Shown: one piece after another, positions 1 to 64,000 of the stretch
How the letters are laid out: each line of letters starts with the position of its first letter
Numbering within the stretch: position 1 is the stretch's first letter
Assembly: GCF_020271745.1 (NCBI RefSeq)
Contig: NZ_CP084296.1
Coordinates: forward strand, 3,286,001-3,350,000
Origin: Providencia alcalifaciens
GTDB taxonomy: Bacteria; Pseudomonadota; Gammaproteobacteria; Enterobacterales; Enterobacteriaceae
Length of the DNA stretch: 64,000 nucleotides
Direction: 5' to 3'
Program-made: the position numbers and the translations under genes
Notes under the pieces: generated by a model
Database searches by the model: none
What the model was told of the DNA's origin: nothing
The model's input: only the letters and a program-made list of their open reading frames with translations

Positions 1-374
1 AAGGCAGTGCGTTTCATTTCCTTTTACTGGATAAAGATGAAAACGAAGTGATTGGCGTCGCGAATTTTAGCAATATTTTACGTGGCTCCTTCCACGCGTG
101 CTATCTGGGCTATTCGCTGGGTGAAAAATGGCAGGGGCAGGGGCTGATGTATGAAGCTCTAACCCAAATTATTCGTTACATGCAAAAACACCAAGGTATG
201 CATCGCATCATGGCAAATTATATGCCCCATAATATGCGCAGCGGTAACTTGTTAACTCGCCTTGGTTTTGAACGTGAAGGTTATGCAAAGCAGTATCTCG
301 AAATTAATGGAGAATGGCGCGACCACGTATTAACGGCATTGACTGACAACGAATGGAAGTCGACTAAAGCCTAA
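1..374 (+). CDS. rimJ: RimJ, ribosomal protein S5 N-acetyltransferase (5' truncated by window edge)
   Basis: GNAT-family acetyltransferase that acetylates the N-terminal alanine of ribosomal protein S5. The reading frame is open from base 3 with no start inside the window, so only the C-terminal ~124 residues are present. Visible GNAT features are the acetyl-CoA pyrophosphate-binding stretch [14 protein letters not shown] and the later segment [20 protein letters not shown], typical of the RimJ/RimL branch. It lies about 80 bp upstream of murJ in the same direction; rimJ near murJ is also seen in other enterobacteria. RimJ rather than RimL is my reading from the C-terminal sequence and the neighbour. 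Confidence 0.85.
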
Positions 375-452
375 ACATTTACTCTACAATCGTAGTCAGT
401 CTTGCCATCCGCTGTTAAACTGCTGCGATTGTCTTCTTTTAGTCTAGCAATC

Positions 453-1991
453 ATGAATTTATTAAAATCTTTAGCGGCAGTCAGCTCGATGACGATGATG
501 TCACGGGTTTTAGGCTTCATTCGTGACGCCATTATTGCCCGTGTATTTGGTGCTGGGGCGGCTTCCGATGCCTTCTTTGTTGCCTTCAAACTCCCTAATT
601 TATTACGCCGAATTTTCGCAGAAGGGGCATTTTCTCAAGCGTTTGTTCCCATTCTTGCCGAATATAAAAACCAGCAAGGCGAAGAAGCTACGCGAACGTT
701 TGTGGCCTATATTTCGGGGATGCTTACGTTGGCATTAGCGATTGTGACGGTTGTCGGCATGTTTGCTGCGCCATGGGTCATTTATGTGACGGCGCCGGGT
801 TTTACCACGGATGCAGATAAATTTGCGCTAACGACAGATTTATTGCGTGTGACGTTCCCTTATATTTTCTTGATTTCATTAGCATCATTAGCGGGTGCGA
901 TCCTTAATACGTGGAACCGTTTTTCGGTACCGGCGTTTGCACCGACATTATTAAACGTCAGTATGATTTTCTTTGCAGCGTTTGCTGCGCCATATTTTGA
1001 CCCGCCGATTATGTCTCTGGCTTGGGCGGTTCTTGTCGGTGGTGTGCTGCAATTGGGTTATCAATTACCGCATTTAAAGAAAATTGGTATGTTGGTGTTA
1101 CCGCGTTTATCGTTCCACGATAGTGGTGTTTGGCGAGTGATGAAGATGATGGGACCGGCGATTATCGGGGTGTCCGTTGCGCAAATTTCATTAATTATCA
1201 ATACGATTTTCGCCTCGTTCCTGCAATCAGGTTCGGTATCATGGATGTATTATGCTGACCGCTTAATGGAGTTACCTTCTGGGGTGCTTGGTGTCGCGCT
1301 GGGTACTATCTTACTACCCTCACTCTCTAAAAGTTTTACCAGCGGAAATCACCAAGAATATCGCCATTTAATGGATTGGGGATTACGTTTATGTTTATTA
1401 CTGGCGCTGCCATGTGCGGTGGGGCTAGCGATATTATCTGAAGCGTTAACGGTTTCACTTTTTCAATATGACAAATTTACCGCTCACGATTCTTTGATGA
1501 CCCAGTATGCATTAATGGCCTATTGTGTGGGCTTAACGGGAATGATCTTAGTGAAGATTTTGGCGCCAGGCTTCTATTCTCGCCAAGATATTCGTACTCC
1601 GGTAAGAATTGCGATAGTCACTTTGATCTTGACTCAGTTAATGAACTTAGCGTTTATTGGGCCTCTGCAACATGCAGGTTTAGCGCTGTCTATTGGGCTG
1701 GCAGCGTGTTTTAACGCAGGTGTTCTGTATTGGCAATTACGCAAGCAAGATATTTTTCAGCCGTTAGCAGGCTGGCGTGCTTTCTTAGTTAAATTGTTTG
1801 TTGCCTTAGCGGTGATGGTGGTGGTGCTATTTGGTGTGCTGTACTTTATGCCTCCGTGGCAAGACGGCAATATGCTGATGCGCATGTTACGTTTGATAGG
1901 GGTGGTGATTGTGGGAGCAGGGAGCTACTTTGTGGCGCTGTATCTATTAGGCTTCCGCCCACGTGACTTTATGAAGCGTAGTATTGCGTAG
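453..1991 (+). CDS. murJ: MurJ (MviN) lipid II flippase
   Basis: Polytopic inner-membrane protein of the MOP exporter superfamily that flips lipid II across the membrane for peptidoglycan synthesis. The start is placed at the ATG giving [20 protein letters not shown], which matches the E. coli N-terminus; in-frame codons upstream add a non-conserved extension. The 512-residue length is normal for the family. About 14 hydrophobic segments can be followed, and the family stretch [20 protein letters not shown] lies near residues 45-65. It is probably transcribed alone or with rimJ and is followed by a G+C-rich hairpin at 2041-2065. Confidence 0.96.
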
Positions 1992-2040
1992 TGCTTAATC
2001 TCTGCATCTGAATTTAATGTATTAGCCTTATATCGAACAA

Positions 2041-2065
2041 ACTCCCCCCTCAATCGAGGGGGAGT
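2041..2065. terminator. Hairpin between convergent murJ and amtB
   Basis: A C-rich arm (2042-2051) and a G-rich arm (2056-2064) form a short, very stable stem with an AATC loop, between two convergently transcribed genes. There is no long T tract on either side, so it may act as a weak bidirectional terminator or a 3'-end stabiliser. Confidence 0.6.
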
Positions 2066-2071
2066 AGACAA

Positions 2072-3364
2072 TTACGGATGATAAGCGGACTCGCCATGAG
2101 TGGTAATATCTAATCCATCGCACTCTTCTTCTGGGGAAACCCGCAGACCAACTAGCTTATCTGCCAGTTTAAAGGCGATAAATGCCACAACACCCGACCA
2201 GACAATGGTGACCACAATGCTCTCAAGCTGAACAAAGACTTGGTGGGATAACGTGACGTTGTCACGATAACCGAGTCCCCCAAATAGTGTTGAGGTAAAT
2301 ACGCCTGTGAGTATGCAGCCAACAATACCGCAGGTGCCATGGATACCAAAAACATCACACACATCATCGGCTTTTAACCAACGTTTTAAGACGACAACCC
2401 CCCAAAGCCCAATAATTCCCCCGACAATACCAATAATCAGTGCACCAATAGGACCAACTGTACCCGCCGCTGGCGTAATAGCGACTAAGCCTGAGATACA
2501 ACCGGAGCAGCTTCCGAGCATGGAGGGCTTTCCTCGCAATAACCATTCAGTGAATGTCCATGAAAGGATAGCGCCAGCCGTTGCAATCACCGTGTTGATA
2601 AGCGCCAGTGCAGCAATATTATTGGCACTGCCAGCAGAACCTACGTTAAAGCCAAACCACCCAATGTACAGCACGGCGGTACCCATAAAGACCATCGGTA
2701 AGTTATGGGGCTTTAGCACCACTTGGCTGTAGTCACTGCGTTTACCCAGTAAATAGGCGCCAACCAGAGCCGCGACAGCGGCATTAATGTGCACTACGGT
2801 TCCCCCTGCAAAATCGAGGGCGCCATCATCGAACAGCCATCCGCCTTCAGCCCATACCATATGTGCGATAGGCACATAGGAGAAGGTAAACCAAATCACA
2901 GTAAAAATAAGAAGTGCAGAGAAACGTACTCGTTCGCCCAGCGCTCCGACAATTAACGCGAGGGTAATAACCGCAAATGAACCTTGGAAGGCAACATGAA
3001 TATATCGGTTAATGGAACCCGATAAATCATCGATGGACATCGCACTGAGAAACGTTAAAGAGCCATCCCCAAAGATTTTATTTCCGGCTGTGAAGGCGAG
3101 GCTGTAACCAAACACAAACCAAAGAATAATCACCACACTAAAAATCAGCATCACTTGGGTGATCAGCGATAACACGTTTTTGCTGCGTAATAATCCGCCA
3201 TAAAACAGCGCAATGCCGGGGATGGTCATAAAAAATACCAATGCCGTACAGATCAACATAAAGGCGTTATCGGCTTTATCAACGGCATTCACTTCCGATG
3301 CATAGGCGGGAAGTGCGAAATAACTTAAGGCGAAGAGTGCGGCAGGTAACCAGAGTCGTCTCAT
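2072..3364 (-). CDS. amtB: AmtB ammonium transporter
   Basis: Trimeric inner-membrane channel for ammonium/ammonia uptake at low nitrogen. The 430-residue protein starts with a cleavable-type signal (charged MRR, hydrophobic core, PAYAS), followed by 11 expected membrane helices. The twin pore histidines can be recognised in the contexts TVVHINAA and GIHGTCGIVG, and CSGCISGL is also typical. It lies 12 bp downstream of glnK, forming the usual glnK-amtB operon, in which GlnK plugs the channel when nitrogen is plentiful. Expression is expected to come from the sigma-54 promoter upstream of glnK. Confidence 0.97.
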   Translation of the reverse strand: MRRLWLPAALFALSYFALPAYASEVNAVDKADNAFMLICTALVFFMTIPGIALFYGGLLRSKNVLSLITQVMLIFSVVIILWFVFGYSLAFTAGNKIFGDGSLTFLSAMSIDDLSGSINRYIHVAFQGSFAVITLALIVGALGERVRFSALLIFTVIWFTFSYVPIAHMVWAEGGWLFDDGALDFAGGTVVHINAAVAALVGAYLLGKRSDYSQVVLKPHNLPMVFMGTAVLYIGWFGFNVGSAGSANNIAALALINTVIATAGAILSWTFTEWLLRGKPSMLGSCSGCISGLVAITPAAGTVGPIGALIIGIVGGIIGLWGVVVLKRWLKADDVCDVFGIHGTCGIVGCILTGVFTSTLFGGLGYRDNVTLSHQVFVQLESIVVTIVWSGVVAFIAFKLADKLVGLRVSPEEECDGLDITTHGESAYHP

Positions 3365-3376
3365 CGTTTATCTCCC

Positions 3377-3715
3377 TTAGAGTGCGTCATCGCCGGATTC
3401 GCTGGTACGAATGCGAACGGCCTGTAGAAGTTCAAAAACAAATAGCTTTCCATCCCCCACTTTCCCCGTATCTGCGGTACGGATAATCGCATCGAGGACT
3501 GGCTCCAGTAGGTCATCGCTGATAGCGATTTCCATTTTGGTTTTGGGTAGAAAACTCACTTCATATTCCGCACCACGGTAAAGCTCTGAATGACCTTTCT
3601 GTCTGCCATATCCTTTAACTTCACAGATAGTCATTCCTTGAATTCCTAATTCAGTGAGTGCTTCACGAACATCTTCTAATTTGAACGGTTTAATAATTGC
3701 GATGATGTACTTCAT
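3377..3715 (-). CDS. glnK: GlnK, PII nitrogen-regulatory protein
   Basis: A 112-residue PII signal protein that senses ATP/ADP/2-oxoglutarate and is uridylylated by GlnD. It regulates AmtB and the NtrB/NtrC system. The chosen start, MKYIIAIIKPFKLEDVREAL, has a GGGGAA ribosome-binding site; a longer frame beginning MARCLLYLF is not conserved. The T-loop carries Tyr51 in the context YRGAEYEV, the uridylylation site, and the C-terminal PII signature VGDGKLFVFEL is present. Adjacency to amtB supports GlnK rather than GlnB. Confidence 0.96.
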   Translation of the reverse strand: MKYIIAIIKPFKLEDVREALTELGIQGMTICEVKGYGRQKGHSELYRGAEYEVSFLPKTKMEIAISDDLLEPVLDAIIRTADTGKVGDGKLFVFELLQAVRIRTSESGDDAL

Positions 3716-3752
3716 AAATTCCCCTGTCTTTTTGAAAAGGCAAAAGAGATAA

Positions 3753-3768
3753 AGCAAGCATCGTGCCA
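3753..3768 (-). promoter_or_regulatory. Sigma-54 promoter of glnK-amtB
   Basis: On the minus strand the sequence TGGCACGATGCTTGCT is a perfect match to the -24/-12 consensus (TGGCACG-N4-TTGCT). It lies about 40 bp upstream of the glnK ATG. This is direct evidence for RpoN-dependent, nitrogen-controlled expression. Confidence 0.9.
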
Positions 3769-3827
3769 AATGTTAATCTTTTGTTTTTAGGGAGTAATAC
3801 ATTGAAATGCGAGAAATAATGAGAGGT

Positions 3828-3846
3828 TGCTCACCAAATAAGTGCA
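3828..3846 (-). promoter_or_regulatory. Possible NtrC enhancer site
   Basis: An imperfect dyad TGC...TGCA with an A-rich centre lies about 95 bp upstream of the predicted glnK transcription start. Position and half-sites suit an NtrC enhancer, but the match to the 17-bp NtrC consensus is partial. Confidence 0.35.
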
Positions 3847-3934
3847 AATCGTATATCAATTACAATAAATTGTTCGAAAATAGTGCAGGCAAGAAAGTGA
3901 AAAAGGGAAGTGGGGAGTGGGGAGTGAAAAGCAA

Positions 3935-3959
3935 AAAGCCCAGCAAAGTGGGCTTTAAG
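3935..3959 (-). terminator. argS intrinsic terminator
   Basis: A perfect 8-bp stem (AAAGCCCA/TGGGCTTT) with a 6-nt loop; on the minus strand it is followed by a run of Ts. It lies about 15 bp after the argS stop codon. Confidence 0.8.
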
Positions 3960-3973
3960 CAAAATAATAAAAC

Positions 3974-5704
3974 TTACATTCTTTCGACGGTTTCGATACC
4001 TAACGTATCCAGACCCGCTTTTAACGTTTTTTGCGTTAATAAGGCCAGTTTTAAACGGCTTTGACGTTGTGCATCTGTGTCTGCCGACAAAATAGGGCAA
4101 TGCTCATAGAAGCTAGAGAACAGACCCGCTAAGTCATACAGATAAGCGCACATAACGTGTGGCGTACCTTCACGTGCAACAGTCAAGATAGTCTCTTCAA
4201 ACTGCATTAAACGTGTTGCTAATGCCATTTCATGTGGCGCTTCTAACACGATTGGTAAGGTTAAATCCGCTTCGGTAATGTCTGCTTTCTTGAAGATAGA
4301 GGCAACGCGGGTATAGGCATATTGCATATATGGCGCGGTGTTACCTTCAAAGGCTAACATATTGTCCCAATCGAAAATGTAGTCAGTAGTACGATTTTTA
4401 GACAAGTCAGCATATTTAACTGCACCAATACCCACGACATTCGCAAGATTCAGTAATTCATCTTCAGCCATATCCGGGTTTTTCTCACGGATTAGCGTTT
4501 GGGCACGTTCAACGGCTTCATCTAACAGGTCAGACAGACGAACAGTACCCCCTGAACGGGTTTTGAATGGCTTACCATCTTTTCCTAACATCATTCCGAA
4601 CATATGGTGTTCAAGCGCCATAGATTCTGGGATATAGCCAGCTTTACGGACGATAGTCCAAGCTTGCATTAAATGTTGATGCTGGCGGGAGTCGATGTAA
4701 TACAAGGAGCGGTCAGCATGTAAGGTTTCATAACGGTATTTAGCGCAGGCGATGTCGGTGGTGGTGTATAGGAAACCGCCATCTTTCTTCTGGACGATAA
4801 CGCCCATCGGTTCGCCTTCTTTGTTTTTGAATTCATCAAGGAAAACCACCGTTGCGCCTTCACTTTCTACGGCTAAACCTTTGGCTTTCAGGTCGGCAAC
4901 GATGCCTGGCAGCATACTGTTGTATAGGCTTTCACCCATCACATCGTCTTCCGTCAAGGTGACGTTTAAACGGCGGTAGGTTTCTTGGTTTTGTTGCATG
5001 GTGATATCAACCAGTTTACGCCACATTTTACGGCAGTATTCATCACCAGATTGTAATTTCACCACGTAACCACGGGCACGAACGGCAAAGTCTTCGTCTT
5101 CGTCGTAATGTTTTTTCGCTTCACGGTAGAATTCTTCGAGGTCTGAAAGTGCCATATCGCTGGCATCTTCATTTTGCACTTTTTCTAAATAAGCAATCAG
5201 CATCCCGAACTGTGTGCCCCAGTCACCTACGTGGTTAGCGCGGATCACTTTGTGACCGATAAATTCTTGGGTACGAGCGGCTGCATCACCAATAATCGTG
5301 GAGCGTAAATGACCGACGTGCATCTGTTTTGCAACGTTAGGCGCGGAGTAGTCAATAACGATGGTTTCGGCTTTGACAGGTGCTAGCCCTAAACGGTCAC
5401 TGGTCAGCGCGTTTTCTGCGTGAGTGGCAATCCATGCAGGGTCGATAAAAATATTGATGAAACCGGGACCGGCGATTTCAATTTTTGATGCGATACCTTC
5501 GAGATCTAATTGGCTGACAATTTGCTCGGCCAGTTGTCGTGGAGGCAGACCCATTTTTTTCGCAGCTCCCATCACGCCGTTAGCCTGATAGTCACCAAAT
5601 TGCGCTTTAGCTGATTGACGAACAAGGGCGTCACAGCCTTCTGGAGCTCCCGCTGCTAGCATTGCAGCACTGATTTTATCTGAAAGAATAGCCTGAATAT
5701 TCAC
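3974..5704 (-). CDS. argS: Arginyl-tRNA synthetase
   Basis: Class I aminoacyl-tRNA synthetase charging tRNA-Arg. The 576-residue protein has the ArgRS N-terminal additional domain (first ~110 residues). The HIGH-type motif appears as HVGH within [16 protein letters not shown], and the segment [19 protein letters not shown] stands in place of a canonical KMSKS loop, as in E. coli. The C-terminal anticodon-binding (DALR) domain ends in [10 protein letters not shown]. It is a single-gene unit divergent from yecM with its own terminator. Confidence 0.97.
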
Positions 5705-5879
5705 CGGATTACCTTAAATAACGAACATAGTTACCGCATTGTGCCATTTCATGGGCGTAACTAAAAGGTGGAAGAGAAAAAACGGCAGGTTTTATACCAT
5801 ATTTTGGGGGAGTCGTGCTACAGTCTGGCGCTTGTTTCACTTTTTATTATCTTTGTTTTTTATCTATAGAGTTATATGA

Positions 5880-6434
5880 ATGTTAGATTTCGATAAAATC
5901 CCTCAGTTAAATGATTTATGGTGTGACCTGCCTAATTTTGAAAAAAACGTGACGGCAATGGCGCATACACTTGGCTTGTCTCTGACAGATTATGTGATTG
6001 ACCATATTTCCGTGCGTTGCCATCATCAGGCAACGGCGGAGCGTTGGCATGATGGGCTATTACAATGCGCCGAGTTACTTTCTGATAACGTGATCAACGG
6101 CCGCCCAATTCGTCTTTATGACCTGAAAAATCCCATTCAAGTCGCTGGGCAAGATGTTTATATTATTGAGCTGCCTTTTCCAAAAGATAAAATCTATCCT
6201 CAAGAGAGCTGGGAACATATTGAAATGGTGATTGAGGTCGCGCCAGAATTATTGCCAGAGATAGCCCGCCGTTTATTACCGGATACCTTACCTGAAGGGT
6301 ACTCTTATAAAGTAAGTCAACCTAAAGGTCAGCAAGAAAGACTGCCAAATCCGACTTTAGCCGTGACAAACGGCTTGATTACCCTCAAATATCATCCATT
6401 TTCCCTTAGAAACATCGTTGAAAGCGAAAAATAA
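5880..6434 (+). CDS. yecM: YecM, VOC-superfamily protein
   Basis: A 184-residue cytoplasmic protein of the YecM family, whose fold is related to vicinal-oxygen-chelate isomerases/dioxygenases. Its substrate is not known to me. The family stretch DYVIDHISVRCH, with its putative metal-binding His, and the C-terminal LKYHPFSLRNIV are recognisable. It is divergent from argS and upstream of cutC, the same argS-yecM-cutC neighbourhood as in E. coli. Confidence 0.9.
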   Translation: MLDFDKIPQLNDLWCDLPNFEKNVTAMAHTLGLSLTDYVIDHISVRCHHQATAERWHDGLLQCAELLSDNVINGRPIRLYDLKNPIQVAGQDVYIIELPFPKDKIYPQESWEHIEMVIEVAPELLPEIARRLLPDTLPEGYSYKVSQPKGQQERLPNPTLAVTNGLITLKYHPFSLRNIVESEK

Positions 6435-6610
6435 GTGATGCGATTAACGTTATTGATCATTATTCAGAGTCAACTCTAAATGGTGTGATATCACGCAGAT
6501 AACATTTAACAAAAAATGGCATAGTTAGTTGAATGCCTAATAAAAAGCACGTTTTAACCCTCAATTTCAGCTCATATTCTACTGAGCTTATGACCATTTT
6601 GGAGATCTTC

Positions 6611-7372
6611 ATGGCGAAACTGGAAATTTGCTGTTTTGGTATAGAATGCGCCCAAGTTGCGCAAGAATATGGTGCAGATCGTATTGAGCTCTGTTCGGGG
6701 GCAGCAGATGGAGGGCTAACACCAAGTTACGGCTATTTAAAACGGGCGAGAGAGAAACTTCACATTCCTGTTCATCCTATTATTCGTCCACGTGGTGGCG
6801 ATTTTTGCTATAACGTGAGTGAATTTGATGTGATCCGTGAAGATTTACAGATGATCAAGGAGATGGGGTTTCCCGGCGCAGTAGTGGGGATCTTAGATAC
6901 AGAAGGGCGCATTGATATCGAACGGATGCAGACCTTAATGGAAATTGCGAATGGAATGGAAATTACTTTCCATCGTGCTTTTGATATGTGTATCAATCCA
7001 TTACTGGCATTAGAGCAACTTAAAAACCTTGGAGTGGCGCGTATTTTAACATCCGGTCAGCAGCAAAGTGCTGAATTAGGTTTGCCACTATTGAAAGAGT
7101 TACACGAAAAAAGTCGCGAAATTAATGGCCCAATCATTATGGCTGGCGCGGGAGTCCGGTTGGCGAATATAACCAAGTTTATGGAAATTGGTCTAACGGA
7201 AGTGCACAGCTCCGCAGGGAAAACCGTCCCTTCCAGTATGAATTACCGCAAAGTCGGTGTCACGATGGCATCGAACAGCGAAACCGATGAGTTCACGCAC
7301 TACTGTGTAGATGGACCAACGGTGGAAGCGATGATGGACTTTATTTCTATAACGGAAAAAGTACCTGCATAA
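6611..7372 (+). CDS. cutC: CutC family copper-homeostasis protein
   Basis: TIM-barrel protein of the CutC family. A role in copper homeostasis was originally proposed in E. coli, but its biochemical activity is still unclear. The start at [14 protein letters not shown] has a GGAG ribosome-binding site and matches the family N-terminus; the in-frame ATG 78 bp upstream gives a non-conserved leader. Conserved segments are [42 protein letters not shown] and EVHSSAGK. The 253-residue length is normal. Confidence 0.95.
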
Positions 7373-7424
7373 ATCATAAATTCAGAATAGGACTGACTGA
7401 ATTTATGATAGGGAGAGTTAAGAT

Positions 7425-7445
7425 AGGGAGGCTAAATACCTCCCT
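7425..7445. repeat. 21-bp hairpin repeat, copy 1
   Basis: A 7-bp perfect stem (AGGGAGG/CCTCCCT) with the loop CTAAATA. The whole 21 bp recurs exactly at 7587-7607. This copy is followed by GAGGTTG, so it lacks the T tract of copy 2. Confidence 0.85.
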
Positions 7446-7455
7446 GAGGTTGATG

Positions 7456-7492
7456 ACAAAGAGGGATAAAAGCGTGGTTTTTCCCTCTTTGT
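7456..7492. repeat. 11-bp-stem inverted repeat in the cutC downstream spacer
   Basis: ACAAAGAGGGA (7456-7466) pairs perfectly with TCCCTCTTTGT (7482-7492) around a 15-nt loop. It lies between the two copies of the 21-bp hairpin repeat. Confidence 0.8.
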
Positions 7493-7502
7493 GTTATCAG
7501 GC

Positions 7503-7524
7503 GAAAATCAATGAATTGATTTTC
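7503..7524. repeat. Near-perfect palindrome in the cutC downstream spacer
   Basis: GAAAATCAAT and ATTGATTTTC are exact inverted repeats separated by 2 bp. No coding sequence explains it. Confidence 0.8.
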
Positions 7525-7586
7525 CTTGTTAATTTTACAACCCCAAAAGAGCCATTTCCAAACCTGATGGGTTTGTCAATGTTCTA

Positions 7587-7613
7587 AGGGAGGCTAAATA
7601 CCTCCCTTTGTTT
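7587..7613 (+). terminator. 21-bp hairpin repeat, copy 2, with T tract
   Basis: An exact second copy of the hairpin at 7425-7445, here followed by TTGTTTTT, giving a standard intrinsic terminator on the plus strand. It ends whatever is transcribed through the 7.4-7.6 kb spacer, before the small exported-protein gene. Confidence 0.75.
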
Positions 7614-7672
7614 TTAGATTTTTGAACTGAATAAAAACTAAAAACAGCTAAATGAATTTTAAGGAAAAAATC

Positions 7673-8101
7673 ATGCTGAAAAAAATTGTATTAACGTCAT
7701 CACTTTTGCTCATCACAACTTCCTCGTTTGCGTTTTCATTAGCTGAAAAAGAGAAGCATCAAAAATATGAAACGGAAGTTTCCTCTCAAATCACGACATT
7801 AAATAAAACCTGTGGGTCCGACATTAAAGCGAATTTTGACTGGGCTACCTTTTCAAAAGAGCAACTCGAAACCATGGGTATCGATGGTTATAGTAAAGAG
7901 ATGCTTAAGGGGATAGCGAATGTCTGTGAACACTCTGAACTCGCAAAACAGTCAGTCGGTGAGAAAATCAAAAACATTACCTATTCCTATACCAAGCCTA
8001 GAGCGATTGAGTTAAAAGATGGCACGCTATCGTTAGGAATGGATTTTGATTCTGCGAATGATGCAAAAGCCGTTGAAGAGTATTTGATGAGTAATTTGTA
8101 G
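7673..8101 (+). CDS. Small exported protein of unknown function
   Basis: I do not recognise a family. The 142-residue protein starts at MLKKIVLTSS, preceded by an AAGGAA ribosome-binding site. It has a signal peptide of about 19 residues ending SSFAF/S, so it is probably periplasmic. The mature part is charged, mostly helical in look, with two cysteines (NKTCGSD and NVCEHSE) that could form a disulfide. It is flanked upstream by a duplicated hairpin and downstream by a terminator, so it appears monocistronic. Confidence 0.75.
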   Translation: MLKKIVLTSSLLLITTSSFAFSLAEKEKHQKYETEVSSQITTLNKTCGSDIKANFDWATFSKEQLETMGIDGYSKEMLKGIANVCEHSELAKQSVGEKIKNITYSYTKPRAIELKDGTLSLGMDFDSANDAKAVEEYLMSNL

Positions 8102-8126
8102 TCGTTATTTTTGTGGCACAACAATG

Positions 8127-8165
8127 AAACCCCCCGCGAGTTGTCGATGAACTTTTAGGGGGTTT
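8127..8165. terminator. Bidirectional terminator between the exported-protein gene and cmoB
   Basis: AAACCCCC (8127-8134) pairs with GGGGGTTT (8158-8165). The long loop contains further weak pairing, and short T or A tails lie on both sides. It sits between convergent genes. Confidence 0.65.
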
Positions 8166-8202
8166 GTCATGTACGGTCTGTGAGAATTGCCGCCTGACAA
8201 TA

Positions 8203-9935
<1,733 letters not shown>

Positions 9936-9980
9936 TTAATTAGCAGAACAAAAGTAGTGGCGGATTGTAGCAGAAAGCCA

Positions 9981-10044
9981 TATAACCTGAAAACAACATA
10001 ACTTGAAAACAATATAACTTGAAAACAATAGAACCTGAAAACCA
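9981..10044. repeat. Four tandem copies of a 16-bp repeat
   Basis: Four head-to-tail 16-bp units fit TATAACYTGAAAACAA, with 1-3 changes between units (9981-9996, 9997-10012, 10013-10028, 10029-10044). The array is between yecN and cmoA, about 55 bp upstream of the cmoA start, so it may lie in the cmoA promoter or 5' region. There are no spacers, so this is not a CRISPR array. Confidence 0.9.
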
Positions 10045-10067
10045 ATCCGCACAGAAGGAAGGGAAAA

Positions 10068-10466
10068 TTAAAAGGTGAACGACACCATTTGTACCCATGG
10101 TAGATAATAGGCATTGGCCATGATCATTAAGGTGAGTGCCAGATACGTTCCCATCATTCCCATTCGTCGTTGTGAATAGTCATGGTTTTTTAAACCGTAA
10201 GAGTGGAGCATGCGGCTTACAATCAGTAGAATGCCGCAAACATGGATCATCCAAACTTTGGCGCCATTCATCTCCATTAACAGTAATAAAATTAATGAAA
10301 CTGGAATGTATTCGATGGCATTGCCATGCACACGGATAGCGGTTTGCAGTTCAGAAAAACCACCATCACCAACAGAAACACGGTACTGATTTCTTAGCTT
10401 TACGACATTGAGTGATAGTTTCAGTATCAGTAAGGCCCCTAGTACAGCGTATAAAGAACTGACCAT
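10068..10466 (-). CDS. yecN: YecN, MAPEG-family membrane protein
   Basis: Small integral membrane protein of the MAPEG superfamily (membrane-associated proteins in eicosanoid and glutathione metabolism); the substrate in bacteria is unknown. The 132 residues form four predicted membrane helices. The MAPEG hallmark is visible in FSELQTAIRVHGNAIEYIPVS, where E and N/E residues line the glutathione site in relatives. Its position next to cmoA-cmoB is the same as in E. coli. Confidence 0.9.
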   Translation of the reverse strand: MVSSLYAVLGALLILKLSLNVVKLRNQYRVSVGDGGFSELQTAIRVHGNAIEYIPVSLILLLLMEMNGAKVWMIHVCGILLIVSRMLHSYGLKNHDYSQRRMGMMGTYLALTLMIMANAYYLPWVQMVSFTF

Positions 10467-10571
10467 TTTTTATTCTACCTCTATGGAGATAAATTAAATT
10501 TTCTAAATTTTAAGACCTAATCAGTAAATCTACAAATAGAAATATATCGCTATTGATAATTCATTTTTGAA

Positions 10572-10976
10572 TTACTTAATGAGGTTATCCGCTTTAAGTT
10601 GCGCCAAGACAGCAATGGCGGTGATAGAGCAGCGGTCTGCATCATTGGAATCCAACCACACTAATTCAGCAATTTCAGCCGCAGGTTGAGGGATGCCGTC
10701 GTAATCGGCTTGGTAGCAACGAATACAAACTTGCGTACCATCTTGTTTGCCATCAGCCAATCCGGTGAATTCTCCGTAGAACCGGATAGATTCAGGGAGT
10801 AAGGTTAATGTGAGTTCCTCATCGATTTCGCGAGAAAGCGCCTGTTGGTCAGTTTCACCCTGCTCACGTTTTCCGCCAGGAATATAAAATAGGGTTTTAT
10901 TATGGGAACGAACCATGGCAACTTTGCCATTTTGAATGGTAATTAAACCTAATTTATCAATGATTTTAGTGCTCAT
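10572..10976 (-). CDS. NUDIX hydrolase of unknown substrate
   Basis: A 134-residue single-domain NUDIX protein that should hydrolyse a nucleoside-diphosphate-linked substrate. The Nudix box runs from about residue 35 as GKREQGETDQQALSREIDEE, giving G-x5-E-x7-RE-x2-EE. The usual Gly near the end of the box is replaced by Thr (EELTL), a mild departure. It stands alone between yecN and a lipoprotein gene. The sequence does not let me assign a specific Nud name. Confidence 0.85.
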   Translation of the reverse strand: MSTKIIDKLGLITIQNGKVAMVRSHNKTLFYIPGGKREQGETDQQALSREIDEELTLTLLPESIRFYGEFTGLADGKQDGTQVCIRCYQADYDGIPQPAAEIAELVWLDSNDADRCSITAIAVLAQLKADNLIK

Positions 10977-11048
10977 CTTTTACCTTAACCTGTTAGAGGT
11001 TACTGTCAATCATAGAAAAAAGCTGGTGGTTTTACACCTGCGTCGACA

Positions 11049-11387
11049 TTATTTTTTCTCGATAACTTTGACTAACTCATAACGGATGCTTGGGGCATCG
11101 GCGGGTGGGTTAGGCACATCAAATTGTTGAACCTCTAACACGTAGTTATAGCCCGGCTCGTAGCTGAATCCTTGAATAGATGAGTAAAAATATTGCCAAT
11201 CATCAGTTGGTTTTTCTTTAACTTTCATGCATTTCATAGGTGCAACGCCGACACAGTCAGCCAGAGAGGAGTCAATATAAAAGATTTTATTGTTGCTGTT
11301 GGTGGGCTTCATCGTGTTGGTATTATTTCCGTTTTGGCATCCTGCAAGCAGAACAAAAAGGGATGATGCGAGTAGAATTTTTTTCAT
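11049..11387 (-). CDS. Lipoprotein with a DUF4377-like domain
   Basis: A 112-residue lipoprotein. The start at MKKILLASSLFVLL has an AGGAAC ribosome-binding site; a longer frame upstream is not signal-like. The lipobox LLAGC is followed by an Asn/Thr-rich tether. The C-terminal part, with CVGVAPMKCMKVKEKP, a conserved Trp-Gln-Tyr-Phe and GFSYEPGYNYVLEV, resembles DUF4377 domains, which often accompany META/HslJ-type heat-shock lipoproteins. Function is unknown. There is no Asp at +2, so outer-membrane sorting is likely. Confidence 0.8.
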   Translation of the reverse strand: MKKILLASSLFVLLAGCQNGNNTNTMKPTNSNNKIFYIDSSLADCVGVAPMKCMKVKEKPTDDWQYFYSSIQGFSYEPGYNYVLEVQQFDVPNPPADAPSIRYELVKVIEKK

Positions 11388-11844
11388 AAAGGTTCCTCTA
11401 GTTTCAGGCAAAAGTGTCTGAATGAGAGTAATTATAGCAAAATGAGACGGGTAATTATTCCCAAAAAAATTATGATCTAACAAACAATCAAATTTGAAGT
11501 CTCAATTGGGCGTATGATTTTTTTAGATTAGTTGAGATCATTTTAATAGATAAGAACCATTTTTATTGATTGGAGATGGTTTTTTTGTATCAATTTCGCA
11601 GTTAAGCTGTATAGCAAACTGTTTGTCTAACAGAATTTCCTATATAATGTCTGCCTTTTTTGACATTCTGAATTTTCAGCTCTGTGTTTTGCAAATTCAA
11701 TGTTTCTAAACATGAGGTTAAGCAAACACACCGTTTAGCAAATGGGTTCAGCAAAATGCCAAATTCCCGCAGCAAACCACAGCACAGTATGCTGAGTAAA
11801 TAAATTACGCTGGGTAAACAACAAGCTGAGTAAAAGGATAGAGT
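11388..11844 (+). other. aspS 5' region with degenerate repeated motifs
   Basis: 457 bp without a gene. A TATAAT box is at 11643-11648 but has no good -35 at 17 bp. Downstream, four AGCAAA motifs occur between about 11720 and 11775. They are followed by three copies of GCTGRGTAAA (11791-11800, 11809-11818, 11825-11834), the last just before the aspS ribosome-binding site. The region may be a structured leader; I did not recognise a T-box or any known riboswitch. Confidence 0.5.
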
Positions 11845-13614
11845 ATGCGTACTAATTATTGTGGGCAATTAAATATCGCTCATGAAGGCCAGAAGGTCAC
11901 TCTTTGTGGATGGGTAAACCGCCGTCGTGACTTAGGTGGTTTGATTTTTATCGATATGCGTGACCGCGAAGGCATCGTTCAAGTTTTCTTTGATCCAGAG
12001 CGTAAAGACATATTTGAGAAAGCGTCAGAACTGCGTAACGAGTTCTGCATCCAAATCACAGGTACAGTACGTGCGCGCCCAGATAGCCAGAAAAACAAAG
12101 ATATGGCAACGGGTGAAATTGAAATCTTTGCTGAAGGTCTGGAAGTCTTTAACAAATCTGAACCTCTGCCGCTAGACAGCAACCAAACTAATACAGAAGA
12201 GCGTCGCTTAAAATACCGCTATTTAGATTTACGCCGTCCGGAGATGTCAGATCGTCTACGTACGCGTGCGAAAATCACCAGCTTTGTTCGTAATTTTATG
12301 GACAAAGAAGGCTTTATGGACGTTGAAACGCCAATGCTAACCAAAGCGACGCCAGAAGGGGCGCGTGACTACTTAGTACCAAGCCGAGTTCATAAAGGTA
12401 AGTTCTATGCACTGCCGCAATCCCCACAGCTGTTCAAACAACTGCTGATGATGTCTGGCTTTGATCGTTACTATCAAATCGTAAAATGCTTCCGTGACGA
12501 AGATTTACGAGCTGACCGTCAACCTGAATTTACCCAAATCGATGTGGAAACCTCGTTCATGAGCGCGGAACAAGTTCGCGAAGTGATGGAGCGTATGATC
12601 CGCAACCTATGGCTTGAGGTGAAAGGCGTTGATTTAGGCGATTTCCCAATCATGACCTTTGCAGAAGCGATGCGTCGTTACGGTTCAGATAAACCAGACC
12701 TGCGTAACCCAATGGAATTGGTTGATGTTGCTGATATTGTTAAAGATGTTGAGTTTGCAGTATTTGCGGGTCCAGCAAATGACCCTAAAGGTCGTGTTGC
12801 AGCGCTGAAAGTGCCAGGTGGCGCAGCAATGACCCGTAAACAAATTGACGAATACGGCAATTTCGTGGGCATCTATGGTGCGAAAGGCTTAGCGTGGATG
12901 AAAATCAACGAACGCGCGAAAGGCTTAGAAGGTATTCAAAGCCCAGTTGCGAAGTTCCTAAGCTTAGACATTATCGAGCAAATTATTGAACGTACTGGCG
13001 CAGCTGATGGCGATATCATCTTGTTTGGTGCGGGTGCAAAAAATGTGGTGACTGACTCAATGGGCGCATTACGCCTGAAAGTGGGTCGTGACTTCGAGCT
13101 GACAAACTTAAATAGCTGGCAGCCACTATGGGTTATCGACTTCCCAATGTTTGAAGAAAATGGCGAAGGTGGTTTAACAGCAATGCACCACCCATTTACT
13201 TCACCGAAAGATTTTACACCGGAAGATCTGGCGAAGAACCCTGAAGATGCTGTTGCGAATGCCTACGATATGGTTATTAATGGCTACGAAGTAGGTGGTG
13301 GTTCTGTCCGTATTCACCGTAGCGAAATGCAACAAACCGTATTCGGTATTTTAGGTATTAATGAAGAAGAACAACGTGAGAAGTTCGGCTTCCTGTTAGA
13401 TGCACTGAAATACGGTACGCCACCACATGCAGGTTTAGCATTTGGTTTAGACCGCTTAGTCATGTTGTTAACTGGAACTGATAACATCCGTGATGTTATT
13501 GCATTCCCGAAAACCACCGCAGCGGCATGTTTAATGACCAATGCACCAAGTCATGCAAACCCTGATTCACTGACTGAATTAGCGATTGCAGTTGTGGCGA
13601 AAGAAGAAGAGTAA
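11845..13614 (+). CDS. aspS: Aspartyl-tRNA synthetase
   Basis: Class IIb synthetase charging tRNA-Asp; 589 residues. An N-terminal OB-fold anticodon-binding domain covers about residues 1-105. The catalytic core has motif 2 ([20 protein letters not shown]), a bacterial GAD insertion around 290-420, and motif 3 ([15 protein letters not shown]). The start [10 protein letters not shown] is conserved and follows an AAAGGA ribosome-binding site. The aspS stop overlaps the nudB start by 1 base (TAATG), so nudB is coupled. Confidence 0.98.
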
Positions 13615-14048
13615 TGAAAAGTTATAAGCGCCCAGAATCGATATTAGTCATTATGGTGGCTGAAAAAACGGGGCGGGTGCTTATGATGCGGCGTAAAGAT
13701 GATCCAGACTTCTGGCAATCAGTAACTGGAAGTTTGGAACTTCATGAAACCAGTGCTGCGGATGCAGCGCTTCGCGAAATCAAAGAAGAGACGGGGTTTA
13801 ACCCGCAACCAAGTCAGTTACATGATTTGTCGAAAAGTATCATCTTTGAAATTTTCCCGCATTTCAGGCATCGTTATGCACCAGATGTAACCCACTGTAA
13901 AGAACATTGGTTTAAATTGGTGCTGAGTGATGAACAAACGCCATTACTGACTGAACACACTGAATTTTGTTGGCTTGAACCGCAACAGGCAGCAGAGCTG
14001 ACAAAATCGTGGAGCAACAGCCAGGCTATTTTAGAATTTGCTGTTTAA
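13614..14048 (+). CDS. nudB: NudB, dihydroneopterin triphosphate diphosphatase
   Basis: NUDIX hydrolase that removes pyrophosphate from dihydroneopterin triphosphate in folate synthesis. The full Nudix box is present (G-x5-E-x7-REIKEETG, about residues 39-61), and the KHWF-like EHWFKLVL strand is characteristic. The 144-residue length is normal. The aspS-nudB-yebC-ruvC-ruvA-ruvB order is the conserved enterobacterial arrangement. Confidence 0.93.
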   Translation: MKSYKRPESILVIMVAEKTGRVLMMRRKDDPDFWQSVTGSLELHETSAADAALREIKEETGFNPQPSQLHDLSKSIIFEIFPHFRHRYAPDVTHCKEHWFKLVLSDEQTPLLTEHTEFCWLEPQQAAELTKSWSNSQAILEFAV

Positions 14049-14078
14049 TTATTTTATTGACGTTTTTGGAGATATTTC

Positions 14079-14822
14079 ATGGCAGGTCATAGTAAATGGG
14101 CCAACACCAAACACCGTAAAGCGGCGCAAGACGCAAAGCGCGGTAAGATTTTCACTAAAATTATTCGTGAGCTGGTCACTGCAGCGCGTTTAGGCGGCGG
14201 CGATGTCGCAACTAACCCACGTTTGCGTGCTGCTGTGGATAAAGCATTATCAAACAACATGACTCGCGATACATTAAACCGTGCGATTGCGCGTGGTGTG
14301 GGTAATGATGACAACGATAATATGGAAACCATCATTTATGAAGGTTACGGTCCTGGCGGTACAGCTGTTATGGTTGAATGTTTAAGTGACAACCGTAACC
14401 GTACCGTTTCTGAAGTTCGCCACGCGTTTACTAAAACGGGCGGTAACTTAGGGACTGATGGCTCTGTATCTTATTTATTCACCAAACGTGGCGTGATCAC
14501 TTACGCACCGGGCGTGGATGAAGATGCGCTGATGGAAGCTGCACTTGAAGCGGGTGCTGACGACGTTGAAACGTACGATGATGGTGCAATAGATGTTTAC
14601 ACCACCTTTGAAACGTTCGGTGCGGTTAAAGACGCATTAGATGCTGCAGGTTTCACTAGCGAAGCCGCTGAAGTTTCTATGATCCCATCGATTACGGCAG
14701 AGCTTGATGTTGAAACGGCACCAAAATTAATGCGCCTGATCGACATGTTAGAAGACTCAGACGACGTTCAAGAAGTTTATCATAACGGTGATATCTCTGA
14801 TGAAGTTGCTGAGCAACTGTAA
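14079..14822 (+). CDS. yebC: YebC/PmpR family protein (TACO1 family)
   Basis: A 247-residue YebC-type protein. It was long annotated as a transcriptional regulator; recent work links the family to translation through difficult proline-rich stretches. The N-terminal signature [20 protein letters not shown] and the following GRIF-like KRGKIFTKI are intact. It lies 30 bp after nudB and upstream of the ruv genes. A hairpin at 14841-14874 follows it. Confidence 0.96.
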
Positions 14823-14840
14823 TTAAGACGATGTCTGCGT

Positions 14841-14874
14841 AGAGAAAGCAGGCTGTGTCCAGCCTGTTTTCTCT
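14841..14874 (+). terminator. Hairpin after yebC
   Basis: Nested stem: AGAGAAA and CAGGCTG pair with CAGCCTG and TTTTCTCT around a TGTC loop. The outer arm supplies the T-rich stretch. Probable terminator or attenuator between yebC and ruvC. Confidence 0.65.
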
Positions 14875-15047
14875 AACGCCTCTCCCATCTTCATCTTCTC
14901 TTTTATTTGCTATATTTATGATGGCAGGAATGCTATTTACACTGAAATTCCGGTGGAAACGCTGATATTCCCTTGTTGCCATTGTGGCTGTCATTAGATG
15001 GGGATAAGATGATATGAAAATTAATAAAGGGCAACTATAGGTTTTAT

Positions 15048-15569
15048 ATGGCGATTATTCTGGGTATCGACCCTGGTTCACGGATCACAGGATACGGTGT
15101 TATTCGCCAACAAGGTAGGCAATTACTCTATCTCGGAAGTGGGTGTATTCGTACTCAAGTTGATGATTTACCAAGCCGTCTGCAGCGTATTTATGCGGGA
15201 GTCTCGGAAATTATCACCCAGTACCAACCTGATGTTTTATCTATCGAACAAGTCTTTATGGCGAAGAATGCGGACTCGGCTCTGAAACTGGGGCAAGCGC
15301 GTGGTGTGGCGATTGTCGCGGCAGCAAACCAAAATATTCCCGTTTTTGAATATGCGGCTCGTCAAGTTAAACAAACCGTAGTGGGAACGGGAGCTGCAGA
15401 AAAAAGCCAAGTCCAGCATATGGTGAAATCTATTCTAAAATTATCGGCTAGCCCTCAAGCGGATGCCGCAGATGCGCTGGCAATTGCCATCACCCATTGC
15501 CATTTTAATCAAAACTTGCTGAAAGTCGGTGATCCGCGTTTAGTGTTAACCCGCGGAAGATTAAGATGA
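15048..15569 (+). CDS. ruvC: RuvC Holliday-junction endonuclease
   Basis: Resolves Holliday junctions as a dimer at the end of recombination repair. The 173-residue RNase H-like protein has the catalytic acidic residues in [12 protein letters not shown] (Asp7), LSIEQVF (Glu) and [12 protein letters not shown] (two Asp). It lies outside the ruvAB SOS unit: the LexA box is downstream of this gene. Confidence 0.97.
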
Positions 15570-15582
15570 AGACTGGATATGC

Positions 15583-15598
15583 ATCCAGCATTTTTTGT
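15583..15598 (+). promoter_or_regulatory. LexA (SOS) box of ruvAB
   Basis: CTGGATATGCATCCAG is a 16-bp palindrome of the same type as the E. coli ruvA SOS box (CTGG-N8-CCAG). It is 55 bp upstream of the ruvA GTG, so ruvAB should be DNA-damage inducible. Confidence 0.88.
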
Positions 15599-15653
15599 GG
15601 TATAAACAGCAGAGTCAAAATTTAAGACGCTAATCAAATTTAAGGGGTTTAGT

Positions 15654-16271
15654 GTGATAGGTCGTTTACGTGGCATCGTATTAGAAAAGCAACCACCCAT
15701 TGTGTTACTTGAGCTACAAGGTGTTGGCTATGAAGTTCATATGCCAATGACCTGTTTCTATGAATTACCTGAAATTGGCCAAGAAGCTATTGTTTTCACC
15801 CACTTTGTGGTGCGAGAAGATGCTCAATTACTGTATGGCTTCAATGACAAACAAGAGCGCGCACTATTTAAAGAACTGATTAAAGTTAATGGCGTGGGCC
15901 CTAAACTGGCACTTGCGATTTTATCCGGTATGTCGGCTCAACAATTTGTATCTGCCATTGAGCAAGAAGCGATTTCTTCGTTGGTGAAATTGCCGGGTAT
16001 CGGCAAGAAAACTGCCGAGCGTTTAGTGGTCGAAATGAAAGACCGTTTCAAAGGCCTGAATGGGGATCTTTTCAACCCTGTGAGCGATATTGATTTACCA
16101 AGTGTGAAGAGCCAAGGACCAAGCCAAGCAGATATCGAAGCCGAAGCTGCTGCTGCCTTGATTGCTTTGGGATATAAGCCGCAAGAAGCCAGCCGTATGG
16201 TGAGTAAAGTCGCGAAACCTGATAGCGATTCTGAAACTCTGATCCGTGATGCCTTACGCGCAGCACTTTAA
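15654..16271 (+). CDS. ruvA: RuvA Holliday-junction DNA-binding subunit
   Basis: Tetrameric protein that holds the four-way junction and loads RuvB. It is 205 residues long with a GTG start giving the conserved MIGRLRG. An N-terminal OB domain is followed by two helix-hairpin-helix motifs ([13 protein letters not shown] and [13 protein letters not shown]). The small C-terminal RuvB-contacting domain starts around residue 155. It is the first gene of the SOS-controlled ruvAB unit, 16 bp before ruvB. Confidence 0.97.
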
Positions 16272-16287
16272 TTGAGAGATTATTACG

Positions 16288-17298
16288 ATGATTGAAGCTG
16301 ATCGCCTAATTACTGCTGAAGTGCTGCATTCTGAAGAAGAAGCCATTGATCGCGCGATCCGCCCTAAATTACTGGATGAGTATATTGGGCAACCGCAAGT
16401 TAAGCATCAAATGGAAATATTTATTCAGGCAGCCAAAATGCGAGGGGATGCGCTCGACCATCTGTTAATTTTTGGGCCCCCAGGGTTAGGAAAAACTACA
16501 TTAGCGGGTATTGTTGCCAACGAGCTTGGGGTTAATTTGCGGACAACGTCAGGGCCAGTGTTAGAAAAGGCCGGGGATTTGGCTGCGATGCTGACTAACC
16601 TTGAACCCCATGATGTCCTTTTTATTGATGAAATTCATCGACTTTCACCAGTAGTCGAAGAGATTTTATATCCTGCCATGGAAGACTATCAATTAGATAT
16701 TATGATAGGCGAAGGTCCTGCGGCACGTTCCATTAAAATCGATTTACCGCCATTTACGTTGATCGGTGCCACTACGCGAGCGGGCTCCTTAACGTCGCCA
16801 CTGCGTGACCGTTTTGGAATTGTACAACGATTAGAGTTTTACCAAGTTGATGATTTGCAACATATTGTGAAGCGTAGCGCTCAGTATATGGGGCTGGATA
16901 TCACGGAAGAAGGGGCCTTGCAGGTCGCAATGCGCTCTCGTGGAACACCACGGATCACTAACCGTTTATTACGGCGCGTGCGTGACTTTGCCCAAGTGAA
17001 AGGCAATGGCAGTATTGATGAGTTGATTGCGAGCCAAGCGCTGGATATGTTGAATGTGGATGCGGCGGGTTTTGACTATCTTGATCGTAAACTGCTGGTG
17101 GCCATCATCGATAAGTTTATGGGCGGACCGGTGGGGGTTGATAACCTTGCCGCAGCGATTGGAGAGGAACGCGAAACCATCGAAGATGTGCTTGAGCCTT
17201 ATCTTATTCAGCAAGGGTTTATCCAACGAACGCCTAGAGGGCGTATGGCAACATCCCATGCCTATTCTCACTTTGGTTTAACGCCAAAAGAGGTTTAA
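16288..17298 (+). CDS. ruvB: RuvB branch-migration helicase
   Basis: AAA+ ATPase motor of branch migration. The 336 residues contain Walker A ([13 protein letters not shown]), Walker B (FIDEIHRL), sensor 1 (GATTRAG), the Arg finger (PLRDRFG) and a C-terminal winged helix ([11 protein letters not shown]). It is followed by a strong terminator shared with convergent znuB. Confidence 0.98.
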
Positions 17299-17346
17299 AC
17301 CCGAAAAAATCCTTTTAATACAAAGATAATTGAATGTGGTATCACG

Positions 17347-17390
17347 AAAAAGCCCTTGAGCATGAAAAATGACTCAAGGGCTTTTTGTTT
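17347..17390. terminator. Bidirectional terminator between ruvB and znuB
   Basis: A perfect stem AAAAAGCCCTTGAG/CTCAAGGGCTTTTT with a 12-nt loop, with A-rich and T-rich flanks that serve both strands. Confidence 0.9.
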
Positions 17391-17432
17391 TAGGCTAACT
17401 TGTATTGGTTGATCTGTAATTTGCAGTCGCGA

Positions 17433-18218
17433 TTAGTTTTTTGTTTTTATGCACAAACTTAAGATAAACAAAATAGCGGAGGTGAGCACAACGGATGGGC
17501 CTGCAGGAGTATCATAAAAGGCGGACAACGTTAACCCGCCAGTAACGGAAATCATGCCAATACCAATCGCAGTGAGTGCCATTTGTTCAGGGGTTTTGGC
17601 AAAACGTCGGGCGGTGGCAGCAGGAATGATCAGCAAAGAGGTAATGATCAGCGCTCCAACAAATTTCATTGCAATCCCGATAGTTAATGCCGTTACCATC
17701 ATCAATAATAAACGGGAGCGTTGGAGATTAATTCCATCCACAAAAGCCAGTTCTGAGCTGACAGTCATTGATAAAAGCGCCCGCCATCGATAAAAAAGCA
17801 ACCCACAAACGACAACCACGCCAATTAAAATCGTTATAATATCTTCGTATGTTACTGATAACAAATCACCAAATAGATAGGCCATCAGGTCGACGCGGAC
17901 ATTCGCCATTAGGCTGACGACAACCAGCCCTAAAGAGAGGGAGCTGTGAGCCATAATGCCGAGTAACGTATCGACGGCGAGTTGAGGACGTTTTTCCAAC
18001 CACACGAGGATCAGGGCCAATAATAAAGTCACTGCGATCACCGCGTAAAAGGGATTAATATTTAGCAGCAAACCGAAGGCAACACCTAGCAAAGATGCGT
18101 GGGCGAGGGTATCTCCAAAATAGGACATACGGCGCCAAACCACAAAGGAACCTAAAGGGCCGGCAGCAATCGCGAGTAACATACCTGCAATCCAACCAGG
18201 TAGCAGTAACTCAATCAT
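17433..18218 (-). CDS. znuB: ZnuB zinc ABC transporter permease
   Basis: Inner-membrane permease of the high-affinity zinc importer; 261 residues with seven to eight hydrophobic segments. Typical family stretches are [20 protein letters not shown] and [15 protein letters not shown], the coupling region, and [13 protein letters not shown]. It overlaps the end of znuC by 8 bp, so the two are coupled, and expression is expected to be repressed by Zur. Confidence 0.95.
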
Positions 18219-18978
18219 GATGGCAATCCTTACTGTGTTGGTGGGATGTGATCACATTACCTTCTAAATCATGTTGGTGATTGTGTTGATGACGGTAAAC
18301 CCCCAGTTGCTGTGCGCCTCGATAGCCAAACATCGCGACGAATTCAGGGTGATTAGAGACAACGTCAGGGGTACCAGAGCAACAAATATGTCCGTTAATA
18401 CATAAAACTTGGTCTGTTTTTGCCATGACTAAATGCAGGTCATGGGAGACCATGAGAACTGCGCAACCAAGTTCAGTTCTTAATTGATTGATTAAGTCAT
18501 ACAACGCAACTTGGCCATTAATATCGACGCCTTGGGCGGGTTCATCGAGAACCAACAAATCAGGTTTATTAAGTAAGGCACGCGCAAGCAGAACGCGCTG
18601 GGTTTCACCGCCTGAGAGTTTCTGCATTGGCTGGTCAATAAGGTGCGTGGCTTTAACCCGTTCGAGGGCGGGTAATAAATGTTCCGTACGGACACCTTGC
18701 TTTAACATCATAAACCGCTTCACGGTTAGAGGCAGGGTGGTATCTAAATGTAGTTTTTGTGGAACATAACCAATAGAGAGTGACGAGGCTCTGCTGATAG
18801 TGCCTGATGTGGGAGCTAATAGCCCCAATACCACGCGAACAATCGTGGATTTACCGGCACCATTAGGCCCCAACAACGTCACGATATCACCTTTGTTAAG
18901 CGCAAAAGTGACATCCTTTAATACAGGTTTATCGCCAAATGAGACGGAGATTTTATTTAAAGATAGTAGTGGTTGCAT
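18211..18978 (-). CDS. znuC: ZnuC zinc ABC transporter ATPase
   Basis: ATP-binding subunit of ZnuABC. The start at the ATG giving [18 protein letters not shown] aligns with relatives; an upstream TTG would add 8 residues and run towards the Zur site. Walker A (GPNGAGKST), ABC signature (LSGGETQR) and Walker B ([10 protein letters not shown]) are intact. The C-terminus is His-rich (HQHNHQHD...[10 protein letters not shown]), a common zinc-protein trait. Divergent from znuA across a 67-bp gap. Confidence 0.96.
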
Positions 18979-19006
18979 ATGAAAACATCTTGCAGAAATC
19001 AAGTTG

Positions 19007-19021
19007 TGTTATATTATAACA
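19007..19021. promoter_or_regulatory. Zur box between znuC and znuA
   Basis: TGTTATATTATAACA is a perfect 7-bp inverted repeat around a single T. It closely resembles the E. coli znu operator and sits in the short divergent intergenic region. One site can control both znuA and znuCB. Confidence 0.88.
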
Positions 19022-19045
19022 TTTCAATTTTAAGATCACGGAAAA

Positions 19046-20011
19046 ATGTTCATGATACACAAATCGAAACTTATTACCCGTAAATTCATCTGCAAAGCTA
19101 CGTTAGCCTCAGTTTTAACCGCATCGATGTTGCCAATAGCCAATGCCGATGTCGTTACATCGATTCGACCTTTAGCCTTCATTGCGGCGGGGATCGCTGA
19201 TGGTGTCACTGATACACAAGTTTTACTTCCTGATGGTGCTTCGCCGCATGATTATGCACTGAAACCTTCGGATTTAAAAAAGATAAAACAGGCTGATTTA
19301 TTTGTTTGGGTTGGTCCTGAATTAGAAATGTTTTTAGAGAAGCCAATCAATGTGTTAGACCAGAATAAACGTCTAGCATTGGCTGAACAGAAAAATATTC
19401 ATAACTTATTAATGGCTGAAAACCACGAGGAGGAAGATAGCCATCAACATGCCGATGAACCTAACCATGATGCGGATCACGAACATCATCACCATGGTGA
19501 GTATAATATGCACATCTGGTTGTCTCCAGATATTGCAAATTTGGCAGCCGATGATATTTACGCGCGTTTAGTAGAGGTTTATCCTGCTCAGAAAGATAAG
19601 CTGGACGTAAACCTTCGTAAATTCAAAGAAAACATGGCGCAAAACAATAAGAAAATTGCTAGTATTTTAAAACCGGCTCAAAATAAAGGGTATTTTGTTT
19701 TTCACGATGCTTATGGCTACTTTGAAAAACACTATCAGCTCGCTCCATTAGGGCATTTTACGATAAACCCTGAGATTCAGCCCGGTGCCCAAAAATTGCA
19801 TCAAATACGAACACAACTGGTTGAGCATAAAGCGCAATGCGTTTTTGCTGAGCCACAATTCAGACCTGCGGTTATTGAAAGCGTAGCGAAAAATACGGGA
19901 GTCAAAATGGGTACTCTCGACCCACTCGGTAGTGGGCTGGCAATTGGACCAGATAGCTACATGAAGTTTCTGACTCAACTATCAGAACAATACGCAAGCT
20001 GCCTGAATTAA
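19046..20011 (+). CDS. znuA: ZnuA periplasmic zinc-binding protein
   Basis: Cluster A-I solute-binding protein that delivers Zn2+ to ZnuBC. The 321-residue precursor has an N-terminal signal ending PIANA/D. Zinc ligands appear in ASPHDYALKPSD, after a His/Asp/Glu-rich loop (residues ~128-152, ending HEHHHHGEYNMHIWLSP), and in FHDAYGYFE. A second in-frame ATG two codons in cannot be excluded as the start. Confidence 0.96.
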   Translation: MFMIHKSKLITRKFICKATLASVLTASMLPIANADVVTSIRPLAFIAAGIADGVTDTQVLLPDGASPHDYALKPSDLKKIKQADLFVWVGPELEMFLEKPINVLDQNKRLALAEQKNIHNLLMAENHEEEDSHQHADEPNHDADHEHHHHGEYNMHIWLSPDIANLAADDIYARLVEVYPAQKDKLDVNLRKFKENMAQNNKKIASILKPAQNKGYFVFHDAYGYFEKHYQLAPLGHFTINPEIQPGAQKLHQIRTQLVEHKAQCVFAEPQFRPAVIESVAKNTGVKMGTLDPLGSGLAIGPDSYMKFLTQLSEQYASCLN

Positions 20012-20031
20012 GCATAGAGGAATAGTTTAAA

Positions 20032-21360
20032 GTGCAGCAAATGGCAAATGGTATTGTGCAGGCATTTAATGGCTTGTCCAAGACCCATAAAATTGTGTTG
20101 AGCACGCTCACTGTAGCCACCATGGCTGTCGCGATTTGGCGGCCAGTGCATATCCCTATCACACATGAAGGTGATGGCTCTCCTGATACGGTTATTCCTT
20201 TTGCTCAATCAGCGATTGAAGCCGAAGGTAATGATTTAATTCAAGATAGTAGTGAACAGTTACCGGATGAAGGCGTTGCAGACAGCGACGCATCAGATGC
20301 GGATGGTACACCGCTCGCACATGAATATGTTGTCTCAAGTGGCGATAACTTATCGTCTATCTTGACCCAGTTTGGTATTGAAGCTGGTGATGTTGCGACA
20401 CTTTCAAACCAACATAAATCATTACGTAACTTAAAAATCGGTCAAACCCTTAGCTGGACACTGAATACTGATGGCGAATTAGAGTCCTTAACGTGGGATG
20501 TTTCTCGCCGTGAAACGCGTATCTTCAAACGCGTTGGAGCAACCAACAAATTTGAAGAAACGAAAGAGATCCGTAAAGGCGATTGGACAAACAGCGTGAT
20601 GACGGGTTCTATCGATGGAACGTTTGCTCAAAGCACGAAGAAAGCGGGTTTGACTCGTACAGAAGGCCGTGAAGTTACCAAAGCATTACAGTGGCAGGTG
20701 GACTTTAACAAGCTGAAAAAAGGCGATAAGTTTACCGTTTTAATGGGGCGAGAGATGCTCAATGGGACTCATGAACAGAGCCAACTAGTTGGTGTGCGTT
20801 TACAGTCTGGCGGTAAAAATTACTACGCTTTTCGTGCTGAAGATGGTCGCTATTATGACAGTGAAGGTAATGGTTTAGAACGCGGTTTCTTGCGTTTTCC
20901 AACGGTTAAACAGTTCAGGGTTTCATCACACTTCAACCCACGCCGTGTTAACCCTGTAACTGGCCGTGTTGCACCACATAAAGGGGTCGACTTTTCCATG
21001 CCAGTGGGTACGCCTGTATTAGCGGTTGGTGATGGTGAAGTGATTGTGGCGAAATACAGTGGTGCAGCAGGAAACTTTATTGCGATTCGCCATGGTCGCC
21101 AATATACGACGCGTTATATGCATTTACGTCAATTGCTGGTGAAACCAGGGCAAAAAGTGAAGCGTGGTGATCGCATTGCGTTATCGGGTAATACTGGACG
21201 TTCGACAGGACCACATCTCCATTTTGAAATGTGGGTTAACCAGCAAGCTGTCAACCCACTGACTGCGAAATTACCAAGCTCAGGTGGTTTAACAGGTAAA
21301 GAACGTAAAGAGTATTTAGAGCTGGTCAAAGAGACCAAATCCCAGCTTAAATTGAAATAA
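20032..21360 (+). CDS. mepM: MepM murein DD-endopeptidase
   Basis: Cleaves peptide crosslinks in peptidoglycan so that new strands can be inserted. The GTG start (MQQMANG, after AGAGGAA) corresponds to the E. coli MQQ start and keeps the N-terminal membrane anchor (about residues 20-42). LysM/OapA-like regions follow (VVSSGDNLSSILTQFGI). The C-terminal M23 peptidase has HKGVDFSMPVGTPV and GPHLHFEMW, the zinc-binding motifs. 442 residues; located downstream of znuA as in E. coli. Confidence 0.95.
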   Translation: MQQMANGIVQAFNGLSKTHKIVLSTLTVATMAVAIWRPVHIPITHEGDGSPDTVIPFAQSAIEAEGNDLIQDSSEQLPDEGVADSDASDADGTPLAHEYVVSSGDNLSSILTQFGIEAGDVATLSNQHKSLRNLKIGQTLSWTLNTDGELESLTWDVSRRETRIFKRVGATNKFEETKEIRKGDWTNSVMTGSIDGTFAQSTKKAGLTRTEGREVTKALQWQVDFNKLKKGDKFTVLMGREMLNGTHEQSQLVGVRLQSGGKNYYAFRAEDGRYYDSEGNGLERGFLRFPTVKQFRVSSHFNPRRVNPVTGRVAPHKGVDFSMPVGTPVLAVGDGEVIVAKYSGAAGNFIAIRHGRQYTTRYMHLRQLLVKPGQKVKRGDRIALSGNTGRSTGPHLHFEMWVNQQAVNPLTAKLPSSGGLTGKERKEYLELVKETKSQLKLK

Positions 21361-21383
21361 CCATTTCAGTTTCTTCATCCAAC

Positions 21384-21418
21384 AACTGGCAGATACTTGT
21401 GTCTGCCAGTTTTTTTTG
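21384..21418 (+). terminator. mepM terminator
   Basis: AACTGGCAGA/TCTGCCAGTT forms a 10-bp stem with an 8-nt loop, followed by T8. Confidence 0.9.
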
Positions 21419-21477
21419 TAATGCTCTTACACATTCATTTTTGGTTATCAAAATAGCCGTGATTTCTTGGGTATAAC

Positions 21478-22452
21478 ATGAATAAAGAACAAGATACCGA
21501 TAGCAAAAAGGGCTATGTGCCAACGTTTCATAAATCCTATTTATTACCTAAATATTGGGGCGTTTGGTTAGGTGCGGGACTCTTCGTTGCGCTTGCTTAT
21601 ATTCCCGTTAAAGTTCGCGACCCTATGCTGGCAAAAATAGGTAAATGGGTTGGACGATTAGCAAAGAGCGCCCGTCGCCGAGCGAAAATTAACTTACTCT
21701 ATTGTTTTCCTAATATGAAAGAGCAACAAAGAGAAGAGTTGGTTGATCGGATGTTTGAAACTGCACCTCAATCTTTTGTCATGTTGGCTGAATTGTGTGT
21801 ACGTGGTGCGGAACGTACATTAGCGCGTACCCAGTGGCATAACAAACAGATTATTGACCAGTTGCAGGAACAGCAAAGCAATGTGATTTTTATGGTTCCT
21901 CACGGTTGGGCTGTAGATGCTCCTGCCATGCTATTAGCTGCGATGGGGCAGAATATGGCCGCTATGTTCCATCACCAGAAAAATCCCGTTGCAGATTATT
22001 TATGGAATAAGGCTCGTTACCATTTTGGTGGAAGGCTTCATTCCCGCGAAGCAGGCATTAAACCTTTTATTGCATCTGTCAGACAAGGTTACTGGGGTTT
22101 TTATCTACCGGATCAAGATCATGGGGAAGAGCATAGTGAGTTTGTTGATTTTTTTGGCACATACAAAGCGACCTTACCCGCTATCGGTAGATTAATGAAA
22201 GTGTGTAAAGCGAAAATTGTTCCTTTATTTCCGGTGTACGATCACGTTAATCATCAATTGCATATCTATGTTCGTGAACCAATGGATGATATTGATGGTC
22301 AAGATGATAACTATATTGCACGTAGAATGAATGAAGAGTTAGAGTTTTTAGTTGAACCTAATCCAGAGCAATATACGTGGATCCTTAAGCTCTTGAAAAC
22401 GCGCAAGGAAGGTGAGATAGAGCCCTATCAACGAAAGGATTTATATCGCTAG
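21478..22452 (+). CDS. lpxM: LpxM lipid A myristoyltransferase
   Basis: Late acyltransferase that adds myristate to Kdo2-lipid A precursor at the inner membrane, giving hexa-acylated lipid A. The 324 residues have one N-terminal membrane helix (about 28-45) and the HX4D catalytic motif in VPHGWAVDAPAML. Strongly conserved LpxM segments include YLPDQDHGEEHSEFVDFF and QYTWILKLLKTRK. In E. coli lpxM lies next to pykA; here a LysR gene and a fimbrial operon lie in between. Confidence 0.96.
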   Translation: MNKEQDTDSKKGYVPTFHKSYLLPKYWGVWLGAGLFVALAYIPVKVRDPMLAKIGKWVGRLAKSARRRAKINLLYCFPNMKEQQREELVDRMFETAPQSFVMLAELCVRGAERTLARTQWHNKQIIDQLQEQQSNVIFMVPHGWAVDAPAMLLAAMGQNMAAMFHHQKNPVADYLWNKARYHFGGRLHSREAGIKPFIASVRQGYWGFYLPDQDHGEEHSEFVDFFGTYKATLPAIGRLMKVCKAKIVPLFPVYDHVNHQLHIYVREPMDDIDGQDDNYIARRMNEELEFLVEPNPEQYTWILKLLKTRKEGEIEPYQRKDLYR

Positions 22453-22473
22453 ATATCTTTTTAGCATCATAAC

Positions 22474-22511
22474 AAGCCACGGTAATAATTATCCGTGGCT
22501 TTTGTTTTTTA
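22474..22511 (+). terminator. lpxM terminator
   Basis: AAGCCACGG/CCGTGGCTT 9-bp stem with a 10-nt loop, followed by a T-rich tail (TTTGTTTTTT). Confidence 0.9.
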
Positions 22512-22619
22512 TATAGATATAAATAATACTGAAAATGCAAAACGGAGAAGCGATATTATAAATACATTGTTATATTCTTCGCAGAATAAAAATAGAGAAT
22601 ACGATGGATTGGAGAAAAT

Positions 22620-23477
22620 ATGGATAAAACAAGAACAACACTAGATCAATGGGTAACATTACAGGCTGTAGTTGACTATGGGGGGTTTGCTCAAGCAGCA
22701 GAAGTATTACATAAAACACAGTCATCTATTAGTTATACGATTAACAAATTAGAACAAGTGTTGGATATGGAAATTTTTGTAGTGGAAAAAAGGCGTGCAG
22801 TCTTAACCTCTCAAGGAGAAAAATTATTAGCATTATCAAGAGAAGTGACGAATAAAGCAATTGCGTTGGAAATAGCCGCCAAAATCATAACAAAGAAAAT
22901 AAATAATAAAATAAAAATAGTGATAGATTCATTGTATGATAGTGATGATCTATTAAATAAAATCGAGAGGTTAATAAAAAATAGAAAGGATTACGATATT
23001 GAATTAACTAAAACATTACTTAATAGAGATGAAATTCTTTCATTCAAGGAGTTTGATTTATTAATCTCTCATCATTATATAGGTTCATTAAACCCTATAT
23101 TTATTGGGGAGGTGAGTGCAATATTAGTCACAGAGCCCAATCATTATCTTCAAAAATGCACTCAAAATGAAATAGAAAGCAAGTTAAAAATAACACCTCA
23201 TATTTTGCTATCTTCAACATTTCAAGAAAAAACAAAAAGTCGTCAAATAGTTAAAGTTACAAATACAGAAATAGCTATTAAGTTAACGAGGAACTCAGTG
23301 GGGTACTCTTGGCTTCCTAAGAATATTATTCATGAATTAATAGATGACAACTTGCTGAAGGAAGTTGAAAATGATATTTATAATGAAAAATATCAATTTT
23401 ATATGTATAAAAATAAAAACCAAATAATAAACGATATAATCATAAGTTACCTATTTAATGATTACCAAACTAATTGA
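22620..23477 (+). CDS. LysR-type transcriptional regulator, AT-rich
   Basis: 285 residues. The N-terminal winged HTH is clear (about residues 8-65; GGFAQAAEVLHKTQSSISYT, then LTSQGEKLL). The effector domain is divergent and rich in Lys, Asn and Ile, matching the very low GC of the gene compared with lpxM or pykA. It lies directly upstream of the first fimbrial operon on the same strand and may have arrived with it; a role in fimbrial control is inferred only from position. The start has a GGAG site 7 bp upstream. Confidence 0.85.
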   Translation: MDKTRTTLDQWVTLQAVVDYGGFAQAAEVLHKTQSSISYTINKLEQVLDMEIFVVEKRRAVLTSQGEKLLALSREVTNKAIALEIAAKIITKKINNKIKIVIDSLYDSDDLLNKIERLIKNRKDYDIELTKTLLNRDEILSFKEFDLLISHHYIGSLNPIFIGEVSAILVTEPNHYLQKCTQNEIESKLKITPHILLSSTFQEKTKSRQIVKVTNTEIAIKLTRNSVGYSWLPKNIIHELIDDNLLKEVENDIYNEKYQFYMYKNKNQIINDIIISYLFNDYQTN

Positions 23478-23663
23478 TTTCAGTTTTAAATTTATCCTGT
23501 AAAGTTAATAAGTAATTTTGATTTTAATTTTAAAATTTCAATATAACCATTCATTAACTTAATTAAGTTAAAGTGTTATATTTCTGGCTAACGAGAAATA
23601 TCAGTTACATTTCTTTTATGAAATTCAAGTCAAGAAATATATATTTTATTTATAGGAAAACCC

Positions 23664-24185
23664 ATGCGTATTTTAAATAAAAAATTTAATTTATTAGTCG
23701 TAAGCTTATCGATGGTCATAGTATCAACAGCATCTGCTTCAGGAGTGATTAATTTTACAGGAGAGGTCATCGAGCAAGCTTGTACAGTTGACAGTAAATC
23801 ACGTACTTTAAATGTTGATCTTGGTCGTGTATCAACGAAAAGTTTATCTTCACAGGGTGAGGTCGCGGGGGTAACTAATTTCATTATTAAGTTAGTAGAT
23901 TGCCCTAATGATACCAAAGTCACGGTTAATTTTGCTGGAACTCGTGATGCGGTCGACCATAATATTCTTGCATTACACGAAGGTAATGGAATGGCAAAAA
24001 ATATCGGTATTGCATTATATGAAAAAAATGCGGTTACCCCGATAAAACTGTATGAAGATGCTCAAGAGGTTGCTTTAGATGGAAAGTCAGCAGAGTTAGA
24101 ATATGTCGCGGCATATAAAGCAACAGGTGTCGCAATAGCTGGCCAAGCAAACAGTAGTGCAGTTTATAGTATTCAGTATCAGTAA
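23664..24185 (+). CDS. Fimbrial major subunit (operon 1)
   Basis: A 173-residue type 1-like pilin exported by the chaperone-usher pathway. A signal peptide ends near TASASG. The mature pilin domain has the paired cysteines in EVIEQACTVDS and KLVDCPNDT, the family GIALYEKN strand, and a C-terminal beta-zipper tail ending YSIQYQ. First of four consecutive genes (pilin, chaperone, usher, tip protein). A hairpin follows it, which is usual for making excess major subunit. Confidence 0.92.
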   Translation: MRILNKKFNLLVVSLSMVIVSTASASGVINFTGEVIEQACTVDSKSRTLNVDLGRVSTKSLSSQGEVAGVTNFIIKLVDCPNDTKVTVNFAGTRDAVDHNILALHEGNGMAKNIGIALYEKNAVTPIKLYEDAQEVALDGKSAELEYVAAYKATGVAIAGQANSSAVYSIQYQ

Positions 24186-24223
24186 TAATAATTAGGGTGA
24201 TTTTAATCATCCTAATTTCCTTT
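24186..24223 (+). terminator. Attenuator-like hairpin after the operon 1 pilin gene
   Basis: An imperfect inverted repeat (ATTAGGGTGAT...ATCATCCTAAT, TTTA loop) is followed by TTTCCTTTCTATTTT. It lies between pilin and chaperone genes and probably stabilises or partially terminates the pilin mRNA. Confidence 0.6.
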
Positions 24224-24239
24224 CTATTTTGGCATTTAT

Positions 24240-24914
24240 ATGAAAATTTTTTTTGCTATTCTTTTTCTATTTTTTCATTTGGTTTCTTCATCTAGTTTAT
24301 CTTTAGCTACAGGAATTAGCGTTGGCGGAACTCGTTTTGTTTATATGGATAATAAACGAGAAGTTTCAGTTCCAATATTTAATAGTAATGAAAAAAAACC
24401 TTTTTTAATTCAAAGTTGGGTGACGGGGTTTAATGAAAATATTAAAGCGCCATTTATTGCAACTCCTGCTTTATTTCGTATTGAACCGAATAGTTACGGG
24501 GCGGCAAGAATTGCATATTTAGGTCAGCCTCTTTCATCTAATCAAGAAAAAATATTTTTATTAAATATAAAGTCAATACCTCCTAAAGATGAGAGTATTG
24601 AAAATGAATTGCAAATCATTATCAATTCCCAGTTTAAACTTTTCCTACGTTCAAACGATATTGAACCATTTAATTTGGAAAATGTAATATTAACAAAGGA
24701 GCGTGATGGTATAAAAATAAACAATAAGACACCGTATCATTTATCAATTAAAAGCATTTTAATTAATGGGGAATCCATAAAAGGAACAAAAATGGTCTAC
24801 CCATGGGTAGATGATTATATTTTAAAAAAAAGAATGGATAAGGGGCATGCAGTTACTGTCGAATTTATTAATGACTATGGTGCTATTGTAGAAAAGAAAA
24901 TAACCAAGAGCTAG
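24240..24914 (+). CDS. Periplasmic fimbrial chaperone (operon 1)
   Basis: PapD-like chaperone of 224 residues with two immunoglobulin-like domains, which donates a strand to pilin subunits. The signal peptide ends around LSLATG. The conserved Arg in VGGTRFVYMDNKREVSVPIF and the Lys of the NSQFKLFLR strand are the subunit carboxylate anchors. The loop between the F1 and G1 strands appears short (FGS type). It ends 3 bp before the usher ATG. The gene is AT-rich like the LysR gene upstream. Confidence 0.93.
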   Translation: MKIFFAILFLFFHLVSSSSLSLATGISVGGTRFVYMDNKREVSVPIFNSNEKKPFLIQSWVTGFNENIKAPFIATPALFRIEPNSYGAARIAYLGQPLSSNQEKIFLLNIKSIPPKDESIENELQIIINSQFKLFLRSNDIEPFNLENVILTKERDGIKINNKTPYHLSIKSILINGESIKGTKMVYPWVDDYILKKRMDKGHAVTVEFINDYGAIVEKKITKS

Positions 24915-24917
24915 TGT

Positions 24918-27431
24918 ATGGGAAAACACCATTTAATTAAAAATTGGTTTTATAGTAAAAAAATCGCTTTTATTAATATTACATTTTTTTCATCCGTTGG
25001 ATTTTCATCAATCCTCTATGCGAGTGAGGTTTTCGATATCAATGCAATTAATACAGGAATTGAAAATCAGCTATCTGACCCTTCATTATTAAATTATCTA
25101 TCTAAAACAGAAGGGCAACTTCCCGGTAACTACCAGGTTAATATTTATGTTAATGGAAATAAAATCGCCGACGAATGGATTGAATTTATTTACGATAATG
25201 AAGAGGGGAAACTAAAACCTAAGATAAAAAAAGAACAGCTAATTAGTTGGGGTGTAAAACCCTCAATGTTATTAGAAGAAAATGAAATCTCCTCAACCAA
25301 CAAATTTTTCGATATTAAGCATTCAATTGATGGTAGTGACATTCGCCATGATTTCTTTTCAAACAGATTGAATATTAGCATTCCTCAAATTGCTATGAAA
25401 ATGGCGAGCAGAGGCTATATTGACGTCACTGAATGGGACGATGGGATCAACGGGATGTTTGTTAACTATTCCGCACGGTTTAACCGAGCTTGGGGAAGGC
25501 CAAACAGCCAAAAAAATATTTATGTAGGCCTACGAAATGGAATTAACTGGGGTGCTTGGAGGTTACGTAATCACAGTTATTACAATGATACGAGTGAAAA
25601 GGTTATGTTGCATAGCTTGCAAACTTTCTTAGAACGGGATATTCGAGATTTTAAAAGCCATTTAATTATTGGAGAAACTGCGTCTGATAACGGGATCATG
25701 GATGCTTTTCAATATCGCGGTATAAAGCTGATGTCTGAAGAAAGCATGTTACCGCAAAGTCGCCGTGGATTTGCTCCAGTAGTTAATGGGGTTGCAAATA
25801 CCAATGCTGTGGTCACTGTTCATCAAAATGGCCAGATTATTTATCAAACGTCGGTACCTGCTGGTGAGTTTATATTGAATGATCTTTATCCTACGTCGTT
25901 CAGTGGAGATTTACAGGTTACGGTCGCTGAAGCAAATGGAACAACAAGAACATTTATCCAACCTTTTTCCAATGCCCCCATTATGCAAAGGGACGGTTCA
26001 TTAAAATACAGCATTGAACTTGGAAAATATCGGGAAGAAGAAGGAGGGCAACAGCCTTATTTTATTCAATTTTCTGGGATCTATGGTCTGCCAATCAATT
26101 TAGCTAATTATGGCAATGTGTCGTTATTAGGTGGCACGCTTATTTCAGAAGATAAACAAGTTTATGTTTTAGGAACTGGACTGAGTTTAGGTTATTTAGG
26201 AGGTATTTCACTGGATATGAAATACTCACAAGCACAATGGCAGAAATATGCAAAGATGACTGAGCAAACCTACCGTTTTCAATATATTAAATATATTCAA
26301 AATACAGCGACGGGACTGAATTTATCAGCTCAATACGCTTTAGAGCCAGATATAAACCATGCTTTTTTTCAAGCCATTGGCGTTGATCGAATACCCAAGA
26401 AACAACGGTTACAGATTGCTTTGAGTCAAGCTTTAGGGAAATGGGGATCTTTAAATATTAATGGATACCAGCAAAAGTATTGGGGGCAGTCAGGCTCCGA
26501 TAATAACCTTACAGTCAGTTTTGGCTCTCAGTATCAATCTATTAATTACAGCTTTTCCTATTCCCATTCTGAGCAAAATAATCCCCATAGGGTGGATAGG
26601 TTGTTTTCCTTTAATTGCAGTATGCCATTTCGTTGGAAAGAAAATGCTTATTGGGGTGTTTATAGCTACAACACGAGCGACAATGCCGGGGGAATAAGTA
26701 CATTTAGCCTGAATGGCTCAGCCTTCAATTCCAACCAATTACAATATGATATCACTCAACAATATCATCATAAAAATCAACAGCTCAGTCATGGTATTCG
26801 TGGTAATTACTTAACCTCTTATGGTGAATTTGGCGCTGGTTGGGATTATGCCTCTGAATATCAAACTACCCATGCTGCGGCGACAGGAGCACTGTTATTT
26901 CATCAAGATGGTGTGACTGCTTCACGGGCATTTTCTGATGCCATTGGACTGATTAAAGCCCAAGATATTGGTCATTTGAAAGTGAATAACGTGCCTTCAT
27001 TGCATACCAATGGGCAAGGGTATGCAGTGGTCCCCATGTTAACGCGCTATGAACGTAATAAAGTGAGCGTGGATACTTCGACGTTAAAGGGTAATGATGA
27101 TGTGGAATTGAGCTCAGCGACCGTTATTCCCACAAGCGGTGCAATTGTTTTGGTGGATCTTAAAGCGAAGCGTGGTGGGCGAGTGTTATTAAAACTGAAA
27201 AAAAATAACCAGTTACTGGGGTTTGGCACCCAAGTTAATATTCTCGCACAGCAGCATATTGTCTCATCGGGCATTGTCGCGAATGAAGGTGAAGTCTACT
27301 TAAGTGGTGTTCCTGAGCAGAGCATCGTTCAAGTTAAGTGGGGAGATGTGTATACGCAGCAGTGCAAATTTCCTCTTCAGATTGATTTGAATAATCCAAA
27401 TATCCAATTTATTGAAGGGACTTGCCAATAA
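24918..27431 (+). CDS. Outer-membrane fimbrial usher (operon 1)
   Basis: An 837-residue FimD/PapC-type usher. The N-terminal chaperone-binding domain is followed by a 24-stranded barrel with a plug (around residues 285-350; the GVANTNAVVTVHQNGQIIYQ and PAGEFILNDLYPT motifs). Two C-terminal domains end in a Cys pair (TQQCKF...EGTCQ). It secretes and polymerises the operon's pilins at the outer membrane. GC rises in the 3' half of the gene. Confidence 0.95.
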   Translation: MGKHHLIKNWFYSKKIAFINITFFSSVGFSSILYASEVFDINAINTGIENQLSDPSLLNYLSKTEGQLPGNYQVNIYVNGNKIADEWIEFIYDNEEGKLKPKIKKEQLISWGVKPSMLLEENEISSTNKFFDIKHSIDGSDIRHDFFSNRLNISIPQIAMKMASRGYIDVTEWDDGINGMFVNYSARFNRAWGRPNSQKNIYVGLRNGINWGAWRLRNHSYYNDTSEKVMLHSLQTFLERDIRDFKSHLIIGETASDNGIMDAFQYRGIKLMSEESMLPQSRRGFAPVVNGVANTNAVVTVHQNGQIIYQTSVPAGEFILNDLYPTSFSGDLQVTVAEANGTTRTFIQPFSNAPIMQRDGSLKYSIELGKYREEEGGQQPYFIQFSGIYGLPINLANYGNVSLLGGTLISEDKQVYVLGTGLSLGYLGGISLDMKYSQAQWQKYAKMTEQTYRFQYIKYIQNTATGLNLSAQYALEPDINHAFFQAIGVDRIPKKQRLQIALSQALGKWGSLNINGYQQKYWGQSGSDNNLTVSFGSQYQSINYSFSYSHSEQNNPHRVDRLFSFNCSMPFRWKENAYWGVYSYNTSDNAGGISTFSLNGSAFNSNQLQYDITQQYHHKNQQLSHGIRGNYLTSYGEFGAGWDYASEYQTTHAAATGALLFHQDGVTASRAFSDAIGLIKAQDIGHLKVNNVPSLHTNGQGYAVVPMLTRYERNKVSVDTSTLKGNDDVELSSATVIPTSGAIVLVDLKAKRGGRVLLKLKKNNQLLGFGTQVNILAQQHIVSSGIVANEGEVYLSGVPEQSIVQVKWGDVYTQQCKFPLQIDLNNPNIQFIEGTCQ

Positions 27432-27439
27432 GGAGGCTT

Positions 27440-28462
27440 ATGAAACAGTTTGCTATCTCCGGCACCATCTACGCTATCATGTTGCTGTTCTCACCAAGAC
27501 TTCTCGCAGATTACCGAGCAGAATTTTCATCTTACACGGTACCTATCTCTCAAGCACTGTATGTCCCCAAAAGTATGCCCGTCAACACACATATTGCGAC
27601 AATAGAGCTGGGAACTTATACGCCCTGGGTGTGGTGGAATGAGTCGGGGACAACTCGAGTGGGGATTAATTTACCTGGTATATTTGACGACCATTATCAG
27701 ATTGCTGGGGTCGGTGCTATTAAGGAAATTGGCTTATCAGGTATCGGCTTTGCATTACACGGTTCAGTTAATAGCCCGTGTTCAGCGAGGGGATATGTGA
27801 ATGGTAAAAATCACCGTGATGGGAATCCAGCGAATCGCTTACTGTGCCCAAGTAGCGAATCAAGTGGTAATTACAGTGTTACCTTGAAAGCGGCATTCTA
27901 TAAAATCCGTCCTCAAGTGAATACTCAATTATTACAAGCAACTAGTGCTGCGATGTTTATTGTATTTAATAACAAGTTTATTACTCAGGATGTGTTTGGA
28001 AATGTTGAGCCAAAAATTTGGTTGTCACCTATCAATGTGATTGCCAATGGGTGTGAAGTTAAAAATCGGGTGATCAATGTCGCGTTTGGTCAGGTGGAAA
28101 AGTCAGGTGCAAATGAGGTGGGGGTGACAGTGGCGAATAGCCGTAAACGATTCAAAATTGAGCTTGAATGCGATGAGTCTTCACCAATAAAGATCCATTT
28201 TATGGGAACGGCTGACGCCAGTGGGCTAGAAGGAACGATTGCACTCAATAATCCGAATCATCAAGAAACGGCGAAAGGCTTCGGTATTCAAATTAAACAC
28301 AGAGGAAAGCCGATTAAACTCAATCAAATGATGCAAATTTCCCGTTCCAATAAGGCGCAACACTATATTATTCCGCTAGAAGCGTCCTATATTCAAACGG
28401 CAGAGAAAACACGCGGTGGAAAGGCGGATGGAACGCTGCAATTTAATCTGCAATATCATTGA
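27440..28462 (+). CDS. Fimbrial tip adhesin-like protein (operon 1)
   Basis: 340 residues from an ATG preceded by AGGAGG; the ATG is 9 bp after the usher stop. The two-domain layout fits a tip adhesin. A signal peptide (ending near LLADY) is followed by a unique N-terminal domain (~residues 25-185) with a Cys pair (NSPCSARG and RLLCPSS). A C-terminal pilin domain starts near VIANGCEVKN and ends LQFNLQYH. The receptor cannot be read from sequence. Confidence 0.85.
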   Translation: MKQFAISGTIYAIMLLFSPRLLADYRAEFSSYTVPISQALYVPKSMPVNTHIATIELGTYTPWVWWNESGTTRVGINLPGIFDDHYQIAGVGAIKEIGLSGIGFALHGSVNSPCSARGYVNGKNHRDGNPANRLLCPSSESSGNYSVTLKAAFYKIRPQVNTQLLQATSAAMFIVFNNKFITQDVFGNVEPKIWLSPINVIANGCEVKNRVINVAFGQVEKSGANEVGVTVANSRKRFKIELECDESSPIKIHFMGTADASGLEGTIALNNPNHQETAKGFGIQIKHRGKPIKLNQMMQISRSNKAQHYIIPLEASYIQTAEKTRGGKADGTLQFNLQYH

Positions 28463-28473
28463 GATGCCAAAAT

Positions 28474-28493
28474 AAAAGGGAGCCTTAGCTCCC
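28474..28493 (-). terminator. pykA terminator downstream of fimbrial operon 1
   Basis: GGGAGC/GCTCCC stem with a 4-nt loop between convergent genes. The T-rich tail (TTTTATTTT) is on the minus strand, so it mainly serves pykA. Confidence 0.65.
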
Positions 28494-28516
28494 TCAATGA
28501 ATAGAACGCTTACACA

Positions 28517-28554
28517 ATCATTCAACGGCTAAACGATCATTCAACGGCTAAACG
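28517..28554. repeat. 19-bp tandem duplication at the pykA 3' end
   Basis: Two exact head-to-tail copies of ATCATTCAACGGCTAAACG (28517-28535, 28536-28554). They are followed by a partial third copy (ATCACTCAACC) that contains the pykA stop codon. Confidence 0.9.
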
Positions 28555-28555
28555 A

Positions 28556-29998
28556 TCACTCAACCACTAAAATACGGCAGGTATTGGTGCTGCCGATGGT
28601 GCCCATTTGGTCACCTTGTGTCACGATAACTGTATCGCCAACCATTAAATAACCATTGTCTCGTAGACGTGCGATAGCTTCACTTGCTGCTGCAATTCCA
28701 TCGGTATGTGTGCTACATAATACTGGCGTAACACCACGGTATAGTGAACACTGATTGAGCGTTTTTTCATGGCGAGACATCGCAAAAATCGGCAAACCTG
28801 AGCTGATTCGCGACATAATGCGTGCGGTACGACCTGATTCAGTCATCGCAATGATGGCTTTTACACCTTTCAGATGGTTAGCAGCGTACATGGTAGACAT
28901 TGCGATAGCATCTTCAGAGTTTTCAAACTCTGTATCTAAACGGTGTTTAGAAATATTTAGTCCTGGCATTTTTTCTGCGCCGAAGCAGACTTGCGCCATT
29001 GCGGCAACGGTTTCAGCTGGGTATTGCCCTGCTGCTGTTTCTGCCGACAACATCACTGCATCAGTGCCATCTAAGACCGCGTTTGCGACGTCCATCACTT
29101 CTGCGCGGGTTGGCATCGGGTTGGTGATCATGGATTCCATCATTTGAGTTGCAGTGATCACCACGCGGTTCAATTGACGGGAACGACGAATTAATTTTTT
29201 CTGTACAGCGACTAGTTCAGGGTCACCAATTTCAACCCCTAAGTCACCACGAGCGACCATCACAACGTCGGACTCAAGGATCACTTCGTCCATGATCTCG
29301 TCAGTTGCGACTGCTTCAGCACGTTCAACTTTGGCGACGATTTGGCATTCGCAGCCTGCATCACGTGCTAAACGGCGAGCATAAGCCAGATCTTCACCAG
29401 AGCGAGGGAAAGAGACAGCTAAGAAATCCACATTGATTTTAGCGGCGGTAATTATGTCGGCTTTGTCTTTTTCTGTCAGCGCCTCTGCGGACAAACCACC
29501 ACCGAGTTTGTTGATGCCTTTATTGTTGGAAAGTTGCCCACCGACAGTCACTTCGGTGAAGACTTGTAAGCCTTGCACTTCACGAACTTTTAACTGCACG
29601 CGACCATCATCCAGTAGGAGAATATCGCCAGGCACTACGTCAGCAGGCAGACCTTTATAGTCGATACCCACTTTATGTTGGTCGCCTTCACCTTTACCTA
29701 ATGAGGCATCCAGCGTGAATTTATCACCAACATTGAGGAAAACTTTACCGTCTTTAAAAGTAGAAACACGAATTTTCGGACCTTGTAGATCCCCAAGAAT
29801 AGCGACGTGACGCCCTAATCGAGCCGCAATCTCACGCACTTTATTTGCGCGAGCCATGTGGTCTTCAGGAGTTCCGTGAGAGAAGTTAAGGCGAACAACG
29901 TTAGCCCCAGCATTGATAATTTTTTCTAGATTATTATCACGATCGGTTGCTGGGCCAAGGGTTGTAACAATTTTAGTTCTTCTAAGCCGTCTAGACAT
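28556..29998 (-). CDS. pykA: Pyruvate kinase II
   Basis: Converts phosphoenolpyruvate and ADP to pyruvate and ATP in glycolysis. The 480-residue protein has the N-terminal [16 protein letters not shown], the ADP/PEP-site segments VRLNFSHG and [12 protein letters not shown], and the signature [32 protein letters not shown] and a C-terminal effector domain follow. The short length and closeness to hexR and zwf support PykA rather than PykF. Confidence 0.97.
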
Positions 29999-30199
29999 GT
30001 ATTACTCCGTGACCTGTAATGGTACAAATATAAGTGAAACCATTTCACTCCATTTCGAAACCTATTTACTGCAAATAGGGGTGCTGACACGAGCACAGCT
30101 ATTATATACAGCAAATTTCTTAAAGCCATCGGGAGAATAAAAACTCTTTGGAGCCCGGTAGAATTAAGAAACCTCTTTTAACATTGTCATTTTCATCTT

Positions 30200-31045
30200 T
30201 CAGACATTATCAAACCGCGAATCGCGTAATGCTTCTTTGACCCGTTTCAAGTTATCTCTAAATTTTTCACCTCTACGCAAAGTAAATCCAGTGGTTAATA
30301 CATCAATGACGGCAAGCTGCGCCATTCTGGAGACCATTGGCATGTACATATCCGTATCTTCAGGGACATCAATAATAATGGATAAACTGGCTTCTTTGGC
30401 GAGAGGAGAGCCTTCCGAGGTAATTGCGATGACCGTCGCATCATTATGGCGAGCGAGTTGCGCCATATCGACTAAGGCTTTTGTGCGTCCTGTGTGAGAA
30501 ATCAACACAATCACATCCCCCTCACTACTATTGATGCAGCTCATGCGTTGCATGACAATATCATCAAAGTATATGACTGGAATATTAAAACGGAAAAATT
30601 TATTCATCGCATCGTGGGCTACTGCCGCAGAAGCACCAAACCCAAAAAAGCTGATTTTTCGCGCTTGAGTGAGTAAATCAACCGCGCGATTAATGGCATG
30701 AGTATCGAGGGTATGTTTGACATTATCTAACCCTGCCATCGCGGACTCGAAAATTTTGTGGGTATAAGTATTGACGGTGTCAGTCTCTTCGATATGGCGA
30801 TTAACATAAGGCGTGCCATTGGCGAGATTTTGAGCTAGTTTTAATTTAAAGTCAGGAAACCCTTTGGTTTCCATTTTTCGACAAAATCGGTTGACGGTAG
30901 GCTCGCTGACATCAGCCAGTTGGGCTAACGCCGCTATACTGAGATGAATAGCACTTTGGGGCATGCCTAAAATGACTTCCGCCACTTTTTTTTCTGATTT
31001 ACTCAAAAAATCGAGGCTAGTTTTCATTTGTTCTAAAATATTCAT
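30200..31045 (-). CDS. hexR: HexR, RpiR-family regulator
   Basis: A 281-residue repressor of central carbon metabolism genes (zwf, edd-eda, pykA and others) that responds to 2-keto-3-deoxy-6-phosphogluconate. An N-terminal RpiR helix-turn-helix (residues ~1-77; VSEPTVNRFCRKMETKGFPDF) is followed by a SIS sugar-phosphate domain (residues ~120-255; GFGASAAVAHDAM, ISHTGRTK). It is divergent from zwf, the usual arrangement. Confidence 0.95.
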   Translation of the reverse strand: MNILEQMKTSLDFLSKSEKKVAEVILGMPQSAIHLSIAALAQLADVSEPTVNRFCRKMETKGFPDFKLKLAQNLANGTPYVNRHIEETDTVNTYTHKIFESAMAGLDNVKHTLDTHAINRAVDLLTQARKISFFGFGASAAVAHDAMNKFFRFNIPVIYFDDIVMQRMSCINSSEGDVIVLISHTGRTKALVDMAQLARHNDATVIAITSEGSPLAKEASLSIIIDVPEDTDMYMPMVSRMAQLAVIDVLTTGFTLRRGEKFRDNLKRVKEALRDSRFDNV

Positions 31046-31503
31046 ATAGCAAAAGTGCCTATTTCAACAAAAGGAGAAATATTTCTGCCATCAGAGTATG
31101 GTGGCATTAACATCCGGATATGACTGAAAATATACTACGTGTTGGCTGTAAGCTATCTATCCACTGAGCGTAACTAATGGCTTTTTTACGAAAATATGAC
31201 CCGTATCTAATTTTCAACTTGGTAAACTCACTACATAAACCGTGATTTTCTAACAAAGCTGGAAGCATTCAGTGATAAAAAATTTTATTGATGTCTGGGT
31301 ATGCTGTATTTTTCATCATAAAAACTGTGACCAGCGTCATCAATATTTACTGAGCAGTAGCAAACGGGTACATTAGCGGGCAACCGATTGTATTTTTATA
31401 AAACGACATTCAGAACCTATCTCATTAGAGTGAATTACTCCCTTATTTTTCTCTGGGCTCTAATCAGATAGTTTCTAAATTCCGCAGATTGAGGAGAACC
31501 AAC
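31046..31503. other. hexR-zwf divergent intergenic region
   Basis: 458 bp without a gene, holding the divergent promoters of hexR and zwf. I looked for a HexR-type palindrome (TGTAATTAAATTACA-like) and did not find a convincing one. A GAGGAG ribosome-binding site precedes the zwf ATG. Confidence 0.5.
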
Positions 31504-32979
31504 ATGGCGGTACATAATGCTGCTCAAGCTTGTGACCTGATTATTTTCGGCACTAAAGGTGACCTAGCACGTCGCAAGTTACTTCCATCACTGTATCAAT
31601 TGGAAAAAGCAGGTTATATCCATCCAGATACTCGTATTATCGGCGTTGGTCGTGCCCAATGGGAACGGAGCGATTATGTAGAATTTGTGCAAAAAGCATT
31701 AAATGACTTTTTGAAAGAAGAGTTAGATCCTGCTTTGTGGGAGCGTTTAAGTGCACGTTTAGATTTCTGCAATTTAGATGTCAGTGAAACAGATAACTTC
31801 GTCCGTTTAGCCGATATGCTTAAGCAAGATACCCAACCGGCTATCCACTATTTCGCAATGCCACCAAGCACATTTGGTGAAATGTGTCAGGGACTGGGTC
31901 ATGCAGGGCTGAATAAGCAACCTAACCGCGTGGTAATGGAAAAGCCATTAGGCACCGATTTAGCCTCATCCCAGCAGATCAACAACGAAGTGGCTAAATA
32001 TTTCGATGAAAGCCAAGTTTACCGAATTGACCACTATCTGGGTAAAGAAACGGTTTTAAATTTACTGGCACTGCGTTTTGCAAACTCCCTGTTTATCAAT
32101 AACTGGGATAATCGTACCATTGATCATGTGCAGATCACCGTTGCGGAAGAGGTAGGTATCGAAGGTCGTTGGGGTTACTTTGACCAAGCTGGCCAGATGC
32201 GTGATATGGTGCAAAACCATTTACTGCAGATCTTAACGATGATCGCCATGTCACCGCCGGCAGACTTAACCACTGACCGTATTCGTGATGAAAAAGTGAA
32301 AGTGCTACGTTCTTTACGTCGTATTGACCACACAAACGTGCGTGAGAAAGCGGTACGCGGTCAATATACCGCGGGCTTTGTGCAAGGTAAGAAAGTACCG
32401 GGCTACTTAGAAGAAGAGGGCGCGAATAAGCAGAGCCAAACGGAGTCTTTCGTGGCTTTGCGTGTGGATATTGATGATTGGCGCTGGGCAGGTGTCCCAT
32501 TCTACCTGCGCACTGGTAAGCGTTTACCTGCAAAATGTTCAGAAGTTGTGGTCTATTTTAAAAAGCCAGCACTGAATATTTTCTCTGAAAGCTACCAAGA
32601 TTTACCACAAAACAAATTGACCATTCGTTTACAGCCAGATGAAGGGATCGATATTGAAATTATGAACAAGGCGCCGGGCTTGGATCATAAACACCGTTTA
32701 CAGACCACTAAACTGGACTTGAGTTTCTCCGAAACCTTCAACCAAACGCATCTTGCGGATGCTTACGAGCGTTTATTATTAGAAGCCATGCGCGGTATTC
32801 AGGCATTGTTTGTGCGTCGTGATGAGGTGGAAGAAGCATGGAAATGGGTAGATTCTATTATGGAAGCATGGGCAATGGATAACGACGCGCCTAAGCCGTA
32901 CCAAGCGGGAACCTGGGGGCCAATTGCGTCGGTAGCAATGATTGCTCGTGATGGTCGCTCGTGGAATGAGTTTGAGTAA
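31504..32979 (+). CDS. zwf: Glucose-6-phosphate 1-dehydrogenase
   Basis: First enzyme of the oxidative pentose phosphate pathway; makes NADPH and 6-phosphogluconolactone. The start at MAVHNAAQACDLIIFG (491 residues) matches E. coli; an in-frame upstream start would translate through the ribosome-binding site. The NADP motif GTKGDLARRKLLPSLY and the active-site RIDHYLGKE are intact. A strong terminator follows. Confidence 0.98.
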   Translation: MAVHNAAQACDLIIFGTKGDLARRKLLPSLYQLEKAGYIHPDTRIIGVGRAQWERSDYVEFVQKALNDFLKEELDPALWERLSARLDFCNLDVSETDNFVRLADMLKQDTQPAIHYFAMPPSTFGEMCQGLGHAGLNKQPNRVVMEKPLGTDLASSQQINNEVAKYFDESQVYRIDHYLGKETVLNLLALRFANSLFINNWDNRTIDHVQITVAEEVGIEGRWGYFDQAGQMRDMVQNHLLQILTMIAMSPPADLTTDRIRDEKVKVLRSLRRIDHTNVREKAVRGQYTAGFVQGKKVPGYLEEEGANKQSQTESFVALRVDIDDWRWAGVPFYLRTGKRLPAKCSEVVVYFKKPALNIFSESYQDLPQNKLTIRLQPDEGIDIEIMNKAPGLDHKHRLQTTKLDLSFSETFNQTHLADAYERLLLEAMRGIQALFVRRDEVEEAWKWVDSIMEAWAMDNDAPKPYQAGTWGPIASVAMIARDGRSWNEFE

Positions 32980-33007
32980 TATTTTATCTTTATAAAATAG
33001 AATCATG

Positions 33008-33040
33008 AAATGGCGGGGAGGCTGAATCCCCGCCATTTTT
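33008..33040 (+). terminator. zwf terminator
   Basis: AAATGGCGGGGA/TCCCCGCCATTT forms a 12-bp stem with a 7-nt loop, then Ts. It abuts the stop codon of the convergent small gene. Confidence 0.92.
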
Positions 33041-33304
33041 TTAGCTAATATTTTCTTCTTTATCTTTTTTTATTCTTTCCGCGATAGAAATTTCTGCTAA
33101 CCACTTCACTTCATGTTGATTAAATACTAACGTTTTTCCACCCTGTTTTAATTCAAATGAAAGCGATGAGTTTGTGATTTTAAGCATCGGATAACTCTTT
33201 AATTCATTTATGATTTTGAGGTCGACTAGTTTGATGCTTGAGTGACATATCGTTGGGTTATTTGAGGTTGTTTTTTGTTTTGAAAAACAGGAGGTCAATG
33301 GCAT
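33041..33304 (-). CDS. Small hypothetical protein
   Basis: 87 residues starting MPLTSCFSKQKTTS; this start has AAGGGA 6 bp upstream, better than the in-frame ATG 15 bp earlier. No family is recognised. The N-terminus is polar and has two Cys. The C-terminal half reads like a small beta domain followed by a charged helix (HEVKWLAEISIAERIKKDKEEN). No signal peptide. It lies between zwf and pdxK. Moderate confidence that it is translated. Confidence 0.5.
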   Translation of the reverse strand: MPLTSCFSKQKTTSNNPTICHSSIKLVDLKIINELKSYPMLKITNSSLSFELKQGGKTLVFNQHEVKWLAEISIAERIKKDKEENIS

Positions 33305-33474
33305 TTTAAATCCCTTCATTATGGTGTTATTGAATGAAGAGTCTGCCGTGTATCGTGATATATTTCTTTAATAATGTGATGGTTATCGAGAAGAGTATTC
33401 ATGATAACCATCGATTTTGTTCAGACTAACGCATTTGTTTAATGGCGCGTTGATTTAATAAAGCACCTTTTCAA

Positions 33475-34323
33475 TTAAAGCACTAATTCACTTCGACCCG
33501 TCGCAGCCATATGAATGATACCTTGCTCGATACGCAAACATGCCATTTTGGCTGCATCAGGAACCGATAAGCCGGATAATAATTGAGCAGTAAGCTCAGC
33601 ACCGAATAGGTCGCCAGTTCCTTTTGGTGTGACAGGGTAACGTTTGTGACGAATAACGGCAACATCCTGTTTAGTGACACAAACCACTTCAATGCTTTCA
33701 TCATCAGGTTGGAAAGCACTCGTAATAATGACCCACTGAGTGTGGCCTTTGAGCAATGAACGCGCTGCACGGGTGGCATCGTCTAGGTTGTTGATCTCTT
33801 GCCCGCTGAGTGTGGAAAGTTCAAATTTGTTCGGGATAATCCCCGTCGCGAGTGGGATGACTTCATGACGATAAACATCGGCAATTGCTGGAGGAATATA
33901 AAAGCCACTATCTTCATCTCCCATGACAGGGTCGACAATAACCGGCATTTTAGAGTGTTGCTCACGCACAGAGGCGAGCCAATTTGCAAGGTCGTGAGCT
34001 TTATCTGGGGAGCCTAAATAACCCGTTAAAATGGCTTTCACGCTGTTTAAGCTACCGCGCTCAACGAAGCCTTGTAAATAACCGCGAAACCATTCACCGG
34101 GTAATTCTCCACCATAACAAGTGGCATAGTGGGGAGTGTTGCTTAGAATAACGGTGGGAACGGCAGCAACGCGTAATCCCTGTTTGGTCAATGCCGGCAC
34201 AGCGATGCTATTACCCACACTGCCATACACAACTTGTGATTGAATGGAGACGACATCATAAGGTAATGGGGTGGCATCGGCGGCGTTTTGAAAGCTATTT
34301 GACGTGAGCGTAAAGGTATCCAT
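33475..34323 (-). CDS. pdxK: Pyridoxine/pyridoxal/pyridoxamine kinase
   Basis: Phosphorylates B6 vitamers to feed pyridoxal phosphate salvage. The 282-residue ribokinase-fold protein contains SIQSQVVYGSVGNSIAVPAL, LSNTPHYATCYGG and VDPVMGDEDSGFY. The catalytic GTGDLF motif with its Asp base lies near residue 235. The N-terminal extension before the core fits PdxK better than PdxY. Confidence 0.92.
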   Translation of the reverse strand: MDTFTLTSNSFQNAADATPLPYDVVSIQSQVVYGSVGNSIAVPALTKQGLRVAAVPTVILSNTPHYATCYGGELPGEWFRGYLQGFVERGSLNSVKAILTGYLGSPDKAHDLANWLASVREQHSKMPVIVDPVMGDEDSGFYIPPAIADVYRHEVIPLATGIIPNKFELSTLSGQEINNLDDATRAARSLLKGHTQWVIITSAFQPDDESIEVVCVTKQDVAVIRHKRYPVTPKGTGDLFGAELTAQLLSGLSVPDAAKMACLRIEQGIIHMAATGRSELVL

Positions 34324-34977
34324 GACTCTCTCTTATTGGTGTTCATTATTGCTATTTTTTAACGGATAACACGATAAGAAGCGTGTTGGCGTTGATTGTC
34401 AATGGTAACCGAAAAAATTCATATTGAATGGGATGCTAACAGCATAAAAAAGGGTAATAAAAAATTTTTTTGCTTAGATCTTCTAAAAATAAATGCGAGG
34501 AAAATAACGGAATTATTCGCAAAATAGACGCTACCACTGTATTACTTAGCATATTAATGAATATTTATGCATAAAGATGAGTGATTTAAAAAACGTTTGC
34601 ATTCATTGACTTAATAATTTTAGCGTGGTAGAAATAGCTTGAAACTAACAATTATATGAGGGTTCGGAGTAACTTGGATGGATGTCCATCCGATGAAATG
34701 AATGAGATATCATGCTTAGCGTGACTAGCATAAAGATCAGTAAGTCCCAAAGAAGATCAACACACAAGCTTTTCCTTTCCGCTATTCTTTCCAGTGAGCA
34801 TCACTGGTGTGGCGCATTATAGCGTCCTTCTAGATTATTCAATCTGCTGAATAAAATCAGCATTCTTTTGTTTTTATTTGAATTTAAACAGCTTAAAGCT
34901 TAACCACTAAGCTAATTGCCTTTCTATCTTGTTCAAAAAACAGGCTATGGCGAAGCTGTATCTAGAGGGATACTATA
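34324..34977 (+). promoter_or_regulatory. Long structured leader/upstream region of mdtJI
   Basis: 654 bp without a known gene. A 7-codon ORF (34678-34701, MDVHPMK) has a GGAG site 8 bp upstream. Its start codon lies inside a 6-bp stem (GGATGG/CCATCC, 34676-34691). Further hairpins are CCAGTG/CACTGG (34791-34807) and TTATTCA/TGAATAA (34835-34854), the latter followed within about 12 nt by a T-rich run. The layout fits a regulated leader with a small upstream ORF, as reported for E. coli mdtJI (mdtU, spermidine response). Confidence 0.5.
34678..34701 (+). CDS. Possible leader peptide (uORF) of mdtJI
   Basis: MDVHPMK, with a GGAG Shine-Dalgarno at 34666-34669. A second overlapping ATG (34698) encodes MNEISCLA. 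Either could act as a regulatory upstream ORF for polyamine-responsive control of mdtJI. Short ORFs of this size arise by chance; ribosome-binding site and stem placement are the only support. Confidence 0.3.
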   Translation: MDVHPMK

Positions 34978-35406
34978 ATGATTTATTGGATATTTTTAGC
35001 ATTTGCTATCGTGACTGAAGTCATTGGTACATTATCAATGAAACATGCCAGTGTCAGCGGTGATTTCACGGGTATGGCGGTGATGTATGTGATGATTGCG
35101 ACTTCCTATATTTTACTGGCGGTTGCGGTAAAAAAAGTGGCATTGGGTGTTGCTTATGCCATGTGGGAAGGTGTCGGTGTTCTGTTAATTACGACGTTCA
35201 GCGTATTGTGGTTTGGGGAATCGCTGTCACCGATGAAAGTTGGTGGATTAGTTTTCCTGATCACGGGTATTGCTTTGATCAAATCAGGGACCAAAAAAGC
35301 GACTGTTAGCCAGTCAGCTCAGAAAGTCAAACAAGCTGCAAAAAACGCGGTTGATTCCGCCAAAGCCCGAGCTTTAGTGACAAATACCGCTAAATCGGAG
35401 GTGTAA
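34978..35406 (+). CDS. mdtJ: MdtJ spermidine exporter subunit
   Basis: Small multidrug resistance (SMR) family protein that works with MdtI to export spermidine. It has 142 residues and four membrane helices; the conserved membrane Glu is in [16 protein letters not shown], and the core [11 protein letters not shown] matches the SMR motif. The C-terminal tail (residues ~105-142) is an extended Ala/Lys-rich cytoplasmic stretch ([20 protein letters not shown]). The stop is 1 bp from the mdtI start. Confidence 0.94.
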
Positions 35407-35407
35407 T

Positions 35408-35740
35408 ATGGCCAGTCAATTTGAGTGGTGGCATGCGGCATTTTTGATCCTCGCAGTGGTACTGGAAATTCTTGCCAACGTATTTTTAAAAATGTCGGAT
35501 GGTTTTAGACGTTATTGGTTAGGGATTTTGTCTCTCGTCGCTGTATTAGGGGCATTTAGTGCATTGGCGCAGGCAGTGAAGGGAATCGAACTGTCAGTGG
35601 CTTATGCATTATGGGGAGCATTCGGTTTAATCGCTACAGTCGCTGCCGGCTGGATCCTGTTTAATCAACGCCTAAACTATAAAGGCTGGAGTGGGTTAGT
35701 ATTGCTGCTTATCGGTATGGTGCTGATTAAAATGTCGTAA
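35408..35740 (+). CDS. mdtI: MdtI spermidine exporter subunit
   Basis: SMR partner of MdtJ; 110 residues with four helices. The conserved Glu is in [19 protein letters not shown], and the core motif is [14 protein letters not shown]. Forms the MdtJI heterodimer in the inner membrane. Confidence 0.95.
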
Positions 35741-36278
35741 CGGATAATTTGCTCAACAAAGGCATACTGTTAACGAAGTCATTAGGTATATTTAATTATA
35801 TTCAGCCTAATGACTTCACTTAATTTTCCTCTCTTTAATTTAATACACTTAGTAACCGTACATTTATAGAATATTACACTTCAAACAAACGTATAACATT
35901 CCACGATCAATCAATTATTTTATTTCAATTTTATAGTTATATTGGATTTATATAGAGAATGATGGATTGTATATTTTGCGGAAAATTCTTAAAATCAGAA
36001 TATATTTTAATTCAACTTATTCAATAATTAATTAAAATTGAATAATAAAATAAAAAATTATTATATTTCAAATGGATAGTTGTGATTTAAAGAGTGTTGT
36101 TCGTTGTGTTAATCATCGTTCTATTTAATTTCAATTTTTGATTTTGATAATATATTTAATCCTTCTTAAGTGATACTATTCTCTCTGATTTAAAAATGGG
36201 TGGTTTCAATTGAATTTCATGGTGAGAATTGATAATTAATTTAAATTCTCATAATAACAAAATTATGCGAAAAATATT
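35741..36278. other. Very AT-rich region upstream of the autotransporter
   Basis: 538 bp of strongly AT-rich DNA with many A and T tracts and no gene. It is suited to H-NS silencing, which is common ahead of surface-protein genes. I see no clear -35/-10 pair that I would defend. Confidence 0.4.
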
Positions 36279-38510
36279 ATGAAGTTAAATAAATTAAGTC
36301 TGGCAGTAGCTGTTGGAATTTCATTATTAACGTTTCAAGGATATTCTGCGAATAATAAGCTCGAAATTGAGAAAAAGATTGATATCGGTCTTGGTTCTGG
36401 TGTTGATTCTGAAGATCTTTCGATTTCAGGCGACGGAAAGGTTATTGCGGGAAATAAACGCTCTAAAAATGAATTCGGAGGAGGTGTTTTCCGTTGGTCA
36501 CAAGATAAAGGCGTTATTTATTTAGGTACGCTACGAGCTGATAACAGCGGTCACGCGTCAACCAATGGTGTTTCAAAGGATGGTTCTACGATTATTGGTT
36601 ATTCGAGTACAGATGATGGGCGAGGAAGTGCATATATCTGGACTGAAAGTGGCGGAATGGAAGGCTTAGGTAGTTTACGTACGGATGGTATTAACGGTTC
36701 GTATGCCCAAGCCGTTTCTGATGATGGGAAGGTAGTTACTGGGCAAGCGTCAGTGGACGATAAGCGCTCTGTCGCGTTTATCTGGACTCGAGAGTCAGGT
36801 ATGGTCGGGCTGGGAACATTAAAAGGCGATAATACAGGAACTTCCGATCCTAATGGATTATCCGCTGATGGTTCAACTGTGGTGGGCGATGCAAGTACCC
36901 ATTCAGGAAATACGCATGCTTTCAGATGGCGTAAAGAAACGGGCATGACTGACTTGGGGATACTAACGTCGGATAATTCAGGAATTTCATCAGCAAATGG
37001 CGTATCTGCTAATGGTTCAGTCGTCGTGGGTTCTTCTGATACAGACAGTGGGGATGGTCATGCTTTCCGTTGGACTGAAAAAACAGGAATGGTGGGTTTA
37101 GGCACGTTACGCGCCGATAACTCTGGGCATTCAGGTGCTGACTATGTATCCAGAGATGGCTCCGTTGTTGTTGGGGATTCTGATTCTGATTATGACAGCA
37201 ATTCCACAATGGCATTCCGTTGGACGGAAAAAGAAGGTATGAAAGGTCTGGGAACATTAAAGTCAGACAATTCAGGTCATTCAGAAGCTTATGATCTCTC
37301 AAGTGATGGTTCAGTGATTGTTGGGGAGTCGTATACGGATTCTAATCAATATATGCAGGCTTTCCGCTGGACTGAAGCAACCGGTATGGTGAATTTGGGC
37401 ACATTGCAATCCGATAACCTTGGTAATGCAACGGCGTATTCGGTATCGGATGATGGCTTGGTGGTAGCTGGAACTTCAATCACAGACAGTGGTGAAAGCC
37501 ATGCTGTTTTGTGGAAAATTAAAGGTACACCAACAAAACCAGTCGACCCAACTAAGCCAATCGACCCGACCAAACCGACGATTGTGACGGTAGATGCGAC
37601 CAATAGCAGCCGCGCAATGTCTCGTACCGCGAGTCGTGGATTTGAAGTGCTCGATCTCTACCAGAATAGCTTAGAGACACTCAGCTCAAGTCGCTGTCAA
37701 TTAGGGCAGGACGACTACTGTGTCGGGCTATTTACTCAATATGACACCGTATCAAGCAACCATCGCGTGGCTACGGGACTGAATGGAACACTGCGTTTAC
37801 CAGCAGAAAACTGGACTGTTGGTGTGGCGATGAACTTTGCCAATAACACAACACTCACTAGCAATTATGATACTCGTGGTAGCAATCATCCTGCGGTGGG
37901 CGGTTATATTCGCTATCAAGAAAACCGTAATAATGAAGGTCTCTATGCAGATTTGTCGGCATCATACCTGAGCCAAGGCTTAGTGATCACGCGTGATACC
38001 TTGCAAAATACGGAAGGTGGGGAAGGCAACGCGACTATCAAAGGCTATCAAGCACGCTTAAGTGCAGGTTACGGAATTTCCGTTGCACCTCAGACTCAAT
38101 TGCTACCTGAAGTGGCATTGACCTATAAAGATATTAATCGCAGTGGGTATTCTGAAGCGAAAAAAGCGGAATTTGCTGCGCAATATGGGCGTATGGGCAA
38201 CAAGCGTACAGATATCGACCTTGGTATTCGAGTGGATCACCATTTCAATGACGTAGTCACGTTAGATGGAAAAGTGGGTAGCGCATTTAAATTGAATAGC
38301 GACCGTGATGCGTTTACTGGGTATATACCGTACATCGGCGCTTATGCCTATGATAAAGGCTCAGAGAAAAGTGTTACGCCATATGTGACAGCAGGGGTTA
38401 ATGTGAATGTAACGAAAAACTCCACATTACGCGCCGATGCAGGATGGCAAAAAACGGATTATAACCATGATGGTGTTCAAGCAGGGTTAAGCTATTCGTA
38501 CCATTGGTGA
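36279..38510 (+). CDS. Autotransporter with HAF-repeat passenger
   Basis: 743-residue type V secreted protein. The signal peptide ends near YSA/N. The passenger (about residues 28-415) is built of some seven ~52-56-residue repeats, each with an LGxLxxD signature (for example LGTLRADNSGH), a YxVSxDGSVVVG-like strand and a HAFRWTE turn. This is the HAF extracellular repeat, likely a beta-propeller or solenoid. A Pro/Thr/Lys linker (around 415-432) leads to a C-terminal autotransporter barrel ending SYSYHW. No protease motif was seen; adhesion is the likeliest role. Confidence 0.9.
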   Translation: MKLNKLSLAVAVGISLLTFQGYSANNKLEIEKKIDIGLGSGVDSEDLSISGDGKVIAGNKRSKNEFGGGVFRWSQDKGVIYLGTLRADNSGHASTNGVSKDGSTIIGYSSTDDGRGSAYIWTESGGMEGLGSLRTDGINGSYAQAVSDDGKVVTGQASVDDKRSVAFIWTRESGMVGLGTLKGDNTGTSDPNGLSADGSTVVGDASTHSGNTHAFRWRKETGMTDLGILTSDNSGISSANGVSANGSVVVGSSDTDSGDGHAFRWTEKTGMVGLGTLRADNSGHSGADYVSRDGSVVVGDSDSDYDSNSTMAFRWTEKEGMKGLGTLKSDNSGHSEAYDLSSDGSVIVGESYTDSNQYMQAFRWTEATGMVNLGTLQSDNLGNATAYSVSDDGLVVAGTSITDSGESHAVLWKIKGTPTKPVDPTKPIDPTKPTIVTVDATNSSRAMSRTASRGFEVLDLYQNSLETLSSSRCQLGQDDYCVGLFTQYDTVSSNHRVATGLNGTLRLPAENWTVGVAMNFANNTTLTSNYDTRGSNHPAVGGYIRYQENRNNEGLYADLSASYLSQGLVITRDTLQNTEGGEGNATIKGYQARLSAGYGISVAPQTQLLPEVALTYKDINRSGYSEAKKAEFAAQYGRMGNKRTDIDLGIRVDHHFNDVVTLDGKVGSAFKLNSDRDAFTGYIPYIGAYAYDKGSEKSVTPYVTAGVNVNVTKNSTLRADAGWQKTDYNHDGVQAGLSYSYHW

Positions 38511-38538
38511 TAAATAAGCTCAAAATAAATAAGTAAAA

Positions 38539-38563
38539 AAAGAGGGCATTTAGCCCTCTTTCT
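38539..38563. terminator. Bidirectional terminator between autotransporter and yoaB
   Basis: AAAGAGGGC/GCCCTCTTT 9-bp stem with a 5-nt loop; A-rich and T-rich flanks serve both convergent genes. Confidence 0.88.
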
Positions 38564-38601
38564 TCAAGTCTTAATCAAGCTTCAAATATTTATCAAATAC
38601 A

Positions 38602-38949
38602 TCAATCAATCGCCGCAACGATTTTGATCTCAACTTTATATTCTGGTTTCATCAGAGCCGCTTGCACCGTGCAACGAACAGGCGCGCTACCCGCAACAAC
38701 CCATGCATCCCACGCTTGGTTCATGCCAGCAAAATCCGCTTTATCGGCAAGGAAGATAGTCGCATCTAAAATTTTACTTTTATCAGAACCTACTCGGCCT
38801 AACATAACATCAATAGCGGCTAAGGTATCTGCGGTTTGAATAATAATGTCGCCATCCAGTTTTTCTGGGACGCTAGTGTAATAGACCACGTTATTGTGGA
38901 TAACAGCTTCAGACCAACGGGTATCTGGGTCAATGCGTTCAATAGTCAT
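38602..38949 (-). CDS. yoaB: RidA-family protein YoaB
   Basis: 115-residue YjgF/YER057c/UK114 family protein. RidA relatives deaminate reactive enamine/imine intermediates; the precise role of YoaB is not established. The conserved Arg of the active cleft is in SAPVRCTVQAALMKPEYKVEI. It is divergent from yoaA, as in E. coli. Confidence 0.92.
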   Translation of the reverse strand: MTIERIDPDTRWSEAVIHNNVVYYTSVPEKLDGDIIIQTADTLAAIDVMLGRVGSDKSKILDATIFLADKADFAGMNQAWDAWVVAGSAPVRCTVQAALMKPEYKVEIKIVAAID

Positions 38950-39097
38950 AATTGTTCCTTATTATCAATGCTGACCAAGGATATCAGTTTGCTACTATGA
39001 TGAAAATCAGTTCATTGATGAAACGATAATTAGCTCAGCAGCCATCTTGAACTCATGGTAAAGTGTGCCTATCAACGGTAAGCAATATAGGTTCGTA

Positions 39098-41023
39098 GTG
39101 TCTAACGACTTTTCAGCAGATGGCTTTCTAGCAAAAACAATTCCCGGTTTCCAACCTCGCGCTGCGCAGGTCACCATGTCTGACGCGGTCACTCAATCCA
39201 TTGAACAGCAGCATGTGCTGGTGGCTGAAGCGGGGACAGGAACAGGAAAAACCTACGCGTACCTCGTCCCTGCATTACGTAGCGGCAAAAAAGTGATTGT
39301 CTCTACGGGGTCGAAAGCCCTGCAAGACCAACTCTATCACCGCGACCTACCTACGATTATCGATGCGATGAACTACAGGGGTAAAACGGCGCTTCTAAAA
39401 GGTCGCTCAAATTATCTGTGTCTTGAACGGTTAGATCAGCAATCCCTCGGCGGAGGTAGTCTTGAACCTGAGATCCTTGCTGCGGTTGTGAGATTACGCA
39501 GTTGGTCCATTGAATCAGAACTGGGGGATACCAGTACCTGCCATGATATTGCTGAAGATAGCCCCGTTTGGCCGTTAGTCACTAGCACCAACGATAACTG
39601 TTTAGGCAGTGATTGCCCCCGCTATCAAGAGTGCTTTGTACTCAAAGCACGTCGTAAAGCCCTTGATGCAGATGTAGTGGTCGTTAACCACCATCTTTTT
39701 ATGGCAGACAGGGTAGTGAAAGATACCGGTTTTGGGGAATTAATCCCTCAAGCGGATGTGATGATCTTCGATGAAGCCCATCAAATCCCTGATATTGCAA
39801 GCCAATATTTTGGTCAGCAACTCAGTAGCCGGCAGCTGTTAGATTTAGCTCGCGATATGATAATGACGTATCGGACAGAGCTAAAAGACCAAGCCCAACT
39901 GCAAAAAAGTGCCGATAGGCTGACGCAAAGTACACTGGATTTTCGCCTTAACTTAGGGGAAAACAGCTTTAGAGGGAATTTACGGGAATTATTGAAGTTA
40001 TCTGAGGTTCAACGGGCGCTAACGTTACTGGATGATGCACTGGAACTTTGTTATGAAGTTATCAAAACGTCATTAGGGCGTTCCCAAAGTTTGGATTCTA
40101 TTTTCGAGCGCGTGACGATTTACCGCAACCGTCTTAACCGCTTAAAGGATGTCACCATTCCGGGTTATAGTTACTGGTTTGAGAGCTACGGACGTCACTT
40201 TTTATTAGCCTTAACGCCACTCACTGTGGCTGATAAATTCAGTGAAATGATTGCGAGTACACCAGCTAGTTGGGTATTCACGTCAGCAACCCTTTCTGTT
40301 AACGAAAAATTGAGCCACTTTACTGACCGTTTAGGGCTCAGCTTTGCGAAAACGTTATTGCTCGCGAGCCCGTTTGATTATGAAAGCCAAACCTTGCTGT
40401 GTGTACCCCGCTTTCTACCGGAACCTAATCAACGGGGTAGCGCTCAAAAGCTTGCCAGTATGTTGCGCCCGTTAATTGAAAAAAACCGAGGTCGCTGCTT
40501 CTTTTTATGTACCTCTCATTTAATGATGAGGGAGCTAGCCGAAGAGTTTAAAGCGTCGCTGACATTGCCTGTTCTTATGCAGGGGGAAAGCAGTAAAAAT
40601 AAATTGTTGGCACAGTTTATTGCGGCAGGAAATGCCGTTTTGGTCGCTACAAGCAGTTTCTGGGAAGGGGTCGATGTCCGAGGCGATGAACTGACCTGCG
40701 TGATCATCGATAAACTCCCGTTTACTGCGCCGGATGACCCGCTATTACGGGCTAGGATTGAAGACTGCGAACTCCGAGGTGGAGACCCATTTGCCGACGT
40801 TCAATTACCCGATGCTGTCATCACATTAAAGCAAGGGGTTGGACGCTTGATCCGCGACACAAAAGATTACGGTGTAATTGTGATTTGTGACAATCGACTC
40901 GTGACACGCCCTTATGGAGAGGTGTTTCTGCGAAGCTTGCCCCCTTCACCACGTACGCGAGATCTGAATAAAGCGATTGAATTTTTGGCAACAAAGCGCG
41001 CGGAAGCGATTGAGAAACACTAA
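39098..41023 (+). CDS. yoaA: YoaA, DinG/XPD-type Fe-S DNA helicase
   Basis: Superfamily 2 helicase that in E. coli partners HolC of DNA polymerase III and helps repair damaged replication forks. I chose the GTG at 39098 (MSNDFSADGFLAK), which matches the E. coli start and has AGG upstream; a GTG 33 bp earlier is possible. It has 641 residues with Walker A (EAGTGTGKTYAY), Fe-S cysteines (NYLCLERL, NCLGSDCPRYQECF), the DEAH box (FDEAHQIPD) and motif VI (QGVGRLIRD). Confidence 0.95.
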   Translation: MSNDFSADGFLAKTIPGFQPRAAQVTMSDAVTQSIEQQHVLVAEAGTGTGKTYAYLVPALRSGKKVIVSTGSKALQDQLYHRDLPTIIDAMNYRGKTALLKGRSNYLCLERLDQQSLGGGSLEPEILAAVVRLRSWSIESELGDTSTCHDIAEDSPVWPLVTSTNDNCLGSDCPRYQECFVLKARRKALDADVVVVNHHLFMADRVVKDTGFGELIPQADVMIFDEAHQIPDIASQYFGQQLSSRQLLDLARDMIMTYRTELKDQAQLQKSADRLTQSTLDFRLNLGENSFRGNLRELLKLSEVQRALTLLDDALELCYEVIKTSLGRSQSLDSIFERVTIYRNRLNRLKDVTIPGYSYWFESYGRHFLLALTPLTVADKFSEMIASTPASWVFTSATLSVNEKLSHFTDRLGLSFAKTLLLASPFDYESQTLLCVPRFLPEPNQRGSAQKLASMLRPLIEKNRGRCFFLCTSHLMMRELAEEFKASLTLPVLMQGESSKNKLLAQFIAAGNAVLVATSSFWEGVDVRGDELTCVIIDKLPFTAPDDPLLRARIEDCELRGGDPFADVQLPDAVITLKQGVGRLIRDTKDYGVIVICDNRLVTRPYGEVFLRSLPPSPRTRDLNKAIEFLATKRAEAIEKH

Positions 41024-41126
41024 TTTTATGCAATCCTGTGGGCGGTTTATGTTAAGATACCGCCCATCTTTCAGGTTGCCGTCATAAGGCGACAACAAAA
41101 AACCTAATATTTGCCGGAGTTTAGGC

Positions 41127-41867
41127 ATGTCGAGTCGTATTCTAGCTGTTGATACAGCCACTGAAGCTTGTTCTGTCGCATTACTGTGCGACGGTGAAAT
41201 TATTTCGCGTTTTGCCATCTCTCCTCGCGAACATACTCAAAAAGTATTACCGATGGTGGAAGAGGTACTGACGCAAGCGGGCATTAAACTAAATCAATTG
41301 GATGCATTAGCATTTGGACGTGGACCGGGTAGTTTTACTGGGGTTCGAATTGGTGTGGGTATTGCTCAAGGCTTAGCTCTGGGTGCCGATTTACCCATGG
41401 TCGGTGTTTCCTCGCTGATGACGCTGGCACAAGGGGTATATCGAACAACGAATAGTTCCCGCGTGTTGGTGGCGATTGATGCACGCATGTCAGAAATATA
41501 TTGCGCTCAATATCAACGTGATGAACGCGGTTTTTGGTTAGGTGAAGACACTGAAGCTGTGATGCTCCCCGCTGATTTCAAAGCAAAATTTACCGAAGTA
41601 CAATTTACCGAAGTACAATTTACCGAAGTACAATTTACCGAAGTGCAAGAGCAGTGGAGTTATGCTGGAACGGGTTGGGCTGCCTATCCTGAATTATTAG
41701 AAGGCTCATCCTTAAATGACAGTTTAATCACACTACCTGCCGCACAAGATATGCTACCCATTGCAGAGCAACTGTGGCTGGCAGGGAAAGTGACAGCGGT
41801 CGAAAATGTCGAACCGACTTATTTGCGTAATGAAGTGACTTGGAAAAAATTACCAGGTCGCGAATAA
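41127..41867 (+). CDS. tsaB: TsaB, t6A tRNA modification protein, with tandem FTEVQ insertion
   Basis: Scaffold partner of TsaD in making N6-threonylcarbamoyladenosine-37 in ANN-decoding tRNAs. The N-terminal ASKHA fold is clear ([31 protein letters not shown]). The 246 residues exceed the ~231 of E. coli. The excess is a four-fold FTEVQ pentapeptide repeat near residues 154-173, encoded by an exact 15-bp tandem repeat. The repeat is in frame, so the protein is probably functional. Confidence 0.95.
41588..41647 (+). repeat. 15-bp in-frame tandem repeat inside tsaB
   Basis: Four consecutive copies of AATTTACCGAAGTAC (41588-41602, 41603-41617, 41618-41632, 41633-41647); only the last has one change (TGC for TAC). 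Because the unit is 15 bp, copy-number changes add or remove five residues without a frameshift. Confidence 0.95.
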
Positions 41868-42102
41868 CCCGATTGCGAATAAATAGAATTGACATCATTT
41901 TGTCGAATGAAATAAATAGCTATCAGAGTAAAACCGATAGCTATTTTTTTAATCTAAGATATAGAATCGGTGTTTAATTGAGCTATTATTGAATAAATAA
42001 GCGTTAATAAAAATTGGATTGCACATATAATGTGATCAGGAATACCAGTAGTTTTAATACGCACTATCTCACTTTATAATGACTGCTAATTGGAGGTGGT
42101 AA

Positions 42103-42705
42103 ATGAAAATTCAATTTAGCTACCGCTCAGCAATGAAAACGGTGTTACTTGCGGGCATATTAGCGTTGGCAGGTTGTGTATCTATCCCTCAGTCTATTAA
42201 AGGGTCGGTACCTAATCCTGCAGATAATCTTAAGTCGGTACAAAATGCGCCGGAGATGTATATTGGCCAAGAAGCGCGTTTTGGCGGTAAAGTGCTGTCT
42301 GTCTTTAATGAGCCGAAAAAAACGCGGATTGAGATAGCCGTCATGACGTTAAATAAATATGACGCTGCCCCTGAATTAAACTCTCCGTCTCTTGGTCGTA
42401 TCTATGCTTATATCAACGGATTTGTTGAGCCAAGTGATTTTCAAAACCGCTATGTCACTGTTGTGGGTAACATAACTGGGGAACAAGCTGGGAAAATTGG
42501 AGAGGTACCTTATCAGTATGTGACAATGAATGTCACTGGCTTCCAACGTTGGAGTATTGCACAAAGCGTGATGATGCCACCGCCTGCAGGTCCATGGGGT
42601 TACGGTTATTATGGCTCCCCATATTACTATAATCACCCTTGGGGATGGGGCTATGGATACCCAGTGGGACCAGCTCAAGTGCAGACGTATTTAACGGAAG
42701 ATTAA
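42103..42705 (+). CDS. yeaY: Slp-family outer-membrane lipoprotein YeaY
   Basis: 200-residue lipoprotein of the Slp family. The signal peptide ends in the lipobox LALAGC (Cys25). The central domain has the family IGQEARFGGKVLSVFNEPKK. The C-terminal tail is rich in Gly, Tyr, Trp and Pro (YGYYGSPYYYNHPWGWGYGY), a low-complexity surface-like segment. The start has GGAGGT upstream. Located between tsaB and fadD as in E. coli. Confidence 0.9.
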   Translation: MKIQFSYRSAMKTVLLAGILALAGCVSIPQSIKGSVPNPADNLKSVQNAPEMYIGQEARFGGKVLSVFNEPKKTRIEIAVMTLNKYDAAPELNSPSLGRIYAYINGFVEPSDFQNRYVTVVGNITGEQAGKIGEVPYQYVTMNVTGFQRWSIAQSVMMPPPAGPWGYGYYGSPYYYNHPWGWGYGYPVGPAQVQTYLTED

Positions 42706-42725
42706 GCCGTAGTATTATTTTACTA

Positions 42726-42754
42726 AAAATCCTAGTTAAGCTAGGATTTTTTTT
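42726..42754 (+). terminator. yeaY terminator
   Basis: AAAATCCTAG/CTAGGATTTT 10-bp stem with a 5-nt loop and a T8 tail. Confidence 0.92.
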
Positions 42755-42818
42755 ATAAAAATCTGAGCGGAAGTGGACTATTAACTGCTTAATTCTCCAA
42801 AAGTTCCTGTCAACGGTG

Positions 42819-42900
42819 TATAATTACGGGTTATAAACAGATTATAGTTCTGATGAATTAATCATAAGTAGAATAGGGCGGCATTGACCGCCTTATTTTT
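42819..42900 (+). ncRNA. Candidate short transcript between yeaY and fadD
   Basis: A TATAAT box (42819-42824) is followed about 50 bp later by a second intrinsic terminator: an 8-bp stem (42874-42895, GGGCGG/CCGCC core, CATTGA loop region) and then TTTTT. No ORF lies between. This could be a ~70-nt small RNA or a terminated fadD leader. The -35 element is poor. Confidence 0.35.
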
Positions 42901-42963
42901 ATCTCGAAGGAATGAAATTTATTTAGTGATATAGCTCTCAACCTTAACATTGTCTAATTTTCA

Positions 42964-42980
42964 AACTGGTACAATGAGTT
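42964..42980 (+). promoter_or_regulatory. Putative FadR operator of fadD
   Basis: AACTGGTACAATGAGTT is a 17-bp imperfect dyad that fits FadR sites (AACTGGTCNGACNAGTT-like). It is 58 bp upstream of the fadD start. FadR repression of fadD released by long-chain acyl-CoA is well established in enterobacteria. Confidence 0.65.
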
Positions 42981-43037
42981 AATAATTTGTTAAAGGGTTG
43001 TGTAAAGTAATAACTCACTAAATTCAGGAGTAACATT

Positions 43038-44726
43038 TTGGAAAAAATCTGGCTAAAAAACTATCCTGCTGATGTACCTGAAGAAATAAGTCCTGATGAC
43101 TTCGCGTCATTAGCAGAGTTACTTGAAAATGCCGTTTCTCAATATGCGGATCAGCCTGCGTTCATTAATATGGGCGCTGTGATGACCTACCGTAAACTTG
43201 AAGAGAGAAGCCGTGCATTTGCCGCATACCTACAAAATGGATTAGGTCTTAAAAAAGGTGACCGAGTTGCTTTAATGATGCCAAACTTGCTGCAGTATCC
43301 TATTGCGCTGTTTGGGATCTTACGTGCAGGTATGGTGGCGGTTAATGTTAACCCACTGTACACCCCTCGAGAGTTAGAGCATCAGTTAAATGATAGCGGG
43401 ACGACAGCGATTGTCATCGTTTCTAACTTTGCGCATACGTTAGAGAAAATCGTTTTTAATACCAAAGTTAAACACGTTATTTTAACCCGCTTAGGGGATC
43501 AGCTACCGCGCCCGAAAGCCACAATTGTGGATTTTGTGGTGAAATATGTAAAACGGTTGGTTCCAAAATACAATTTACCGGATGCCATTTCGTTTCGTCG
43601 CGCCATGCATCAAGGTTATCGAATGCAATATATTAAGCCGAATATTAGTGGCGAAGATTTAGCATTCTTACAATATACCGGTGGCACGACTGGGGTAGCC
43701 AAAGGTGCGATGTTAACGCATCGGAATATGCTAGCTAATATTGCCCAAGCTAGAGCCGCTTATGGGCCTGTTTTACATTTTGGTCATGAATATGTGGTAA
43801 CGGCACTGCCGCTTTATCACGTCTTTGCGCTTACCGTAAACTGCTTATTGTTTATTAGTGTGGGGGGAGTGAATCTGCTTATCACCAACCCGCGAGATGT
43901 GCCAGATACGGTAAAACAATTATCCCGCTATCCATTTACATCGATCACGGGTGTTAACACACTCTTTAATGCATGGTTGCAAAACCCTGAGTTTCAGAAG
44001 CTTGATTTTTCCCGTTTAAGGCTGTCTGTTGGAGGCGGAATGCCTGTCCATAAAGCGGTTGCTCAGAAGTGGCAAGCGCTAACTGGGCGGCATTTACTTG
44101 AAGGTTATGGCTTAACGGAATGTTCGCCATTAGTTTCTGGTAACCCATATAATTTAACAGCTTATAGTGGTAGTATCGGGATACCTGTTCCATCAACTGA
44201 TGTGAAGTTTTTAGATGATGATGGGTATGAAGTTCCTCATGGTACTCCTGGGGAAATGTGGGTAAAAGGCCCGCAGGTGATGAAAGGGTATTGGAATCGC
44301 CCTGATGCGACCAGTGAAACTATCGTCGATGGTTGGTTAGCCACTGGCGATATCGCCGAAATAGATGACGAAGGCTATATTCGTATTGTTGATCGCAAAA
44401 AAGATATGATTATTGTCTCTGGTTTTAATGTCTACCCGAATGAAATCGAAGATGTCATCTCCATGCATCCTGATGTTATCGAATGTGCTGCAATTGGGGT
44501 GCCAAGCGAAAATACTGGGGAAGCCGTGAAGGTTTTTGTAGTCACCAAAAATTCAGCATTGACTGCTGCAGACCTAAAAACATTTTGCCGTCGTTCATTA
44601 ACGGCGTATAAAGTACCGAAAATTTTTGAGTTTCGCGATGAGCTACCGAAATCTAATGTAGGAAAAATTCTGCGAAAAGAATTACGGGCCGAAGAGCAGC
44701 AAGCACGAGAAAAATCACCGTCATAG
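43038..44726 (+). CDS. fadD: Long-chain fatty-acid CoA ligase
   Basis: Activates imported long-chain fatty acids to acyl-CoA at the inner membrane, committing them to beta-oxidation. It has 562 residues with a TTG start ([16 protein letters not shown]) after AGGAG; E. coli fadD also uses a rare start. The ATP P-loop is [16 protein letters not shown], the adenylate motif [13 protein letters not shown], and the C-terminal hinge [20 protein letters not shown]. Confidence 0.97.
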
Positions 44727-44778
44727 CGAGTAAGCGATGAATAGCTAATTAGGCGATGAATTAACAAAAGCAATGTGT

Positions 44779-44804
44779 GTAACGCCGGTTTTTACCGGCG
44801 TTAC
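44779..44804 (+). terminator. Hairpin after fadD
   Basis: GTAACGCCGGT/ACCGGCGTTAC, an 11-bp perfect stem with a TTTT loop. There is no T tract after it, so it may be a weak terminator or a processing/stability element before rnd. Confidence 0.75.
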
Positions 44805-44853
44805 TGTGTCAATCAGATACACTTAACCAAATTATAATAAAGAGAAACTTGTT

Positions 44854-45975
44854 TTGAATTACCGTTTAGTCACAACAGATAGCGAATTAGCCCAAATCTG
44901 CCAAGAGGCCAGTGATGCGCCGTGGTTAGCATTAGATACTGAGTTTGTTCGCACTAGAACCTATTACCCACAGCTGGGTTTATTGCAGTTGTATGATGGA
45001 AAGCAGGTTTCACTGATTGATCCGTTATTAATGACGGATTTTAGCCCATTTAAGGCGCTGTTAACCAATCCAAACCAATTGAAATTTTTACATGCAGGCA
45101 GTGAAGATTTAGAAGTGTTTATACATGATTTTGGTTGCGTGCCAGAGCCGATGATAGATACCCAGGTAGTTGCTGCATTTTTAGGTTATCCAATTTCTTG
45201 TGGTTTTGCTACGTTAGTGGCGGAACATCTGGGTGTCGAGTTAGATAAAAGCGAATCGCGAACAGACTGGCTTGCCCGTCCTTTAAGTTCGAAGCAGTGT
45301 GATTATGCGATGGCGGATGTGCTTTATTTACTGCCGCTGGCTAAAATTCTGATGGAAAAAGTGACGGAAGCAGGTTATTTAGCGGATGCCCAAGATGAGT
45401 GCCAGCGTGTGGTTGCTCGTCGTCAAAAAACAGTCAAACCGGAAAAAGCCTACTTAAATATCACCAATGCGTGGCAATTACGTGATGAACAGCTTGCTTG
45501 CTTACAGCTGCTGGCGGCATGGCGTTTGGATCAAGCAAAAGCGCGGGATATGGCGATCAATTTCGTGATTAAAGAAGAAAATCTGTGGAAAGTGGCGCGC
45601 TATTTACCGAGTTCTTTAGGTGAGTTGGATGCCCTTGGTTTATCTGGACAAGAAATTCGTTGCCATGGTCGTCGTTTATTAAGTATTGTCGAAGAAGCGA
45701 AGAAACTGGATGCCAGCCAGTATCCAGCACCGGTTGCGAATATTACTGAGCAGAGCCAATACAAAAGTATTTTTAAAGAGATCAAAGGGGTGGTGAAAGA
45801 GATCGCCGAGAATGAAAAATTCAACCCAGAGTTATTAGCCTCTCGTCGACAAATTAACCAGTTATTAGCGGTACATTGGGGGCTAAAAGAGAAATCCTGT
45901 CAGCCTGAACTGCTTGCTGGTTGGCGAGGCCGGTTACTGGAGGCCCCATTAACCCAATTACTTAGCCAAGCGTAA
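44854..45975 (+). CDS. rnd: Ribonuclease D
   Basis: 3'-5' exoribonuclease that trims tRNA 3' ends. The 373 residues start with a TTG (MNYRLVTTDSELAQ), the same unusual initiation codon as E. coli rnd. The DEDD exonuclease core shows ALDTEFVRTRTYYPQLGLLQ, HAGSEDLEVF and YAMADVLYLLPL; HRDC domains follow from about residue 205. It ends with a perfect terminator. Confidence 0.96.
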   Translation: MNYRLVTTDSELAQICQEASDAPWLALDTEFVRTRTYYPQLGLLQLYDGKQVSLIDPLLMTDFSPFKALLTNPNQLKFLHAGSEDLEVFIHDFGCVPEPMIDTQVVAAFLGYPISCGFATLVAEHLGVELDKSESRTDWLARPLSSKQCDYAMADVLYLLPLAKILMEKVTEAGYLADAQDECQRVVARRQKTVKPEKAYLNITNAWQLRDEQLACLQLLAAWRLDQAKARDMAINFVIKEENLWKVARYLPSSLGELDALGLSGQEIRCHGRRLLSIVEEAKKLDASQYPAPVANITEQSQYKSIFKEIKGVVKEIAENEKFNPELLASRRQINQLLAVHWGLKEKSCQPELLAGWRGRLLEAPLTQLLSQA

Positions 45976-45981
45976 TCATAA

Positions 45982-46016
45982 TAAAGGCGCAAAATAGCGA
46001 TAATTTTGCGCCTTTA
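45982..46016 (+). terminator. rnd terminator
   Basis: TAAAGGCGCAAAAT/ATTTTGCGCCTTTA, a 14-bp perfect stem with a 7-nt loop; the T-rich part is within the stem. Confidence 0.85.
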
Positions 46017-46493
46017 TGCCATTCTCAACGTGTTTTTTTCTTGTGTATTTTGTTACTCATTTCAATAAGTTTTATTCTCATCCCGCCAATATTCAATATT
46101 TATTCTTCTTTAAATAATAAAGATTATTATTTAGCACCAATCTAAAAATAACACCGATATTTAATCTTAATGGCATTATTTAATGCATTTCAATTCTGTA
46201 ATCACTCTTAAAAAATAGCCAATATAAGTAAAAATAGAACTTAAAATAACCCATTACAGCGATGATTAACATTTGTAGGGGGAGGGTTATTTTATAGTTT
46301 ATTGAAAAATAAAAAGAAAAATATCATTCTAATACAATGATTTTTAATTGAATTATAAAACCCCTATTTGTAAATAAAACTCATTCTCATAAAATCATTT
46401 CCAGTTTGTGGGCCCGCAAATACGTCCAAGAGTACCGGGTAAAAAAGCATCATCTCCTTTTTAATTTTTATTTTCAAAATAAGGAAATTGAAT
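46017..46493 (+). promoter_or_regulatory. Upstream region of the hemophore locus with possible Fur sites
   Basis: AT-rich, gene-free. A stretch at about 46376-46394 (AACTCATTCTCATAA) resembles a Fur box half (ATCATTCTCATT-type), and a weaker candidate lies at about 46322-46340. Downstream, TTTGTGGGCCCGCAAA (46405-46420) is a near-perfect palindrome that may be an operator or the start of a leader hairpin. An AAGGAAA ribosome-binding site precedes the ATG. Iron control is expected but the Fur matches are partial. Confidence 0.4.
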
Positions 46494-47246
46494 ATGAATA
46501 AAAGCACTAAATTTACATTAATTGCTATGTTGGTGGGGGTTTCTACTTGTGCGAGTGCGGTAACGGAATCTGCACAGAGTCAAACATATGAAACAGAAAG
46601 ATCAGATATAACAATAGGGGAAACTCAAGTAGCCCACGGGCCGTTTGGTGGAGAGGAAGGCTCACCTGGTGTTGGCTATCGTTATAAATCCGAAGGGAAA
46701 CGAATATCATTTTCTGGCTTAACTAAAATGATCATGTTCCCAAAAGAGGGGAATGTTTATGTTATTAACGGGACTCCACACCGTGATGTCGATATGGGTA
46801 AATTTCAATTTTCTAAGGTAGCAGATGCTGAAGTTTACTACGGTGATTGGTCACAAACTGGAAAGGAAGACGATGCTAAACATACGGCATTCTTTTCTGG
46901 TCTCGACGCTACAACGGCAGTCCCTACCGAAGGTAAAGCAACTTACACTATTGCTGGTATCAACCAATATGATGGCGAGAAACAACTCTCTGGTGTATTT
47001 GAGGCCGACTTCGGTGATAAGGATTACACCGGTTCATTACAGGGCGAAGATCTAAAAATTGCTCTTGAGGGGAAAATACAGGATGCAGGCTCATTCTCAG
47101 GTTCAGCAATTGCCAATGATACCGTAACGGGTATGAACTATGGCCGCTTCTTTGGTGAGAATGCAGAGCATGTGGCGGGGGTCGCGGTGTTTAACAGTGA
47201 CCATCAATATGATACTGCATTTGGTGGTAGTCAGAACCAAGAGTAA
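46494..47246 (+). CDS. Hemophilin-like Slam-dependent secreted hemophore
   Basis: 250 residues from ATG (MNKSTKFTLIAML). The signal peptide ends CASA/V; the Cys is preceded by V-S-T, a poor lipobox, so the protein is more likely freely secreted than lipidated. The N-terminal half has short beta strands and the VYYGDWSQ motif I associate with hemophilins. The C-terminal half is a TbpB-like 8-stranded barrel with NYGRFFGENAEHVAGVAVF and a final AFGGSQ. Adjacent genes encode a Slam, a TonB receptor and TonB, supporting heme capture. Ligand not proven. Confidence 0.8.
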   Translation: MNKSTKFTLIAMLVGVSTCASAVTESAQSQTYETERSDITIGETQVAHGPFGGEEGSPGVGYRYKSEGKRISFSGLTKMIMFPKEGNVYVINGTPHRDVDMGKFQFSKVADAEVYYGDWSQTGKEDDAKHTAFFSGLDATTAVPTEGKATYTIAGINQYDGEKQLSGVFEADFGDKDYTGSLQGEDLKIALEGKIQDAGSFSGSAIANDTVTGMNYGRFFGENAEHVAGVAVFNSDHQYDTAFGGSQNQE

Positions 47247-47273
47247 TCTTTTAATTTAGCGCTGTATATTGAT

Positions 47274-47310
47274 CAGGTAGGCAAAAGTGATTTTGCCTAC
47301 CTGTATTTTT
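47274..47310 (+). terminator. Terminator/attenuator between hemophore and Slam genes
   Basis: CAGGTAGGCAAAA/TTTTGCCTACCTG is a 13-bp perfect stem with a GTGA loop, followed by TATTTTT. It should stop most transcripts after the hemophore gene, leaving Slam, receptor and TonB expressed by read-through or a weak internal promoter. Confidence 0.9.
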
Positions 47311-47334
47311 ATGAAAAAAGAACAGGAAAGAGAA

Positions 47335-48744
47335 ATGAAAAAAATAATAAACAATATTGAGGTATTAATTCTATTATTGTTTTCTGCAAATTCATTTTCT
47401 GAACAAAATTATGGGCATCAACAATATGAACAGATAATTGAAGTTTTAACAGAAATAAATAACACAAGAAATAAATCACCCATTATAATCCCACTTAAAA
47501 TTGATAAAACTGTCGACGACCTGGGCTTTATTCTTTATGATTTAACCAATCGGCAGCGATTTGAACAAATCGATGAGTTATTACCTGATTATCTAAATGA
47601 TGAAAATCACGATAAAGGTCTGGTGGATTATATTTCCGCAGAAAGAGCTTATTTTAATGGGGATTACCCATTGTCACTTAAGTTTTACTTAAAAATAGTT
47701 AATGAAAGCCCTAACTCTATATTTTCTGAAATGAAATTGGCTCATGTCTATATAAAAAATAACTATCACTGTGAAGCATTAATTTTATATAAAGAGATAA
47801 AAGATAAATACCGAGTAAATCTATCTGAAGAGCGAATAAAACAGATAGATAATGAAATTACAGCATTAGAAAATCGCACTCATTGGCAGGGAAATTTCAA
47901 TGCTGATTTAAAATATGATACGAACTATACCGAGGCTCATGGCAATGGTGAACAGCAATGTAGTGCAATGTGGTGTATGCAAGGTAGCGAAATTAAATCC
48001 GGTTTGGTGTATGGCTTTTCAGGAAATGCCAATAAAGTCCTTTGGCAGAATCGAGGACATTCACTGTTAGCCAGCCTTGGTGGACATGTATGGGAATACC
48101 CACATCGCTCAGCAAAACGGCGCTTTTCAAGTTATTCATCAGTAAGCTATCAGTATCTTTATGGGAATAAAAAGGTCACGTTTTCACCGATTGTAGATAT
48201 TAATTGGCGAGGACATTTGTTTGACCATTACAGTGTCGGCGCGAGTATTACGGGGGCATATTCTCCTAATAATAAGCTTTATTTGCTATCCAACCTAACG
48301 TATAAAAATCAAACTTTCTTCGGAAAACGAGCATCGCGTTCAGGTTACGATATTAATTACAGTATGACAGCAATTTATTCGGTTAATCCACAATGGAGCG
48401 TATTCTCAAATTTATATGGTGGCAAAAATATTGAGCAATATAAAAGTGACAGCTATCAAGTGTCAGGGTTAACTGTGGGTTCAATCAATGTATTTGGCTC
48501 GAATAAATTAATCAATAAATTAACAAGCAGCAATCATTATTTTCTTGATTTTGACAGTGCACTTAATACAAAACGACACGATGAGTCATGGGTGTTAAAT
48601 AGCCAAATAACCCTATTAGGACACAAGTTTTTATCATTAACACCAACACTTTATGTTAATTACAAATTCAATGATAGCAGTGCAAAAATAAGCTATTCCT
48701 ATAATAAAAGCGAAGTGGGTTTAAATTTAAGTAAAACGTTTTAG
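47335..48744 (+). CDS. Slam outer-membrane translocator (surface lipoprotein assembly modulator)
   Basis: 469 residues from ATG (MKKIINNIEVLILLLF), with AGGAAAG upstream; an earlier GTG lies inside the terminator and is rejected. The signal peptide ends near NSFSE. Residues ~25-185 look like TPR helices (YISAERAYFNGDYPLSLKFY). Residues ~190-469 form a beta-barrel (DUF560) starting WQGNFNADLKYDTNYTEAH and ending LNLSKTF. Slams export TbpB-like or hemophilin cargo across the outer membrane; the likely cargo is encoded just upstream. The N-terminal half is AT-rich. Confidence 0.87.
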   Translation: MKKIINNIEVLILLLFSANSFSEQNYGHQQYEQIIEVLTEINNTRNKSPIIIPLKIDKTVDDLGFILYDLTNRQRFEQIDELLPDYLNDENHDKGLVDYISAERAYFNGDYPLSLKFYLKIVNESPNSIFSEMKLAHVYIKNNYHCEALILYKEIKDKYRVNLSEERIKQIDNEITALENRTHWQGNFNADLKYDTNYTEAHGNGEQQCSAMWCMQGSEIKSGLVYGFSGNANKVLWQNRGHSLLASLGGHVWEYPHRSAKRRFSSYSSVSYQYLYGNKKVTFSPIVDINWRGHLFDHYSVGASITGAYSPNNKLYLLSNLTYKNQTFFGKRASRSGYDINYSMTAIYSVNPQWSVFSNLYGGKNIEQYKSDSYQVSGLTVGSINVFGSNKLINKLTSSNHYFLDFDSALNTKRHDESWVLNSQITLLGHKFLSLTPTLYVNYKFNDSSAKISYSYNKSEVGLNLSKTF

Positions 48745-48762
48745 TTCGTATTGAGATTTCAT

Positions 48763-51700
48763 ATGAAAGTAACAGCAGTGGTGGCAATGCAAGTTGTCAC
48801 AGGGTTAACTATGGGTGTCATTTCACTTTCGTCTTATGCCAGCTCAAGGGAACAGGTGGGCAATATACAAGTAAAAGATAGAACAGACACTATTAAGCAA
48901 CGTGACCAAAAAGGTACGGATGACCAATATGATAAAGATGAATCCAATATTTATATAAGTAAAGAAGCGGTAGAACGTTACAAAGGAACGAATCCCGCAG
49001 ATGTTCTTAATCACGGTATTGGCGTGTATAGCGGGGATGCGCGTAATAGCGGCGCGTTAGACCCGAATGTTCGCGGTATTCAAGGGCAAGGACGTGTACC
49101 CGTCACGGTAGATGGTACAGAGCAAGCTATCACTGTGTGGCGTGGCTACAGTGGGGCTAATAACCGAAACTATATAGACCCTAATATGATCAGCAGTATT
49201 ACCGTAGTAAAAAGCCCGATGCTAGATCGTGATATTCGCACTTCAGTTGGTGGCGGCGTTGCGGTTAAAACTCTTAGTATTGATGATGTTGTGCCATTCG
49301 ATGAACGCTTCGCAATAGATATTAAATTAGAAACACGGACTAACTCAACCAAACCAAGAATTAACCAACTGCATTTAGGTACGGATTACCGTGATGATTC
49401 TCAGTTAATGGAAAGTTTTAAAAAATATAATGAAAGAATGTCATTGATGATGTTTCGAGATCCGGAAGTTTCAGTTGAGCCGGATCAACGGGGAAGTTCA
49501 AATTTTTTTAATTTAAAAGACAGTGCAATGCGAGTGGCACTAGGATTGCGCCAAGAAAAATTTAATCTACTGTTTGCCTATAGTCATCGAGATCAGGGAA
49601 ATTACTTTGCGGGACGTCATGGCGCAGGCTACTTCCGCGAACCAATGATTACTCGTAACAGTAACTATCCTCAAAAAACGGTAGACCCAAACATTCCTTT
49701 TGTTGCAAATGTGTATTTACCAACCAAAGAGGTTGGAAATACTTCCAGCAATATCGAAACTTTTCTGCAAAAAATGAATTTACAATTATCTGAATCACAA
49801 AAAATATCCCTTGGTTATGTACACACAAAAAGCCATTACGGGGAAATTATGCCTTCACAAATTCGTTTTCATGATTTGGCTGGTGAAATTCCTCAATGGC
49901 CTTTAGCCAATATTAGCTTAAGTTCTTTCTATGCAAATTATGGGTTTAAACCCAACGACCAGTCATTATTGGATTTTAAATTGAGTTATTGGCTAACAAA
50001 AACAGATTTAAATTCCAATACGGCGGGTGGTGCTCCTAGGCAACCATTAGAGGAAGATTGGACAATTGAAACTAATGGAAAAAATCCTTATATGAACGGA
50101 AAATTGGTGGATGCTATTAAATTAAATCAACTTAATGACCGACAAGGTATTTCTTTATCGAATAAATCACAGTTAACTCCTAATTTTGATATTACGTTTA
50201 TTGGTAATTTTATCCATGAAAGAATTAATAGTCATGAAGATTTATATGCGCCAAATGCAGAAATTCCTAAACGTAATGTATTTCGAGCTATTCCACGAGA
50301 AGGTAAGCGTCAAGAATACAGCGGAGCAATTAAACTGGATTGGCGTCCCACTGATTGGTTAAATGTAAATGCGGGTCTACAGTACCAAAACTATTGGTCA
50401 CGAGATTTATTAAGAGAACGTCGATTAAAAGTCAAAGACTCACGATTTGCTGTGCATCGAATTCAGAAAGCTATGAATTTCGAGTATTCGAGACCATTTA
50501 CTGAAGAGGAAGCGCGTAAAGTGAGAGAGTATGTGGACAGCAAAGGGCGTACTTTTGATGGCTACGATAAGGCTGGCAATTGGCATGACTATAGCATTGG
50601 CACTTCTAGAATTGAGTGGTTTGTCGCCGAAGCGTTATCACTCCCTGCATACTCCCTAAAAAGTGCGGAACACTATTATACAATCAAAGAAGAATATGAA
50701 GGATTTCGAATCATAGGCTTTGAGTATATTAAATGGCAAGTGGATGAAGATGGTAAGTTCACGACAGAGAATAACCCATTTTATAATGGAGAGATTGATC
50801 TCTCAGAAGAAGTGATTGACCCGATTAGCCAGAAAAAAGTAAAAGCAATCATAGCATACCGTTCCCCGCATAAAGAATCTGAATATATTTTAGTCAACGA
50901 GGACGAAAAGTATAAAAACCCCGGTAAACGTATTAATTCCGCATGGAGCCCATCGCTTGGTGGGTCAGTCTACCTCTCCGAGAATGACCGTGTTTTTGCG
51001 CGCTACGCCGAAACCGTCAGAATGCCCAGCATTTTTGAAGATACGATTGGGTTTTCAGGGGCTGGTGAGGGTTCCATAAGAACACGTCCATTTAAACCGG
51101 AACGTAGTCACACTTTTGAAATCGGTTATGTGCGTAATTTGCAAAGTTGGTTAAACGCTGAAAATGCCGCCGATTTTAGAATCAACTATTACCATAATAT
51201 TATCGACAACGCGTTTGATCGTGATGGTAATTTGGTCTTTTCACAAATGGATCAGCACCGAACTGCCGGATTAGAAGTGTTAGCTCGTTATGATAATGGG
51301 CGTTTCTTTGGGGATTTAGGAATCGATTACCGATTAAAAAATGAAGTTTGTGATAACGCCTCTATGGCACGGTTAGATCCACTCAATAAGTTCAACGCTT
51401 CAGTCTGTACAGAAGGTGGATTCCCTCAAGGTTACCTTCGCACTCAGTTGCAACCTAAGTACAGTATTCACACTAATTTGGGAATGCGCTTCTTTAATGA
51501 AAGCTTGGAAGTCGGTGGGCGTATACGCTACCACGCTAAAACAGAAAATAAAGATGAAGCTCGCATGATTCATCGATTTGGACCGTCTTATGCGCCTCTA
51601 AACAATAATCCGATGAGTTGGAATGCGGTATTTGTCACGGATGCTTATGTCGCTTATCAAGTGAATAAGAACCTGTTAGTGGAATTGTTGGCCTCTAACA

Positions 51701-51792
51701 TATTAAACGAATATTACATTGACCCGCTGACACGTAGCATGATGCCAGCACCGGGGAGATCCCTTCGTTTAAGTGTGACTAGTCACTTCTAA
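48763..51792 (+). CDS. TonB-dependent outer-membrane heme/hemophore receptor
   Basis: 1009 residues from ATG 48763; a TTG 12 bp upstream is in frame. The signal peptide ends near YASS. The plug domain (about 55-185) has SKEAVERYKGTNPADVLNHG, VRGIQGQGRVPVTVDG and SSITVVKSPM. The large 22-stranded barrel carries long loops and ends LRLSVTSHF, with aromatic terminal Phe. Large receptors next to Slam hemophores (HphR-type) take heme from the hemophore. It starts 18 bp after the Slam stop. Confidence 0.9.
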   Translation: MKVTAVVAMQVVTGLTMGVISLSSYASSREQVGNIQVKDRTDTIKQRDQKGTDDQYDKDESNIYISKEAVERYKGTNPADVLNHGIGVYSGDARNSGALDPNVRGIQGQGRVPVTVDGTEQAITVWRGYSGANNRNYIDPNMISSITVVKSPMLDRDIRTSVGGGVAVKTLSIDDVVPFDERFAIDIKLETRTNSTKPRINQLHLGTDYRDDSQLMESFKKYNERMSLMMFRDPEVSVEPDQRGSSNFFNLKDSAMRVALGLRQEKFNLLFAYSHRDQGNYFAGRHGAGYFREPMITRNSNYPQKTVDPNIPFVANVYLPTKEVGNTSSNIETFLQKMNLQLSESQKISLGYVHTKSHYGEIMPSQIRFHDLAGEIPQWPLANISLSSFYANYGFKPNDQSLLDFKLSYWLTKTDLNSNTAGGAPRQPLEEDWTIETNGKNPYMNGKLVDAIKLNQLNDRQGISLSNKSQLTPNFDITFIGNFIHERINSHEDLYAPNAEIPKRNVFRAIPREGKRQEYSGAIKLDWRPTDWLNVNAGLQYQNYWSRDLLRERRLKVKDSRFAVHRIQKAMNFEYSRPFTEEEARKVREYVDSKGRTFDGYDKAGNWHDYSIGTSRIEWFVAEALSLPAYSLKSAEHYYTIKEEYEGFRIIGFEYIKWQVDEDGKFTTENNPFYNGEIDLSEEVIDPISQKKVKAIIAYRSPHKESEYILVNEDEKYKNPGKRINSAWSPSLGGSVYLSENDRVFARYAETVRMPSIFEDTIGFSGAGEGSIRTRPFKPERSHTFEIGYVRNLQSWLNAENAADFRINYYHNIIDNAFDRDGNLVFSQMDQHRTAGLEVLARYDNGRFFGDLGIDYRLKNEVCDNASMARLDPLNKFNASVCTEGGFPQGYLRTQLQPKYSIHTNLGMRFFNESLEVGGRIRYHAKTENKDEARMIHRFGPSYAPLNNNPMSWNAVFVTDAYVAYQVNKNLLVELLASNILNEYYIDPLTRSMMPAPGRSLRLSVTSHF

Positions 51793-51799
51793 GGCTCAG

Positions 51800-51825
51800 C
51801 CCCAGCAAAGCAATTTTTGCTGGGG
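51800..51825 (+). repeat. Hairpin between the receptor and tonB-like gene
   Basis: CCCCAGCAAA/TTTGCTGGGG, a 10-bp perfect stem with a 6-nt loop, lies 8 bp after the receptor stop and 19 bp before the tonB ATG. There is no T tract, so it is probably a stability or attenuation element. Confidence 0.75.
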
Positions 51826-51843
51826 TTGATTAGGAATATCGCC

Positions 51844-52623
51844 ATGAATTATTTTCGAATTTATTATGGGTTACCGCTTTCCGGCTTATTACACTGCGCC
51901 ATCATTTATTTTTGTTTTTTTGCATTCAATTCATTGTCATTCAAAATGACAGCACCGTTAATTTCACCAGTGGTGACCGTCGCGTTAACCCAGTTTTTAG
52001 TTGAGCAACAAGTGAGCATTCCCCAAGAAACCGAATCAGTAGTTGGAGGTGAGCTAAATGCCATAGAGGAGTTTGAATACGCGAATATCAAAGTGAGTAA
52101 GCAGCGTAGTCATCAAAACAATGCAGCAAATACAGTCGCTGAAAAAACACTTAAAGAAGTGAAATCTGAAAAGCGTAATCCTGTAAAAAACAAAGCTAAA
52201 TCAGAAGAAAAAGCCAAGAAAGAAAGCTCTCGGGATGATTTGCAAACCCAAAGAGCAAAAGAAGGAGAAAGCAAAGTAAATTCCTTAGCTGCAGGGCAGC
52301 AAGGAGATCTCTCTCATTTTTCTGATGGCGAAAATAACACCAATACCAAACAGCGTTATCTAGACCAGATCAAACGGGAAATTGATAGCCATAAACAGTA
52401 TCCGCGACGAGCACGCAAAATGCGTATGCAAGGTGATATTCAAGTTCAGTTTGATGTCACAGAGAAAGGCGAGTTGGTCAATGTGAAAGTGGTGGATTCA
52501 GAAAAAAGCCAGTTTTTCGAACAAGCGATATTGGATGCGATTAAGCGTTGCAAGCCACTCGGTAAGCCACCTGAAAATATGAACAGAAAAATGATATTAA
52601 AAATCAATTTCAAATTAGACTGA
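51844..52623 (+). CDS. TonB-like energy transducer dedicated to the hemophore locus
   Basis: 259 residues from ATG (MNYFRIYYGLPLSGLLHC) with AGGA upstream. A single N-terminal membrane helix (about 9-30) is followed by a periplasmic linker (~80-165) rich in Lys, Glu and Ser rather than the Pro-Glu/Pro-Lys repeats of chromosomal TonB. A standard C-terminal TonB domain (~170-259) has QYPRRARKMRMQGDIQVQF. It should energise the adjacent receptor through ExbB/ExbD encoded elsewhere. Confidence 0.88.
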   Translation: MNYFRIYYGLPLSGLLHCAIIYFCFFAFNSLSFKMTAPLISPVVTVALTQFLVEQQVSIPQETESVVGGELNAIEEFEYANIKVSKQRSHQNNAANTVAEKTLKEVKSEKRNPVKNKAKSEEKAKKESSRDDLQTQRAKEGESKVNSLAAGQQGDLSHFSDGENNTNTKQRYLDQIKREIDSHKQYPRRARKMRMQGDIQVQFDVTEKGELVNVKVVDSEKSQFFEQAILDAIKRCKPLGKPPENMNRKMILKINFKLD

Positions 52624-52696
52624 TACTGAAATCGATAACAAAATCAAGCCGCTATGGCGTTATATAAATATAGCGATATAGCGGCATTGTACAATA

Positions 52697-52993
52697 TTAC
52701 TGTTCTGTTGGTTTTGCTTCTTTAACGTCTTTACCTTCTTCCGCTTCAGGAAGGGTGACGTTTAATTCGAGAACAGAAATATCATCATCTTTTTGTTCAA
52801 ATTGTACGGATAACATTTCTGGGTCAACTTGAACATACTTGCAAATAACTTGCAAAATATCTCGCTTCATATCAGCAAGATAAGCTGGCTCACTATCACC
52901 GCGGCGACGTTCAGCAACGATGATCTGCAGTCGCTCTTTTGCGATATTTGCTGTCGTCTTTTTTCTCGACAGAAAGAAATCCAATAAAGCCAT
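52697..52993 (-). CDS. minE: MinE cell-division topological specificity factor
   Basis: 98 residues; activates MinD ATPase and drives Min oscillation so that division occurs at mid-cell. The N-terminal membrane-targeting start MALLDFF and the MinD-contact helix [18 protein letters not shown] are intact. The dimer domain ends about residue 83; the rest ([16 protein letters not shown]) is an acidic tail that makes it about 10 residues longer than E. coli MinE. Last gene of minC-minD-minE. Confidence 0.96.
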
Positions 52994-52996
52994 TAT

Positions 52997-53812
52997 TTAT
53001 CCCCCAAATAGACGCTTTAAGAAGCCTTTTTTCTCTTCTTCAATGAAACGCATAGGGCGATCTTCACCTAAAATACGTTCTACACAGTCGCTATATGCTT
53101 GTCCTGCTTCAGAGTCAGAGTCCAGAATGACAGGTTCACCTTGGTTAGAAGAACGTAAAACAGACTGATCTTCTGGGATCACACCCACTAATGGAATGCA
53201 CAGAATTTCCAAAACGTCTTCCATACTCAGCATATCACCACGAGTCACTCGACCTGGGTTATAGCGAGTTAACAATAAACGCTCTTTAATTGGGTCTTGA
53301 CCTTTTTCTGCTCGGCGTGATTTAGAGGATAAAATTCCTAAAATACGGTCTGAGTCACGAACAGAAGAGACTTCCGGGTTAGTTGTGATAATGGCTTCAT
53401 CAGCGAAATACAGCGCCATTAAGGCACCACTTTCAATACCGGCAGGAGAGTCACAGATAATAAAGTCAAACGCCATTTCGTTGCTAAGTTCATCCAGAAT
53501 TTTTTCAACACCTTCACGGGTCAGCGCGTCTTTATCACGAGTTTGTGATGCAGGAAGAATATAAAGGTTTTCAGTACGTTTATCTTTGATTAACGCCTGA
53601 TTAAGAGTTGCATCACCTTGGATAACGTTAACGAAGTCATAGACTACTCGACGTTCACACCCCATGATTAGGTCAAGGTTACGCAGACCGATATCGAAAT
53701 CGATAACTACGGTTTTCTTCCCTTTTTGAGCTAGGCCGGTAGCTATGGCCGCGCTTGAAGTGGTTTTACCAACGCCACCTTTACCAGAAGTAACAACAAT
53801 TATGCGTGCCAT
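52997..53812 (-). CDS. minD: MinD septum-site ATPase
   Basis: Deviant Walker ParA-type ATPase of 271 residues that binds the membrane and recruits MinC. It has SGKGGVGKTTSSAAIATGLA with the signature Lys, DFDIGLRNLDLIMGCERR, and the C-terminal amphipathic targeting helix EEEKKGFLKRLFGG. It ends 3 bp before minE. Confidence 0.98.
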   Translation of the reverse strand: MARIIVVTSGKGGVGKTTSSAAIATGLAQKGKKTVVIDFDIGLRNLDLIMGCERRVVYDFVNVIQGDATLNQALIKDKRTENLYILPASQTRDKDALTREGVEKILDELSNEMAFDFIICDSPAGIESGALMALYFADEAIITTNPEVSSVRDSDRILGILSSKSRRAEKGQDPIKERLLLTRYNPGRVTRGDMLSMEDVLEILCIPLVGVIPEDQSVLRSSNQGEPVILDSDSEAGQAYSDCVERILGEDRPMRFIEEEKKGFLKRLFGG

Positions 53813-53835
53813 GAATAATTCCTTGTAAATAAGGT

Positions 53836-54561
53836 CTAATTTAAGTATTCAATATTAAGTTTGTTATCAACTAAACAAAGTTTAGCTGCTTTGGCGAGAA
53901 ATTCAGTAGGTATCTGATCACTCAACCAATACTCGCCTGCAATGGACACTAGCTCTGCTTGCAAATGAGTACAATAAATCTGGCTTTCCATATCACCAGA
54001 GGCACCAGCAAGGGCACGACCTCTCATAACGCCATAGATATGAATATTACCATCTGCTAATAATTCTGCACCTGCACTAACATTACTTGTGACGATGAGA
54101 TCACTATTTGGTGCATAAATACGCTGACCTGAACGAACAGGCGTATTGATAATACGGGTTTTGCGATAAGCAGATTCGATAGGAGCAGGTTGCGGGGCAA
54201 TATCAGATTTCGCAAAAGTGACGTCATCCGTTGATGGCTCCGGCGCTTTTTTGCTTTTACCTTCATTAAGCACCGGTAAGCCCGCTTCATTGATCTTTTG
54301 TCTTAATAGTGGGTCAGTACAGCCGCTGACGCCCACAATTCGAAGACCTGCAGAAACAATCGCTTTATGAATGCTGTACATATCTGCGTGGTGAGTTAAT
54401 TCTGCAACATTAATAACAACTGGGGCATTTTTAAGAAAATCAGGAGCCTGATTGACCTTGTCTTGCAGCGCTTTTTTGATGAGTTTAGGCTCTTCACTGT
54501 GTAAGTGAATGACTGAAAGAGTAAAACTGCTGCCTTTAAGTTCTATTGGCGATTGTGGCAT
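53836..54561 (-). CDS. minC: MinC septum-site inhibitor
   Basis: Inhibits FtsZ ring formation near poles. 241 residues: N-terminal FtsZ-inhibiting domain (~1-105), a Pro/Ala/Lys linker, and a C-terminal right-handed beta-helix (~130-231). The latter includes the MinD-binding [15 protein letters not shown] and [17 protein letters not shown]. First gene of the min operon, divergent from ycgL. Confidence 0.95.
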
Positions 54562-54690
54562 CTATCTAGACTCAGCAAATTAAAATTTCCGAAACAATCC
54601 TCGGGTGAAGATACTCAGTAAAACAATAGCATGTTATAGTTACTGCATACTTCAAGCAAGCATACGAACCAAGAAAAAGAGTTAAATATA

Positions 54691-54960
54691 ATGATTTGTG
54701 CAATTTATAGAAGCCCGAACCGTGATCAAACTTATTTATATGTTGAAAAGAAAGATGACTTTTCACGCGTTCCAGAAGAACTCCTTAAGCAATTTGGCAA
54801 ACCACAGTTTTCAATGTTAATTTCATTAGATAAACGTGAAAAACTAGCAAATGCGGACATTGAGCGAGTTCGAGCTGACCTTCAAGACGTTGGTTATTAC
54901 TTACAATTCCCGCCTCCGGTTGAAAATTTACTTTCTGAATATCGCGAATTAAACGACTAA
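54691..54960 (+). CDS. ycgL: YcgL domain protein
   Basis: 89-residue conserved protein with one YcgL domain ([29 protein letters not shown]). Its structure is known for the E. coli member but not its function. Divergent from minC, the usual arrangement in enterobacteria. Confidence 0.94.
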
Positions 54961-55009
54961 GATAATTTAGGATTATCCTTAAAAAGCCATTATCGTCAGG
55001 AGGATAAAA

Positions 55010-56113
55010 ATGAAGCCAACGTTATTATATACATTAGTCGCTGGTGTACTTTTAGCAAGTTGTAGTGCACCACAGACTCAAAAAGCGGCAACTCAAGCAA
55101 AGGAAACTCGAATTCTGACAACGGCACAAGAAGCTGCGATTGAGAAAGAAGTTGTCGCACTAGATAAAGCTTTTCCAATTGAACAACGTGAACCTTCACA
55201 ATTTCCAGCTTATGTGGAATTACTGAAACAACATGCTGTGGCTCAAGGCATCAAACAATCTACGATTGATCGTGGCTTTGCAAACATTTATTTCCTTGAA
55301 CGTGTCGTAAAAGCAGATAAAGGGCAACCTGAAAAACGCGCAACAGTGACGTTAGCCAGTTATTTAAAGAATGTCTTACCACAATCCCGCATTAATGCGG
55401 GTGTTGAAAAGTACTATGAAAACCAAGCGGTATTGAACGCGATTAGCCAGAAATATGGTGTACCGCCACAATATATTGTCTCTTTATGGGGACTCGAAAG
55501 TGGTTTTGGTCGCTCACAGGGTAAGGAAGATGTAATTTCAGCGCTTGCCACACTCTCTTTTGAAGGGCGTCGTGAAGCACTGTTTAGTAAGCAATTATTA
55601 GCGGCCTTGGAAATCATGGATAAAGGCTATATCCCAGAAGATCAGCAACTGAAAGGTTCATGGGCTGGTGCGATGGGGCAGAGTCAATTTATGCCAACGT
55701 CTTATTTATCCTATGCCGAAGATGGCGATGGTGACGGCAAAATGGACATTTGGAATAACAAAGCCGATGTTTTTGCTTCAGTTGCCAACTATTTATCTAC
55801 AGAAGGATGGCAATCTGCATTACCATGGGGTTATCAAGTTTCATTGCCTGCTGATTTTAACCGTAGTTTAGAAGGGGTTAAAACGGAACAAGGGAAAACT
55901 GTTCGGGAGTGGGAAAAATTAGGGGTTAAATTACCTGCATTTTCTCAACTATCGCCAGATGTGAAAACATGGGTGGTTATTCCTGATGATCCTGAAGGTC
56001 GAACGTTCTTAGTGACCCAAAACTTCCGTACGATTATGCATTGGAATCGTTCATATTATTTTGCATTAAGTGTTTGTATGATGGCGGATGGCATCGCTGC
56101 AAAAATACAATAA
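55010..56113 (+). CDS. MltB-family lytic murein transglycosylase lipoprotein
   Basis: 367-residue outer-membrane lipoprotein (lipobox LLASC at Cys19). The SLT_2 domain has the catalytic Glu in LWGLESGFGRSQGKED and the long conserved SWAGAMGQSQFMPTSYLSYA. An EF-hand-like DGDGDGKMDIW loop follows, as in MltB. It cleaves the MurNAc-GlcNAc bond of peptidoglycan. I do not assign mltB itself because that gene lies elsewhere in other enterobacteria and this is probably a paralogue. Confidence 0.9.
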   Translation: MKPTLLYTLVAGVLLASCSAPQTQKAATQAKETRILTTAQEAAIEKEVVALDKAFPIEQREPSQFPAYVELLKQHAVAQGIKQSTIDRGFANIYFLERVVKADKGQPEKRATVTLASYLKNVLPQSRINAGVEKYYENQAVLNAISQKYGVPPQYIVSLWGLESGFGRSQGKEDVISALATLSFEGRREALFSKQLLAALEIMDKGYIPEDQQLKGSWAGAMGQSQFMPTSYLSYAEDGDGDGKMDIWNNKADVFASVANYLSTEGWQSALPWGYQVSLPADFNRSLEGVKTEQGKTVREWEKLGVKLPAFSQLSPDVKTWVVIPDDPEGRTFLVTQNFRTIMHWNRSYYFALSVCMMADGIAAKIQ

Positions 56114-56133
56114 TGATAATAGGAGTTACCGAC

Positions 56134-56790
56134 ATGTATCAACATCGCGACTGGCAAGGTGCTTTATTAGATTTTCCTGCCAATAAAGTAGTTTGTGTGG
56201 GCAGTAACTATGCCAAACATATTAAAGAAATGGGTTCAGCATTACCTGAGGAGCCTGTCTTATTTATTAAACCGGAAACCGCACTGTGTGATGTCAACCA
56301 GCCAATTGTTATTCCTAAAGAGTTGGGCTCTGTTCACCATGAGGTTGAGATGGCGATTTTGATCGGTATGCCGCTTAAAAATGCAGATGAAGATAGGGTC
56401 GCTCGTGCAATTGCTGGTTATGCAGTAGCACTTGATTTAACCCTAAGGGATTTACAGGCAAAATTTAAAAAAGCAGGGCAGCCATGGGAAAAAAGCAAAG
56501 CTTTTGATGGCTCATGTCCGATTTCTGGATTTATTCCCGTCAGTGGTACCAGTGATCTGCAAAATATGTCACTGAGTTTAGAAATCAACGGCGAGGTTCG
56601 TCAGTCTGGCTCTACCCGTGATATGATCACGCCAGTTTTACCGCTAATTAGCTATATGTCCCGTTTCTTTACCTTACGTCCTGGGGACGTTATTTTAACC
56701 GGAACACCGGAAGGTGTGGGGCCATTGGCTTCTGGGGATATGTTAAAGCTAACAATTAATGATAATTCACTGACCACTAGGGTCATTTAA
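56134..56790 (+). CDS. ycgM: YcgM, fumarylacetoacetate hydrolase family
   Basis: 219 residues, the same length as E. coli YcgM; start [14 protein letters not shown] has AGGAG 8 bp upstream, while upstream in-frame starts lie inside the preceding gene. FAH-fold motifs are [26 protein letters not shown], the metal ligands [11 protein letters not shown], and [11 protein letters not shown]. Relatives act as acylpyruvase or oxaloacetate decarboxylase/tautomerase; the exact substrate is not readable here. Confidence 0.92.
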
Positions 56791-56810
56791 GTATAGGATT
56801 TTGCAGTATT

Positions 56811-57251
56811 ATGTCTCAGTTTTTCTGGCAGGTTAAAACCTTAGATGAAATGACCGATGAAGAGTGGGAGTCTCTCTGTGATGGATGTGGGCAATGCTGC
56901 TTGCATAAATTAATGGATGAAGACACCGATGAGATCTATTTCACTAATGTGGCTTGCAACCAGTTAAATATTAAAACCTGTCAGTGCAGACATTATGCAG
57001 ATCGTTTCAAATATGAAGCAGATTGTATAAAACTGACTCGGGATAATCTGGAAACATTTGCTTGGTTACCAAGTACCTGCGCATACCGTTTGTTAATGGA
57101 AGGGAAGTCACTTCCTGCGTGGCATCCATTGAAAACCGGTTCAAAAGCTGCAATGCATAATGAAGGTATCTCAGTCCGCCATATCGCAGTGCGAGAAATT
57201 GATGTGGTAGAGTGGGAAGATCATATTATGAACCGACCAAGCGCCAGATAA
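56811..57251 (+). CDS. ycgN: YcgN, UPF0260 cysteine-rich protein
   Basis: 146-residue UPF0260 protein. Eight or so Cys, including the CDGCGQCC cluster near residue 27 and CQCRHYADR, suggest metal or Fe-S binding. No enzymatic function is known to me. It follows ycgM by 20 bp, as in E. coli, and ends at a strong terminator. Confidence 0.94.
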
Positions 57252-57274
57252 TGTATCATTAATGGACTCTTCTA

Positions 57275-57309
57275 AAAACCCGCTTCATTTATACTGAGCG
57301 GGTTTTTTT
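57275..57309 (+). terminator. ycgN terminator
   Basis: AAAACCCGCT/AGCGGGTTTT, a 10-bp stem with a 12-nt loop, then a run of Ts. Confidence 0.92.
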
Positions 57310-57834
57310 ATCTCCAGCCTTCAACTAGATTCAAAGTCATCAATTCGATTAAAAATGATGAATCGAACGAAAAATAATCAGCTTAGCCCGCCAGTCAAGA
57401 TCCTTTGTTATAAATAAGAAATCTGCACCTTGTGGATCCTATTAAAATAGATTTTTCAAAAACGAAAACTAATTTGGCTTATATTTAATCACCTTCAAAG
57501 GTTAAATATTCTTTAATAAAAAGCATATAAGTATTTAAATACTATTTAGTCAGCCTAATTCACACACATAGTGATTTTAAGTTTTAATTCGATAGAATAT
57601 TGAAATAATATACTTTTCTTGTCCTGTTGTGCTCAAATATCATATTGTCATTCAAGAACTAATTTAATGAGCCAACGTTATCTAAATGGAATTATGATTA
57701 ACGTTATTGTCACGTTAGTTCACTGAAAAGAGGGGTAGAATAGGTAGTGTTAAAATCGATTAGCACTTAACATTAAATGCTTTTTTGCTCAAAATGAAGA
57801 CATAAGGCAAATCAAAAACCCATAAAATACGTTT

Positions 57835-57850
57835 TTAGGAATATTCCTAA
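57835..57850. promoter_or_regulatory. 16-bp perfect palindrome, candidate operator
   Basis: TTAGGAATATTCCTAA is fully symmetric. It is flanked by imperfect direct repeats ATACGTTTTTAGG (57827-57839) and ATGCGTTTTTTAGG (57852-57864), which overlap its left arm and follow its right arm. The symmetric layout suits a dimeric regulator; no regulator is identified. Confidence 0.5.
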
Positions 57851-58098
57851 TATGCGTTTTTTAGGCAATTATTATAAATTTGGTCGAATTGTTATTTTTA
57901 AAAATAATCTTATATATCAATTTGTTATGTCAATGATTGAAATTTTGACCTAGATCAGATTTTTTTTAAAAAAGTACTACTTATTTAGTATTGCTAGATC
58001 ATAAATGATTATTTCCGCTTACATAGCCTCATGCCTTGATACTCTTAATAAGATTGAATTGTCAAAATCTTATTATATGACAGGAGCATTATCTTGCG

Positions 58099-58125
58099 AT
58101 ATTTATGATTTTTTATCATAAATAT
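58099..58125. repeat. 11-bp-arm inverted repeat
   Basis: ATATTTATGAT/ATCATAAATAT, perfect arms with a T5 loop, inside the gene-free region before fimbrial operon 2. Confidence 0.8.
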
Positions 58126-58808
58126 TTACCCAGTCTCGTTACCGTGCTTTTTCTATTGCTTCTGCGATAGAGTTAGTCACTGAAAAGTTATTATTATATA
58201 ACTTTTTATTTCACTCTAAATCACAATAAAGTTATAGGTAATCATTTTACGCACAATGAAGGTTAATTGTGCATTAGAATAATAATTCGATATTTAATTT
58301 TATTTATTGGCAAATGTTTCAATATGAACATCGAACAATTATATAAAAATAATTTATCAATAATGTGTTTTTAACACGTATTCCGTGAATCGGGTTTGTA
58401 ATAAAAAGACTAGAAAAAGTGTCTAAATGTAAATAAAAATACAAAATTTAACTTATATTCCAGTTCTGAGATTTTCATGAAAGTCTGTTGAATAGAGCGA
58501 TTGCGATATTAAATTCTGTATTTTTAAGAATGTATTATTCCATTATCTGATTTCATCTCTAAATATGACTTATTGAGTGTGATTAATATATTGATATTTT
58601 CGATTGATTGATAAACTGCAATAGGTTGCATCTATCAAAATGTTAATAAGCTAAGATAAAAACGATTTAATGAAACTTAAGTTTTTATGTATTCTTGGCT
58701 CCGAATTAAATGGTCATACAACTTGTTGGTCAAAAAACAGAATGCACTGAGCTATTTCTTGTTTGTGCATTACGGTGATCCGTTGACGCTCTATATATGC
58801 TGATTTCT

Positions 58809-58841
58809 GGCCGTATTTTAATACGGCCGGGCTCTGTTTTT
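58809..58841 (+). terminator. Terminator-like hairpin in the fimbrial operon 2 leader
   Basis: GGCCGTAT/ATACGGCC with a TTTA loop, then GGGCTCTGTTTTT. It sits 81 bp before the pilin ATG, so it could attenuate the operon or end an upstream small RNA. Confidence 0.55.
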
Positions 58842-58921
58842 GCTGCTACCCAAGACTGAATAAAAGACCTCTTAATAATTCGTATAAGCAATAAATAAAA
58901 AACTCATCTTAGGAATTGAAA

Positions 58922-59497
58922 ATGAAAAAAGTTTTACTGACTGCTATCGCAGCAACAGTTCTTGGTTTCACAACAGCAAACGCAGCAACTTCAGTTGGCG
59001 GTGGCCAAGTTAACTTTAACGGTAAAGTTATGGATGTTTCTTGTAACGTTTCCGTTGATGGTCAAGGTAGCGATGCAACCGTGTATTTAGCACCGATTTC
59101 GTTAAACGAAGTCAAAAAAGGCGGTGCAGATACAATTTTAAAACCAAAAACATTTACTATTTCAATCAGCGAATGTGCTCAAGGTGAAAACGCAATTGCT
59201 GATGGCGAAAAATTAGGTGTTCGTTGGACTGGTGGTAACTTAGCCGCTAACACAAGCGGTAGCTTAGCTAACACACTGTCAACTGGTGCGAAAAATATCC
59301 AATTGGCACTGTCTATTGACGGAATGGCAAATAAGAAAATTTTCCCAGGTGATAACGAGCAACCAAAAACTAAAGGCTCAACTGTAGATGGCAATACTCT
59401 GTTTACTTACTATGTTGGCTATATCACTAACACGCCTGACACTGTCAGCGCGGGTGAAATCCAAAGCTACGCAACCTACGAAATTACTTATAACTAA
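58922..59497 (+). CDS. Fimbrial major subunit (operon 2)
   Basis: 191 residues from ATG ([16 protein letters not shown]), AGGAA upstream. The signal peptide ends ANA/A. The pilin domain has paired Cys (DVSCNVSVD and ISECAQGE), the GxVxFxGKV start ([13 protein letters not shown]) and a C-terminal ATYEITYN zipper. The Lys/Gly-rich body and higher codon regularity suggest high expression. It is only distantly similar to the pilin of operon 1. Confidence 0.93.
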
Positions 59498-59510
59498 TTT
59501 TTCAGTCAGT

Positions 59511-59533
59511 TTTTATCGACATTTTCGATAAAA
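59511..59533 (+). repeat. Hairpin after the operon 2 pilin gene
   Basis: TTTTATCGA/TCGATAAAA, 9-bp perfect stem with a 5-nt loop, immediately downstream of the pilin stop; likely an mRNA-stability element. Confidence 0.7.
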
Positions 59534-59545
59534 ACATGAGTTAGT

Positions 59546-59572
59546 AAGCGGTGGGCAAACTGCCGCTTTTTG
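59546..59572 (+). terminator. Partial terminator between pilin and chaperone genes (operon 2)
   Basis: AAGCGG/CCGCTT stem with an 11-nt loop, then a T tract. Together with the preceding hairpin it should keep downstream assembly genes at lower level than the pilin. Confidence 0.7.
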
Positions 59573-59585
59573 CTTTGAGGCCCAC

Positions 59586-60287
59586 ATGAAAGCCATTCTA
59601 TTTAGCCTTTGCTTACTGTCGAGTGTGACAGCATTTGCAAATAACATCATCGTTAACGGTACTCGTTTTGTTTATCCTAGCGATGAGAAAGAAATCACTA
59701 TCCAATTAAATAATACGGCTGACCGTCCGGCTATGGCCCAAGCATGGCTTGATACAGGTGATGCATCAGAAACACCTGATACCATTAAAACGCCATTTCA
59801 ACTTACACCGCCGATTTCCCGAATTGAAGCGAAAGGTGGACAAACTATCCGCATTAAGCTGATGGATAAATCCGCCTTACCGCAAGACAGAGAATCCTTA
59901 TGGTGGCTCAATCTGTTAGATATTCCACCAATGGTCAAAAATAAAGCAGAAGAAAATCAAAATGTGCTGCAATTGGCTATTCGTTCTCGTTTTAAATTTT
60001 TCTATCGCCCATCAGGCCTAGGCAGTCGCGAGCTTGCTCCTGAGCAGCTCGTTGTTAAAGCAGATGGCAGTAAGCTTAATATCGGCAACCCGTCGCCATA
60101 CTTTATTACTATTACAAAAATTTCTACTGATGGTACTAACGGATTGAATAACGAAACAATTTTTTTAGAGCCTAAAAGCCAGTCAACAGTGACGCTCAAG
60201 CGAGCACTGACGTCAGGAACTAAGATTATTATGAACAATATCAATGATTACGGCTCAGATGTAGCGGTAAAAACTACCGTTAAATAG
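59586..60287 (+). CDS. Periplasmic fimbrial chaperone (operon 2)
   Basis: 233 residues, PapD-like. The signal peptide ends TAFAN. The conserved Arg is in VNGTRFVYPSDEKEITIQL and the Lys in LAIRSRFKFFYRP; LWWLNLLDIPP is characteristic. FGS type judging by the short loop before LWWLN. It ends 8 bp before the usher. Confidence 0.95.
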   Translation: MKAILFSLCLLSSVTAFANNIIVNGTRFVYPSDEKEITIQLNNTADRPAMAQAWLDTGDASETPDTIKTPFQLTPPISRIEAKGGQTIRIKLMDKSALPQDRESLWWLNLLDIPPMVKNKAEENQNVLQLAIRSRFKFFYRPSGLGSRELAPEQLVVKADGSKLNIGNPSPYFITITKISTDGTNGLNNETIFLEPKSQSTVTLKRALTSGTKIIMNNINDYGSDVAVKTTVK

Positions 60288-60295
60288 GATTTAGA

Positions 60296-62770
60296 ATGAA
60301 GCAGAGAGAGTTAAAAAATAAATATATAAACTTACTCTCAGTGACAGGTTTAGTCACAGTCTGCGCTCTGCCGTCTTTTTATGCCTGGAGTGAAGAAGAT
60401 ACCACGTATGAATTTAACAGTGGTTTCATTATAGGTAGCCAAGAAAACGTTGATTTAGAAAGATTTAATACGACAGGGATCAGCCCAGGAAAATATTCCG
60501 TTGATGTGTATACCAATGGAAGTTGGAAAGGGCGATACGACCTTGATTTTGTCGCGAAAGAAAATGGACAGTTAGGAACCTGCTATACCCCAGCGCTGTT
60601 ATCTGAGTTGGGTATTAATGTCGAAAAATTTGCACCGATGGCAAAACTCGATAGCAAAGAGTGCCTTTTTTTAACTCAGTGGAATAGTGACCCTGATGTT
60701 CGCGACACATTTCACTCATCAACATTACGAGTTGATATTTCTGTTCCTCAAATTTATGAGCAGAAATCATCTCGTGGCTATGTGTCTGAACAATTCTGGG
60801 AAACGGGGATCCCTGCGTTGAATCTAGGCTATATGAGTAACTATTATGATAGTCATTCAGATGGCAACAATAATGCGAGTGCTTATCTCGGATTAAATGC
60901 AGGATTAAGCTACGACGGCTGGCTATTAAAACATATTGGGAATTTAAGCTGGCAACATAACGATGGTACAAACTGGCACAGCAACCAAACGTATTTGCAA
61001 CGCCCAATCGCCTCGTGGAAATCAAAAGCCACTGCGGGGCAGTTTTATACCGACGGTGACATGTTCGATAGCATCAGTTTATTAGGGGCAAAAATTGCCA
61101 CTGACGATACGATGTATCCGGATAGCATGAGCACGTTTGTACCTGAAATTCGGGGTGTTGCACAAAGCAATGCCCTTGTTACCGTCAAACAAAATGATGT
61201 GGTTATTTATCAAACCTCCGTTTCTCCAGGGCCATTTAACCTCAATGATGTGTACCCATCCGGTTATGGTAATGACCTTGTCGTGACTATCAAAGAGGCA
61301 GATGGAAGTGAGTCTTCTTTTAGTGTGCCTTACACGTCGATGGCTCAGTTACTACGTCCCGGTTATACCCGCTATCAATTTTCAGGCGGTAAATCGGACG
61401 CTAAAGGTATCAGTAACCGACCATTTATTATGCAAGGTACTTTGCAGCACGGTTTAAATAACACCTTCACACTGTATGGTGGTGTCACGGCATTTGATGA
61501 TTATCAGGCTTATTTATTAGGTGCAGGTGTGAACACGGTTATTGGCGCAGTTGCTCTGGATGTTACTCAATCAAGAGCGGTATTCAAGCAAAGAACGGAT
61601 ATGGGGCAAAGTTACCGATTCACGTTCAACAAATTGTTCTCTGAAACCGATACTAACCTTATGTTGGCGGCATACCGTTACTCAACAGAAGATTATTACA
61701 GCCTTTCAAATGCGCTTTATGCCATTGATGCAGATAAAAAAGGAAGAGATAGTTCATTAGGTCGCGAAAAAAACGGTTTTAGTTACACAATTAACCAAAA
61801 CTTACCGTACGACTTAGGAAGTTTCTATTTCACTGGGCGTATTTCAAGCTATTGGAACCGCAGCGGCATCGAAAAACAGTATCAATTAAACTACAACAAT
61901 CAATTTGGCCGTTTCTCTTACGGCATTTCGTTTATGCGGGTTTATTCAGATAACGCACAGGGAAGCCAAGATGATCGCATAAGTTTAAATGTTAACTTCC
62001 CACTCTATTTTGGGGATAACCGTTACGCGACGATTTCATCGAATACGACCTTTAATAACGATAAGTTTGACGTTTCGCAGGCGGGTATAAATGGCTCCTT
62101 TGATGCAGATAATAACTGGACTTACGGACTAAATACCTCAGTAGAAAATGGAGGCAACAAAAACCTTTCCATCACTACGGGTTACCAAACGCCGGTCGTG
62201 AGTACCAATGCCAACTACAGTCAGGGTCAAGGTTATCGTCAATATGGTGTTTCCGCTAACGGGTCAATGCTTGTGCACGCAGGTGGTGTGACTTTGTCAC
62301 CAAATACCGCCTCGACCGTGGCATTAATTGAAGCCAAAGGTGCAGAAGGCGCAACGGTTATGGGCGCGCAGAATACCAAAATAGACAGTCAGGGTTATGC
62401 CGTAGCTCCATACGTTCGCCCTTATCGCATTAATAATGTAGAGCTTGATCCGAAAGGTAGCTCAGAAGATATCGTATTCATCAACACGACAGCACAAGTC
62501 GTACCTTATGAAGGCAGTGTGGTGAAAGTGACTTTTGGCACGAAAGTAGAAAAAAATGAAGTATATAACGTCGTGAGAGCAGGTAATAAACCGCTGCCTT
62601 TTGGTGCCAATGTCGTGAACGCAGGTGGCGATTATATTGGTATTGTAGGGCAAGGTGGTACGGTATTTATCACGAATAACGAATCTAAACTTGCAACCGT
62701 GAAATGGGACGGTGGTGAATGTTCATTCTCATTAACCGCTGGAAATAGTCAGGAGAGTCTATGTCAATAA
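60296..62770 (+). CDS. Outer-membrane fimbrial usher (operon 2)
   Basis: 824-residue FimD/PapC-type usher. The N-terminal domain starts YEFNSGFIIGSQENVDLERF; the plug motif is IRGVAQSNALVTVKQNDVVI with PGPFNLNDVYPSGYGNDLVV. The C-terminal Cys pair is GGECSFSL...ESLCQ. The coding sequence overlaps the tip-protein start by 10 bp, giving translational coupling. Confidence 0.96.
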   Translation: MKQRELKNKYINLLSVTGLVTVCALPSFYAWSEEDTTYEFNSGFIIGSQENVDLERFNTTGISPGKYSVDVYTNGSWKGRYDLDFVAKENGQLGTCYTPALLSELGINVEKFAPMAKLDSKECLFLTQWNSDPDVRDTFHSSTLRVDISVPQIYEQKSSRGYVSEQFWETGIPALNLGYMSNYYDSHSDGNNNASAYLGLNAGLSYDGWLLKHIGNLSWQHNDGTNWHSNQTYLQRPIASWKSKATAGQFYTDGDMFDSISLLGAKIATDDTMYPDSMSTFVPEIRGVAQSNALVTVKQNDVVIYQTSVSPGPFNLNDVYPSGYGNDLVVTIKEADGSESSFSVPYTSMAQLLRPGYTRYQFSGGKSDAKGISNRPFIMQGTLQHGLNNTFTLYGGVTAFDDYQAYLLGAGVNTVIGAVALDVTQSRAVFKQRTDMGQSYRFTFNKLFSETDTNLMLAAYRYSTEDYYSLSNALYAIDADKKGRDSSLGREKNGFSYTINQNLPYDLGSFYFTGRISSYWNRSGIEKQYQLNYNNQFGRFSYGISFMRVYSDNAQGSQDDRISLNVNFPLYFGDNRYATISSNTTFNNDKFDVSQAGINGSFDADNNWTYGLNTSVENGGNKNLSITTGYQTPVVSTNANYSQGQGYRQYGVSANGSMLVHAGGVTLSPNTASTVALIEAKGAEGATVMGAQNTKIDSQGYAVAPYVRPYRINNVELDPKGSSEDIVFINTTAQVVPYEGSVVKVTFGTKVEKNEVYNVVRAGNKPLPFGANVVNAGGDYIGIVGQGGTVFITNNESKLATVKWDGGECSFSLTAGNSQESLCQ

Positions 62771-63771
62771 TCAAAAAATGGCGCTGGCTAATTGGGGCGA
62801 GTGTACTTTTTACAACACAATACGCCGCCGCATACTTTACAGGTTGGGATTATTGTGACAGAAGCAGTCAGCCCACTTATAAACTGAATATGGATATGGG
62901 ACGAGTGGTTGTGAATGCAAACGTGCCAGTTGGTGGGGTTATCGCCAGTAAAACGTGGCCGTTGGATACCAGTAACCGTATTTATTTAACTTGTTACGGG
63001 CGCAATGTGATTAATGCGGATATTGTGATGCCGGGACTGCACGAAATTGAGAATAAAGTGTATCAATCCAGTGTTCCGGGTATTGGGATGAAATTTGAAC
63101 GCGCAGGCCAAGTAAGTATGGTTTACCCCCATGAACATGTGGTCAATGGGGGGTGGGGAACAGACTACTATTTAGCAGGTTCTACATTCACGTTAAAGTT
63201 GATTAAAACAGCGGAGATCACCGGCTCTGGCACTATCGCAAAAGGGGAATATACCCAATATGGTTATAAAGGAAGCTCAAGACCCATTTTAACCACGTCG
63301 TTAAATGCCAATGCGATCACCATTGTTTCCCCTTCATGCATTATTGAAAGTGGTAAACAACAGAATGTGTATCTCGATACGATTAAGCGTTCCGATTTGA
63401 CCACTCGGGATCATACGGCGGGACCGAAAAACTTTGATATTGTTTTGCGATGCAGTGGCGGAACAACGATGTCGGGGAATGCGGATATTAAGATGGACTT
63501 CAGTGCCAATAGTTCCGTCAGCGCGGTTGAAGGCGTATTAAAAAATGATGCGACGGGTTCTAGTGCTGCAAAAGGAGTTGGAATCCAAGTTATCGAAAGA
63601 GGTAGTTATGCGCCAGTCAACTTTGGTAAGCCTTTTCCTGTTGGGAAATTAACAAATTCTCAAGAAAGAGTATTTACCTTGCAGTTTATCGCGCGTTATT
63701 TCCAGTTTGCTGATTCAATTTCGGCAGGCGAAGTGAGATCTCACATGGTTTTCAATGTAACTTACGATTAA
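62761..63771 (+). CDS. Fimbrial tip adhesin-like protein (operon 2)
   Basis: 336 residues with a signal peptide ending near YAAAY. The N-terminal domain (~25-185) contains two Cys (WDYCDRSS and YLTCYGRN) and aromatic-rich strands. The C-terminal pilin domain starts near ITIVSPSCIIESGK, has LRCSGG and ends MVFNVTYD. This is the layout of two-domain tip adhesins. The similar four-gene order in operon 1 suggests parallel fimbriae of one broad class. Confidence 0.88.
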   Translation: MSIIKKWRWLIGASVLFTTQYAAAYFTGWDYCDRSSQPTYKLNMDMGRVVVNANVPVGGVIASKTWPLDTSNRIYLTCYGRNVINADIVMPGLHEIENKVYQSSVPGIGMKFERAGQVSMVYPHEHVVNGGWGTDYYLAGSTFTLKLIKTAEITGSGTIAKGEYTQYGYKGSSRPILTTSLNANAITIVSPSCIIESGKQQNVYLDTIKRSDLTTRDHTAGPKNFDIVLRCSGGTTMSGNADIKMDFSANSSVSAVEGVLKNDATGSSAAKGVGIQVIERGSYAPVNFGKPFPVGKLTNSQERVFTLQFIARYFQFADSISAGEVRSHMVFNVTYD

Positions 63772-63794
63772 AAAGTATATTAAATTTCTATAGG

Positions 63795-63833
63795 AAATCG
63801 CATATTTTTAATAAAAGATGTGCGATTTTTTGT
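63795..63833 (+). terminator. Fimbrial operon 2 terminator
   Basis: AAATCGCA/TGCGATTT stem (63795-63802 with 63821-63828) and 18-nt loop, then TTTGTTTTT. Confidence 0.75.
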
Positions 63834-63916
63834 TTTTAAATTAATACTGGCAGTAGTGTGAGGTTAGATTTTTATTATATATATAATATGCAACTTTAAT
63901 TTTTAGGAAGAAATAA

Positions 63917-63983
63917 AAATACCCATAAAGCTAAATTTAATCGATGAAGATTAATAGCTACATTAGCTTTATGGGTATTTTTT
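63917..63983. repeat. 18-bp perfect inverted repeat with T tail
   Basis: AAATACCCATAAAGCTAA (63917-63934) is exactly complementary to 63963-63980, with a 28-bp spacer and TTT after it. It may be a strong terminator for a gene just outside the window or the end of a small element. Confidence 0.75.
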
Positions 63984-64000
63984 GATAATCAAAAAAAGAT

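Follow-up and report, generated by a model that had tools for sequence, protein, structure and literature searches.

A hemophilin-type hemophore locus of Providencia alcalifaciens with displaced ligand histidines and discordant hemophore and receptor tracts

Our analysis showed a four-gene locus in the window, which is the whole stretch of 64,000 nucleotides analyzed (contig NZ_CP084296.1, positions 3,286,001 to 3,350,000). With a probability of roughly 0.9, this is the hrp/hemophilin locus in its Providencia form, which makes up a self-contained system for scavenging heme. We read it so because all four proteins have family matches, the single Slam and the single TbpB-fold protein of the genome adjoin, the gene order recurs in Xenorhabdus, Photorhabdus and Providencia loci, related systems have been reported to secrete their hemophore or to enable hemoglobin use, HemS and hmu-like genes are present in the genome, and a terminator-like hairpin recurs behind the hemophore gene.

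Gene content and identity

The four genes at 46494..52623 are all intact and lie on the forward strand, in the order cargo, Slam, receptor and TonB. The preliminary description had named a hemophilin-like protein, a Slam, a receptor of ~1000 residues and a TonB, and all four identities hold against Pfam, NCBIfam and solved sequences. The cargo (46494..47246, 250 aa) carries both domains of the hemophilin/HphA family, the heme-binding HphA_N (3.3e-20) and the barrel HphA_C (2.1e-18), each above its Pfam cut-off. It also exceeds the cut-off of NCBIfam NF041636 (Slam-dependent surface lipoprotein). Six solved sequences matched it in phmmer (best 3.8e-35), named hemophilin, haemophore or, for 9us7, TbpB-like solute binding protein, and the hemophilin of Haemophilus haemolyticus (Hpl, 6om5; phmmer 3e-25) belongs to the same family.

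The second gene (47335..48744, 469 aa) encodes a putative Slam, the outer-membrane translocator of type 11 secretion. The DUF560/Slam profile search suggested earlier for this protein gave PF04575 (1.1e-12) above cut-off, as did TPR_Slam (PF24575, 1.5e-8), so that both the SlipAM (DUF560) barrel and the N-terminal TPR domain of Slam/T11SS proteins are present. The third (48763..51792, 1009 aa) encodes an HphR/HrpA-like TonB-dependent receptor with Pfam Plug (2.8e-11) and barrel (4.4e-22) domains. Its best NCBIfam match is the heme/hemoglobin subfamily TIGR01785, at 1.2e-55 yet below the cut-off, and its solved relatives are 9oaa, HasR and PhuR. The fourth (51844..52623, 259 aa) encodes a TonB with TonB_C (1.4e-15). 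Searching the whole 4.2-Mb genome, we found one SlipAM protein, which is the Slam of this locus, one TbpB_B_D protein, which is the cargo adjoining it, and four TonB_C proteins, the locus TonB among them.

HasA/HasR works alike, with a secreted hemophore and a dedicated TonB-dependent receptor. No HasA domain was found among the Pfam matches of the cargo up to E 1, and the secretion route of HasA/HasR presumably differs from that of the window system. HasR H189, which we take to be a ligand residue, aligns with a Tyr in the window receptor.

Gene order and occurrence

Cargo, translocator, TonB-dependent receptor and TonB together are also the content of the hrp locus (T11SS-1B) of X. nematophila, with HrpC hemophilin, HrpB T11SS, HrpA receptor and TonB (PMC8406197; this and the other papers are cited from excerpts). 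The hemO cluster of A. baumannii (HphR, HphA, HsmA, a TonB-related protein and heme oxygenase) has the four envelope parts in common with the window locus. The gene order had been said to match both Xenorhabdus and Acinetobacter. The first match stands; the second does not, because hphR comes first in A. baumannii, where the order is hphR-hphA-hsmA-TonB-related-haem oxygenase (PMC10483418), and the window locus has neither the leading receptor nor the heme oxygenase.

The order cargo-Slam-receptor-TonB was found in all loci read from two further genera, 29/29 in the one taken as Xenorhabdus and 11/11 in the one taken as Photorhabdus. Hemophilin was present in 22 of the 24 Providencia genomes, and the four-gene order occupied the rnd-minE site in 17/24, a count in which G020 has the rnd side off its contig and G012 has broken receptor and rnd genes. 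Compared with one locus from the genus taken as Xenorhabdus (L058), identity was 43% for the cargo, 44% for the receptor and 20% for Slam.

In content and order, then, this is the Xenorhabdus hrp locus, and the system is of a kind already known. HrpB-dependent secretion of HrpC has been shown in E. coli, and homologues in P. rettgeri and Proteus mirabilis were named in print in 2021 (PMC8406197), so the earlier view that a self-contained enteric version is notable could not be upheld. HphR, HphA, HsmA and the TonB-related protein have been reported to enable hemoglobin use by E. coli.

Heme handling and proposed mechanism

As described previously, the four-gene cluster has no heme oxygenase, and none was found in our genome search. 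The dependence of heme processing on genes elsewhere, which had been expected, is borne out by a HemS gene outside the cluster, in an apparent hmuRSTUV-like locus at ~69.3-75.0 kb of G000:C1; HemS was identified by search and the other four hmu-like genes were named from their translations alone.

From these matches and the published systems we infer secretion, heme binding and receptor delivery as follows. The hemophore would be exported by Sec, its signal being cleaved by signal peptidase I, and would be passed through the outer membrane by Slam, which would recognise the C-terminal barrel. Outside, it would take heme, probably from hemoglobin, and dock on the 1009-aa receptor, which would draw on the adjacent TonB for the energy to import the heme. 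The HmuTUV-like transporter and HemS, whose genes lie elsewhere, may then take over the imported heme.

Signal sequence of the cargo

The signal sequence of the cargo is probably of the signal peptidase I type. The name of NF041636, whose cut-off is exceeded, would instead imply a TbpB-like surface lipoprotein acting as co-receptor, and the window cargo and four other group A loci do have a Cys in their signal sequence. In the window, however, this Cys is preceded by Thr, and it is missing in L041 (a P. alcalifaciens contig), in L045 and in the aligned group B loci. The cargo has the single HphA clamp-barrel architecture, with no second lobe, and 97.8% of the cargo of T11SS subcluster 1B, to which the window Slam is presumed to belong, are of the signal peptidase I type (PMC8406197). 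Having neither a conserved lipobox Cys nor two barrel lobes, the cargo was rejected as a TbpB-type surface lipoprotein, and we regard the co-receptor role as very improbable.

Displaced heme ligands

Aligned to 7re4, the column of HphA H43 holds F51 in the window cargo (46644-46646), and the nearest His, H48 (46635-46637), lies three residues before it. The second ligand His is also shifted, since H96 (46779-46781) stands five residues before Met-Gly rather than the usual three or four. Thus the window cargo lacks the axial His at the H43 and H106 columns that serve as ligands in A. baumannii HphA, while the Pfam HphA domains are common to both proteins, and relative to the Xenorhabdus hrp cargo it has lost the loop-1 His. 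The loop-1 His was present in 66/68 hemophilins and the loop-2 His was at its usual distance in 64/68; the window cargo was the only one with both displaced. This count leaves out L061, the second paralogues L052b and L071, and also L072 and L073, and the further paralogues listed for Xenorhabdus and Photorhabdus G465 are outside the comparison. L052b is without the loop-1 His and L071 without both, whereas the L061 hemophore keeps both. His at the H43 and H106 columns is not a strict family feature, because Hpl coordinates heme with a single His (PMC8560813).

Because both HphA ligand His are displaced, heme binding by the window cargo is not assured, and the caveat in the preliminary description that it may bind something other than heme gains some weight. 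Since the ligand residues have changed, we considered a cargo exported by Slam that binds another metalloporphyrin, a metal or a host protein. Its departure at both His, alone among the 68 compared, agrees with this, and CrpC, a cobalt receptor protein, is named among T11SS cargo (PMC12282271). On the other hand, coordination may merely be shifted, with H48 near the first position and H96 near the second; the H. haemolyticus hemophilin uses one His; and the best family of the receptor, though below cut-off, is a heme/hemoglobin subfamily. A non-heme ligand is unlikely in our estimate.

Discordant tracts in hemophore and receptor

Informative sites and AU tests delimited one tract in the hemophore gene (46610..46812, residues ~39-107, which make up most of the heme-binding N domain) and another in the receptor gene (49366..50467, about residues 202-569, the first half of the barrel). 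With L040 as outgroup, the grouping L042+L045 was backed by 39/42 informative sites inside the hemophore tract versus 3/16 outside, and by 76/88 inside the receptor tract versus 13/86 outside. Both tracts gave L042+L045 at support 100 and rejected window+L042 (AU 2.5e-82 and 5.9e-5), whereas the Slam gene between them rejected L042+L045 (AU 2.3e-4). The two tracts thus share one history and the intervening 2.5 kb has another; the heme-binding part and a receptor part seem to have been exchanged and the rest of the locus kept.

In distance tests, partial Mantel correlation between hemophore and receptor was r 0.80, p 0.041 in Providencia group A and r 0.70, p 0.0015 in group B, compared with -0.22, p 0.86, and 0.35, p 0.063, respectively, for the hemophore C domain (all p uncorrected, with five groups tested). 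The receptor region 190-580 was picked after group A had been seen, and the other groups are independent tests. No significant correlation was found in group D. For Xenorhabdus (n=29) the partial correlation of the hemophore N domain with the receptor was r 0.10, p 0.098; against the receptor C-barrel the N domain correlated equally (0.11, p 0.11). For Photorhabdus (n=11), r 0.31, p 0.027 fell to 0.16, p 0.13 with more controls. Topology tests gave no resolution in groups B and D, and the group B quartets split 4 vs 4. Distance and tree tests leave out L061, whose receptor and rnd genes are broken, and group C (4 loci); Slam comparisons leave out L053, whose Slam gene is broken; and L059 and L060 duplicate the contigs of L041 and L045, so that each contig was counted once.

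We put forward tentatively, at somewhat less than even odds, that hemophore and receptor form a private pair, in which an unsampled donor supplied both the heme-binding face and the first receptor half-barrel in a joint replacement that left the export barrel, Slam, plug and TonB unchanged, the new face coordinating heme with shifted His. That the two tracts are a matched recognition pair might be suggested by their common history, with the intervening Slam rejecting it, and by the Mantel signal of the N domain, but not the C domain, in groups A and B. This matched-exchange reading rests on one clear event, and its replication in Xenorhabdus is not significant. The alternative, in which the two surface proteins, both fast-changing, recombined independently and form no matched pair, is possible too, short of probable: two discordant tracts would agree by chance with a probability reckoned at 1/2 (within the quartet) to ~1/6 (any partner), and the Xenorhabdus result, the drop in Photorhabdus and the unresolved topologies of groups B and D all fit it. 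As a general rule, paired exchange finds support from distances in group B, whereas group D, Xenorhabdus and fully controlled Photorhabdus gave no significant result.

Replacement of Slam from another family was also considered, because the window Slam shares only 28-34% identity with those of six group B loci whose receptors are 59-60% identical to that of the window. This was rejected in favour of a long branch as the simpler explanation, because the relatives that come out closest by Slam are still the same ones.

Hairpins and upstream site

We have identified an intrinsic-terminator-like hairpin on the forward strand in the gap between the hemophore and Slam genes (47274..47303), with a 13 bp stem and a T-rich tail. 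Such a hairpin was found in this gap in 52/69 loci versus 38/3450 shuffles, and in 1/8 loci of Providencia group D and 2/4 of group C. Terminator-like sites overall were not above shuffles (7 vs mean 4.8, sd 2.0); this one has the longest stem among them, 13 pairs versus 8 for the next. It might act as a leaky terminator 3' of the hemophore gene and so yield many hemophores per Slam. The hairpin in the receptor-TonB gap (51796..51829, forward strand, from folding) has no T run and was rejected as a terminator, terminator-like sites being present there in 0/7 group A loci, in 4/10, 0/4 and 0/1 further Providencia loci and in 1/29 Xenorhabdus.

Upstream of the hemophore gene, a degenerate Fur-box-like site (46370..46388, forward strand) has 6 mismatches out of 19 against a Fur-box consensus and is not better than chance, as 22% of shuffles do as well. 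Fur-like sites with 3 mismatches lie at a similar distance in L054, L055, L070 and L056, which 0/200 shuffles reached in each case. The window's chance-level Fur-like site, the sparse hairpin in groups D and C and the failure of the receptor to reach the NCBIfam cut-offs were counted against the system reading.

Implications

As a locus, it extends a described system by one further species. Its cargo, in which both known ligand positions are displaced, is naturally suited to testing the requirements of heme coordination in this family. No hemophore-receptor docking site is described in the excerpts of PMC8406197, PMC8560813 and PMC12282271; if the paired exchange is real, hemophore residues ~39-107 and receptor residues ~202-569 would be the mutually recognising parts. 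In that case, hemophore systems would be equipped with matched recognition modules that can be exchanged, much as siderophore-receptor pairs are, and this would bar neighbours from exploiting the secreted hemophore. Such an exchange would allow a direct test of whether matched types keep secreted hemophores private.

Gene content of the locus and predicted fate of the hemophore

The region 46494-52623 contained four head-to-tail genes flanked by rnd and minE. The preliminary description had named them a hemophilin-like protein, a Slam, a TonB-dependent receptor and a TonB, and our searches gave family matches for all four. The 250-residue hemophore, the cargo of Slam, matched HphA_N (3.3e-20), HphA_C (2.1e-18) and TbpB_B_D (3.1e-8) in Pfam and NF041636 in NCBIfam, and its six matches of the hemophilin kind among solved sequences reached 3.8e-35 at best. 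The DUF560/Slam profile check that had been proposed for the second protein was positive, with the SlipAM barrel and the Slam TPR domain each over the Pfam cut-off. Plug and barrel domains (Pfam) were found in the receptor, whose top NCBIfam model was a heme/hemoglobin receptor subfamily with a score under that model's cut-off, and whose solved relatives were 9oaa, HasR and PhuR. The fourth protein matched TonB_C (Pfam). In the own genome (one 4.2-Mb contig), one SlipAM, one TbpB_B_D and four TonB_C proteins were found. Residues 125-140 of the receptor carried a plug motif, RGY(N/S)GANNRNY(I/V)DP, present in all 29 aligned receptors; in the alignment its first Tyr occupies the column of HasR H189, which we take to be a heme ligand.

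The locus is a member of an already described system, of which P. rettgeri homologues were named in PMC8406197. It has the same parts as the X. nematophila HrpB/HrpC and the A. baumannii HphR/HphA/HsmA/TonB-related systems. According to excerpts of the respective papers, X. nematophila HrpB raised supernatant HrpC 9.9- to 17-fold in E. coli (PMC8406197), and A. baumannii HphR, HphA, HsmA and the TonB-related protein jointly enabled hemoglobin use by E. coli (PMC8560813).

The hemophore signal sequence contains a Cys. Because this Cys follows a Thr and is missing in L041 (P. alcalifaciens), L045 (P. rustigianii) and the aligned group B loci, the sequence favours a soluble secreted protein over a lipoprotein. 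For this soluble-type cargo (46494-47246), 'Slam-dependent surface lipoprotein', as NCBIfam calls it, is probably a misnomer. As to heme processing, which had been expected to depend on genes elsewhere, a HemS protein (two domains over the cut-off) was found away from the cluster, within an apparent hmuRSTUV-like locus at about 69.3-75.0 kb of G000:C1 whose other genes were named by eye; our search of the own genome for a heme oxygenase found none.

Distribution and chromosomal site

Hemophilin was present in 26 of 60 genomes, the own one included. Providencia accounted for 24 of the 60, and 22 of these had it (none was found in G002 or G014); a separate receptor search likewise gave 22/24. 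The four-gene cassette lay between rnd and minE in 17 of the 24, a count that takes in G020 (minE side only on the contig) and G012 (broken receptor gene), and the remaining seven had this interval without the cassette. In six other genera of the family, rnd and minE are about 76-178 bp apart, so the simplest reading is a gain of the cassette at this site within the Providencia lineage.

The rnd-minE interval of G005 (L074 2874-3119) held an 81-aa TonB-like N-terminal remnant, likely the scar of a lost cassette. Its hemophilin-Slam-receptor locus is at another site (L057), where the stretch covered showed no match to TonB. Seven Providencia genomes had such an off-site locus without an adjacent TonB match (L064-L069, L057), and in six of them it was a second locus. 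Between the window and six group B loci, same-site Slam and TonB shared 28-36% identity, compared with 59-60% for the receptor and 50-56% for the cargo; inside group A, to which the window belongs, Slam and the receptor were conserved to a similar degree.

A search of 392 genomes sampled from the family gave HphA_C in 26 (25 over the cut-off; five Providencia). The domain was also present in 29/30 genomes of the genus of G035, taken as Xenorhabdus, and in 12/12 of that of G278, which we infer to be Photorhabdus. Gene order was the same as in the window in all loci fetched (29 Xenorhabdus, 11 Photorhabdus).

Hairpin between the hemophore and Slam genes

A terminator-like hairpin with a 13-bp stem and a T-rich tail was identified at 47274-47303, between the hemophore and Slam genes (fold z -4.2 vs dinucleotide shuffles). 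It was the longest terminator-like site of the window scan, which showed no excess of such sites (7, vs a shuffle mean of 4.8, sd 2.0). Requiring a stem of at least 8 and at least 5 T within 10 bases at its end, we found a hairpin here in 52/69 loci vs 38/3450 mononucleotide shuffles: group A 7/7 (shuffles 2/350), B 8/10 (0/500), C 2/4 (3/200), D 1/8 (0/400), Xenorhabdus 23/29 (24/1450) and Photorhabdus 11/11 (9/550). Its position was constant while its sequence differed between genera among the hairpins inspected. A partial terminator after the hemophore gene would yield hemophore in excess of Slam. In clostridial ABC importers, as an excerpt of PMC9045158 states, internal terminators raise the extracellular binding protein above its translocator. 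The word 'terminator' is absent from the main text of the hemophilin-locus papers PMC8406197, PMC12282271 and PMC8560813.

Exchanged tracts in the hemophore and receptor genes

The closest relative of the window in Slam and TonB (each 95% aa) was L042, from G009. Nevertheless, the two shared only 49-63% DNA identity in 30-residue hemophore windows starting at residues 31-81, and down to 58% in receptor windows at about 190-575, interspersed with better-kept windows of 82-94%. L042 and L045 shared 82-98% in the same windows. With L040 as the fourth species, 39/42 informative sites in 46610-46812 and 76/88 in 49366-50467 joined L042 to L045, compared with 3/16 elsewhere in the hemophore and 13/86 elsewhere in the receptor; between the tracts (47247-49302), sites favoured window+L042 by 75 to 7. 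The permutation p was 0.002 for each gene, the lowest attainable, and did not change when L041, L043 or L044 served as outgroup. By the AU test, window+L042 was rejected by the hemophore tract (2.5e-82) and the receptor tract (5.9e-5), and L042+L045 by Slam (2.3e-4). The hemophore C domain, plug, barrel C-half and TonB favoured window+L042 without rejecting the alternative (p 0.055 to 0.17), and rnd leaned slightly to L042+L045.

There is thus good support that the exchange took place in the history of one lineage. Because the L042-L045 distance in the tracts is close to that in Slam and the window is remote from every other locus, the trees point to the lineage of the window as the more likely recipient and suggest a donor outside the genomes compared. 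Among the papers listed, no title or abstract opening mentioned exchanged hemophore-receptor modules; the nearest concerned variation in the hemoglobin receptor HmbR (PMC3068627). Parts of what appears new here may be contained in PMC11332152 (2024, hemophilin diversification).

Both changes of the window at heme-ligand positions fall within the exchanged hemophore tract. The HphA ligands are H43 and H106, as given in an excerpt of PMC8560813, corresponding to chain H33 and H96 in the 7re4 alignment (offset ten for both). The window cargo has Phe51 in the H43 column, with a His nearby at 48, and at the second site its H96 is located five residues ahead of Met-Gly. The survey covered 28 Providencia loci (not counting L058, assigned to Xenorhabdus), together with 29 loci of Xenorhabdus and 11 of Photorhabdus. 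The loop-1 His was present in 66/68 hemophilins, the window and L043 lacking it, and the loop-2 His stood three or four residues ahead of the Met-Gly position in 64/68, the exceptions being the window, L040 and L041 (five residues) and L044 (none). The window was the sole hemophilin of the 68 deviating at both. In L052 (6096-7978), a tandem hemophilin pair precedes a single Slam gene, and the upstream copy is without the loop-1 His.

Covariation of the hemophore N domain and receptor 190-580

Partial Mantel tests of the heme-binding N domain against receptor 190-580, controlled for Slam, plug and C-barrel, gave r 0.80 in group A (p 0.041, n=7), 0.70 in B (p 0.0015, n=9) and 0.45 in D (p 0.097, n=8); these p values are uncorrected, and Bonferroni over the five groups tested would leave only B. 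The hemophore C domain gave -0.22 in A, 0.35 in B (p 0.063) and 0.35 in D (p 0.12).

Where hemophore N and Slam disagreed in quartets, the receptor sided with N in 8 and with Slam in 3 of group A (35 quartets, 10 unresolved), and with each in 4 of group B (126, 31 unresolved); no such disagreement was found in group D (70, 35 unresolved). In 3 further quartets of A and 1 of B, only the receptor was discordant. The quartets by themselves are weak evidence for pairing, because in the C domain control 5 followed, 2 sided with Slam and 2 took the third topology in A (2, 4 and 4 in B).

Xenorhabdus and Photorhabdus served as an independent test with regions fixed in advance. In Xenorhabdus the partial correlation was 0.10 (p 0.098, n=29), and the receptor C-barrel was no lower (0.11, p 0.11). 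In Photorhabdus it was 0.31 (p 0.027, n=11), dropping to 0.16 (p 0.13) under added controls. We hypothesise that the two exchanged parts, in the hemophore and in its receptor, recognise each other.
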